A stretch of DNA of 38,513 bases, taken from contig JAUYJN010000027.1 in assembly GCA_030700255.1 (NCBI GenBank), positions 1 to 38,513 on the forward strand, read 5' to 3'. Positions 1-38,513 of the stretch are shown one piece after another. How positions within the stretch are numbered: position 1 is the first letter of the stretch; each line of letters starts with the position of its first letter. A program made the translations under genes and the position numbers. The notes beneath the pieces are model-generated. The model did not search any database and had not been told where the DNA came from. It saw only the letters and a program-made list of their open reading frames with translations. Source of the DNA: Candidatus Peregrinibacteria bacterium. Its GTDB lineage: Bacteria > Patescibacteriota > Gracilibacteria > UBA1369 > JABINC01.

Positions 1-251
1 TAAATATTCGCGCAACCATAAGATTTATAAATCTCTTTTTTATAGATCTCGGGGATCAGAAGGATAAGTTCGTGAGTAATTTTATTTCGTTGATTGCCAA
101 GGGAAATAAATTTTTTGTGAAGGTTTTTTGCTGCCAAAAGATCGTTTTTCGCCTTGACCCCTGCGGATTTCTGCAGGGTATTTTCCACGAGTCCGCTTGA
201 TTTCTGCAAGGTATTTTCTCCCACGAGTCCGTTTGATTTTTTATCGTACAT
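1..251 (-). CDS. HNH-endonuclease-family paralogue, N-terminal fragment
   Basis: An open frame runs from an ATG at 251 down to the window edge, giving 83 codons. It holds two near-identical copies of a NTLQKSxG unit (about residues 14-30), then a charged helical stretch, then LIPEIYKKEIYKSYGCANI. That last segment matches LPKIQEQEVWRAKGFTNIYEYA of the HNH protein at the other end of the window (L-P-x-I spacing, aromatic, basic residue, G-x-x-N-I). I infer that this is the N-terminal portion of a second member of that family; its HNH domain would lie outside the window. The internal tandem duplication is visible in the DNA at about 170-240. The homology call rests on about 20 aligned residues. 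Confidence 0.6.
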   Translation of the reverse strand, partial: MYDKKSNGLVGENTLQKSSGLVENTLQKSAGVKAKNDLLAAKNLHKKFISLGNQRNKITHELILLIPEIYKKEIYKSYGCANI

Positions 252-555
252 ATCTTTTATATTTAAGGATTATTAGAAGAAAATATTAACAAAAATCCGT
301 CAAAATTGCCAGACAAAAATAGGCAAAAAACATGAGTAATAAGCCAAAAATCACCATTTCGAGTTGCGTGAGAATGAAAATGTTTTGTGGTACGCACGCA
401 CTCACCGATGCGGTTCGGGAAAGTAGGCGGAGTGGAGGTCAAGAAGTGCGAGGGGATAACGGAGGCCGTGGGTGGGAAATAGCGGGGGGGGGCAAATCAA
501 AACAAAAAAACGAAACACCGGCGCAAAAAATGGTGAAGCTTTAAATCAAATTATC
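252..555. other. intergenic region with purine-rich GC-rich island and G9 tract
   Basis: About 350 bases separate the HNH fragment from rpmF. The first part is AT-rich. From about 360 to 500 the plus strand becomes strikingly G-rich and purine-rich and ends in nine consecutive G (484-492). A 70-codon open frame at 332-544 crosses it, but its product is low-complexity (R, G, K rich) and resembles nothing I recognise, so I do not call a gene. I looked for RNase P, SRP and tmRNA signatures and saw none. Confidence 0.4.
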
Positions 556-583
556 TTGCAATAGGTAATCAGATAAGTATAAT
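556..583 (+). promoter_or_regulatory. sigma70-type promoter of rpmF-nusB-rnc
   Basis: TTGCAA at 556-561, a 16-bp spacer, and a perfect TATAAT at 578-583. The predicted start of transcription is near 590, leaving a leader of about 17 nt without a Shine-Dalgarno before the rpmF ATG at 607. Confidence 0.65.
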
Positions 584-606
584 GGGCGGGCTTAATTAAT
601 AGAAAT

Positions 607-846
607 ATGGCAAAACATCCAGTCCCAAAACGGAAAACGTCCAAAACGCGTACCAAGAAGCGTTACGCATCTTTTAAGACGAGGAATATCACTCGTATGC
701 TAAATGCTGTACAACTTACCGTATGTGAGAAGTGTGGAGAAAAAAGAAGAGCTCATCATTTATGTGAAGCATGTGGTGTATATAGAGGAAGGCAAGTATT
801 GAAGGTTAAATCAGTAGATGATAAGATTACAAAGATTCAGGCCTAA
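607..846 (+). CDS. rpmF: 50S ribosomal protein L32
   Basis: This 79-residue protein starts MAKHPVPKRKTSK, the typical L32 N-terminus. It carries a zinc ribbon with cysteines at 40, 43, 53 and 56 (CEKCG and CEACG). L32 is a component of the large ribosomal subunit near the peptidyl-transferase side. It is slightly longer than the usual 55-65 residues because of a C-terminal extension after the ribbon. It is the first gene of a run rpmF-nusB-rnc on the same strand behind a clear promoter, a sensible grouping of ribosome and rRNA-maturation functions. No Shine-Dalgarno precedes the ATG. Confidence 0.95.
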   Translation: MAKHPVPKRKTSKTRTKKRYASFKTRNITRMLNAVQLTVCEKCGEKRRAHHLCEACGVYRGRQVLKVKSVDDKITKIQA

Positions 847-864
847 GGCGCGAACGAAGTGAGC
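847..864 (+). repeat. short GC-rich repeat (GCGAACGAA(G)TGAGC motif)
   Basis: Directly after the rpmF stop lies GCGAACGAAGTGAGC. A one-base variant, GCGAACGAATGAGC, occurs at about 23646 just after tRNA-Cys. Both are GC-rich islands in AT-rich spacers directly downstream of a gene. Confidence 0.35.
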
Positions 865-906
865 TTGGCTTGCGAATTAAAGTGCGAAGCAACCATCTTT
901 TATAAT

Positions 907-1332
907 ATGGCAAAATCCATGAGACATCGCTGTCGTATTCTCGCAATGCAGGTCCTATATGCATTAGAATTCGGGAATAATGAGCCGGAAGATGCTTTTT
1001 CTTATGTCTTAAACGAATTCGGCGACGACATAGCAAATCCAACTTTTGCAAAGTGTTTATTTGAAGGTGTGCTAGATAAAATGGACGTTATTGATCAAAT
1101 AATACAGGAGGCGGCTCCGGATTGGCCTCTTGATAAGATAGCCTTGATGGATCTTACGATATTGCGTATAGGTGTATTTGAACTGATGTTTGATGAGGAG
1201 GTGCCGGATTTGGTTGCTGTAAATGAAGCAATTGAGGTGGCAAAGGAGTTTGGTGGATACAATAATGCAAAATTTATCAATGGGGTACTTAGCAATGTTA
1301 TGAATAACAAAGAAGGATTTAATCATAAATAA
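907..1332 (+). CDS. nusB: transcription antitermination factor NusB
   Basis: All-helical NusB/RsmB-domain protein, about 141 residues from the ATG at 907. The N-terminus MAKSMRHRCRILAMQVLYAL has the RNA-binding arginine-rich helix 1, and the C-terminal half contains AVNEAIEVAKEFG and FINGVLSNV, the classical NusB motifs. With NusE (S10) it binds boxA RNA and supports antitermination and rRNA processing. The frame is open upstream to a GTG at 859, but that extension is not NusB-like and overlaps a GC-rich repeat, so I chose 907; ATG 919 is also possible. The stop is one base before the rnc start, so the two genes are likely cotranscribed. Confidence 0.92.
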   Translation: MAKSMRHRCRILAMQVLYALEFGNNEPEDAFSYVLNEFGDDIANPTFAKCLFEGVLDKMDVIDQIIQEAAPDWPLDKIALMDLTILRIGVFELMFDEEVPDLVAVNEAIEVAKEFGGYNNAKFINGVLSNVMNNKEGFNHK

Positions 1333-1333
1333 T

Positions 1334-2023
1334 ATGAAAGATTTCACAGCTCTTGAGCAAAACATAGAAATAATATTCAAAGATAAATCTATTTTGGACC
1401 ATGCATTTGTGCACAGGTCATATTTAAATGAAAATGATGATAAAAAGAGTAATGAAAGATTGGAGTTCTTAGGAGATGCCGTACTTGAATTGGTGGTGAC
1501 AGATTATTTATTTAGTACTTTCCCAACTCTAGACGAAGGGGTGCTTACCAGTTACCGTTCAGCGGTTGTGCGTGGCTCAAATCTAGCTCTAATTGCGCAA
1601 AACTTAGAACTTGGACAGTATCTTTACCTTAGTCGTGGTGAAGAAGGTTCCGGTGGTAGAGAGAAGCATTATATCTTGGCAAATACAGTAGAAGCGTTAG
1701 TTGGAGCTATTTATTTGGATCAAGGTTGGGACGTGAGTACAAAATTTATACACAAATGGATAATCACTACTCTGGATAATATAATTAGCGAAGGTTTATA
1801 TCTGGATGCAAAGACTTATTTCCAAGAAAAAGCACAAGAAATATTATCAATCACTCCACATTACAAAGTTTTGAAAGAGGAAGGGCCGGATCATGATAAA
1901 TCATTTACGGTTGGCGCATACCTTGGGGATCGCAAGTCCGGTGAAGGGGAGGGTACAAACAAGCAAGAAGCTGAGCAATCAGCAGCTATGGCAGCTATCA
2001 AAGCAAGAGGTTGGATAGGTTAA
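1334..2023 (+). CDS. rnc: ribonuclease III
   Basis: 229 residues with the family's two domains. The N-terminal RNase III domain has the signature NERLEFLGDAVLE at about 40-52, with metal-binding E41, E44 and D48. A C-terminal double-stranded-RNA-binding domain covers about residues 155-227. The second catalytic helix reads ILANTVEAL: the Glu is kept, but the position that is Asp in E. coli (ADTVEA) is Asn, a substitution I recall from many homologues. RNase III cleaves rRNA precursors and structured mRNAs. The gene starts one base after the nusB stop. It converges with the next gene, the two stop codons overlapping at 2020-2023. Confidence 0.95.
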   Translation: MKDFTALEQNIEIIFKDKSILDHAFVHRSYLNENDDKKSNERLEFLGDAVLELVVTDYLFSTFPTLDEGVLTSYRSAVVRGSNLALIAQNLELGQYLYLSRGEEGSGGREKHYILANTVEALVGAIYLDQGWDVSTKFIHKWIITTLDNIISEGLYLDAKTYFQEKAQEILSITPHYKVLKEEGPDHDKSFTVGAYLGDRKSGEGEGTNKQEAEQSAAMAAIKARGWIG

Positions 2024-2583
2024 CTCCATTTGCCAGCCATTTTTTTTAAACTGTTAATCGCGTCGATGGTTTCTTTTATTCCTCTATTCGCATGAAATCG
2101 GCTTATTTTGAGTGTGTGCATGAAATATTTCACTCCGATTGGAGTTGCCATTCCTGATGGCACATCCGCCGCCGCTTCGAAATAAACGATAATTCCAACC
2201 GGAAATGGATTAGCTCCCGACAAGGCAATGCCATGTCTATCAATGATTGAGAATCCGGCGTTTTTCACATATTTCATAGGTATAGCATATTGTTTGTATC
2301 GAAATCCTGATGCAAAAGTTATTTCCTTATCAGAAACCGTCATTAGTGTTGGTGGGTTCAACATGTAGAGCAATTGTTGAATCGTGATTGCAAGCCCACC
2401 TCCGAGCATAAACAAGTAAACTAAGCCAATAACTAGTAAATTTGAACTATATTCTCCATTGAATCCATCTTTAAAAATCCAAGTTAAGAGCATTATAAGC
2501 CCGACGGCTCCGACTCCGAATGACATATAAAAAATCAATGCAAGTCTAGACATTTTGACTACAAACTTATTTGAATCTTCCAT
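2020..2583 (-). CDS. two-helix membrane protein, function unknown
   Basis: 187 residues. Two hydrophobic helices, about 12-36 (LALIFYMSFGVGAVGLIMLL) and about 47-70, are followed by a soluble domain. That domain begins TVSDKEITFASGFRYKQYAIP and reads like a short beta-rich, PH-like (bPH) fold. This arrangement of two helices plus a small cytosolic beta domain is common in uncharacterised bacterial membrane proteins; I do not recognise a specific family. It is a single minus-strand gene, convergent with rnc and divergent from the 2685 operon. Confidence 0.7.
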   Translation of the reverse strand: MEDSNKFVVKMSRLALIFYMSFGVGAVGLIMLLTWIFKDGFNGEYSSNLLVIGLVYLFMLGGGLAITIQQLLYMLNPPTLMTVSDKEITFASGFRYKQYAIPMKYVKNAGFSIIDRHGIALSGANPFPVGIIVYFEAAADVPSGMATPIGVKYFMHTLKISRFHANRGIKETIDAINSLKKMAGKWS

Positions 2584-2653
2584 TTTTGATTGATAAATAT
2601 ATTACATTATCTATATTAGCAAATTACAAGGAGTATGAAAAATAGTAAAAATA

Positions 2654-2662
2654 TGATATAAT
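2654..2662 (+). promoter_or_regulatory. extended -10 promoter of the 2685-5023 operon
   Basis: TGATATAAT: an extended TGn element joined to a perfect -10 (2657-2662). No convincing -35 is visible at 17-18 bp. Predicted initiation is near 2669, 16 nt before the ATG. Confidence 0.55.
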
Positions 2663-2684
2663 CAGAGGATATATAATAGATATT

Positions 2685-3077
2685 ATGCCTCAAAAAGAAC
2701 TTAAAATATTGATCGCAAGAAATAGATTACTTTCATGGGAGCAAAAATATGTTTTGCTTGAGAAAGCTTCAAGCCTTGGAGGAGAGCAAATCACAAAACT
2801 TATCGCATATTTCAAGGGAAGCAATGAAAAGATGAAAGGCCTAATGATTTCAAAAATCAAAGAGTCCGATTTGCAGAAAAAAGCTTTAGAATCAGTTTTT
2901 CATAGAGCGAAAAAGATGGCTCTCAAAGTAAATGGAAACGTAGTAAGTGAAGATGAGTCAGAGGGTGCTGAAACATACTTAGAAGATGAGTTGGACAAAA
3001 TGAAGCCAAAGGCAAAAACTAAAGAAAGCTTTTTTAGAAGGCTTTTAAATTTTTTTATTAATCTTATAAATAAGTGA
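2685..3077 (+). CDS. small helical charged protein, function unknown
   Basis: 130 residues, rich in Lys and Glu and predicted mainly helical. The last part, FFRRLLNFFINLINK, is an amphipathic or weakly hydrophobic C-terminal helix that could associate with the membrane. No known family is recognised. Its TGA stop overlaps the GTG start of the next gene (GTGA at 3074-3077), so the two are probably translationally coupled and may act together. Confidence 0.75.
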   Translation: MPQKELKILIARNRLLSWEQKYVLLEKASSLGGEQITKLIAYFKGSNEKMKGLMISKIKESDLQKKALESVFHRAKKMALKVNGNVVSEDESEGAETYLEDELDKMKPKAKTKESFFRRLLNFFINLINK

Positions 3078-5023
3078 TAGAGCAAATGCCAACAAATAGA
3101 ACACTTAGTGAAAATATACAAAACGTAGAGGATATAGTGCGTGAGAAATATGATGATTTAGAATTAAAACAATTCGAGGAGGTTGAAGCTATTTTTGATG
3201 AAGAAGCATATGATAGATTAAAACAAGTTGAGTCAGATTTGGGTGGGGTTGTAGATATGATTGTTCAAATACCTTTTGACAATCCATCTCAGAGACAAGC
3301 ATTTATTGCACAAGTTGCAGAGGCTTTCGCTTTGCTTAGTTGGCAAACGGATGAAATTAGACAATTGAGCGACAATAATGATGAACAAGAGGATGTTTTA
3401 ACAAAGGAGTTAATGACGAATATAGATGGTGTTCTTGGTATGGTTGGTTTTATGGCAGGTTCGGCAGAAGCCGTTAATCCGGAAGCACAGGACATACAAA
3501 GCGTTCTGATGCCTGGTAGAGATGATGAAAGAGAAAGGCCATTTGGGGATTTTTTAAAAGGATGTAAGGTTGGAGCTATACAGTTTGTAAATGATCCTAG
3601 CCTCCGTCCTCGGGCTATCAAAATACTTACGCCTTTGTATGGTAAAAATGTTGCAGCTCCAATGGTTAATGATGGGATGGCATTTATCACAAAGGGGTTA
3701 GATGGGAATATATATTTATCCGAAAAGGATTCTCTGACAAATGAATTTAGAATTATAAAAGGTCTACCTCCGGTGCCGGTGATAGATGGTATGAAAGTAA
3801 CTGTAAGGCGATTAGCTCTTCCGGCAGAAGTAAGGACATATACAGCAGATTTCGCACCCTCTTCAAAAGAGGAACATGAGCTACGTATTGATCAAGTGGT
3901 TGATAATGCATTTACCAATACAGCAACGATAGCCTATACACAGAGGTCTATTGAAAAATACGCTAAATATCCAAATTTTAACTATATTGTAGGTCAGGAA
4001 ATACCACTGGTTAGAGGTGCTGATAGACGTTTTTATTTTGCTGACACAGATGGGAATCCTAGGACTGATTTACCGAGGGCATTTATTTTTTCCGGAGATG
4101 AATTATCATATGAGAGACCTATAGATACTGTAGAGCAAACTGAAGGAGATGAGTTGATAAGTGGCATGGATGAGCAGCTAGACATAATGTTCAATGTCAA
4201 AGACAAGGCTGATCAAATAAGTCAAAAATATGGAATACAGATAAAGTATTCACATAAAGATACAGCTTTGTTAGAGGAATATTATATGGCTACAACTCCC
4301 GGTTTGAAACATATAGATGTTGAAACTAAGTCTCAGGCTGAGTTAATAGCAGATCTAGTTGTTATAGATAGTTTGTTAAGTGATTATGGTACGGAGTGGA
4401 TCAAGGGTAGTCATCTGAAGGAGATTTTACTTACCGGTGCAATCATGATAACTGATAAGCATGATATGACGAGTAGGACTGCAGGGGTTGATATTGGTAA
4501 AGGTAGATTGGTTGTAAGTAATATATCAAGTTTGGATCATGAGATGTTCCATGTATCTGAATTGGCGACAGTTGGTGAAGGAGAGGTTGGCGGTTCAGAT
4601 TGGTTGGTCGGTGCTGAACAAACGGAAGGTGGCGATCATGTACATGCAAGTATGGATATGGATTATGGGAAAACCCCTACGGAAGAAGATTTGGAACAAT
4701 GGAGGAAAGCAGGAACAACAACCAGGTATGGATACATGAATGGTATCAAGGGTGGATATGATGAGGTGCAAGCTGAGATGTGGGATTTTATAAGGAATGA
4801 TGCAATAGCATCTCAAACTTTCTCAAAAAAAGAAGGTGAAGGTTATGCTTATACACAGCTTCGTAAAAATGCTGTACGTATTTTACAATTTGCATACAAA
4901 AAATCAGAAGGTCATATGGATCGTGAGTATTGGAAAAATCATGGCCAAGATTTTGATGATGATTTATGGTCACAAGTTGAACCAAGCACGACAGACCAAA
5001 AAGAAGATACACCTATGGCGTAG
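3074..5023 (+). CDS. large predicted zinc-metallopeptidase-like protein (HExxH)
   Basis: 649 residues, no signal peptide and no membrane helix. The middle contains ISSLDHEMFHVSELA with HEMFH at about residues 489-493, a zincin HExxH motif in a hydrophobic-flanked helix as expected for an active site. A downstream acidic helix, GYDEVQAEMWDFI (about 563-575), could supply the third zinc ligand, as in gluzincins. The rest (about 1-400) is acidic and does not match a family I recognise. Start: GTG 3074 overlaps the previous stop; ATG 3086 (MPTNRTLSEN) is an alternative. Protease function is inferred from the motif alone. It forms an operon with the 2685 gene. Confidence 0.7.
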   Translation: MIEQMPTNRTLSENIQNVEDIVREKYDDLELKQFEEVEAIFDEEAYDRLKQVESDLGGVVDMIVQIPFDNPSQRQAFIAQVAEAFALLSWQTDEIRQLSDNNDEQEDVLTKELMTNIDGVLGMVGFMAGSAEAVNPEAQDIQSVLMPGRDDERERPFGDFLKGCKVGAIQFVNDPSLRPRAIKILTPLYGKNVAAPMVNDGMAFITKGLDGNIYLSEKDSLTNEFRIIKGLPPVPVIDGMKVTVRRLALPAEVRTYTADFAPSSKEEHELRIDQVVDNAFTNTATIAYTQRSIEKYAKYPNFNYIVGQEIPLVRGADRRFYFADTDGNPRTDLPRAFIFSGDELSYERPIDTVEQTEGDELISGMDEQLDIMFNVKDKADQISQKYGIQIKYSHKDTALLEEYYMATTPGLKHIDVETKSQAELIADLVVIDSLLSDYGTEWIKGSHLKEILLTGAIMITDKHDMTSRTAGVDIGKGRLVVSNISSLDHEMFHVSELATVGEGEVGGSDWLVGAEQTEGGDHVHASMDMDYGKTPTEEDLEQWRKAGTTTRYGYMNGIKGGYDEVQAEMWDFIRNDAIASQTFSKKEGEGYAYTQLRKNAVRILQFAYKKSEGHMDREYWKNHGQDFDDDLWSQVEPSTTDQKEDTPMA

Positions 5024-5103
5024 TTGGTGGGGCTTAGTGGACTATGTTCGAACTTTATAATTCAGAAAACTATAGATGCTCAAACTTTAGTCTGCCACGC
5101 ACC

Positions 5104-5132
5104 TTGACAAAATAACAATTTATACCTATAAT
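5104..5132 (+). promoter_or_regulatory. consensus sigma70 promoter
   Basis: Perfect TTGACA (5104-5109), a 17-bp spacer, and a perfect TATAAT (5127-5132). It is the best promoter match found in the window. It directs transcription into the frameshifted secreted-protein gene at 5165. Confidence 0.8.
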
Positions 5133-5164
5133 CAGCTCTCAATTTTAACATTAATAATAATATT

Positions 5165-5628
5165 ATGAGAAAATCTGCCTTAGCAATGCTTGTAGCTGGA
5201 GGGCTTGCGGCTACGTCGACAGCAACTGCAAAAGATAATTCCCCTGATACAAATGCCGATCATGCACTAAGGTTGATGAAGATTCATTTACATGTGAAGG
5301 CGATCTAGAATGTGATGTGGTAGTCGACAGTTCTGACGAAGGGCATAAACCTTCGGTTGCTTTAACCTGTAACAAAGGGAAGAATACTGTCAGTATTGGA
5401 GGGACTGCAAGCGGGCATGGCGTATTGGTTCTAACTACTATCTCAACTGATCAAACTGAATTCACAGGTTTTGATATTTCTCCAAATGGAACAGTTGAAA
5501 CTGCTTCAAGTATTACTCAAGGATTGCCTTTTGATTCATCAAGGCCGAAAGAGAAACGCTTTGCAAAACAAATAGCTCAAAAATGGGCTAAAATCAGTGC
5601 GCGTGCACTTGAAATTCTCAAAAGATAA
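5165..5628 (+). pseudogene. secreted protein gene broken by a -1 frameshift
   Basis: The ATG at 5165 opens a classical signal peptide, MRKSALAMLVAGGLAATSTA with TATA/KDN as a likely cleavage site, but that frame ends at TAG 5306-5308 after 47 codons. The frame one base back is open from 5248 to the stop at 5628. It continues naturally as KVDEDSFTCEGDLECDVVV, then a beta-rich stretch with a further Cys (ALTCNKGKNTVSIGG), and ends in a basic helix (RFAKQIAQKWAKI). The join must fall between 5248 and 5308, and one lost base would explain it. No slippery heptamer is apparent. It is a recent pseudogene, a sequencing or assembly error, or a recoded gene. Family unknown. Confidence 0.6.
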
Positions 5629-5690
5629 AGAGTTATGTTGTGTTTAGTCTTGGTGTTCTAAATAGCGCAAATAAAGCATTTGATATTTTT

Positions 5691-6085
5691 TGGTGGGCCC
5701 GGATGGACTTGAACCATCGACCAATCGGTTATGCATCTCACTATCACTTTCGTGACCTCTTTTGAGTTTGTAAGCTGGACTATCCCTTCTTCCTTCTTTT
5801 TTTTAAAAGTGAGGAAGTCTGCCGTCTAGTCTCTACACCTTCTCCTTTTCTAAAGGAGCTTGGCTCGGGATTGCCATTGTACTTTATGTACAGAAGGTTT
5901 CCCCGAATTTGACAGATATACATTTGAAAATCTCTTTTCAAACTGCCCATTGAAATTCGACCATATCTATATTATTCATTGGTTATGAAAGTTTACTCTA
6001 ACTGCCATGCGGAAATTCATAACCAGGAACTAGATTTAGGTCGACTTCTTTAAGCCGACTGCTCTAACCACTGAGCTACGGGCCC
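5691..6085 (-). tRNA. tRNA-Ile2(CAU), interrupted by a group I intron
   Basis: The exons are 6085-6053 (33 nt) and 5733-5691 (43 nt, CCA encoded); joined they give a standard 76-nt tRNA. Acceptor stem GGGCCCG/CGGGCCC, D arm GCTC..GAGC, anticodon stem GTCGG/CCGAT, loop CTCATAA (anticodon CAT), variable loop TTGGTC, T arm GATGG TTCAAGT CCATC, discriminator A. The G1-C72 pair excludes an initiator tRNA. The variable loop and T arm resemble bacterial tRNA-Ile2, whose C34 is converted to lysidine by TilS. An elongator tRNA-Met is the alternative reading. The 5' part alone would be missed by an intron-unaware search. Confidence 0.85.
5734..6052 (-). ncRNA. group I self-splicing intron (IC3-like) in the tRNA anticodon loop
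   Basis: A 319-nt intron between U33 and C34, ending in the expected terminal G (GATG then CATAACC). Core elements in order on the minus strand: P2 hairpin GGTTATGAA/TTTCATAACC. Hairpin TTTGAAAA/TTTTCAAA. P3 strand CTGTC pairing GACGG. P4 TTCGGG/CCCGAG. P5 hairpin TGTAC/GTACA. Q motif GGCAATCCCGAGCCAAGC. P6 hairpin CTCCTTT/AAAGGAG. R motif GTAGAGACTAGACGG. P8 CTTCC/GGAAG. S motif GGGATAGTCC, with P7 GACTA/TAGTC. P9 TCAC-GAAA-GTGA. P, Q, R and S resemble cyanobacterial tRNA-Leu introns from memory. P1 pairs exon GTCGGCT with AGTCGAC but lacks an obvious U.G at the 5' site, so that boundary is less sure. There is no homing-endonuclease ORF. Confidence 0.88.
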
Positions 6086-6178
6086 ACTTTTCAAAGAATT
6101 ACATCTTTTAATAAGACGCGGAAGTGAGTTTAATTTGCCGGTGCAAAAAATGCAAGAGCTAGGGCAAGCAATATGATT

Positions 6179-7576
6179 CTATTGAACATCATAAGGTGAA
6201 GGGCCTGACATTTTCATAAAATCAATTTTCTTCAATTCTTCTTTCATTGCTTCGATCCCTATGTTTGGATCTGACAAAAGTATATTTGAGACTTCCGCAC
6301 TCACAAATGGTGCTGCTTGAGATGTGCCGCTTAAATAACCATATCTTTTATTTGGTATAGTGCTCAGTATTCTTTCGCCTGGGGCGCTTAGGTCTACCCA
6401 ATCCCCATAATTTGATTCTGATAGTCGAGCCCCTTCATTGTTAAAAGCTCCAACAGATATTACTTTTTCATATGCGGCAGGGTAATGTGGTTTTGGAGAT
6501 GCATTGTTACCGGCGGCTGCTACTATAAAGGAACCTTTGCTGTATGCATATTCTGTAGCATCTTTTAGCGCTTGTGATTCTACAGTTGTACCAAAGCTGA
6601 TATTTAATATTCTCATGTTATTGTCAGCAGCATATTTTATGGCCTTGATCGCATAACTCAATCGACTTTCAGATTTCTTATCAAATACTTTTAATATTGC
6701 GATCTCTCCAGGCGATGTAATAGTCGTGTATTTTGAAATGATTCCTATCATATGCGTCCCATGACCTATACCGTCATCCAGATTTTCACATTTTGTACGT
6801 GTGAAATCACAGCCATGTATATCGTCAATATATCCATTATGATCATCATCTGTTTTATTATCGGCTTTTTCATCTACGTTATTCCAAATGAGTTTAGCGA
6901 AATATGGGTGAGTAATGTCAGCTCCCGAATCAAGTACGGCAATAGTCGAGCGTCCAGCTATATTGGAAAAGTTCAATGTAGCGCGTAAACTGTGATTGGT
7001 TTTTCTTTTTTTTATCCACCATTTGTCTGAAATAGAAGCTTTTTCTAGCAAATCTTCTGAAGTATAGTACCTTGAAGCATTTTGAAATGCTGACTGTAAT
7101 AATTTTGACATAAGATTTGTTTCAAATATTTCCGGCATTGAATCAGAATATACATCGAGTTTTATATCAGCTTCTGCGAAATTTATTTCCGGTATGGTAT
7201 TTGAGTATTCACTTGCGATATCTGCTAATTTATCTTCAGGGATTTGTTTGGTTGGAGTCATCAAAATAAGTTGTCCGCTTTCACTTTGGTTGTTGAAATT
7301 TACAATTATACCTCTGTTTTTTGACCCACCTTCCATTTCAAGGACATCATTCCTGAGTAGAGAAGCGAGCGTGTTTGATTTTTTTGGACTAAGTAAATCT
7401 TCACCAAGTTTAAAGCCATATTTGCCATTTAGCTCTTTCATCTTTTCTACAGATGAAGTGGAAAGTATTGGGCTGTATAGGTTATTTACATATGATATGA
7501 TAAAACCTCCCACAATAGAGATTGTAAGCACAATCATTGTTGGAAACATCTTGCTTTTTGGTTTGTATGTCTTCAT
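6179..7576 (-). CDS. membrane-anchored subtilisin-like serine protease (S8)
   Basis: 465 residues. A single N-terminal hydrophobic helix (about 12-30, MFPTMIVLTISIVGGFIISY) serves as signal anchor. About 170 residues of prodomain-like sequence follow, then a complete S8 catalytic domain. The catalytic triad is visible: Asp in IAVLDSGAD (about 215), His in GHGTHMIG (about 271), Ser in LSGTSQAAPFVSAEV (near 415), plus the oxyanion Asn in VAAAGNNA. A Cys pair (GCDFTRTKC) and an acidic DDDHNGYIDD loop lie between Asp and His; the loop could bind calcium. The protease is expected on the outer face of the membrane. It is transcribed alone, divergently from the Rel gene. Confidence 0.93.
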   Translation of the reverse strand: MKTYKPKSKMFPTMIVLTISIVGGFIISYVNNLYSPILSTSSVEKMKELNGKYGFKLGEDLLSPKKSNTLASLLRNDVLEMEGGSKNRGIIVNFNNQSESGQLILMTPTKQIPEDKLADIASEYSNTIPEINFAEADIKLDVYSDSMPEIFETNLMSKLLQSAFQNASRYYTSEDLLEKASISDKWWIKKRKTNHSLRATLNFSNIAGRSTIAVLDSGADITHPYFAKLIWNNVDEKADNKTDDDHNGYIDDIHGCDFTRTKCENLDDGIGHGTHMIGIISKYTTITSPGEIAILKVFDKKSESRLSYAIKAIKYAADNNMRILNISFGTTVESQALKDATEYAYSKGSFIVAAAGNNASPKPHYPAAYEKVISVGAFNNEGARLSESNYGDWVDLSAPGERILSTIPNKRYGYLSGTSQAAPFVSAEVSNILLSDPNIGIEAMKEELKKIDFMKMSGPSPYDVQ

Positions 7577-7618
7577 TAAGTTTATCTGTAGCAGTATAAA
7601 AACGAACTAATCTAGAAA

Positions 7619-7627
7619 ATTATACCA
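7619..7627 (-). promoter_or_regulatory. extended -10 promoter of the subtilase gene
   Basis: On the minus strand TGG is followed by TATAAT (complement of 7619-7627). It lies about 43 bp upstream of the ATG at 7576. No strong -35 is seen. Confidence 0.5.
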
Positions 7628-7745
7628 TAAATAAGAGGAAAATGGAATACATTGAGTGAGAAGTGAATTAAACTATGGGAGATAAATCTTGCAAAGGTAC
7701 AACTGGAAATGTATGATTAGAGACAATTCCTCTTACCTACTTCTT

Positions 7746-10070
7746 ATGAATGAAAAGACACTTTTCACGACCCTAAATAAGGAGCTCAAGAGCTATTTGC
7801 GACCATTTGACGGTAAGTTGTTAAAAAAGGCTTATGAGTTCGCTGCAATGGCGCACATAGATCAAAAAAGGAAGTCAGGGGAACCATATATCGTGCACCC
7901 GGTTAGTGCTGCGATTATTTTGGCAAAAATGCGTGTTGATATGCCAACGATTATAACTTGTTTATTGCATGACGTACCTGAAGATACTAAGTATACATTG
8001 GATGATATCGGAGAGAATTTTGGTCCACAGGTCAAAGAGCTTGTCGCCGGTATTACAAAATTATCCGCCGTGTATTACAAAAATAATATGCAAGACAGGC
8101 AGATAGATACGCTTCGAAGGATGTTTTTGGTTATGGCGAAAGATATTCGCGTAGCATTGGTTAAGCTTGCAGACAGGTTGCATAATATGCGTACGTTGCA
8201 ATATGTTAAGTCTGAGAAATCTTTGCGTATTGCAAAAGAGACAATGGAGATTTATTCACCATTGGCAAATTTACTTGGAGTTTGGGAGATTCGTCAGGAA
8301 ATGGATGATTTATGTTTTAAATATGTGTACGCGGAGGAGTATGAAAATATAGCGAGGGTTGTAAACCAAAATAGAAGTAAGCACAAAACTTACTTAATGA
8401 AGGTGAAAAATAGTGCTGAACGTTTGCTTGCCGGTGCAAAAATAAAGGTAAAAGTAGAGGCTCGGTGGAAACATTTTTTTTCTATATACAAGAAAATGTT
8501 GAGGACTCAGAAAACGACGCCTGAGCTTTATGACATTCCGGCTATAAGACTTATTGTGAATAGCGTCGGTGAATGTTATGAAACTCTTGGAGTTATTCAC
8601 AGTAAGTGGAAACCGAAACCAAATCAATTTAGGGATTACATTGCGGTGAGCAAGCCAAATGGTTATCAGGGGCTACATACTACGGTTTTTGGGCCGGATG
8701 GATATTTGGTTGAGTTTCAGATTCGGACAAAACAAATGGATCTTGAAGCGAAATATGGGATCGCTTCAAAATTTATTTGTGAGAGTGGTGCTACTGCAAA
8801 TATAAATGCATTCTTGGGGCAAACTCCATGGATTAAAAAAGTACTTAAACTGCAAAATAAAGGTAATGTAGAATTCCTGGAAGATTTAAAAATGAATGTT
8901 TTGAGTGATAGAATTTTCGTTTTTAGTTCGGATGGTGATGTTTTTGATATGCCAAAGGGGGCATCTCCATTGGATTATGCATATACAGTTTCATCATCTC
9001 TGGGAGATAAGTACTCATTTGCGTATGTGAACAAGGAAAGAAAGCCTATTAGTTATGAGTTACAGACAGGTGATATAGTTGAGGTAGTGACCAATAAAAA
9101 AGCGAAGCCACAAAGAGAATGGTTGTATTTTGTTATTACGGATGAGGCGAAAGAGGCGATTAGGAAGACTTTTAAAAAGCTTTCGAAAGAAGAGAGGCTT
9201 GAGGTTGGGGAGGCTATTTTGGATAATGTTTTTTCTATTTTGAATAAAGGCAATTTTAGAAATAGGAGCCAAGGTGAAAAGTTGAAAATCTCATATTTTT
9301 TTGGATATAATACTGTAGATAGCTTTTTGAAAGACATCGCATCCGGTGAAAAATCGGAAAATGATTTAACCAATGCGTTACTTAAAAACAACAGCGTATT
9401 TGCCGCTAAGGATAGGTTCTTTTTACATCGCCTACTTACATTTATATTCAGTAGTGATCGACATACAACTATTAGATTGCGCTTGAAATTGGTATTGGAA
9501 GATAGGGTGGGATTGCTTTCAGATATATTTGATGTGCTGGCATGTCATAGGATAAATATAAATAAATTAGTTGCCCGTGAGAAACATTTCAGCAAAGGGG
9601 CGGCTATAGATTATATAGACCTTGAAGTTGCAGATTTGAGTCAATTACATAGAGCTATGCGTTCGCTTGAAAGTATCGATGGAGTTGTTATGGTCGAAAC
9701 AAATAGAGCATTCCAATACGTAATGTTTTATACGACTATAGTTATATGCCTCATGGCATGGGGCCTTCATCCATTTGTTATTTCACATTTGGCAAATAAA
9801 GACACTAACCGTGAATTTGATATAACTATATTTTGGATAACAACGTTATTACTTCTTAGCTTTTTATTCTATATTAGAAAATTCGCACAACCATACGCAC
9901 CAAAAGCAGTTGGCCGTAAAAAGTTCGCTATTTTTTTTAATTTCACAACACTTCTCATATTTGGGACGTTGATAGGTGAAGTGCTATCCTTACATTTATT
10001 GAGCCTTTTTGTCTTCGCTTTACTTATGCTCGCGTCTTTGATTGTAGGATTTATATGGTCTTCAAAATAA
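7746..10070 (+). CDS. rel: bifunctional (p)ppGpp synthetase/hydrolase with C-terminal membrane domain
   Basis: RelA/SpoT-family stringent-response enzyme, 774 residues from the ATG at 7746. The frame is open upstream to a TTG at 7689, but that extension is not family-like. The HD hydrolase domain keeps H51 (YIVHP), H75-D76 and E79-D80 (LLHDVPEDT) and KLADRLHNMRTL. The synthetase domain keeps RDYIAVSKPNGYQGLHTT and the catalytic Glu in VEFQIRT. So both synthesis and hydrolysis look intact. TGS (about 400-460, RIFVFSSDGDVFDMPKGA) and an ACT-like regulatory region follow. Unusually, the last ~110 residues form four hydrophobic helices (VMFYTTIVICLMAWGL to LMLASLIVGFIW), suggesting membrane attachment. 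Confidence 0.93.
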   Translation: MNEKTLFTTLNKELKSYLRPFDGKLLKKAYEFAAMAHIDQKRKSGEPYIVHPVSAAIILAKMRVDMPTIITCLLHDVPEDTKYTLDDIGENFGPQVKELVAGITKLSAVYYKNNMQDRQIDTLRRMFLVMAKDIRVALVKLADRLHNMRTLQYVKSEKSLRIAKETMEIYSPLANLLGVWEIRQEMDDLCFKYVYAEEYENIARVVNQNRSKHKTYLMKVKNSAERLLAGAKIKVKVEARWKHFFSIYKKMLRTQKTTPELYDIPAIRLIVNSVGECYETLGVIHSKWKPKPNQFRDYIAVSKPNGYQGLHTTVFGPDGYLVEFQIRTKQMDLEAKYGIASKFICESGATANINAFLGQTPWIKKVLKLQNKGNVEFLEDLKMNVLSDRIFVFSSDGDVFDMPKGASPLDYAYTVSSSLGDKYSFAYVNKERKPISYELQTGDIVEVVTNKKAKPQREWLYFVITDEAKEAIRKTFKKLSKEERLEVGEAILDNVFSILNKGNFRNRSQGEKLKISYFFGYNTVDSFLKDIASGEKSENDLTNALLKNNSVFAAKDRFFLHRLLTFIFSSDRHTTIRLRLKLVLEDRVGLLSDIFDVLACHRININKLVAREKHFSKGAAIDYIDLEVADLSQLHRAMRSLESIDGVVMVETNRAFQYVMFYTTIVICLMAWGLHPFVISHLANKDTNREFDITIFWITTLLLLSFLFYIRKFAQPYAPKAVGRKKFAIFFNFTTLLIFGTLIGEVLSLHLLSLFVFALLMLASLIVGFIWSSK

Positions 10071-10081
10071 GTATGATTTTA

Positions 10082-10675
10082 CTAGAACATACTTAATGTT
10101 TGAGTGACTTTTGGTATACTTTTAAGATTTATATCTTTTAGAGTTGTTACTCCATCTTTCTCTAACTTTTCAAAGATTTTGAGGAGTATTTTTGCAGTGG
10201 CCATACTGTCGTCGAGAGCCCTGTGCGCATTTGGGAGCTCTATGCCGAGGCTATCGCAAAGAGAGCCTAAGTTGTACCTTCTGAAGCCCGGGAAGACCTT
10301 GCGTGCCAATTTAAGCGTACATAGAGACTGATGTGGCATAGGGGAGCAATCAATCCTTATGAATTCTTGATTAATAAAAGCTTTATCAAATTCAACATTA
10401 TGAGCGGTGAATATAGCGTCTTCATCCATGAATTCAGCGAATTTATCTATAATATCAGAAAACAGAGGTGCGTCCGCAACCATGCTATCAGTGATATGAT
10501 GAATCTGGATAACATTGTGAGGGATAAATCTTTCCGGATTTAATAAAGTATGAAATGTATCGATTATTTCGCCATTTCTGACTTTTACTGCGCCTATCTC
10601 CACAATCTTATCATGAGCCCCTGTTGCACCTGTTGTTTCCGTGTCGACAACAATAAATGTAGTATCTTTTATCAT
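10082..10675 (-). CDS. DEDDh 3'-5' exonuclease (DNA polymerase III epsilon-like)
   Basis: About 197 residues from the ATG at 10675; a TTG at 10705 would add ten residues that precede the fold. All exonuclease motifs are present: VDTETTG (ExoI, Asp and Glu), HNVEFDKAFIN (ExoII), and NAHRALDDSMAT (ExoIII with His and Asp). This is the proofreading/RNase T fold typical of DnaQ or of stand-alone exonucleases. There is no polymerase-binding extension that I can identify, so whether it is the replicative epsilon subunit is uncertain. It converges with rel (stops 12 bases apart). Confidence 0.9.
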   Translation of the reverse strand: MIKDTTFIVVDTETTGATGAHDKIVEIGAVKVRNGEIIDTFHTLLNPERFIPHNVIQIHHITDSMVADAPLFSDIIDKFAEFMDEDAIFTAHNVEFDKAFINQEFIRIDCSPMPHQSLCTLKLARKVFPGFRRYNLGSLCDSLGIELPNAHRALDDSMATAKILLKIFEKLEKDGVTTLKDINLKSIPKVTQTLSMF

Positions 10676-10741
10676 AAAAGAAAAATTTTGTGTCGATTTT
10701 AACAAATTGACTATGAAAGAACAATCCTATTAAATATTCGC

Positions 10742-11989
10742 ATGAATAATAAGTTTACAGAATATTTTAAGGACCTTCTTGATCCGGAGGATTATAATAA
10801 GTTTATTTCTCAAATCAATGAAGGGAAGGTCAGAACTGCACTTAGGGTAAATACACTATTGGCAAAAGCAGGGATAAAAGACATAGGATCTGATTTTGAA
10901 AAACTTCAAAATATTCCATGGTCACCAAATGGGTATTTTTATGAATCAGTTATAAGTATAGGTAATACTGAGTGTTTTAAGTCAGGGAAGGTGTATTCAC
11001 AGGAAGCAAGCTCGCAAATAGCCGTAGAGCTTCTAGATCCAAAGGCCGGTGATTATGTTTTGGATTTATGTGCATCACCCGGCTCAAAAACAACGCAAAT
11101 AGCCGCATTGGTAGATAACGAAGCTCTTATAATCGCCAATGAAATATCACCGGATAGATATGTTAAATTGCGTAATAATTTAAAAGATTTTGGGGTGGTG
11201 TCTCATGCAATTACAGCTTTAGATTCTACTTTTTTCGCTAAAAATTATATAAATACATTTGATAAAATTCTTGTAGACGCTCCATGTAGTGGCGAAGGTA
11301 TGTATTTCAAATTCCCAGCTGTATTGAAACATTGGAATATAAAGACGATAAAATTTAATGCCAAAAGGCAGAGGAAAATAATAGAAGATGCATTCGTCGC
11401 ACTCAAGCCTGGTGGGAAACTTGTTTATTCGACATGTACGTTAAATTTGGAGGAGAATGAAAAAGTGATTGCACATATTTTAAAGAAATTTTTTGGAAAT
11501 GCGCAGATAGTGAATATAGATATGAAAAAACATGGGTTGTATGTCAAAGGTGGGGGTCGTAAAACTAAGGAGCCTATGCTTAAAATATGGCCTCATGAAT
11601 TCAAGACCGGTGGTTTTTTCGCATGTATTTTGACAAAAAAGACTTCTACGGAAAGTGGGGACAGTAAGAGGGTTTCACACTTAACGGCTAGGCAAAAACG
11701 TCAGACGGCTCATGTCGTAGAAAAAAAGAATGTTAGAGAGGGTTGGAAGCTTTGTATGAAAAAAGAAGAGATGAGTATAGTCAAAGCCTTGTTGAAACAA
11801 GCAGGGCTTGCCTCTGTTGATTTCCCAAAGATGTTTGCAATTGTAAAACATGATGGAGAGTATTATTTGCAAACTCATTCGTTTTATAAGCGCTTTGCTG
11901 ACTTACCGGTTCGGTCCGTTGGTGCAAAGGTATTGGACAAAAACAATAAAGCCACACCGGAAGCTCTGGTATGGCTTAAAACTTTATAA
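10742..11989 (+). CDS. RsmB/RsmF-family 16S rRNA (cytosine-C5) methyltransferase
   Basis: 415 residues, NOL1/NOP2/Sun family. SAM-binding motif I is VLDLCASPGSKTTQIA. Motif IV is ILVDAPCSGEG, with the release Cys after Pro. Motif VI is LVYSTCTLNLEENE, with the nucleophilic Cys in TC. The C-terminal ~120 residues form an extra domain as in RsmF/YebU, so the enzyme most likely makes m5C in 16S rRNA near the decoding region; the exact target is not deducible. A TTGACT-15-TATTAA element at 10707-10733 lies only eight bases before the ATG, implying a leaderless mRNA. Confidence 0.9.
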   Translation: MNNKFTEYFKDLLDPEDYNKFISQINEGKVRTALRVNTLLAKAGIKDIGSDFEKLQNIPWSPNGYFYESVISIGNTECFKSGKVYSQEASSQIAVELLDPKAGDYVLDLCASPGSKTTQIAALVDNEALIIANEISPDRYVKLRNNLKDFGVVSHAITALDSTFFAKNYINTFDKILVDAPCSGEGMYFKFPAVLKHWNIKTIKFNAKRQRKIIEDAFVALKPGGKLVYSTCTLNLEENEKVIAHILKKFFGNAQIVNIDMKKHGLYVKGGGRKTKEPMLKIWPHEFKTGGFFACILTKKTSTESGDSKRVSHLTARQKRQTAHVVEKKNVREGWKLCMKKEEMSIVKALLKQAGLASVDFPKMFAIVKHDGEYYLQTHSFYKRFADLPVRSVGAKVLDKNNKATPEALVWLKTL

Positions 11990-12001
11990 ATTAAACAAAA
12001 T

Positions 12002-12268
12002 CTATACTTTGACTGCATCTACCGCTTTTGCAAGCGCGGATTTTTGTCTGTTTGCTGTATTTTTGTGCAGGATATTTTTCTTCACAGCAGTGTCTATAAC
12101 TTTGTAAGCTTGTGAAAGAGCTGTAAGCGCTTCAGCTTTTTTTCCTTCTTTAACAAGATCAGTAAGGTCACGAACAACTTCATGTACACGACTTCTTACA
12201 CGAAAATTTCTTTGTCTGTGCTTTGCATTTTGTAGCACTCGTTTTTTTGCACTTTTGATAATCGGCAT
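12002..12268 (-). CDS. rpsT: 30S ribosomal protein S20
   Basis: 88 residues, nearly all helical and very basic. The typical S20 start is MPIIKSAKKRVLQNAKHR, and the C-terminal half has NILHKNTANRQKSALAKAV, the family signature. S20 binds helices of the 5' and 3' minor domains of 16S rRNA. The gene stands alone on the minus strand, convergent with the methyltransferase and divergent from maf. A 7-bp inverted repeat (TTTCAAA/TTTGAAA, 12306-12327) lies in the divergent spacer. Confidence 0.96.
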   Translation of the reverse strand: MPIIKSAKKRVLQNAKHRQRNFRVRSRVHEVVRDLTDLVKEGKKAEALTALSQAYKVIDTAVKKNILHKNTANRQKSALAKAVDAVKV

Positions 12269-12359
12269 TGCTATAATTTCTTTTAAGAATTATTTTTGTA
12301 CTAGCTTTCAAAAAAAAGCCTTTGAAATATAGTCAGATGGCACAAATAAGTCAAGTAAT

Positions 12360-12926
12360 ATGTTAATACTCGCATCAAAAAGTCCGCGTCGAAGTATGCT
12401 TCTCAGAGAAATCAATGTAGATTTTGAGGTTATTGAGAGTAATTATGAGGAAAAGCATGATATTTCGAGTGATCCTGCTCGGTTGGCGACGCTTCATGCT
12501 CAGAGCAAAGCGGAGGAGGTTTTTGGGCGCGTAAAAGGCGGGGCTGACGATGTAATACTTGGAGTTGATACTTTGGTTACTTTAAATGGTGAGATTTTTG
12601 GCAAGCCAAAAAATGCAAGCGATGCATTTGAAATGATAAAGAAATTATCCGGCCATACTCATCAGGTATTGAGTGCAATGTGCTTGATTCGTACTCGAGA
12701 TGAAAAAAAAATTACTCATATTGAAATAACTGAAGTTACTTTTCATAAACTTTCAGATGAACAAATTGAAGAATATATTCAAACTAATGAATGGGAAGAT
12801 AAGGCTGGTGCATACGCAATTCAAGGGCAGGCGAGTGGGTTTGTAAGTGCGATAGAGGGGAGCTTCTCAAATGTAGTTGGGTTACCGAAGGAAGTTTTTT
12901 TAGATTTATACGATAAGTTGATTTGA
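12360..12926 (+). CDS. maf: Maf-family nucleoside triphosphate pyrophosphatase
   Basis: 188 residues, normal Maf length. Motifs: LILASKSPRR at the N-terminus (phosphate-binding loop), ILGVDTLV with the catalytic Asp, GKP, LSGHTHQV, and DKAGAYAIQG near the C-terminus. Maf proteins hydrolyse dTTP/UTP or modified nucleotides to monophosphates (house-cleaning), and some arrest septation. The motifs fit the dTTP/UTP-type (YhdE) subgroup. Its TGA stop lies inside the putative -35 element of the next gene. Confidence 0.93.
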   Translation: MLILASKSPRRSMLLREINVDFEVIESNYEEKHDISSDPARLATLHAQSKAEEVFGRVKGGADDVILGVDTLVTLNGEIFGKPKNASDAFEMIKKLSGHTHQVLSAMCLIRTRDEKKITHIEITEVTFHKLSDEQIEEYIQTNEWEDKAGAYAIQGQASGFVSAIEGSFSNVVGLPKEVFLDLYDKLI

Positions 12927-12950
12927 ACAAAGAGAAAACTGTGCTAGGAT
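12923..12950 (+). promoter_or_regulatory. promoter for the YtxH/tyrA-pheA pair
   Basis: TTGAAC (12923-12928), a 16-bp spacer, TAGGAT (12945-12950), followed 28 bp later by the YtxH ATG. The -35 overlaps the maf stop codon. Confidence 0.45.
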
Positions 12951-12978
12951 GTCAATTAGCAATTTCTAACATCATTAT

Positions 12979-13371
12979 ATGGGTAAAAAGGCAGGTAAGA
13001 TTTCACTTTTTTTGGGGTTAACGCTCGGGACATTGGCAGGGGTTTTGTTTGCGCCGACAAAAGGTAAGGAATTAAGGAAAAGTATAAAAAAAGAACTGGA
13101 TAAGGGTGGTACCGGACTTTCAGCCGTCAGAAAAGGTCTCAAAGGTATGGCTGGAGATATTGTTGATACTGCAGATGAGATTACGGATTCAAGTGAGCAA
13201 TTGGTAAAAGTTAAGAGGCAAGTGAAAAAGAGTGTATCAAAGGCGAAGGCTGGGGCGAAAAAAGCAAAGACAGCTGTTAAAAAAACGCATGCCGCAGCAA
13301 AGGCAAAGGTAAAAGCTGTTAAGAAAACGGTAAAAAAAGCTACAGCTAAAAAAGCACCAAAGAAGAAATAA
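12979..13371 (+). CDS. YtxH-domain protein with histone-H1-like Lys/Ala tail
   Basis: 130 residues. Residues 1-30 (ISLFLGLTLGTLAGVLFAP) are the glycine-rich membrane-spanning YtxH segment with the characteristic FAPxxGxExR turn (FAPTKGKELRK). Residues about 31-75 form an amphipathic helix. From about 75 on the chain is almost only Lys, Ala and Val (KAKAGAKKAKTAVKKTHAAA), ending in KKAPKKK like histone-H1-type tails. It is thus predicted to be a membrane-tethered, strongly basic, possibly nucleic-acid- or cell-wall-polyanion-binding protein. The stop is three bases before the tyrA-pheA ATG, so the genes are cotranscribed. Confidence 0.8.
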   Translation: MGKKAGKISLFLGLTLGTLAGVLFAPTKGKELRKSIKKELDKGGTGLSAVRKGLKGMAGDIVDTADEITDSSEQLVKVKRQVKKSVSKAKAGAKKAKTAVKKTHAAAKAKVKAVKKTVKKATAKKAPKKK

Positions 13372-13373
13372 TA

Positions 13374-15134
13374 ATGAAAAAGACTATCGGGATTATTGGT
13401 GGTAACGGAAAAATGGGACATCGTTTTGCGGCCTTTTTCGAAGAATACGGATTCAATGTTCTTGTCTCAGATAAGGGTACGAAATTAACGAATAAAAAAA
13501 TAGTACAAGAATCCGATATTGTATTTGTGTCAGTATCTATATCTCATATTGAGAAAGTGCTAAATGGAGTTGTCCCACTATTGAAAAAAGGTCAAACTCT
13601 TATTGAGATCAACTCAATCAAAGATAATATTATACCTATTTTGAAGAGGGCTAAGTGTGAAGTTTTGTCTTTGCATCCTATGTGCAATGAAACTCAATTA
13701 ACGGCGGGTGCCAGGATCTTATTTATGCCTGTAAAAGGAAAATCTGCCGCAAAGACTTTTAAAAAAATCTTTGAAGATGCCGGGTTTAATCTACAAGAAA
13801 TAAAGATAGAGAAGCATGACAAATTGATGGCTATGGTACAAGGCCTGCCGCATTTCGCGGAAATATCTTTTGCTCATACGATGAAGGATTTGGGATTTAA
13901 GACAAAAGAGCTTATGAAATATGCCTCTCCAGCGACTGATTTAAAATTAAAAATGGTAGGTAGAATTTTGGCGCAGAGCCCTGAGCTTTATGGCTCGATG
14001 CAAATTCAGAATCCACGTAATAAAAAAATCATAAAAGCACATCTCGATTCTATAAATCAGCTATACGAAATAATAGAGCAGGGCGATTTAAAAGCATTTG
14101 AAAAATATTTTATGTCAGCTGCTCAGTTCCTTGGTAAGTACAAAGATGAGGCTCTCGCTGAGACTGATCACGTGATCTCAACTCTCAGGCAGGAAGATCT
14201 TTTTGATGAAGCAATCCTGCCTTTATTAAAAACTCCATCAACCAAACATAAAAATACACCAAATAAGAATATCGCACTACTTGGACCGGTTATGACATAT
14301 ACAGATACTGCAGCGGATTTGTTTTTAAAAAAGAGTGAAACTAAAAAATCGAGTTTTACAAAACAGATAACAAATAAGATTTTTAAATCAACTATAGAGG
14401 ACGTCATCACAGAGGTTTCAAATGGTAAATCAAAGTTTGGTATGGTTCCTGTCGAAAATCGTCTACATGGAACTGTACGTGAGACTTTGGATGGCCTTTT
14501 TACACACGATATACAAATAATAGATATGGTTTCGCTTCCTATCAATCATTGCTTGGCCATTTTGCCTGGAGTAAATATCAAAGACGTCAAAATAGTGATG
14601 TCACATACGCAAGCTCTCAGCCAGTGTAAATCATATCTTCAAAAACATCTCAAAGGAGTAGACTTAATTGCCGTATCTAGCAGTGCAAAAGCTTTTGAAA
14701 ATGTAAAATCTAAAAATTTCAGGCATATAGCCGTTATAGGTCCGGCTCCCTCTGCAAAGCATTATGGATTTAAAATCATAAAAGAAAACATAGCTGATGA
14801 TGCAGATAACATTACAAAATTCGCTGTTATCACGAAATATGTCAAACCATCATCTACAAACTACAAAAACCCATTCTTAAAAAATCCAAAAAACTCTTCA
14901 ATAGCCTTTTACTTTTCTTCAGACAAAGCAGGTAGTCTCTTTACGGTCTTTGAGACGTTTGCAAAAAACAAAGTAAACATGACAAGAGTAGAGTCCCGCC
15001 CATACAAAAAAGACTTTGGAAACTATCTCTTCTTCATAGACTTCGAAGGAAGTCCTTCGGAGAAAAAAGTAAAAGATACTCTAAGTGAAATAAATTCACT
15101 TACAGCCGGCCTTAAATTCCTCGGCACATACTAA
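13374..15134 (+). CDS. fused prephenate dehydrogenase / prephenate dehydratase (TyrA-PheA)
   Basis: 586 residues. Residues 1 to about 275 are a TyrA dehydrogenase: NAD-binding GIIGGNGKMGH, INSIKDN, LSLHPMCN, and MVQGLPHFAEISF. Residues about 300-515 are a PheA dehydratase: IALLGPVMTYTDTAA, VPVENRLHGTVRETLD, SHTQALSQCKSY. An ACT domain with the phenylalanine-binding ESRP motif (VESRPYKKDFGNY) ends the protein. It would turn prephenate into 4-hydroxyphenylpyruvate and phenylpyruvate for Tyr and Phe. No chorismate-mutase domain is seen. The usual catalytic TRF of PheA reads TKF here (NITKFAVI), a conservative change. A strong terminator follows. Confidence 0.9.
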   Translation: MKKTIGIIGGNGKMGHRFAAFFEEYGFNVLVSDKGTKLTNKKIVQESDIVFVSVSISHIEKVLNGVVPLLKKGQTLIEINSIKDNIIPILKRAKCEVLSLHPMCNETQLTAGARILFMPVKGKSAAKTFKKIFEDAGFNLQEIKIEKHDKLMAMVQGLPHFAEISFAHTMKDLGFKTKELMKYASPATDLKLKMVGRILAQSPELYGSMQIQNPRNKKIIKAHLDSINQLYEIIEQGDLKAFEKYFMSAAQFLGKYKDEALAETDHVISTLRQEDLFDEAILPLLKTPSTKHKNTPNKNIALLGPVMTYTDTAADLFLKKSETKKSSFTKQITNKIFKSTIEDVITEVSNGKSKFGMVPVENRLHGTVRETLDGLFTHDIQIIDMVSLPINHCLAILPGVNIKDVKIVMSHTQALSQCKSYLQKHLKGVDLIAVSSSAKAFENVKSKNFRHIAVIGPAPSAKHYGFKIIKENIADDADNITKFAVITKYVKPSSTNYKNPFLKNPKNSSIAFYFSSDKAGSLFTVFETFAKNKVNMTRVESRPYKKDFGNYLFFIDFEGSPSEKKVKDTLSEINSLTAGLKFLGTY

Positions 15135-15148
15135 AAAACGAATAACAA

Positions 15149-15178
15149 AAAAGGGACGCGTATTCACGCGTCCCTTTT
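15149..15178. terminator. bidirectional intrinsic terminator
   Basis: Perfect 12-bp stem AAAAGGGACGCG/CGCGTCCCTTTT with a 6-nt loop TATTCA. It lies between the convergent tyrA-pheA and D-rich lipoprotein genes, and its A/T ends give a U-run on either strand. Confidence 0.9.
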
Positions 15179-15195
15179 GATATTGTCAAGTTTAA

Positions 15196-16302
15196 TTATG
15201 GTCTAGTCGCCATATATACAAATGTAGTACCTCCAGTATTTACTGGGAATACTCCAGAACTAGCATCAAGATATTGGCAATCAGGAAACATATATCCGCT
15301 ATTTATGTAGAATGGATTTAGTACACCATTAGGTAAAAAGTAATTAACTGCATCGTATGCAGCCCATGCTTCTTGGCCAACAGGAACCTCTGGTGTTACA
15401 CGGCATCTTGTGATCTCGACATCACTACCCACAGGTACTTCTACAGTTGTTACTACATTATTAGTCCCAGAGCTATCTGCTTCATGACTTATGGCTGGTA
15501 CACCAGCGAACTCACCCGCTGCAAGAGAGCCAGATACAAGTGGTATTGTTTGTAAATATTCTGCTTCAGATGATGGGAATGAAGGGCCAGCTAAATTGTC
15601 AAGTGCTGCCGTGTAAGCGAGAGACACTACAACACCTTGGCCACTACCATCGTCAGTTACGTTTAGTTCAAATACTCTTTGTTCAGATAGGCTACTCGTA
15701 CCAGTCTCATCACCTATAAATCCTAATGTAGGATTGGCACCATCCAAATTTAATCCAACTTGTGTAGCAAGTGGCCCATCTGTATAGACTGTAACTGTAC
15801 CAGCAGAATCATCATCGTCGTCACCGACAGAATCGTCGTCGTCACCGACAGTATCATCGTCATCACCGACAGTATCGTCGTCGTCACCGACAGCAGAATC
15901 ATCGTCACCGACAGAATCGTCGTCGTCACCGACAGCAGAATCATCATCGTCGTCACCGACAGAATCGTCGTCGTCACCGACAGAATCGTCGTCGTCACCG
16001 ACAGTATCATCGTCATCACCGACAGTATCGTCGTCGTCACCGACAGCAGAATCATCGTCACCTGCAGAATCATCATCGTCGTCACCAACAGCAGAATCAT
16101 CATCATCTGCAGAGTCGTCGTCATCATCAGGAAGCACTACACCAGTATCATCATCATCTGGTTGGGTTGTGTTACATCCTGTAACACCTAGAGATAAAGA
16201 GGCTATGATCATTGCTCGGAACATAGCGGTGAAAGCTGGGCTTGTTGGGGCTTTAGAAGCTGCTGCTGGAGCCGCTACTGCATTTAGTTTATCTAACTTC
16301 AT
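15196..16302 (-). CDS. lipoprotein with long Asp-rich tandem-repeat linker
   Basis: 368 residues. A long n-region is followed by MIIASLSLGVTGC, a hydrophobic stretch with a lipobox; Cys43 would be lipidated. Next comes about 115 residues of VGDDDDS/VGDDDDT/SADDDD repeats (about 53-168), an extremely acidic, probably extended and calcium-binding stalk. The remaining ~200 residues form a soluble beta-rich domain starting TVTVYTDGPLATQVGL, which I do not recognise. ATG at 16302 was chosen because it leaves a 33-nt leader; ATG at residue 27 is possible. Repeats of this kind occur in surface lipoproteins of deltaproteobacteria and some candidate phyla. Surface exposure is inferred. Confidence 0.85.
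   Translation of the reverse strand: MKLDKLNAVAAPAAASKAPTSPAFTAMFRAMIIASLSLGVTGCNTTQPDDDDTGVVLPDDDDDSADDDDSAVGDDDDDSAGDDDSAVGDDDDTVGDDDDTVGDDDDSVGDDDDSVGDDDDDSAVGDDDDSVGDDDSAVGDDDDTVGDDDDTVGDDDDSVGDDDDDSAGTVTVYTDGPLATQVGLNLDGANPTLGFIGDETGTSSLSEQRVFELNVTDDGSGQGVVVSLAYTAALDNLAGPSFPSSEAEYLQTIPLVSGSLAAGEFAGVPAISHEADSSGTNNVVTTVEVPVGSDVEITRCRVTPEVPVGQEAWAAYDAVNYFLPNGVLNPFYINSGYMFPDCQYLDASSGVFPVNTGGTTFVYMATRP
15806..16133 (-). repeat. in-gene tandem repeat (18-21 nt units, Asp codons)
   Basis: Imperfect tandem array of GTCGTCGTCACCGACAGA-like units (plus-strand view). Units vary by whole codons, so the reading frame of the lipoprotein is kept. Units mix GTC/ATC/TCA variants, and higher-order blocks repeat (for example AGTATCATCGTCATCACC twice), showing duplication of groups of units. 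Length change by recombination or slippage is likely. Confidence 0.9.
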
Positions 16303-16341
16303 AGTAATAAAATTAAGGTTTATATTTAAATTGAAGATGCA

Positions 16342-16370
16342 AGAGTAAACTATTCTTCACTAAATGTCAA
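16342..16370 (-). promoter_or_regulatory. sigma70 promoter of the D-rich lipoprotein
   Basis: On the minus strand: TTGACA (complement of 16365-16370), a 17-bp spacer, TACTCT (16342-16347). Predicted transcription start is near 16335, 33 nt before the ATG. Confidence 0.65.
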
Positions 16371-16398
16371 CATCTTTTAGAAATAACTTTAAACTATC

Positions 16399-17757
16399 CT
16401 AGTTGCGTAAATTTTTCATATATTCAGTTTTCTTCTCTATAACCTTATTTGTACCTATATCATCTCTATAGAAAACAGGGCCTTTGACTGCCCTGAGTGC
16501 GCTAGCCGCTATCTTCTCGGCTTCTGTTATTGTATCGGCTATACCGACAAATGCGATAGCTCGTGAGCCGCTTAGGTAGAGCCCATCAGATTTTTTATCA
16601 ACTGATCCAAAGTACATTTTTACACCATTTGGAATTTCACCGACCTCAATCTTTTCACCTTTTTTTGGGTTATCCGGGTATCCTTCAGGGACGACGTATT
16701 TGCAGACTGTGGCTTTTTTTTCGAATTCGACATTTAGGTCATCGAGATTACCTTCTATGATCGCTTCGCATACATCGATGAAATCTGTCTTGAGAATAGG
16801 GAGCAAATTCATAGCCTCGGGATCTCCAAAGCGAGCATTGTATTCTATTAGTTTAACTCCGTTTCTTGTTGCGATAAAACCACCATACATAATACCTTTG
16901 AATTCCGTGCCTGTTTCATCGCGCAGGGCATCAAGTACAGCTTCACTCATAATATGAGCTTCTTCTATATCAGAAGTTTTTAAGAAAGGTAGGCTGTGAT
17001 CGGCATCGGAGTATGTACCCATACCACCTGTGTTTGGGCCGAGGTCTCCGTCATATGCACGCTTGTGGTCTTGTACTGCTGGCATGTGAGCGAGTGTCAT
17101 ACCATCGGCAAAACTTATCAATGAAAATTCTTGGCCGATAAGTTTCTCCTCTACGACTACGCAAGGCGCATCGCTTGCCTTGCGAGATGAGGAGGCGGAG
17201 CCATCCATTGATTCATTAAGGCATTCCATTGCATATAGATATCCTTCCTCTATTCCTTCCAAGTGGTCTCCGGAAACCTTTACACCTTTGCCACCTTTGA
17301 GTCCGTCGTATTTTACGACAAAGTTACCATCGAGTTCTTGCATGAATTCTCGAATGCCGTCAGGAGAAGTAAATACTTTAAAAAGTGGATTGCCAGGGAT
17401 ATCATGTTTGCGAAGTAGGTCACGAGTGAATGATTTTGAAGATTCGATCTGTGCGACGATCAAAAGTGGGGCGACGCTTCGGAATCCTTCTTCGAGTAAG
17501 CTGTCTGCGAGCCCTGAACCTATCGGGTCATCCGGTCCAATAAAAACGAAATCAGGATTAACATGTAAGGCATAATCTATGACCTCATCATGATCCATGT
17601 AATCGGCAACTTTGTAGTCTTCAGAAAGCTCTGCAATACCGGGATTGAGAGATTTGCCCATAGCATATAATTCGACTTGGTGAGCACTGCGTTTAAAAGT
17701 CTCCGCGATAACATGTTCGCGTGCACCATTTCCAATTAACAGAATCTTCTTTATCAT
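16399..17757 (-). CDS. purD: phosphoribosylamine-glycine ligase (GAR synthetase)
   Basis: 452 residues, ATP-grasp enzyme of purine synthesis (phosphoribosylamine + glycine + ATP to GAR). Visible motifs: ILLIGNGAREHVI at the N-terminus, FIGPDDPIGSGLAD, VVKYDGLKGGKGV (ATP-binding), VVVEEKLIGQEFSL, PNTGGMGTYS, and IEYNARFGDPEA near the metal/ATP site. One oddity: between LNES and CVVVEEKL lies a Ser/Ala-rich insert (MDGSASSSRKASDAP) encoded by a GC-rich palindromic DNA segment. It is the last gene of the minus-strand run folD-purF-purD; its ATG is two bases from the purF stop. Confidence 0.95.
   Translation of the reverse strand: MIKKILLIGNGAREHVIAETFKRSAHQVELYAMGKSLNPGIAELSEDYKVADYMDHDEVIDYALHVNPDFVFIGPDDPIGSGLADSLLEEGFRSVAPLLIVAQIESSKSFTRDLLRKHDIPGNPLFKVFTSPDGIREFMQELDGNFVVKYDGLKGGKGVKVSGDHLEGIEEGYLYAMECLNESMDGSASSSRKASDAPCVVVEEKLIGQEFSLISFADGMTLAHMPAVQDHKRAYDGDLGPNTGGMGTYSDADHSLPFLKTSDIEEAHIMSEAVLDALRDETGTEFKGIMYGGFIATRNGVKLIEYNARFGDPEAMNLLPILKTDFIDVCEAIIEGNLDDLNVEFEKKATVCKYVVPEGYPDNPKKGEKIEVGEIPNGVKMYFGSVDKKSDGLYLSGSRAIAFVGIADTITEAEKIAASALRAVKGPVFYRDDIGTNKVIEKKTEYMKNLRN
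17160..17184 (-). repeat. short palindromic element inserted in frame in purD
   Basis: Arms CGCAAGGC and GCCTTGCG (8 bp, perfect) around a 9-nt loop, in a GC-rich patch continuing to about 17206. The patch encodes the PurD insert and stands out in base composition from the rest of the gene. Confidence 0.55.
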
Positions 17758-17759
17758 TT

Positions 17760-19253
17760 TTATGTAAGTTTTAACTGACCCATGTCTTCAACATGGCTTT
17801 CTTCTTTTTCTCTGCATCGAGTTAGCTCCATATGAGCTAGTACTTCTTCAGTCACATCGGCAGTTGGATATTTACGATCCATACATGCTGCACAGAAGTC
17901 TTTGATTTCCGGATTCCCTTCTATACACGAGGCTTTGAGGTCTTCTATTGTTTGATAAAAAAGTCCATCTGCGCCTATCTCCTTGCAGATTTCTTCATTG
18001 CTACGTCCATCTGCTATGAATTCTTTTTTGGATGGCATGTCTACTCCGTAGACGCATGGGGAAACGAGCGGCGGCGCAGCCGACGCGACGTATATTTTCT
18101 CAGCACCGGATTTGCGTACCATTTCTATAAGAAGTTTAATTGTGTTACCTCTAACAATACTATCATCTACAAGCAGTACTTTTTTACCTTTTATCTCAAG
18201 TGGTAAAGTATTTAATTTATGACGAATTGATCTTTGTCGCATGTTTTGTCCGGGCATAATAAATGTTCTACCTATATACCTATTTTTCACAATTCCTTCT
18301 CTGTATTTGACTCCTATGTTATGGGCTAGAGTAAGTGCGGCAGAGCATGAGCTATCTGGCACTGGAATTACAACATCAACTTCAATACCGGAAGCTTTGA
18401 CTTGTTCAGCCAAATATTCACCCATCCTAAGTCTACTTTTGTAAACTGAGATCCCATCGATGATTGAATCAGGACGTGCCAAATATACATATTCAAATAT
18501 GCATGATCTAAAGTTTGTTTTTTCTACACATTTTTTACTGTGAGCACGACGTTTTGAATCTATAAATACAACTTCTCCAGGTTGTACATCGCGAACCAAT
18601 GAATACCCGAGTGTATCTAAGGCTACCGATTCAGATGCAAGCATGTATTCTGTTTCAAGTGAGGTTTCTCTCTTACCGAGCACCAAAGGGCGTATTCCTT
18701 CAGGGTCACGAAAACCTATCATTCCTTGTCCGGCGATATAAGCGATCGCGGCATAGCCACCTTTTACTCTTTTGAAAACTGAACACATAGCTTTGAAAAC
18801 ATCATCAGCTTCAAGTTTATTTTTTCTGAGTTTCAAAATTTCATCAGCGATGACGTTTAGGAGCAATTCAGAATCTGAATTTGTCATGATTGATCTCATA
18901 TTCTCTTCTTGGACTTCTATTTCGAGCTCCTTTGCATTCGTTAAATTACCGTTGTGTACTAGTGAAATCCCGAATGGAGAATTGACATAAAATGGTTGAG
19001 CCTCTTCTTCTGTAAAGAATCCTGCCGTAGGGTAGCGCACGTGACCGAGCCCTATGGTACCGATAAGCCTTGCGACATTACGTTCTCTGAAAACATCACG
19101 AGCAAGTCCATTTCCTTTTTTTACATGAAAACGTTTCCCATCAAATGTAGACATGCCTGCGGCATCCTGCCCTCTGTGTTGTAGCGTAACCATCCCGTCA
19201 TATAATTCAGAGACCACATGATCGTTACTTATTATTCCTAGTATTCCACACAT
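17760..19253 (-). CDS. purF: amidophosphoribosyltransferase
   Basis: 497 residues. The first committed step of purine synthesis: PRPP + glutamine to phosphoribosylamine. The N-terminus is MCGILGI, so Cys2 would become the glutaminase nucleophile after Met removal, and there is no propeptide. The Ntn domain has LQHRGQDAAGM and GHVRYPT; the PRTase domain has VLLVDDSIVRGNT. Cysteines in FRSCIFEYVY, SPCVYGVDM and FCAACMDRKYP match the positions of the [4Fe-4S] ligands of the Bacillus-type enzyme, so this is the iron-sulfur form. It lies between folD (37 bases upstream) and purD (two bases downstream). Confidence 0.96.
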   Translation of the reverse strand: MCGILGIISNDHVVSELYDGMVTLQHRGQDAAGMSTFDGKRFHVKKGNGLARDVFRERNVARLIGTIGLGHVRYPTAGFFTEEEAQPFYVNSPFGISLVHNGNLTNAKELEIEVQEENMRSIMTNSDSELLLNVIADEILKLRKNKLEADDVFKAMCSVFKRVKGGYAAIAYIAGQGMIGFRDPEGIRPLVLGKRETSLETEYMLASESVALDTLGYSLVRDVQPGEVVFIDSKRRAHSKKCVEKTNFRSCIFEYVYLARPDSIIDGISVYKSRLRMGEYLAEQVKASGIEVDVVIPVPDSSCSAALTLAHNIGVKYREGIVKNRYIGRTFIMPGQNMRQRSIRHKLNTLPLEIKGKKVLLVDDSIVRGNTIKLLIEMVRKSGAEKIYVASAAPPLVSPCVYGVDMPSKKEFIADGRSNEEICKEIGADGLFYQTIEDLKASCIEGNPEIKDFCAACMDRKYPTADVTEEVLAHMELTRCREKEESHVEDMGQLKLT

Positions 19254-19289
19254 ATTTATAGAGGGTTATAAATTTGATGTTTTGATAAA

Positions 19290-20147
19290 TTATAATTGTT
19301 CACGCTGTAATCTCTCACATGCAATGACTGTATTTTCCATAAGGCATGCAACCGTCATAGGCCCACAGCCTCCGGGAACTGGTGTAATATAGCCGGCTTT
19401 TTTTGAAATCGCATCAAAATCAACGTCACCACATAGTTTTCCGTCGACCTTATTGCAACCAACATCTACAACGACAGCTCCTTCTTTTACCATGTCCGCT
19501 GTTATCAATCCAGCTTTACCTACAGCGACTACGAGAAGATCTGCATTCAAAGTGTGTGTTTTTAAATCTTTTGTCTTTATATGGCAGGTTGTGACAGTTG
19601 CTTCTCTATTTAGTAGCATTATGCTCATTGGTTTGCCGACTATGTTACTTGCGCCGACGACCGTTGCATCCATACCGGCAACATCGATGTTGTATTCATC
19701 TAGCAATTTTATAACTCCCATGGGTGTACAAGGCGCAAGCTCTTCAAATTCTACAGATAAGAACATTTTGCCAAGATTATAAGCATGAAAACCATCCACA
19801 TCTTTGTGTGGGTTTATAGCTTTTATTACTTCCGGTGCATATATATGGTCGGGTAGGGGTAGTTGTACTAGGAGGCCATGTATATTTTTTTGCTCATTTA
19901 ACTGATGGATTTTTTTTATCAATTCATCTTGAGTAATAGATTCTTCGTAATCAATTTGCTCCCATTCAATCCCTGTAAATTCACAAGCTTTCCTTTTTTG
20001 TTTGATATAGGACAAAGAAGCAGGGTTATTCCCTACGAGTATGACGGCAAGTTTCGGTTTTACCCCATCCTTTTTGAGCTTGTCTACGGTCTCTTTTACT
20101 TGCTCAAGGACTTTTTGTGAAACAATTTTGCCGTCTAAAAGTTCCAT
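19290..20147 (-). CDS. folD: methylene-THF dehydrogenase/methenyl-THF cyclohydrolase
   Basis: 285 residues, full length. Bifunctional enzyme interconverting 5,10-methylene-THF and 10-formyl-THF with NADP. Motifs: SLSYIKQKRKACEFTGI with the catalytic Lys, GLLVQLPLPDHI, INPHKDVDGFH, cofactor loop VVGASNIVGKPM, and C-terminal PVPGGCGPMTVACLM (usually PGGVGPMT). Grouped with purF and purD, it would feed formyl groups to purine synthesis. Confidence 0.96.
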   Translation of the reverse strand: MELLDGKIVSQKVLEQVKETVDKLKKDGVKPKLAVILVGNNPASLSYIKQKRKACEFTGIEWEQIDYEESITQDELIKKIHQLNEQKNIHGLLVQLPLPDHIYAPEVIKAINPHKDVDGFHAYNLGKMFLSVEFEELAPCTPMGVIKLLDEYNIDVAGMDATVVGASNIVGKPMSIMLLNREATVTTCHIKTKDLKTHTLNADLLVVAVGKAGLITADMVKEGAVVVDVGCNKVDGKLCGDVDFDAISKKAGYITPVPGGCGPMTVACLMENTVIACERLQREQL

Positions 20148-20180
20148 TTATGAGAGAGGGGTTATCAAAGCGCCCGAATG

Positions 20181-20774
20181 TTAACTCAAACTTGAATCGT
20201 TCGCAACAAGAATATCCCAAAATCTTTGCTTGGTTACTTCGTAATTATCATCCTTAAGAACTCGCTTCCAGTCATATTTTTCACTGAGCATGTTCAATGT
20301 TTCTTCAGCTTTATTGAGTAGCTCATCATGTGATTCATGTAAATGCCCAACTTCAGCTGCACTAGTTTTTCTTTCGCCGTACATGAGGATACTGAAATCA
20401 GGTTTTATGAATTGTGAATTTAGGCTTTCTAACCAATCAAGGCTTGCACCCTTTGTGTACCCCCAACATATACCGGTTCCGGTATAATCTTCAGCAACTA
20501 CGTAATCATTTTCAGCAAGCATTTGTTTTAAGCTAGGTTCAAATTGGAAGCGATTTAACGCATACCAAGTTTGTAATTCTTCTTCGGTTATTTTTTGTGG
20601 CTCACCTGACCTTAGTGTTTTGTTCAAAAAAGTGCCGCTCGGCTCGATATCGTATATTGGGTATTTTATATATACAGCTTTTGCACCGAGAGCTTTTAAT
20701 CGTTCAACGATATTTTTTGCATGCCAAGATTTACCTATATTATTTACCCCGTAAATCGCTATAAACTTAGCCAT
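20181..20774 (-). CDS. dTMP-kinase-like P-loop nucleotide kinase
   Basis: 197 residues. Walker A is FIAIYGVNNIGKS at the N-terminus. A central VVAEDYTGTGICWGYTKG resembles the DR(Y/F)xxSxxAYQ substrate motif of thymidylate kinase but with Glu-Asp in place of Asp-Arg. A helical LID-like section, ERKTSAAEVGHLHESHDEL, follows. The fold and size (about 200 residues) fit the dTMP kinase superfamily. The neighbour dut makes dUMP, the dTMP precursor, which supports a role in thymidine-nucleotide supply. Because the key Arg and the classic GxDGxGKS loop are altered, substrate specificity is uncertain. Confidence 0.75.
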   Translation of the reverse strand: MAKFIAIYGVNNIGKSWHAKNIVERLKALGAKAVYIKYPIYDIEPSGTFLNKTLRSGEPQKITEEELQTWYALNRFQFEPSLKQMLAENDYVVAEDYTGTGICWGYTKGASLDWLESLNSQFIKPDFSILMYGERKTSAAEVGHLHESHDELLNKAEETLNMLSEKYDWKRVLKDDNYEVTKQRFWDILVANDSSLS

Positions 20775-20814
20775 TAATCGTATTTATGAATACATTTTTT
20801 ATACATACTTTGAG

Positions 20815-21258
20815 CTACTGTTCGACGTGCCCTCCAGTGCTACCAAATCCACCTCGGCTTTCTGATTTTATTTCCTCAACTTCTTCAAAAAGAGGGCGAT
20901 CAACTCTAACAAAAACTCCTTGTGCTATTTTTTCGCCACGACTTATAAATTGCACTTCTTCGGTAAAATTATACATCTGAATTTTGATCTCATCTTTTGG
21001 CCCACAATAATCCAGATCGATTATTCCAACCCCATGAGGTTGCATAACCCCCTTCTTTTTTGGAGTAGAGCTCCGAGAAGCAAGCATGAGCATGTACCCC
21101 TCCGGTACTTCTATAATCACATTTGCAGGGATAAGCTCGATCGCACCACTGTGCACGCGCACATCTTCCCTGGCTATCAAATCAAATCCAACCGACCCAT
21201 GAGTTTCATAAATAGGTAGCGGAAGAGTTTTGTCTATTCTTTTAATCTTAACTTTCAT
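20815..21258 (-). CDS. dut: dUTP diphosphatase
   Basis: 147 residues, trimeric dUTPase family; hydrolyses dUTP to dUMP and PPi, preventing uracil incorporation. All five motifs are visible: HGSVGFDLIA, ASRSSTPKKKGV, GIIDLDYCGP (with catalytic Asp), ISRGEKIAQGVF, and the flexible C-terminal RGGFGSTG with the base-stacking Phe. The gene lies between radA and the kinase-like gene on the same strand with 26-40 base gaps. Confidence 0.96.
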   Translation of the reverse strand: MKVKIKRIDKTLPLPIYETHGSVGFDLIAREDVRVHSGAIELIPANVIIEVPEGYMLMLASRSSTPKKKGVMQPHGVGIIDLDYCGPKDEIKIQMYNFTEEVQFISRGEKIAQGVFVRVDRPLFEEVEEIKSESRGGFGSTGGHVEQ

Positions 21259-21284
21259 ACCTTGAAATTTAACAAATTTCTCAA

Positions 21285-22577
21285 TTAAAACAATGCTAAA
21301 GTTTCACGCAAAGTCTTGTAGGGTCCAATAACCGCAAGTCCTAGTTTCTTGCATTCAGATTCCCTTTTATCTAATTGGGTTACATTGCGAATTTCAGAAG
21401 AAAGCCCTATTTCACCGAGTGCAACCGCATTATCTTGAAGTGGCTTTTTTCTAAAAGATGAGATGATTGCCATGGCAACAGCCAGGTCAACCGCAGGATC
21501 ATTTATTCGAATTCCCCCGACTACATTTATGTATATATCTTGATTGAGTAAATTAATGTCTGCATATTTTTGAATTACGGCAGTTATCATTTGTAATCTG
21601 TTTGCATCATATCCGCTAACGGCTCTTTTCGGATATCCAAATGCAGTTATGCTAGTTAGAGCCTGAACTTCAACTATCATAGGTCTTGAGCCCTCAACGA
21701 CGACGGAGAGACAAGAGCCGATACTATTCGGCTGTCTATCTTGTAAAATATGTTCCGAAGGATTGAGCACTTGCTTCATACCGAGACCTTCCATTGTGAA
21801 AAGTCCGACCTCATTTGTAGATCCAAATCTGTTTTTTACAGCTCGGAGCATCCGAAGATCCTTGTATCTATCGCCTTCTATCATGCAAACGCAGTCTACC
21901 AAATGCTCTAATGTTTTTGGGCCCGCCAGGTTCCCATCTTTGTTTACGTGGCCGATAATCAAAATTGTAATGTCATTGGCTTTTGCAAAATGCATTAGTG
22001 TCTCAGTACAGTATCGAACCTGGGTTATGCTTCCGGCGTAACCGGATGAAAGCTCTGAACTTATTACTTGAATAGAATCAATTACCACAAACCCCGGTTT
22101 TTCTTTATTCAAAGTAGCGATTACATCTTCTAAATTTGAAGTTTCCAAGAAAGATGTCTCATTGAGGTCAAGTCCGAGTCTCTTTGCGCGTGCATTTATT
22201 TGATGTGGGGATTCTTCGCCGCTTACATAAAGCACACTTTCATTTATATTATCTACAATTTGTAGTGTAAGAGTAGATTTACCAATCCCGGGCTCTCCAC
22301 CAAGTAATACGATACTTCCAACGACGAATCCACCGCCGAGTACAGTATCTACTTCTGAAAACCCTGTAGGTATACGACCCTTAAGACGTTCCTTGCTTGA
22401 TATTTGGACAGTCTTAACATTTGACCTTGTCACGCTATCGAGTGTGAGTTCCTTCTTCCCGGTATTGATCACATCTTCCGTAAAAGTATTCCAGCCATTA
22501 CACTCCGGGCATTTGCCAACCCATTTTGAGCTCTCGTGTTGGCAACTTTCACAAACATATATGGTTTTTAATTTCAT
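21285..22577 (-). CDS. radA: DNA repair protein RadA
   Basis: 430 residues. The N-terminal zinc finger is YVCESCQHESSKWVGKCPEC (CxxC...CxxC). The RecA-like ATPase has Walker A LLGGEPGIGKSTL and Walker B-like FVVIDSIQV, the RadA-specific KNRFGS loop (VKNRFGSTNEVG), and a C-terminal Lon-protease-like domain with VVGGIRINDPAVDLA. RadA promotes branch migration in recombination. It is slightly shorter than the usual ~450 residues at the C-terminus. A TATACT-like -10 lies in the 45-base gap upstream, so it may have its own promoter in addition to readthrough. Confidence 0.95.
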   Translation of the reverse strand: MKLKTIYVCESCQHESSKWVGKCPECNGWNTFTEDVINTGKKELTLDSVTRSNVKTVQISSKERLKGRIPTGFSEVDTVLGGGFVVGSIVLLGGEPGIGKSTLTLQIVDNINESVLYVSGEESPHQINARAKRLGLDLNETSFLETSNLEDVIATLNKEKPGFVVIDSIQVISSELSSGYAGSITQVRYCTETLMHFAKANDITILIIGHVNKDGNLAGPKTLEHLVDCVCMIEGDRYKDLRMLRAVKNRFGSTNEVGLFTMEGLGMKQVLNPSEHILQDRQPNSIGSCLSVVVEGSRPMIVEVQALTSITAFGYPKRAVSGYDANRLQMITAVIQKYADINLLNQDIYINVVGGIRINDPAVDLAVAMAIISSFRKKPLQDNAVALGEIGLSSEIRNVTQLDKRESECKKLGLAVIGPYKTLRETLALF

Positions 22578-22622
22578 TTTTGTATGACTAATAACGTGGT
22601 GAGTATAATTTCACCTCAGGCC

Positions 22623-23465
22623 TTAAGTCAACAGATTATGAATAATTTCTTTTGAAAGGTGAGACGGCGCAACAACTAGTTGTTGCTTCTTTGGATTTGT
22701 GAATTTTTCACCATTTATATCACTAACCTTTAGTCCGGCTTCTTCACAGATTAGAAGTCCGGCTGCGAAATCATATATTTTTGAAGTACCACTTAAGTCG
22801 ATAAATCCGTCATAAGAGCCTCTTGCGGCGTAGCAAAGTGCGATAGCTCCAGATCCAAACGAGCGTACACGATATGTCTTTTTCATAATCTCTGTAAGTA
22901 CTTTCATGCTTTCTGTATACATTTTTTGATCATTCTTGTCGGCATTTTCAGATAAAATAGGGAGTTCGGTGTGTATCTGGGCTTTGGCCAGCTCTTTCAC
23001 ACAGGATCCATGAAGTTTTACGGTGCTTTCCATGACAAAATCTTCGCCATGTTCTTGGTCTAGCAAAAAAGCCCCTTCACCTTTTAAAGCAAAAAATAAT
23101 TCTTCGGTTTTTGGAGCACAAACCAGTCCAAAAATAGTTTCTCCTTTGTATTGCAGAGCCATCGATATATTAAAAAATGGCAAATGCCTTATATAATTTT
23201 TAGAACCATCAATCGGATCAAGTATCCAAGTGTAATCAGACTTCTTATCCGGCCCTTTGCCACACTCTTCACTGTCAAAATTATGATCAGGGAAATATTT
23301 CATCAAAGTATCTAGTAGTAATGATTCAACTTTAAGATCCAAATTTGTACAAATATCTTCAGATTCTTTGAAATGATCTATTGATACTGAGTTCCATTCT
23401 TTGAGCAATAGATCACCGGCTTTTAGTGCCAGTGGAATACATATTGATTTGAGAGTTTCTTGCAT
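22623..23465 (-). CDS. inositol monophosphatase family phosphatase
   Basis: 280 residues. Metal-site motifs in order: NFDSEECG (two acidic ligands), WILDPIDGSKNYIRHLP, and IYDFAAGLLICEEAG with the third Asp. These define the Mg2+-dependent IMPase/FBPase superfamily (SuhB, CysQ, HisN and relatives). The substrate cannot be read from sequence; candidates are inositol phosphate, PAP, or a sugar or histidinol phosphate. It is the first gene of the minus-strand run leading through radA and dut to purD. Upstream is a 9-bp inverted repeat ATTGATTTT/AAAATCAAT (23494-23523). Confidence 0.9.
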   Translation of the reverse strand: MQETLKSICIPLALKAGDLLLKEWNSVSIDHFKESEDICTNLDLKVESLLLDTLMKYFPDHNFDSEECGKGPDKKSDYTWILDPIDGSKNYIRHLPFFNISMALQYKGETIFGLVCAPKTEELFFALKGEGAFLLDQEHGEDFVMESTVKLHGSCVKELAKAQIHTELPILSENADKNDQKMYTESMKVLTEIMKKTYRVRSFGSGAIALCYAARGSYDGFIDLSGTSKIYDFAAGLLICEEAGLKVSDINGEKFTNPKKQQLVVAPSHLSKEIIHNLLT

Positions 23466-23523
23466 ATGGAAAAGTTACAACAGGTAGAAGTGTATTGATT
23501 TTCGTTGACTTAGTAAAATCAAT

Positions 23524-23551
23524 TTGAAAAATAAAATTTTTACAGTAGAAT
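23524..23551 (+). promoter_or_regulatory. promoter of tRNA-Cys
   Basis: TTGAAA (23524-23529), a 16-bp spacer, TAGAAT (23546-23551), ending 16 bases before the mature 5' end of tRNA-Cys. Confidence 0.5.
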
Positions 23552-23567
23552 TCACTGGCCAATCTTT

Positions 23568-23642
23568 GGTGAGGTGGCGGAGTGGTTACGCAGCAGTTTG
23601 CAAAACTGTACCACACGGGTTCGAATCCCGTCCTCACCTCCA
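23568..23642 (+). tRNA. tRNA-Cys(GCA)
   Basis: 75 nt with encoded CCA. Acceptor GGTGAGG/CCTCACC, D-arm GCG..CGC, anticodon arm CAGTT-TGCAAAA-type loop with GCA, T arm ACGGG TTCGAAT CCCGT, discriminator T (U73, the tRNA-Cys identity base). Confidence 0.93.
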
Positions 23643-23718
23643 TAGAGGCGAACGAATGAGCACCTTGAATGCGCCGCGACCGAAGGACGAGGAGTGGGGC
23701 AGGCAAGAGTGCGAAGAG

Positions 23719-23782
23719 GAGACTCTGTGTGTGAGCTCTCACAATGTGAGACTCTGGAAATATATAAGGTTTTACACCTTAT
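23719..23782 (+). other. structured spacer between tRNA-Cys and tRNA-Leu
   Basis: A 143-base spacer holds two direct copies of GAGACTCTG (23719-23727, 23748-23756) around the mutually exclusive hairpins GTGAG-CT-CTCAC and CTCAC-AAT-GTGAG. A 7-bp hairpin ATAAGGT/ACCTTAT (23764-23782) ends four bases before tRNA-Leu. It may guide processing of a dicistronic tRNA precursor. Confidence 0.4.
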
Positions 23783-23785
23783 CCT

Positions 23786-23872
23786 GCCCGGGTGGCGGAA
23801 ATGGTAGACGCGCGGGACTTAAAATCCCGTTTCGCTTGCGAAGTGCGGGTTCAATTCCCGCCCCGGGCACCA
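23786..23872 (+). tRNA. tRNA-Leu(UAA)
   Basis: 87 nt with encoded CCA. Acceptor GCCCGGG/CCCGGGC, anticodon loop with TAA flanked by GGGA/TCCC, long class II variable arm (TTCGCTTGCGAA region), T arm GCGGG TTCAATT CCCGC. It has no intron, although tRNA-Leu(UAA) is the classical host of cyanobacterial group I introns. Confidence 0.93.
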
Positions 23873-23986
23873 AAATCTGACTTTCAGAAAATTGACCAAC
23901 TTTTTCGTTGGCTTCTGCTCCTAACAGAGCAGATGGCGGGGCTGGCCTCTTTTTGATTTCGCTTGGGTGTGGGGAGGAATCCGCGC

Positions 23987-24013
23987 GGGCTGAATTTTAT
24001 TTTTTGGAGGCTG
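23987..24013 (+). repeat. left inverted repeat flanking the sortase gene
   Basis: GGGCTGAATTTTATTTTTTG at 23987-24006 is perfectly repeated, inverted, at 24717-24736. After two mismatched bases GGCTG extends the match to 27 positions. Two small hairpins (CCAAC/GTTGG at 23896-23911; TCTGCTC/GAGCAGA at 23914-23933) precede it. Confidence 0.75.
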
Positions 24014-24042
24014 GTTTGTGTATATAAAGAGGGGAATCGATA

Positions 24043-24072
24043 TTGCAAAATTATCGGGGAGGAGGGTAGAAT
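24043..24072 (+). promoter_or_regulatory. promoter of the sortase gene
   Basis: TTGCAA (24043-24048), an 18-bp GC-containing spacer, TAGAAT (24067-24072); 48 bp upstream of the ATG at 24121. Confidence 0.45.
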
Positions 24073-24120
24073 ATAGTAAAAGTCTTAAAAAATAATTATT
24101 TAACTAACTATAAAGAATCT

Positions 24121-24679
24121 ATGAAAAAAAATTAACAAGATTTCAGCAGTTATATTAAGTCTTGCGCTTATACTTGGTATAACTGGACCGACTACTACAT
24201 TTGCGGCAACAGACCCAGGTTTGGATGCGGCAAGTAGCTTCGCGGTTTTGGCCGGGTCGGGTATTGTTAGCACTAATCCCCCGCAAGTCATTGTTGGTGA
24301 TGCCGGTTCTAGTCCAACCGTATCAAACGGTTTAACTGATGACGAGGTAACCTGGTATAGTTTCGGATCACGCCCCGGGGAGAATGGCACTTCCGTTATT
24401 GCAGGGCACTATGATTGGATAAATAATATACCGGCAGTATTTAGTCATTTACATGAATTACGCAAAGGTGATAAGGTATCCGTGGAAGACGAAAATGGGA
24501 TGATTACCACTTTCGTTGTACGTGAAATACGAACATACGATAAAGATGAGTATGCACCAGATGTATTTATATTAGACGATGACAAGGCTCACCTTAATCT
24601 CATCACTTGTATAGGATTTTGGGATAAAGTTTCTAAAAGTTATTCGAAACGATTGGTGGTATTCACCGATAAAGAATAA
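24121..24679 (+). CDS. exported sortase, off-frame at an A8 tract after the start codon
   Basis: ATG 24121 is followed by eight A; the frame as written stops after four codons (ATG AAA AAA AAT TAA). With one A fewer it reads MKKINKISAVILSLALILGI and continues with a signal peptide, TTTFA cleavage region and a ~180-residue protein. The mature part is a complete sortase domain: catalytic His in SVIAGHYDW, Cys in LITCIGFWD, Arg in YSKRLVVF. The spacing resembles class E/F-type or class D sortases. Sortases cut sorting motifs and attach proteins to the cell surface. It could be a phase-variable gene, rescued by transcriptional slippage, or a homopolymer sequencing error. The catalytic domain itself is undamaged. 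Confidence 0.8.
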
Positions 24680-24709
24680 GAAACAAAGTATTTATATCCA
24701 TCCCAGTGT

Positions 24710-24736
24710 CAGCCGTCAAAAAATAAAATTCAGCCC
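24710..24736 (-). repeat. right inverted repeat flanking the sortase gene
   Basis: Inverted counterpart of 23987-24013 (20 of 20 bases, then 2 mismatches, then 5 matches). It starts 31 bases after the sortase stop. The rest of the 277-base gap to the next gene holds a GC-rich patch with a direct GCGAGCG-TTA-GCGAGCG repeat (about 24800-24820) and no recognisable gene. Confidence 0.75.
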
Positions 24737-24956
24737 CTTTTAGAAGAAAAAAACGGGCGGGCGCAAAATCAGAAATGCAGAGAAAACTTATTTGCTGGCT
24801 GGCGAGCGTTAGCGAGCGGCGGCGGGGCGGCTTCCATTGGCTGGTTTTGTTCAGGAATTTCGGATAAAATAGGTTTTAGCCAAACTGTAAAGACACGCCA
24901 AAATTTTTCAAAACTTGGAGCGTATGGTTATTTAATAAATAATTTTGAGAAGTTTG

Positions 24957-25553
24957 ATGATATCCGGTAAATTCACACGTTTCTCTGTTCCGTCTCTTAT
25001 TGTCGCAAATGTAGCGCCTCTTATTGGTGTGCTGTTTTTTGACTGGGATCTTTTTCAAATTCTTTTTCTTTACTGGTTTGAAAGTGGAGTAGTTGGATTT
25101 TACAGCATATTCAAGCTTATAAAAATAAGTGGTATTTTTAGTATATTTCTAGTGCCGTTTTTCATAATCCATTACGGTGGGTTTATGACAGGACATTTGA
25201 TGTTTATTTTCGCTATTTTCGCTCCTCATTTAATTGATTCTTCATTCTTCCCGTCATCAGAGATTATTATCGCACTACTTAACATAATTAAATTTTCAGC
25301 TATAGCACTTATCGTGAGCCACGGTATATCTTTTTTCGCTAATTTTATTGGAAATCGTGAGTATCAACTCACAAATATAGAAAAACAAATGCAAGCTCCC
25401 TATAGGAGAATCATTATAATGCACCTAACACTGCTTTTCGGTGGAGGGTTGATTGTGTTATTTAAGGAACCGATATTGGGACTTGTACTTCTTATTGTAA
25501 TAAAAACGATCGCAGACCTTAATTCTCATCTAAAAGAACATGATGTTTTTTAA
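24957..25553 (+). CDS. multi-pass membrane protein, DUF6498-like
   Basis: About 198 residues from ATG 24957 (a TTG four codons upstream is also open). It has five to six hydrophobic helices and conserved-looking signature blocks WDLFQILFLYWFESGVVG, HYGGFMTGHLMFIF, SHGISFFANFIGNREY and RIIIMHLTLLFGG. These blocks match my memory of the DUF6498 family, whose function is unknown. It is convergent with the MATE gene, with eight bases between the stops. Confidence 0.75.
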   Translation: MISGKFTRFSVPSLIVANVAPLIGVLFFDWDLFQILFLYWFESGVVGFYSIFKLIKISGIFSIFLVPFFIIHYGGFMTGHLMFIFAIFAPHLIDSSFFPSSEIIIALLNIIKFSAIALIVSHGISFFANFIGNREYQLTNIEKQMQAPYRRIIIMHLTLLFGGGLIVLFKEPILGLVLLIVIKTIADLNSHLKEHDVF

Positions 25554-25561
25554 TATTAAAA

Positions 25562-26974
25562 TTATTTCACTCCGGCTTCTTCTATCAAAGTTTCTTCGCT
25601 TACTTTTGCGCTTAGAGATTCTGTAACCATTGGGTGGTTTTTCCAATTTCCTTGGATAAACCACAAGTAGGCCATGATACCTGATATTACATTTGAAATA
25701 GGGAATGACCACCAAAGGCCATCTTCTCCCAAGAAATCAGGTCGTGAAAGTATATATGCGGCAGGGAACCTGAGAACCCAAAGTGCGACGAATGCGATAA
25801 CCATAGCAGCTAAGGTGTTCCCAGCTCCTCTGAATGACCCCGCGTATGTTTGTTGGACACCGAAGAATCCAAAAGTCATGGCCATTATTCGGATAAAATG
25901 TGCGCTAGTTTGTATAACTTTTGTTTCTCCCGGTACAAAAAATGCAGAGATAGGTTCTGCAAGAAAATATAAAATAATTCCAAGTATTGTTAGTACAACC
26001 AATGAAACCCCCGCACTAACATGAGAAAGTCGTTCAGCTCGTTCTATTTTTTTAGCTCCGATATTTTGCCCAACGAGGGTCGAAGTCGCGATAGAGAGCC
26101 CAACAGCAGGGATTATGATGAAACTTAGGATTCTAGTTCCGATTCCATATGCGGCGACAGCATCTGTCCCAAAGCTTGAAACAAGAATAATCATTACAGC
26201 AAGGCCTAGTGCAACCGTCGTCTGCTCCGCAGACGCCGGCACACCGATCGCAAAAATCTTCTTAATTTGCACAAAATCAGGTTTGAAATCTTTGAGATGC
26301 AGCCGAACATCGTATTTACCACTAAAAAGCATAGTAAGTCCGATTATGGCTGCGAGCCCCTGAGTAAGGACGGTCACGATTGCAGCACCCGCGACTCCAA
26401 AACCAGGGATAGGGCCGTACCCCATTATAAAGATAGGATCCAGAATCAAGTTAAGTAGAACAGTGCCGAGCACTATTATCATTGGAGTTTTTACATCTCC
26501 AACTCCACGCATAAGTGATTGAAATACAAAATATCCAAATAAGAAAATCATCCCGAGGAATGAGATTTGTAGATATGCCGAAGCGTCAGCGGCGACAGAT
26601 GTTTCCGCTCCCATTAGAGATACCAAAAAAGAAGAGCTAAAATACCCAAAAATAGTCAGGACAAATGATATTAATATCATTATCAGCAATGTTTGTGCTG
26701 ATATATGATCTACTTTTGCATAATTTTTAGCACCTTTGTATTGCGCTACAAGCACGCTCCCTGCGATAGTTAGTCCACCTCCAAGTGCGATCAGTAGAAA
26801 GATAATCGGAAAAGTTATCGACACTGCGGCGATAGCATCCGCACCAAGTCTACCAACCCAAAAAGTATCTACCAGTTGGTACATTGTCTGCAAAATATTC
26901 GCTACGACTATCGGTATAGAAAGACTCAGAAGAGACGTAAGGATTGGCCCTTCGGTTAGTTTGTTTGTCTTCAT
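25562..26974 (-). CDS. MATE-family efflux transporter
   Basis: 470 residues, about twelve membrane helices in two homologous halves. The N-terminus ILTSLLSLSIPIVVANILQT plus LVDTFWVGRLGADAIAAVS is the standard MATE opening (conserved Asp in the first helix region). The half repeat has IKKIFAIGVPASAEQTTVAL and GIGTRILSFIIIPAVGL. MATE proteins export cationic drugs or metabolites using Na+ or H+ gradients; the substrate is not deducible. The ATG is close to tRNA-Lys on the same strand. Confidence 0.93.
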   Translation of the reverse strand: MKTNKLTEGPILTSLLSLSIPIVVANILQTMYQLVDTFWVGRLGADAIAAVSITFPIIFLLIALGGGLTIAGSVLVAQYKGAKNYAKVDHISAQTLLIMILISFVLTIFGYFSSSFLVSLMGAETSVAADASAYLQISFLGMIFLFGYFVFQSLMRGVGDVKTPMIIVLGTVLLNLILDPIFIMGYGPIPGFGVAGAAIVTVLTQGLAAIIGLTMLFSGKYDVRLHLKDFKPDFVQIKKIFAIGVPASAEQTTVALGLAVMIILVSSFGTDAVAAYGIGTRILSFIIIPAVGLSIATSTLVGQNIGAKKIERAERLSHVSAGVSLVVLTILGIILYFLAEPISAFFVPGETKVIQTSAHFIRIMAMTFGFFGVQQTYAGSFRGAGNTLAAMVIAFVALWVLRFPAAYILSRPDFLGEDGLWWSFPISNVISGIMAYLWFIQGNWKNHPMVTESLSAKVSEETLIEEAGVK

Positions 26975-26989
26975 AATGTAAGTGAAAAA

Positions 26990-27065
26990 TGGTGGGTCAG
27001 CCGGGATTCGAACCCGGGACCAAAAGCTTAAGAGGCTTCTGCTCTACCGACTGAGCTACTGACCC
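26990..27065 (-). tRNA. tRNA-Lys(CUU)
   Basis: 76 nt with encoded CCA. Acceptor GGGTCAG/CTGACCC, D arm GCTC..GAGC, anticodon loop CTCTTAA (CTT), T arm CCGGG TTCGAAT CCCGG, discriminator A. Confidence 0.94.
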
Positions 27066-27141
27066 ATGAATGATTTTTTCAATCGTCAAAATCGCTTCGG
27101 TATTCTATGTATAAATTAACTCAACGGCAAGTCTTTTTCTG

Positions 27142-27708
27142 TTATTTTATCTCGAAAGATTTGAGGGCATTTTCTACTTTTTCACGAGCGAACATTTCTT
27201 CGTTTATACTGTATGTTCCTGTGACTACATAAACATTTGAGCCTTGGTAGCCGTAAGTTTGGAGAAATCTGAGAGTAGGGGAGGATGGACCCTGTTTCCC
27301 TTCAAATACATTTAAGACAGAAGTGGCAGAATTACCTTTTACTGTTATAGGGAAATCCCCATGACTGATTTCTTTGAAATCGGTAAGTGTTGTTTTGTGT
27401 GTGCTTAGCATCTGAGCTGCAAATTTTTTGACATCTATTTCAGACTCTATTGTTGAATAAGTCACATTTATATTTGCAACAAAATCGGTGTTTTTCACAT
27501 GATTACGAATTGCAACGACTGTGTTGTCAGGGTATGTGTTATCAAATTTTTGTACGATCTCCCAGTCTTGAGGGATCATAAGTGAGAAATCCGAACTTAC
27601 AAACTTATTACCGTCTATTTTCCCATCCAAAATAGGGCTTCCACTGGAGAAACATCCTGTGAGAAGTAAGGTTGATAATACAAAAGTAGCAATTAATAAC
27701 TTTTTCAT
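27142..27708 (-). CDS. small lipoprotein, function unknown
   Basis: 188 residues. Signal peptide MKKLLIATFVLSTLLLTGC with lipobox LLTG-C at residue 19, so it is membrane-anchored. The mature domain, starting KFVSSDFSLMIPQDWEIVQ, is mixed alpha/beta and resembles PsbP-like or DUF1795-type domains (a SLMIPxDW opening is common there). That assignment is weak. It sits 59 bases downstream of glyA on the same strand and may share its transcript, or use the extended -10 (TGG-TATAAA) in the spacer. Confidence 0.75.
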   Translation of the reverse strand: MKKLLIATFVLSTLLLTGCFSSGSPILDGKIDGNKFVSSDFSLMIPQDWEIVQKFDNTYPDNTVVAIRNHVKNTDFVANINVTYSTIESEIDVKKFAAQMLSTHKTTLTDFKEISHGDFPITVKGNSATSVLNVFEGKQGPSSPTLRFLQTYGYQGSNVYVVTGTYSINEEMFAREKVENALKSFEIK

Positions 27709-27767
27709 AATTTATTCTTAAATGATTTCTAGAGGCTAATTTTATACCAATTTAATGAAAGTGCAAA

Positions 27768-29009
27768 TTATATGCGAAGCCCCGGGACAGGGAAGTTCGC
27801 ACACATTTCTTTGACTTCACCTCTGATTCTGTCGTGTACACTTGAATCTTCCGGGCTCTCACAAGCTTCGTTTATGAAGCGAGCTATAGTTTTCATCTCT
27901 TCTTCTTTCATGCCACGAGTTGTAACAGCCGGTGTACCAATACGTATTCCGGATGGATCGAATGGTGAACGTGGATCAAATGGGACCATGTTTTTGTTAA
28001 CTGAGAGTCCTGAATCTTCTAGTGCTTTCTCAGCTATCTTACCTGTTGTATTTTTCGAATTCATATCTATAAGCATCAAGTGATTGTCAGTTCCATCTGA
28101 TACAATTTTGAATCCGTATCCCATAAGTTCTTCGGCGAGAGCTTGTGCATTTTTGATCACTTGCGCCGCATAATCTTGGAATTCCGGTTTTAGAGCTTCC
28201 GCGAACGCTACAGCTCGAGCTGCAGTTATGTGATCGTGTGGGCCGCCTTGTAGTCCCGGGAAGATCGCTTTGTCGACTTTTTTCGCATGTTCTTCCTTGC
28301 ACATAATTATCGCACCCCTAGGCCCACGAAGAGTTTTATGAGTAGTTGTAGTTACCACATCACAGTATGGTATAGGGTTCTCAATTTGTTTTCCGGCTAT
28401 CAACCCTGCGATATGAGCTATATCTGCAAACAAAATCGCTCCGATTTTGTCAGCGATTTCCTTGAATCTTTTCCAATCCATATCTCGAGAATAGGCGGAA
28501 AATCCTGCAATAATCATCTTTGGTTTTTCTCGTAGTGCAATCTCTTCAACTTTGTCCATGTTAATTCTTCCGTCAGCTTCAACTTCATATCTACAGAAAT
28601 CATAAAGAATTCCTGAGAAATTCACCGGGTGACCATGAGATAAATGCCCACCATGATCTAGACTAAGTCCAAGAACTTTGTCACCGGGATTTAAAAATGC
28701 GAAGAAAACAGCCATGTTTGCAGGTGAACCCGAAAGTGGTTGAACATTTACATGCTCAGCTCCAAATAGCTCCTTTGCCCTTTCTATCGCTAAATTCTCG
28801 ATGTTATCTATACATTGGTTACCTCCGTAGTATCTTTTGCCCGGATATCCTTCTGAATATTTGTTGTTCAACATACTTCCCATCGCTTCCATAACGGCGG
28901 TAGAGATGTAATTTTCAGATGCAATCAATTCGATCTCATGCTCTTGTCGAGATTCTTCCGCTTTGATAGCTGCATACAATTTTGGGTCCTGACTCTGAAG
29001 TTGAGACAT
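27768..29009 (-). CDS. glyA: serine hydroxymethyltransferase
   Basis: 413 residues, PLP fold-type I enzyme interconverting serine + THF and glycine + 5,10-methylene-THF. Motifs: IELIASENYIS, NKYSEGYPGKRYYGGN, SGSPANMAVFFA, LFADIAHIAGLIAG, and the PLP lysine in VTTTTHKTLRGPRG. Full length. It lies 45 bases behind the 5-formyl-THF cyclo-ligase gene, forming a folate/one-carbon unit. Glycine and methylene-THF are both inputs to the PurD and FolD steps encoded elsewhere in the window. Confidence 0.97.
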   Translation of the reverse strand: MSQLQSQDPKLYAAIKAEESRQEHEIELIASENYISTAVMEAMGSMLNNKYSEGYPGKRYYGGNQCIDNIENLAIERAKELFGAEHVNVQPLSGSPANMAVFFAFLNPGDKVLGLSLDHGGHLSHGHPVNFSGILYDFCRYEVEADGRINMDKVEEIALREKPKMIIAGFSAYSRDMDWKRFKEIADKIGAILFADIAHIAGLIAGKQIENPIPYCDVVTTTTHKTLRGPRGAIIMCKEEHAKKVDKAIFPGLQGGPHDHITAARAVAFAEALKPEFQDYAAQVIKNAQALAEELMGYGFKIVSDGTDNHLMLIDMNSKNTTGKIAEKALEDSGLSVNKNMVPFDPRSPFDPSGIRIGTPAVTTRGMKEEEMKTIARFINEACESPEDSSVHDRIRGEVKEMCANFPVPGLRI

Positions 29010-29054
29010 GTCAAAAGGGTTAGGGATTTATATTATGGCGTTTCCCGAGATTTT

Positions 29055-29600
29055 TTACTCGTATATTGTGGTAGGAGTGATGATGTAACTAAGTTTTTCA
29101 TCATGTTTATCAACGGGCACATTTTGCACTATTTGAAAGTCGTATGCCAGACCAATTTTCGGACACGTCACCTCATGGAATAATCTGTCAAAAAAGCCTT
29201 TTCCGAAGCCAATTCTATTCAGTTTAGCATCAAATGCCAGCCCCGGAGTAATCACACATTCAATTGCGCTCGGCTCAACATATGATCTGATACTATTTTT
29301 ATCAAAGCTCTTAACTTGAAGATTCATCTTTGCCTGATCCATTGATTCAATACGTGGCACAACAACCGTCTTGCCGAGATCATGAAAAATCCCAATAAGC
29401 TCATGCGTATCGACTTCATCTTTGTATGATTCGTAGACCAAAATAACTTCTGCATCCTGCACCGGCGGCATCTCAAGAAGTTTAGATATTATTTCAGCAT
29501 CAAACTTCCTCTTCCGCTCCGGAGTACTGCAAAGTTCAGCTCTCCGAGCCTTCATCTCCTCGCGTATCTTTTCTTTTTGTAATTGTATTGATGTATCCAC
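29055..29600 (-). CDS. 5-formyltetrahydrofolate cyclo-ligase
   Basis: 181 residues. N-terminal helix KEKIREEMKARRAEL with the ATP-binding Lys/Arg, then a Rossmann-like core ending in CVITPGLAFDAKLNRIGFGKGFFDR, the family signature (usually PGVAFD...RLGYGKGYYDR). It converts 5-formyl-THF to 5,10-methenyl-THF with ATP, recycling folate inhibited by SHMT side reaction, so its place immediately upstream of glyA makes biochemical sense. Confidence 0.92.
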   Translation of the reverse strand: MDTSIQLQKEKIREEMKARRAELCSTPERKRKFDAEIISKLLEMPPVQDAEVILVYESYKDEVDTHELIGIFHDLGKTVVVPRIESMDQAKMNLQVKSFDKNSIRSYVEPSAIECVITPGLAFDAKLNRIGFGKGFFDRLFHEVTCPKIGLAYDFQIVQNVPVDKHDEKLSYIITPTTIYE

Positions 29601-29724
29601 GCTTCAAAAAATAGATGAAAACCCACCAAATGCAAGTGGAGTTAATTGAAACTTGCAAAGCGAGTGCATGTTAGGTAAAAATACTATGCGATGCGCTAAA
29701 GGCTTGCGTTGCAAAATAAGGTAT

Positions 29725-29813
29725 GCCCGGGTGGCGAAATTGGTAGACGCGCAACGTTGAGGTCGTTGTCCTGATTTATCGGGGTGGAAGTTCAAGTCTT
29801 CTCTCGGGCACCA
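29725..29813 (+). tRNA. tRNA-Leu(GAG)
   Basis: 89 nt with encoded CCA. Acceptor GCCCGGG/CTCGGGC (one G.U), anticodon stem CAACG/CGTTG with loop TTGAGGT (GAG), long class II variable arm (TCCTGATTTATCGGGG), T arm region GGAAG TTCAAGT CTTCT, discriminator A. Confidence 0.93.
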
Positions 29814-29814
29814 T

Positions 29815-29952
29815 TTAGAGTTTAAGAGCTTCCTGCTTCTTCGGTAAAAGTAAAATAAATGGAAGGATAGCTAAGTTGATTGCGAGGACGGTGAGGTAGT
29901 ACTTATATAGTTTATATTTATTTTTATCATCGCAACTATAAATGCCAACCAA
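29815..29952 (-). CDS. 45-residue tail-anchor-like ORF or gene remnant
   Basis: From a TTG at 29952 the frame reads MVGIYSCDDKNKYKLYK, then a single hydrophobic helix (YYLTVLAINLAILPFILLL) and PKKQEALKL. The stop lies one base past the tRNA-Leu(GAG) 3' end on the opposite strand. The shape (helix plus basic end) is membrane-protein-like, perhaps the C-terminus of a lost transporter. No start codon context supports expression. Confidence 0.25.
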   Translation of the reverse strand: MVGIYSCDDKNKYKLYKYYLTVLAINLAILPFILLLPKKQEALKL

Positions 29953-29968
29953 AAATCATGCAAGCAAT

Positions 29969-30238
29969 CTATGCGGATCTATCAGAGAGAATATTTCTCG
30001 CTTCATGCTTTCTACTTAGTACCGGATCTTGTACATCTTTCGCACTCCATGATAAACCGAGTGGGCAAAGCTGTGTCCGGGTACTTCCTTCTATGCCATG
30101 TGCATCTTTAGTGAAAACATCTTTATCACCAATTACCTCAGGGCCAAATTCCAAAATTGCATCAACGACCTGATCAAGTGTCGTGTCATCGCCGAAGCCT
30201 TTAAATTCTTCAATCGGTCTAAATTGTCTTTCTATCAT
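29969..30238 (-). CDS. small hypothetical protein
   Basis: 89 residues starting ATG (MIERQFRPIEEFKGFGDD); acidic first half (TTLDQVVDAILEFGPEVIGD), then basic. The C-terminal third (from about RTQLCP) is encoded by DNA that is imperfectly duplicated upstream at about 30297-30362. No family is recognised. It may be a genuine short gene or a remnant derived from the repeat. Confidence 0.4.
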   Translation of the reverse strand: MIERQFRPIEEFKGFGDDTTLDQVVDAILEFGPEVIGDKDVFTKDAHGIEGSTRTQLCPLGLSWSAKDVQDPVLSRKHEARNILSDRSA

Positions 30239-30296
30239 ATCTAGGTTATTTAAATCGCACTAATTATTACTTCGTATAAATTTTTATCAATAAAAA

Positions 30297-30362
30297 AATA
30301 TTTCTGACTCGTCCTAGTACAAGATTTTGTACAAAATAACGTACAAAAGCTGTGCCCGGGCG
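30297..30362 (-). repeat. degenerate repeat copy related to 29984-30083 and to the HNH gene
   Basis: Shares with 29984-30083, in the same order and orientation, AATATTTCT, TAGTAC, GAT(T/C)TTGTACA and CAAA(A)GCTGTG(C/T)CCGGG. It also contains a 24-mer (30303-30326) identical at 22 positions to 38139-38162 inside the HNH gene. No intact frame spans it. Confidence 0.5.
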
Positions 30363-30385
30363 TGGTGCGTTTTTTTAGAAATAAA

Positions 30386-31651
30386 TTAATTATTTTTTAC
30401 GCTACCCATGTCAGCATCTTCATCAGCAGCATTGATTCCAGCCATTCGTCCTGTCGCCCAAGAAGCTTGCAGGTTATAGCCACCTGTGAACCCATCTATA
30501 TTCATAACTTCACCTGCGAAGAATAGGCCTTCGCATATGCGCGACTCCATAGTTTTTGGATCGATTTCAGCTGTGTCGACGCCTCCGGCTGTTACGAATT
30601 CACTTCCTTGCCCGCGGCCGATTACGGTTAGAGGGTGATTTTTTAGTTTTTCACAAGTGCTTCTAACAACCGTATGTTTTGTTTCATTGCATGGGTTTGC
30701 TGAATTTTGTATTAATTTCTGAAGTACGGATTTTGGCATAAATTCATGGAAAATTCCGAAGAAAGGTTTCTTTGGATAGTTTTTGATAAAATCAAATGCA
30801 TGCGTTTCAAGTTCGCGCAGAGTGAGTGAAGGGACAAAGTCCACATATAGAATAAGTGGAGATTCTTTGCTACATATTTCAAAAGTGGAAAAGGCACTCA
30901 TGGCAAAGGTGGCAGGTCCTGAGATTCCTTTATGAGTCCACACAAATGGCCCGGAATAACTAACTTTTTTACCATCTTTTAAAATCGCTCTCATAGTCAC
31001 ATTTTCCAGACTTACCCCTGCAAGATCTTTTGCGAATGTTTCTGCCAATACAAATGAATTCAAACTTGGCCCGAGAGACGTTGTGCTATGCCCTAGAGCT
31101 TCTGCGAAACAATATCCATCTCCACTTGAGCCGGTATGCCGATACGCTTGTCCGCCTGTCGTTACTATCAATCGATCAAATTCAAATTCTTTACCTGGAG
31201 AATTAGTTAAAATAAACTTTTCGCCAACTTTTTTAACACTTTTTATGTCAGTCCCACATTTTACATCTACGTTTTGTGTATCAAAAAATTGTTCAAACGC
31301 ACCAACGATATCATGTCCGTCATTACTTACAGGGAATACCCTCATATCTTTTTCAACTTTCAATTTCACACCATGATCTTCAAACCATTTGTATGTATCA
31401 GCTGGGCCAAAGGCATACATCGCATTTTTCAAAAATTTATTTCCTCGCGGATATTTTTTCAAAACTTCTTCTACATCTGTATAGCCGGTTGTTACGTTGC
31501 ACCTTCCACCACCTGAAATTATTACCTTTGCACCGAGCGAAGGATTTTTATCAAAAATAGTAACAGAAACATCAGAATTCTCTGATTTCGCACTCATCGC
31601 CGCCATCATGCCGGCCGCTCCTCCACCTATAATTCCTATTTTGTGTGTCAT
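30386..31651 (-). CDS. BaiN/HI0933-family FAD-dependent oxidoreductase
   Basis: 421 residues. N-terminal FAD-binding GIIGGGAAGMMAAMSA. The family hallmark GGGRCNVTTG is at about residue 46. Also present: VTTGGQAYRHTGSSGDGY and the C-terminal LFFAGEVMNIDGFTGGYNLQ, which closes the FAD site. Members include BaiN, with reported bile-acid-related reductase activity, and many of unknown substrate; bile chemistry is not implied here. It is a single minus-strand gene with its ATG about 90 bases from tRNA-Val. Confidence 0.9.
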   Translation of the reverse strand: MTHKIGIIGGGAAGMMAAMSAKSENSDVSVTIFDKNPSLGAKVIISGGGRCNVTTGYTDVEEVLKKYPRGNKFLKNAMYAFGPADTYKWFEDHGVKLKVEKDMRVFPVSNDGHDIVGAFEQFFDTQNVDVKCGTDIKSVKKVGEKFILTNSPGKEFEFDRLIVTTGGQAYRHTGSSGDGYCFAEALGHSTTSLGPSLNSFVLAETFAKDLAGVSLENVTMRAILKDGKKVSYSGPFVWTHKGISGPATFAMSAFSTFEICSKESPLILYVDFVPSLTLRELETHAFDFIKNYPKKPFFGIFHEFMPKSVLQKLIQNSANPCNETKHTVVRSTCEKLKNHPLTVIGRGQGSEFVTAGGVDTAEIDPKTMESRICEGLFFAGEVMNIDGFTGGYNLQASWATGRMAGINAADEDADMGSVKNN

Positions 31652-31744
31652 GCCTCTATTTCATAGTAAAAATCGTTTGACCTCAAGGGCAAATTTCAAT
31701 AAACTGGCGGAGCTTTCAATTGAAGAAGGTAATTCAACACACAT

Positions 31745-31821
31745 GCGCGCTTAGCTCAGTTGGTTAGAGCGACTGGTTTACACCCAGTAGGTCGGGGGTT
31801 CGACTCCCTCAGCGCGCACCA
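31745..31821 (+). tRNA. tRNA-Val(UAC)
   Basis: 77 nt with encoded CCA. Acceptor GCGCGCT/AGCGCGC, D arm GCTC..GAGC, anticodon stem ACTGG/CCAGT with loop TTTACAC (TAC), T arm GGGGG TTCGACT CCCTC, discriminator A. Confidence 0.95.
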
Positions 31822-31822
31822 G

Positions 31823-31858
31823 AAAAAAAAGCCCACATTATTATGTAGGCCTTTTTTT
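31823..31858. terminator. intrinsic terminator between tRNA-Val and the sigma-region-4 gene
   Basis: Stem GCC-C-ACAT/ATGT-A-GGC with loop TATT (one mismatch), preceded by A8 and followed by CTTTTTTT, so it can end transcription in both directions. Confidence 0.8.
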
Positions 31859-31885
31859 GAATGCCGGTGGTAGGTGGCCGGATTG

Positions 31886-32980
31886 TTATTTTTTTAGGTC
31901 GTAGGTATTTCTACCGACACGATCGAACAAAGTCTTATTTTTCAAATTTAGTTGAATTGTGATTTTCTTTACTTGGCGTACTTCGAGGACTTTTTTGGTG
32001 ATTGTGTCGCGGTCGAGTGGGCCGGACTTTGTCAAAATATCTGTGATAACATCGCTGACAGTCCCTGGTTTGTATCCCCATTCAGCCAAAGCATATATAC
32101 CTCGACCGATTAATACGAAAGTATTATCGCGGATGAGTTCATTGTGAACTGCTTGTACGTTGATTGTTTTTTCATCGAATGACATATTTCTAGTAGCCAT
32201 AGTTAGTTCATCAAAATGCATTGGTTTACCATGTTTTCTCAATACAAATGTGATTTTGTCGTGAATTGTACGTGGGTTGATGTGCGCCCATTTGAATAAA
32301 CCGACTTTGCCATCTTCGGTAAGTTTTAGCTCCTTGCTGGTTTTGCAAATATTAGACAATGTAGAAACCTCAAATTTAATTCCGATCTCATATGCAATGA
32401 AGTCTTGCAGCTCTGTTATGTCAGTTACGTCTTTTTTCTTTTTGAGTTTATTGATTACTGACCTGGCGGTGTTTGTCACGTTATTAGCTTGAAGTTCACT
32501 CATGTAATAATAAGGGTGGAATTGTATTGTATTGTGAACTGTAGTTATGTCGCCACTCATCATGATAGCCAACTCTAAATAATTCATATCTGACTCTGAG
32601 CTGGAGTTTATGCCGTCTCGTAAGTTACGGAGTAGAGAATTCTTGACTAGTACTCCACCAAGCAAAGCAAGCGTGTTTAACGCCATGTCTAGTACTTGAG
32701 TGAGGCCTGCAGATTTATCGATGCTTGAAAGTTTACCGACTGCAGCGTTTTCTATCTGTCTTACTCTTTCTCGTGTAATGTTGAACTTTTGTCCTATAGC
32801 TTCCAGTGTGTGTTTCTCATATTTACCAAGGCCAAAACGCATCTCCAAAACTTTAGCTTCCCGTTCAGAAACGTTCTTCAATAATTGACCGAAGAGGCTA
32901 ACTATATTGATAGTAGTTGTAGCTGTACGTTTGCCGATGGGGGCAAACACTCGAATAGTAGTTTTTTCTTTAGCGATCAT
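31886..32980 (-). CDS. sigma-70 region 4 / HARE-HTH fusion regulator
   Basis: 364 residues. About 35-95 is a sigma-70 region 4: [39 protein letters not shown]. Regions 1-3, needed for core binding and -10 recognition, are absent. The C-terminal part, about 235-360, has two wHTH-type units. The first, [23 protein letters not shown]...[16 protein letters not shown], is a clear HARE-HTH (the fold of RNA polymerase delta and ASXL). A second, degenerate unit follows ([17 protein letters not shown]). The middle is helical. It should bind DNA and possibly RNA polymerase as an accessory factor rather than act as a sigma factor. Single gene with its own strong promoter. Confidence 0.85.
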
Positions 32981-33083
32981 AGGTTGAGAGAGTTAGAATT
33001 TATAATATTTGAATAGAAGCGAATAGTATCATTACGCTTCTTCAATAAGAAGCATTGTTAATAAAAATTATCAAGAAGGCCGG

Positions 33084-33113
33084 ATTCTACGACTCGTTAT
33101 CGGGACATGTCAA
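33084..33113 (-). promoter_or_regulatory. sigma70 promoter of the sigma-region-4/HARE gene
   Basis: Minus strand TTGACA (33108-33113), an 18-bp spacer, TAGAAT (33084-33089). The leader would be about 95 nt and contains a hairpin GCTTCTT-CAAT-AAGAAGC (33036-33053). A second inverted repeat, ATGCCTA/TAGGCAT (33168-33198), lies upstream, behind the stop of the 33259 gene. The 278-base gap holds no other gene. Confidence 0.7.
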
Positions 33114-33258
33114 TACGTGCATTTGTTTATTGGGAGCGCTTAAGTTGCCTTATCGACATTTTGTAATATGCCTACTCTAAAGTGTTGATAATAGGCATTA
33201 ACAGAATTCACAAGTAGCGTACTTATGTTATAATTTGCGTCAAATCAAGCTTGTAACT

Positions 33259-33681
33259 TTATTGTGCGAGCATGGATTTTTTCTCCTTAAGAACCGCAAT
33301 TATGCTAGCTCTTACTTTTTCGGCTATAGCTTTTTTATATCCTAAAAAAAATATTAGATCTTCAGGGGGGTGGGGTGTGATTTCGACTTGTTGTAAAATA
33401 TTGTCAAGATCAGCTCTTGTTATCCCATAACCCGGTAGTTCATCACTAGTGAAAAAACCATTTGTCTCAGTTTGATCTTTTACCATTTGACATACATCTT
33501 TTCCAAAAATGAGGCTCGCCTCTATGCTTTTTCGGAAAAGCCCGGTCAGTCCAAGTAGAATGAAGTAAAATAGTTGATGATCATTGTTGATAACAATATC
33601 GGATTTGCAATCAGGTAATTTAACCACGCCAAGCTTTGATGGCTCAAGGTCTGTTCCTGCGAGTTTTGCGACAATATCCAT
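33259..33681 (-). CDS. hypothetical protein, function unknown
   Basis: About 140 residues from ATG 33681; a GTG three codons upstream is possible. The N-terminus MDIVAKLAGTDLEPSKLG is followed by a helical FYFILLGLTGLFRKSIEAS and the C-terminal KKAIAEKVRASIIAVLKEK. No signal peptide. A TPHPPEDLIFFLGYKKAI segment precedes the last helix. No family is recognised. It lies within the regulatory block, with its own promoter upstream. Confidence 0.6.
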   Translation of the reverse strand: MDIVAKLAGTDLEPSKLGVVKLPDCKSDIVINNDHQLFYFILLGLTGLFRKSIEASLIFGKDVCQMVKDQTETNGFFTSDELPGYGITRADLDNILQQVEITPHPPEDLIFFLGYKKAIAEKVRASIIAVLKEKKSMLAQ

Positions 33682-33704
33682 GTTGATCACTTATTCGGCC
33701 TATA

Positions 33705-33733
33705 ATCCTATAATATTGGCGTATTTTGTGCAA
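33705..33733 (-). promoter_or_regulatory. promoter of the 33259-33681 gene
   Basis: Minus strand TTGCAC (33728-33733), a 17-bp spacer, TAGGAT (33705-33710). Confidence 0.5.
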
Positions 33734-33747
33734 CTGCAAATGAGTTG

Positions 33748-34533
33748 TTAGATTTTCACAGCCTTATCCCACATGATGCTGAATACATTTTTCATAAAGT
33801 TAGAGAGCTCTCGGCTTTCGATTACGACTCCAAGGAATGGCGCTTTTGATGTTATAAGTGAGAACTCATCTCCGTATATGAACATAGTACTGAGAAATTT
33901 ATGCTCTGGTGGCAAAAATCTGGTTTCTCGAAGGATAGCTGTATTATTGCTTGGCCAGGACTTTGTCTCATCGTCTTTGAATAGTAAAGTTCTGATGTTT
34001 ATACATTTTTTTAAGCGGGTTGGTATATAGTGATTGCTATCATATTCTTCCGTAGCCGCTTCAAGGAAATCATCCATTGACCCAAGGAACAATATTTCTT
34101 TTTTGGCTTTGTCGAGAGATCTCTGACATACTTCATAAAAGCCCTCTTCTCCTTCATAAAAACGTACAAGTGGCCGGTCTTTTTGAGTTGGATGTAGGGC
34201 TTGTAAAGCAGGTATTAGGCCATTTAGTGTCATCTCTTTCATGTTCAGATTGAATTTTTCTTCTTCAACTTGATGTCTGAATTTATTTATATCTTCTACA
34301 AATATAAGTCTTTTTTTACCTTTGCGGGATTCACCAATAAACCCATCTTGTCGTAATTTTTCACATATGACATGCGTGGTTGAGCGATTGATTTTTGAAT
34401 GATTAGCTAGGTCTTGAATGTTTGCCGGACCAAGCTCGGAAAGTGTTGTGTATATGATTGCTTCTTTCTCTGACATGCCAAATTGTTGAAGTTGTTTAAC
34501 AACCTTGGAAAGTCTATGCGTAGCGGTATTCAT
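33748..34533 (-). CDS. TrmB-like transcriptional regulator
   Basis: 261 residues. An N-terminal winged helix is seen at about 10-80: LQQFGMSEKEAIIYTTLSEL, then the recognition helix INRSTTHVICEKLRQDGFI. A coiled segment follows, then a C-terminal domain (VRFYEGEEGFYEVCQRSL, EILFLGSMDDF) typical of bacterial and archaeal TrmB-type sensors, whose ligands are often sugars. The FYEGEEGFYEV motif is common in such proteins in candidate phyla. Its ligand and targets cannot be read from the sequence. An inverted repeat over its own promoter suggests autoregulation. Confidence 0.85.
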   Translation of the reverse strand: MNTATHRLSKVVKQLQQFGMSEKEAIIYTTLSELGPANIQDLANHSKINRSTTHVICEKLRQDGFIGESRKGKKRLIFVEDINKFRHQVEEEKFNLNMKEMTLNGLIPALQALHPTQKDRPLVRFYEGEEGFYEVCQRSLDKAKKEILFLGSMDDFLEAATEEYDSNHYIPTRLKKCINIRTLLFKDDETKSWPSNNTAILRETRFLPPEHKFLSTMFIYGDEFSLITSKAPFLGVVIESRELSNFMKNVFSIMWDKAVKI

Positions 34534-34540
34534 GAGTAAG

Positions 34541-34597
34541 TATGACTAAATGTTAAAACTATACGTCATATTACATGTATGCTTGTGTTTGAGTCAA
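34541..34597 (-). promoter_or_regulatory. promoter and possible operator of the TrmB-like gene
   Basis: TTGACT (34592-34597 complement), a 16-bp spacer, TGTAAT (34570-34575). An inverted repeat TATGAC/GTCATA (34541-34546 and 34565-34570, 18-bp spacer) covers the predicted start of transcription. Confidence 0.45.
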
Positions 34598-34610
34598 CAT
34601 AACGAAATGA

Positions 34611-35282
34611 TTAGCCAAATATATACCCAATACTATGAACTGTTTTGATTAAATCATTCTTTTTGCCAAGTATACGGCGCAATTTCCCTATATGAACATC
34701 TATTGTGTTTGTCATGAATGTTTTGTTTATATCCCAAACGCTTTCGAGGATCGTATTACGACATAGTAGTCTCTGAGGATGTAGCATAAAAAATTCAAGT
34801 AATGCGAATTCTTTGTTTCGGAGTGAGATGGTGGTTCCCCCTATCTGCATCTGTCTATACCGCCTGTCGAGTATGATATCGCCGAATTGCAAGACTTCAG
34901 AGTTAGCCTCATTATATAGGTCATTTACGGTGTACGAATATACAATTTCTTTAATTTTCCTCACTGTTTCAAATACATCTTTGGACTCGGTTAAATGATG
35001 TTCACATCGGTCTTGCAGGGACTTTGGTACTGTTCGTGTGGCCTTCCATAGTAAGATTTTTGGGATGTGTAATTTTTTCTGATGTAGAAGAAGTAAAAAT
35101 TGTTTGATCTCAAGTGAGGAATCAACTATCAAAACTGCGGATGTAAATTCGAATTCTATAAGTGCGTATTCAGATAAGAACTGATTATATGTTATAAAGG
35201 TAGCTTCAATATCATGTCGCTTTAGAGATTTTTTAAATATGTCAGCTTCGGCATATTCATTTGCTATAAATAATAATTTCAT
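34611..35282 (-). CDS. OmpR-type winged-helix protein with degenerate receiver domain
   Basis: 223 residues. The C-terminal ~95 residues are a standard OmpR/PhoB effector: ISLRNKEFALLEFFMLHP, RNTILESVWDI, TNTIDVHIGKLRRILG, IKTVHSIGYIFG. The N-terminal ~115 residues have the length and beta/alpha pattern of a receiver. However, the acidic pocket after strand 1 is gone (LLFIANEYAEADIF), and the conserved Lys of loop 5 is not evident; only an Asp after strand 3 (VLIVDSS) is kept. It is probably a phosphorylation-independent, atypical response regulator. No kinase is nearby. It is divergent from rlmN across a palindrome-rich spacer. Confidence 0.88.
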   Translation of the reverse strand: MKLLFIANEYAEADIFKKSLKRHDIEATFITYNQFLSEYALIEFEFTSAVLIVDSSLEIKQFLLLLHQKKLHIPKILLWKATRTVPKSLQDRCEHHLTESKDVFETVRKIKEIVYSYTVNDLYNEANSEVLQFGDIILDRRYRQMQIGGTTISLRNKEFALLEFFMLHPQRLLCRNTILESVWDINKTFMTNTIDVHIGKLRRILGKKNDLIKTVHSIGYIFG

Positions 35283-35349
35283 AAGGAGGGGGTAAGTTAA
35301 TTACTTAGTTTATTATTAATGCATATAGTGTAGAATTTTATCAAACATA

Positions 35350-35365
35350 AAATTTCATGAAATTT
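35350..35365. promoter_or_regulatory. 16-bp perfect palindrome in the divergent spacer
   Basis: AAATTTCATGAAATTT. It lies 68 bp upstream of the wHTH regulator ATG, a suitable place for an autoregulatory site. A further TCATA-AACC-TATGA repeat lies between it and the rlmN-proximal palindrome. Confidence 0.45.
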
Positions 35366-35401
35366 ATTTTTGGCTTGTAAAAGTCATAAACCTATGATTA
35401 T

Positions 35402-35427
35402 TTTGTTGTCACAGTTGTGACAACAAA
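35402..35427. promoter_or_regulatory. 26-bp perfect palindrome upstream of rlmN (putative operator)
   Basis: 12-bp arms TTTGTTGTCACA and TGTGACAACAAA separated by GT. There is no U-run, so it is not a terminator. Its centre lies about 45 bp before the predicted rlmN start of transcription. Confidence 0.65.
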
Positions 35428-35446
35428 TGCAAAAAAGCCTGAGTTA

Positions 35447-35452
35447 TATAAT
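35447..35452 (+). promoter_or_regulatory. -10 element of rlmN
   Basis: Perfect TATAAT with no recognisable -35 at 16-18 bp. The start of transcription would be near 35459, only about five bases from the ATG (leaderless or nearly so). Confidence 0.5.
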
Positions 35453-35463
35453 AATTTTAAGAT

Positions 35464-36498
35464 ATGAAAACATATGAAGAGGTAGTTTCGATACTTGAAA
35501 CGAATGGATTTAAAAAATTCCGGGCAGGGCAGGTTTTTCAAGGTGTGTATAAAGAGGGTAGAGATAATTATGATGATATAACTACTTTACCAAAAGATGT
35601 GAAGGAGCGACTTGAGCGAGAGGCACCAATATATTCGATAAAGCCGGGGCACCGAATGGTTTCAAAAATCGATGGAACTCAGAAGTTTTTGTTTCAATTG
35701 CAAAGTGGGCACAAGATGGAAGCAGTGCTTATGCGTTATAGCGACAAAGCTGGTAAACGTAATACAGTTTGTGTCTCTTCGCAGGTAGGTTGTGCCCTTA
35801 AGTGTGCATTCTGCGCCACGGGTAAACTCGGTTTTTCAAAAAACCTTATAGCTGAAGAGATAGCTGATCAGGTTCTATATTTTGATCATATTTTGAAAAA
35901 AGAGGGGGAGCGCGTGACTAATGTAGTGTATATGGGTATGGGTGAGCCATTTTTAAATTATGACCAAGTTATAAAATCAGTACGGATTTTAAATGATGAG
36001 CGTTGCTTAAATATCGCGGCGCGCAACATAACGGTTTCGACTTCCGGAGTTGTGGATGGGATTAAAAGGTTCACAAATGAAGACTGGCAGGTGAATTTGG
36101 CTGTGTCTTTGCACGCCCCGACGCAAGAGGGGCGGGCTGCTATCATGCCGATAGCACTTCCCCATACACTCGATCAACTTATGCAGGCACTTTATGATTA
36201 CACGGAAAAAACTCATCGCAGAATTTCTTACGAATACGTACTGCTCAAAGGGGTAAATGATCAAGATGAGCATGCTCATCAACTGGCAAAACTTCTCAAA
36301 GGCACTCTCTGTCACGTAAATCTTATCCAATACAATGAAACTGATTTACCATTTTCAAAAAGCTCTCAGCTTCAAACAAAATCATTTTTAGAAATCCTCG
36401 AATCACATAATATACCATCCTCGCTTCGAATCAGCCGCGGCCAAGATATTTTTGGCGCATGCGGTCAGCTTGCAAATAAGATTGAAGAAGAAAAATAA
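35464..36498 (+). CDS. rlmN: 23S rRNA/tRNA adenine-C2 methyltransferase RlmN
   Basis: 344 residues, radical-SAM enzyme that methylates A2503 of 23S rRNA and A37 of some tRNAs. The [4Fe-4S] motif CxxxCxxC is visible in VGCALKCAFCATGKLGF. GMGEPFLNYDQV follows, and the C-terminal FGACGQLA holds the second conserved cysteine used for catalysis. N-terminal FRAGQVFQGVYKEG is typical. It heads a plus-strand run with the DUF3467 and dtd genes (84- and 21-base gaps). Confidence 0.97.
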   Translation: MKTYEEVVSILETNGFKKFRAGQVFQGVYKEGRDNYDDITTLPKDVKERLEREAPIYSIKPGHRMVSKIDGTQKFLFQLQSGHKMEAVLMRYSDKAGKRNTVCVSSQVGCALKCAFCATGKLGFSKNLIAEEIADQVLYFDHILKKEGERVTNVVYMGMGEPFLNYDQVIKSVRILNDERCLNIAARNITVSTSGVVDGIKRFTNEDWQVNLAVSLHAPTQEGRAAIMPIALPHTLDQLMQALYDYTEKTHRRISYEYVLLKGVNDQDEHAHQLAKLLKGTLCHVNLIQYNETDLPFSKSSQLQTKSFLEILESHNIPSSLRISRGQDIFGACGQLANKIEEEK

Positions 36499-36582
36499 GG
36501 CTTGAATTGACTTAAACTCAAAAACAATATAGTTTTTTATGCGTACAATTTATCAAAAAAATAATTTCTAATTCAAAAAAAT

Positions 36583-36960
36583 ATGGATGCAGGACAAACT
36601 CCAGGTAGAGCTCAACAAGTAGGTGGGCAAGGGCAGCCACCGATCAAAATCAGTATTACCGAAGAGATGAAAGGTGGGGTGTATGCAAATGCAGCTTCGG
36701 CTTCTGTAACAGCGAATGAGCTTATTCTTGACCTAGGTTACATAGTCCCAAATGAACAACCAATGACTGTAAAAGTGGTAAGCCGTGCAAATATGAGTAT
36801 TAGGACAGCAGAGAGCTTGGTTCAGTTACTTCAAGGTTCTATAGGTGACTATTACGAAAAAGTAGCAAAGGCTCAGCCTGGTGCCGGTCAACAGCCACAA
36901 GCTCCACAGCAGCCACAGGCTCCATCAGTACCTATTCCATCTGAGGGAACTACTTCATAA
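36583..36960 (+). CDS. DUF3467 protein with Gln/Pro-rich tail
   Basis: 125 residues. The core at about 22-90, IKISITEEMKGGVYANAASA...ILDLGYIVPNEQPMTVKVVSRANMS, matches the DUF3467 pattern as I remember it (I-x-x-E-x-x-x-G-x-Y-A-N, later F/L-x-L-D-F/L). Both ends are low complexity: Gly/Gln at the start, QPQAPQQPQAP repeats at the end. DUF3467 function is unknown. It is cotranscribed with dtd and probably rlmN. Confidence 0.85.
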   Translation: MDAGQTPGRAQQVGGQGQPPIKISITEEMKGGVYANAASASVTANELILDLGYIVPNEQPMTVKVVSRANMSIRTAESLVQLLQGSIGDYYEKVAKAQPGAGQQPQAPQQPQAPSVPIPSEGTTS

Positions 36961-36981
36961 GGTAATAACCATTCCCTAGCA

Positions 36982-37500
36982 ATGAAAGCCCTAATCCAAA
37001 ACGTATCGGAGGCGCGAGTCGATGTTGATGGAAGTACAGTTGGCCAAATTGGTCGCGGCCTTCTGGTGTTCTTGGGTGTGATGAAGGAAGATACGGATGA
37101 AGATTTGAATTATCTAATAGATAAAGTTACAAATCTTCGTTTATTTCAGCATTTTGATACAGAATCCAATAAAGAAAAATATTTCGACAAATCAATTTTA
37201 GATGTCGTCGATTTATATCCCCATATTGGTAAAACCAACTCGCAAATCGGCATTCTCGTAGTTTCTCAGTTTACACTTTGTGCCAGCACAAAAAACGGGC
37301 GTCGCCCCGGATTTGATAATGCCGCCGCTCCGGAAGTTGCAAAAGAAATGTATGAAAAATTCGTACAAAAACTACGCTCAACAAATACTGCAAATGGTGA
37401 GCCACTTAATGTCGCAGAGGGGCAGTTCCAAGCTCATATGCAGGTTTCTCTCGTAAATGACGGCCCAATTACAATTACGCTTGATAGTCGCGATAGGTAA
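36982..37500 (+). CDS. dtd: D-aminoacyl-tRNA deacylase
   Basis: 172 residues. It clears D-amino acids and glycine mischarged on tRNAs. Motifs: N-terminal MKALIQNVSEARVDVDG, GLLVFLGV, the catalytic LVVSQFTLCAST, GRRPGFDNAA, and the C-terminal NDGPITITLDS with the Gly-cis-Pro gate. It is about 20 residues longer than the usual 145-150, mainly from a 10-12-residue insert near HFDTESNKEKYFDKSILDV and a longer loop before the C-terminal GEPLNVAEGQF. Confidence 0.95.
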   Translation: MKALIQNVSEARVDVDGSTVGQIGRGLLVFLGVMKEDTDEDLNYLIDKVTNLRLFQHFDTESNKEKYFDKSILDVVDLYPHIGKTNSQIGILVVSQFTLCASTKNGRRPGFDNAAAPEVAKEMYEKFVQKLRSTNTANGEPLNVAEGQFQAHMQVSLVNDGPITITLDSRDR

Positions 37501-37578
37501 ACTTTTTTGTACCTCAATTTCTCAACTTAACCTTTCGTTTTTAGCCTTTCATTTTTTTTGCCACGACAATCCATTATT

Positions 37579-38513
37579 TCAAACTCTTATCTCTCTCCAC
37601 GCCTGATAATATTGGTTTATTTTTTTATCTATCCTATATTTAGGATGCATTGTGTCGGCTTCTTCTTTTATGGCCCAGTTGATTTTCACTTTTGTCGTCG
37701 TATTTGTCGAAGCGTCTTTTACCAAAGCCCAACCAGACTCATGCTCAACTGGTACGCCTTCCTCATTCTCAATCAAACCAGCGTGTGCAAGCCGTTCGTG
37801 CGATTTGCAAAGTGGCACTAAAGTGTCTGGGTTATGAGTTGGGTCGAGCGCGAAGCGCTCGGTATGATGCAAAATCTCATATGGTTTACTACATCCCGGA
37901 TACGCACAAAGCCCACTTGTTTTTGCGACCACATATTTTTTAATCTTAGCAGGAATATATCTTTTGCCGGTGTTCACCGGCGCGGGTTTTGGCTGCTCAG
38001 AGGCTTGATTCTCAATCACATTCAACATATTATTCAAAAGTTCATCCCATTCCTTTTCTCCTTTTATTTTTTTCAATCTTTCAATCGTTTTTATATTTAA
38101 TTTCATGTAAATCGACTTGCTTATGCGGTTTTCAGGACTCTGACCCGTACTAGTACAAGATTCTTCGCCATTTACATCCAACGATTCCACAGCCGATTCT
38201 AAAGGAATGTTTTGCAGTTCACTTTTGTATTCTTTTACGTATGTTTCCAAAGTGTTTTTACTCATGGTTTTCGCTTTATTTGCCCAAAAACTCTCACTTT
38301 CTTCGGTCACGATTGTCAACACCGGACGAACTGAATTTATCCCTTTTTGTTTTGCAATTTTTTGCAAAATCGGTCTGTTATCAAGTTTTTTCATTATCCA
38401 AAGCGCATCATCCACCGCATACGTGCTCATACCGGCAAACACGCGTGCGTATTCATAAATATTTGTAAATCCCTTCGCGCGCCACACTTCTTGCTCTTGA
38501 ATTTTCGGAAGTA
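37579..38513 (-). CDS. HNH endonuclease family protein, C-terminal part
   Basis: The frame is open to the right edge (more than 300 codons), so the N-terminus is outside the window. The first visible residues, LPKIQEQEVWRAKGFTNIYE, start a helical domain (about 100 residues). A low-complexity linker follows (SCTSTGQSPENR), then a helical block with KLNIKTIERLKKIKGEKEW. The nuclease domain has zinc-type CAYPGC, then HHTERFALDPTHNPDTLVPLC with the HNH His/Asn residues, and SHERLAH. Such multi-copy HNH genes are frequent in candidate-phylum genomes; their role is unsettled (selfish, restriction or recombination-related). It is related to the fragment at 1-251. Confidence 0.85.
   Translation of the reverse strand, partial: LPKIQEQEVWRAKGFTNIYEYARVFAGMSTYAVDDALWIMKKLDNRPILQKIAKQKGINSVRPVLTIVTEESESFWANKAKTMSKNTLETYVKEYKSELQNIPLESAVESLDVNGEESCTSTGQSPENRISKSIYMKLNIKTIERLKKIKGEKEWDELLNNMLNVIENQASEQPKPAPVNTGKRYIPAKIKKYVVAKTSGLCAYPGCSKPYEILHHTERFALDPTHNPDTLVPLCKSHERLAHAGLIENEEGVPVEHESGWALVKDASTNTTTKVKINWAIKEEADTMHPKYRIDKKINQYYQAWREIRV

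What the first reader, a model, noticed from the sequence alone, without database searches (positions are those of the whole stretch)
5691..6085. Group I intron splitting the anticodon loop of tRNA-Ile2(CAU)
Joining 6085-6053 to 5733-5691 gives a perfect 76-nt tRNA. The removed 319 nt carry P2-P9 pairings including P7 GACTA/TAGTC, P4 TTCGGG/CCCGAG and a GAAA-capped P9, and the intron ends in G. From memory, the best-known tRNA-Ile(CAU) introns sit at other loop positions (after the anticodon in Azoarcus), so a U33/C34 insertion with a cyanobacterial-Leu-like core is notable. The intron-less tRNA-Leu(UAA) at 23786 shows that the usual host is empty here.
Basis: partly seen in the sequence, partly recalled or inferred. 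Interest (0 to 1): 0.85.

Follow-up and report, generated by a model that had tools for sequence, protein, structure and literature searches.

The report
Group I intron in tRNA-Ile2 gene
In an uncultured ultra-small bacterium (Candidatus Peregrinibacteria) the only gene found for the transfer RNA that reads the codon AUA is interrupted by a 319-base RNA that probably cuts itself out, and that still carries the decayed remains of a DNA-cutting "homing" gene on its opposite strand; such introns are known, but the backwards homing gene seen whole in its relatives is unusual.

Summary
Positions 6085-6053 + 5733-5691 (minus strand) form a complete tRNA-Ile2(CAU); the 319 nt between them are a group I intron (Rfam RF00028, 74.8 bits, E 2e-17). 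U33/C34 is the only splice phase with a 7-nt loop and a terminal G. Across 32 related introns 97.1% of the pairs in my P2-P9.1 model form (about 45% or less when slid by a base), with 262 double changes. A relative of the same genus has the unsplit gene at the same locus. The split gene is the only Ile2 gene found in the genome; TilS is present.

25 of 89 genomes of the window's order (Ca. Peregrinibacteria) carry the Ile2 intron.

The window's P1 loop is that module minus about 306 nt, leaving the relic MKVYSNCHAEIHNQELDLGRLL. Relatives of this HNH in tRNA-Asn and tRNA-Thr introns lie sense. Splicing and homing are inferred, not shown. A 2025 preprint on Patescibacteria tRNA introns exists; I could not read it.

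The parts
6053..6085 (-). tRNA-Ile2 5' exon (nt 1-33, ends ...GUCGGCU, U33)
   Evidence: Sequence; matches unsplit Ile2 genes 1-33
5734..6052 (-). Group I intron, 319 nt, ends in the terminal G at 5734
   Evidence: RF00028 74.8 bits over 5962-5753; splice phase from 7-nt loop and terminal G
5691..5733 (-). tRNA-Ile2 3' exon (C34-A76, CCA encoded)
5943..5951 (-). Internal guide sequence AAUGGGCAG: U33 pairs G5947 (wobble), C32-G5946, G31-C5945, C29-G5943 (G30 opposite A5944 is a mismatch)
   Evidence: GGGC invariant in 32 introns; GGGCUG with exon CGGCU against GGGUUG with exon GGACU in betaproteobacteria, a change on both sides
5952..6039 (-). P1 loop insert of 88 nt: both ends of the ~390-nt homing-gene-bearing loop of relatives, middle deleted
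   Evidence: Colinear local alignments to 13 HEG-bearing loops, summed score 433 against at most 310 in 300 shuffles; global alignments
5985..6053 (+). Antisense relic of an HNH homing endonuclease gene: MKVYSNCHAEIHNQELDLGRLL*
   Evidence: Profile match VYSNCHAEIHNQELDLG to the end of the HNH model; tblastn 7e-4 with L121 and 2e-7 with L092, the latter partly exon
5922..5943 (-). P2 hairpin with GAGA loop
   Evidence: 6 of 7 modelled pairs with changes on both sides
5911..5916 (-). P3 5' strand (pairs 5823-5818)
   Evidence: 100% of cells paired, 3 pairs with double changes
5864..5907 (-). P4-P5 domain (P4 5907-5902 with 5869-5864)
   Evidence: P4 99.5% paired, one pair with a G-C to U-A change on both sides
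5827..5831 (-). P7 5' strand GACUA (pairs UAGUC 5782-5778), guanosine-binding site
   Evidence: 100% paired, two pairs with double changes
5789..5817 (-). P8 hairpin
   Evidence: 5 of 5 pairs with changes on both sides
5737..5774 (-). P9.0 extension (5774-5770 with 5741-5737) enclosing P9 and the GAAA-capped P9.1
   Evidence: 97-99% of cells paired with double changes

Best explanation
[quoted passage not shown] The pre-tRNA folds with the guide sequence (5951-5943) pairing the end of the 5' exon, putting U33 opposite a G; guanosine bound in P7 attacks after U33, the freed U33 attacks after the terminal G (5734), and the exons join to give a tRNA whose C34 TilS can then convert to lysidine for reading AUA. 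The intron belongs to a mobile lineage common in Ca. Peregrinibacteria. Full members carry, in the loop of P1 and on the opposite strand, an HNH endonuclease gene with its own promoter-like box, most likely the homing endonuclease that spread the intron. In the window that gene has lost about 102 codons, so this copy should still splice but can no longer home by itself. Shown from sequence: core, splice phase, empty site in a sister genome, relic. Inferred: splicing, guanosine use, homing, promoter activity.
For: RF00028 hit well over its cut-off. Splice phase with terminal G in 25 of 25 order members. Structure: 97.1% of 1599 cells paired, 262 double changes against 74 in shuffles, about 45% or less when slid; guide sequence covaries with the exon. 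Empty site: G001, same genus, unsplit Ile2 next to the same subtilase gene (51.5% identity); BLAST pieces break at 6053/5733. Sole copy: the only intact CAU tRNAs found are one Met-like and one fMet-like gene; TilS present, 195.9 bits. Homing gene: 13 HNH ORFs of about 120-128 aa at one place and antisense, codon-position differences 0.35/0.24/0.58, phage HNH family phrog_2255 6e-21. Relic. Patchy spread: 25 of 89 in the order, 4 of 264 in the rest of the class; two well-supported branches join Peregrinibacteria introns with Moranbacteria introns.
Against: No RNA data: transcription and splicing are not shown. The P1 of the window has one mismatch (G30 opposite A5944; U in most relatives). The relic is short (about 22 codons) and its profile score on its own is weak (5.4 bits, E 0.006); it convinces through place, strand and colinearity. 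The intron tree is poorly resolved (6 of 29 branches well supported). The assembly is 97% complete in 46 contigs, so a second Ile2 gene on missing sequence cannot be excluded. The predicted HNH fold gave only weak PDB matches (best E 0.05, though the best are HNH nucleases).
Confidence: 0.92

Rival explanations
1. The split gene is a dead or dying tRNA; the intron no longer splices and AUA is read by another tRNA.
For: One P1 mismatch in the window; the homing gene is already decayed; no RNA evidence.
Against: No other Ile2 gene found in a 97% complete genome, TilS kept, exons without defect, core helices intact and covarying.
Confidence: 0.05
2. The intron is simply inherited in this order and is not mobile; presence and absence reflect losses.
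For: 25 of 89 genomes across many families carry it, against 4 of 264 in the rest of the class; family labels on the tree are somewhat clustered.
Against: Maintained antisense HNH gene in 10 order members; Moranbacteria introns nest with Peregrinibacteria introns at 95/88 and 97/95 support; Chloroflexota and Saccharibacteria copies at the same site; a sister with an empty site.
Confidence: 0.15
3. The antisense HNH ORF is not the homing enzyme of this intron but a selfish gene that used the P1 loop as a safe home.
For: It is antisense and has its own promoter-like box; in G045 a full-length family member stands alone 1.8 kb from a HEG-less Ile2 intron; relatives sit sense in tRNA-Asn and tRNA-Thr introns.
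Against: Nearly always inside tRNA group I introns or right beside such tRNA genes; the same site carries a different, known homing family (PF11645) in fMet introns.
Confidence: 0.2
4. The similarity of the window's P1 loop to the HNH gene is chance or only shared RNA structure.
For: Short; the best single tblastn hit (L092) includes exon bases.
Against: Both ends align colinearly with HEG-bearing loops, 433 against at most 310 in 300 shuffles; in frame, right strand, right place; leader YYSLVMK matches relatives' CYYLVMK.
Confidence: 0.05

Closest known systems
Azoarcus tRNA-Ile(CAU) group I intron
   Same: Same host tRNA, small core; from memory very similar J4/5, J6/7 and P7 sequences
   Different: From memory the Azoarcus intron sits after the anticodon (U36) and has no homing gene; here U33/C34 with a P1-loop relic
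Ile2 introns of Acidovorax and Burkholderia (tRNAscan-SE 2.0 paper, PMC8450103)
   Same: Group I intron in tRNA-Ile2; Burkholderiales copies fetched here also split U33/C34 (L070, L145, L151)
   Different: Guide GGGUUG and exon GGACU instead of GGGCUG and CGGCU; no HNH gene seen in the ones fetched
Synechocystis tRNA-fMet intron with I-Ssp6803I (PMC1995217)
   Same: CAU tRNA; fMet introns fetched here use the same U33/C34 site, and many are about 650 nt with a homing gene
   Different: Homing gene is PD-(D/E)XK (PF11645), sense in the fMet introns fetched here, not antisense HNH
HNH genes in tRNA-Asn(GUU) and tRNA-Thr(UGU) group I introns of other Patescibacteria
   Same: Same HNH family, group I introns in anticodon loops
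   Different: Sense orientation, mostly without the N-terminal CxxC part; other insertion sites
Didymium I-DirII (antisense homing gene in an rDNA intron; PMC3073962)
   Same: Homing gene antisense to the host transcript with its own promoter
   Different: Eukaryotic rDNA, Pol II promoter, spliceosomal intron
Nakagawa et al. [quoted passage not shown]
   Same: Patescibacteria tRNA group I introns
   Different: Known to me only from its title in a reference list; contents not read, may overlap

Membership tests
Group I intron (Rfam RF00028) | Covariance score over the curated cut-off | tested here: met
   74.8 bits against 50
Group I intron (Rfam RF00028) | P3-P8 and P4-P6 core with P7 | tested here: met
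   97.1% of cells paired, double changes in nearly all variable helices
Group I intron (Rfam RF00028) | Terminal G before the 3' exon | tested here: met
   G at 5734; G in all 32 aligned introns. Note that the pattern used to collect them demands this G.
Group I intron (Rfam RF00028) | U-G wobble at the 5' splice site in P1 | tested here: met
   U33 opposite G5947; GGGC invariant; exon/guide covariation between lineages
Group I intron (Rfam RF00028) | GTP-dependent self-splicing | not testable with these tools
   Needs RNA
Subgroup IC3 (Azoarcus/Anabaena type) | Subgroup-specific core | not tested
   No subgroup models at hand; similarity to Azoarcus is from memory
tRNA-Ile2(CAU) | CAU anticodon after splicing and Ile2-type body, not Met or fMet | tested here: met
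   91-96% identical over 76 nt to the best unsplit genes of the order; Met-like and fMet-like genes found separately
tRNA-Ile2(CAU) | Lysidine synthetase TilS in the genome | tested here: met
   TIGR02432 195.9 bits
Mobile (homing) group I intron | Intact homing endonuclease gene | tested here: not met
   Only a ~22-codon relic in the window; intact in relatives
Mobile (homing) group I intron | Empty cognate site in close relatives | tested here: met
   G001 same genus, same neighbour gene, unsplit Ile2; about 49 unsplit genomes in the order
HNH homing endonuclease (relatives' ORF) | HNH motif | tested here: met
   phrog_2255 6e-21, all 13 members match; Pfam HNH stays below its cut-off, best 5e-4
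HNH homing endonuclease (relatives' ORF) | Site-specific cleavage of the empty tRNA-Ile2 site | not testable with these tools
   Needs protein

The most novel reading that the evidence does not exclude
In Ca. Peregrinibacteria and allied Patescibacteria the tRNA-Ile2 intron carries its HNH homing endonuclease on the antisense strand in the P1 loop, expressed as a leaderless mRNA from its own promoter, while the same endonuclease family lies sense in tRNA-Asn and tRNA-Thr introns; so the homing gene and its promoter move as a cassette and changed orientation between tRNA hosts, and the window holds a snapshot of its in-frame loss.
Probability: 0.6. Interest if true: 0.6.

Novelty: new member of a known kind. 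Interest (0 to 1): 0.42.

Why it matters
A tRNA gene that seems single-copy and essential in a genome-reduced bacterium depends on a ribozyme, and standard tRNA finders miss or mislabel it (here as tRNA-Leu), so Ile2 would wrongly be scored as absent in such genomes. The relatives catch the homing cycle at all stages: empty site, intron with intact antisense endonuclease, intron with a relic (the window), intron without it, and a stand-alone endonuclease beside a HEG-less intron. That makes gain, loss and orientation change of homing genes testable in one clade. The intron itself is ordinary for its kind.

Tried and rejected
Other splice phases: CUU|AUAA (Ile UAU) and CUUAA|AA (Leu UAA, ARAGORN's choice) keep a 7-nt loop but leave the intron ending in C or U; rejected because group I introns end in G and all relatives put a G before CAU. 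Early P1 candidate GGCUU/AAGUC near the intron start: dropped when the conserved CUAAGUC turned out to be the reverse of the HNH gene's C-terminal Asp-Leu codons, and the downstream GGGC guide covaried with the exon. Exon co-conversion: intron-bearing genes nearly all have GUCGG/CCGAU, but so do 23 of 29 unsplit genes read, so no signal. Searches of plasmids and phages with the locus: only short tRNA pieces, plus related cores in uncultured phage records. Many viral-contig pattern hits lack a 5' exon and look like prophage attachment sites in tRNA 3' halves. PDB fold search of the HNH model: weak. Text searches found no paper on antisense HNH genes in tRNA introns among open-access papers.

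Full report
WHAT IS THERE. On the minus strand, 6085-6053 and 5733-5691 are the two halves of a tRNA, separated by 319 nt. cmscan with Rfam finds a full-length group I intron match (5962-5753, 74.8 bits, cut-off 50, E 2.3e-17), the only one in the genome. Plain ARAGORN sees nothing there; allowing introns it finds the gene but labels it tRNA-Leu(UAA) with shifted boundaries. With a 7-nt anticodon loop and an intron that ends in G only one phase remains...GUCGGCU | intron ...GAUG | CAUAACCGAU..., between U33 and C34. The joined tRNA is Ile2-type: 91-96% identical over its length to the best unsplit genes of the order, while a Met-like and an fMet-like CAU tRNA are found elsewhere in the genome. 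No second Ile2 was found; TilS, which makes C34 of Ile2 read AUA (established knowledge), is present (195.9 bits).

STRUCTURE. I aligned 32 intron cores from the guide sequence to the 3' exon and counted a hand-made P2-P9.1 model (drawn on the window sequence with an eye on the alignment, then counted on all): 97.1% of 1599 cells pair, 32 of 50 pairs have changes on both sides, 262 double-changed cells against 74 in shuffles, and about 45% or less of cells pair when the partners are slid. RNAalifold finds most of the same helices on its own. The guide is GGGC followed by U, A or G and then G, invariant in GGGC, and lies after a variable P1 loop. Where the exon reads CGGCU the guide reads GGGCUG; in betaproteobacterial Ile2 introns the exon reads GGACU and the guide GGGUUG, a change on both sides that supports P1 with U33 opposite G. 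In the window the guide is GGGCAG, which costs one pair.

WHERE IT LIVES. Three public contigs match members of the window's order by length and sequence (PFRX01000041.1 = G088:C32 and WJJQ01000091.1 = G080:C63, both titled Candidatus Peregrinibacteria; PNNO01000005.1 = G053:C1, titled only 'bacterium'), so the window is from Ca. Peregrinibacteria or a close ally. A pattern that requires G where unsplit tRNAs have U33 finds split Ile2 in 25 of 89 genomes of the order and none with the reversed control, and in 4 of 264 further genomes of the class. About 49 genomes of the order have a full-length unsplit match (my count). The sister species G001 has the unsplit gene beside the same subtilase gene, and the alignment breaks at the splice sites. 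The same site is used far beyond the order: of the loci fetched, 136 have a matching 5' exon, mostly fMet and Ile2 from many phyla. The site is therefore not special.

THE HOMING GENE. Ten order members, and Moranbacteria and Saccharibacteria relatives, have 595-664-nt introns with an ORF of about 125 codons antisense to the tRNA, in the P1 loop, whose length is nearly constant (389-396 nt). The proteins share CxxC pairs, HH, SNR and CxNCHxExH motifs, hit phage HNH endonuclease families (phrog_2255, 6e-21) and vary mostly at third codon positions (0.35/0.24/0.58), so they are kept as proteins. An extended -10-like box TGNTANNRT stands just before ATG (the hexamer ends 6 nt before it) in 9 of 13 (mean 0.09, at most 2 of 13 in shuffles), with TTGA-like bases at a -35 spacing in several; if used, the mRNA would start at or near the ATG. 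This is an inference from sequence.

THE WINDOW'S RELIC. The window's P1 loop (6039-5952, 88 nt) aligns at one end with the gene's C-terminal end and at the other with its promoter end, summed score 433 against at most 310 in 300 shuffles. Its antisense strand reads MKVYSNCHAEIHNQELDLGRLL*, that is the start and the C-terminal motif with about 102 codons missing. The profile score alone is weak (5.4 bits, E 0.006).

SPREAD. Presence or absence of the homing gene changes at least 11 times on the (poorly resolved) intron tree, and two well-supported branches pair a Peregrinibacteria with a Moranbacteria intron, which suggests transfer between classes. Searching 287 Patescibacteria genomes with the HNH model finds relatives in tRNA-Asn(GUU) and tRNA-Thr(UGU) introns, all sense, whereas the Ile2 ones are all antisense (one unclear case, L296, is antisense in a tRNA that ARAGORN calls Ser). 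In a few cases the HNH gene stands beside, not inside, the tRNA (L274, L286, L293, L297-L299).

HOW IT WORKS. Most likely: the pre-tRNA folds, guanosine in P7 attacks after U33, U33 attacks after the terminal G, the exons join, and TilS then modifies C34. Relatives' HNH enzymes presumably cut intron-less Ile2 genes and let the intron copy itself in; the window's copy has lost that ability. Splicing, cleavage and transcription are not shown by anything here.

KNOWN AND NEW. Group I introns in Ile2 and fMet anticodon loops are known (PMC8450103; PMC1995217 for I-Ssp6803I), and group I introns in CPR tRNAs have been noted (PMC8172020). A 2025 preprint on a novel insertion site in Patescibacteria tRNA genes exists (title seen; not held). 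Antisense homing genes are known in Didymium rDNA (PMC3073962). I found no report of antisense HNH genes in bacterial tRNA introns, in open-access papers only. The window's intron is therefore filed as a new member of a known kind; the antisense, self-promoted homing cassette is the more novel reading.

Noticed in passing
L274 (G045:C5:22147-22509, minus): A full-length HNH of the Ile2-intron family (4e-63) stands alone about 1.8 kb from this genome's HEG-less Ile2 intron and keeps TATAATGCAGTTATG in front of it; possible action in trans.
   Followed up: partly
L298, L299 (also L286, L293, L297): HNH genes of the family lie directly upstream of a tRNA-Asn gene without intron (about 18 and 11 nt away in L298 and L299), or beside rather than inside the tRNA-Thr or tRNA-Asn intron.
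   Followed up: partly
L278-L303: HNH genes in group I introns of tRNA-Asn(GUU, between positions 35 and 36) and tRNA-Thr(UGU) in Patescibacteria, sense strand, introns of about 517-626 nt.
   Followed up: partly
L002-L006, L014 (Asn); L007, L011 (Phe); L009 (Asp): Other tRNA group I introns in the same order.
   Followed up: no
L066, L067, L073, L074, L087, L089, L095, L106, L110, L112, L119, L126, L148, L153, L156, L162, L167: fMet introns of about 620-700 nt at U33/C34 encode sense proteins of the I-Ssp6803I kind (PF11645 confirmed for one, L074); L165 (Omnitrophota) has a LAGLIDADG instead.
   Followed up: partly
L174, L179, L201, L215, L220, L239; L182, L199; L186, L221, L230; L200, L226; L235: Viral contigs with split CAU tRNAs and compact 200-240-nt introns, the same intron ends recurring between contigs.
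   Followed up: no
LR756501.1 about 190300-190452: A 735-kb uncultured phage carries a stretch 73% identical to the window's intron core.
   Followed up: no
G084:C18:197066-201681 and G085: Seven to ten group I introns per genome, several clustered; probably an rRNA operon.
   Followed up: no
L127 (Anaerolineae): 205-nt Ile2 intron at the same site with only about 10 nt in the P1 loop: a form without the homing module.
   Followed up: no
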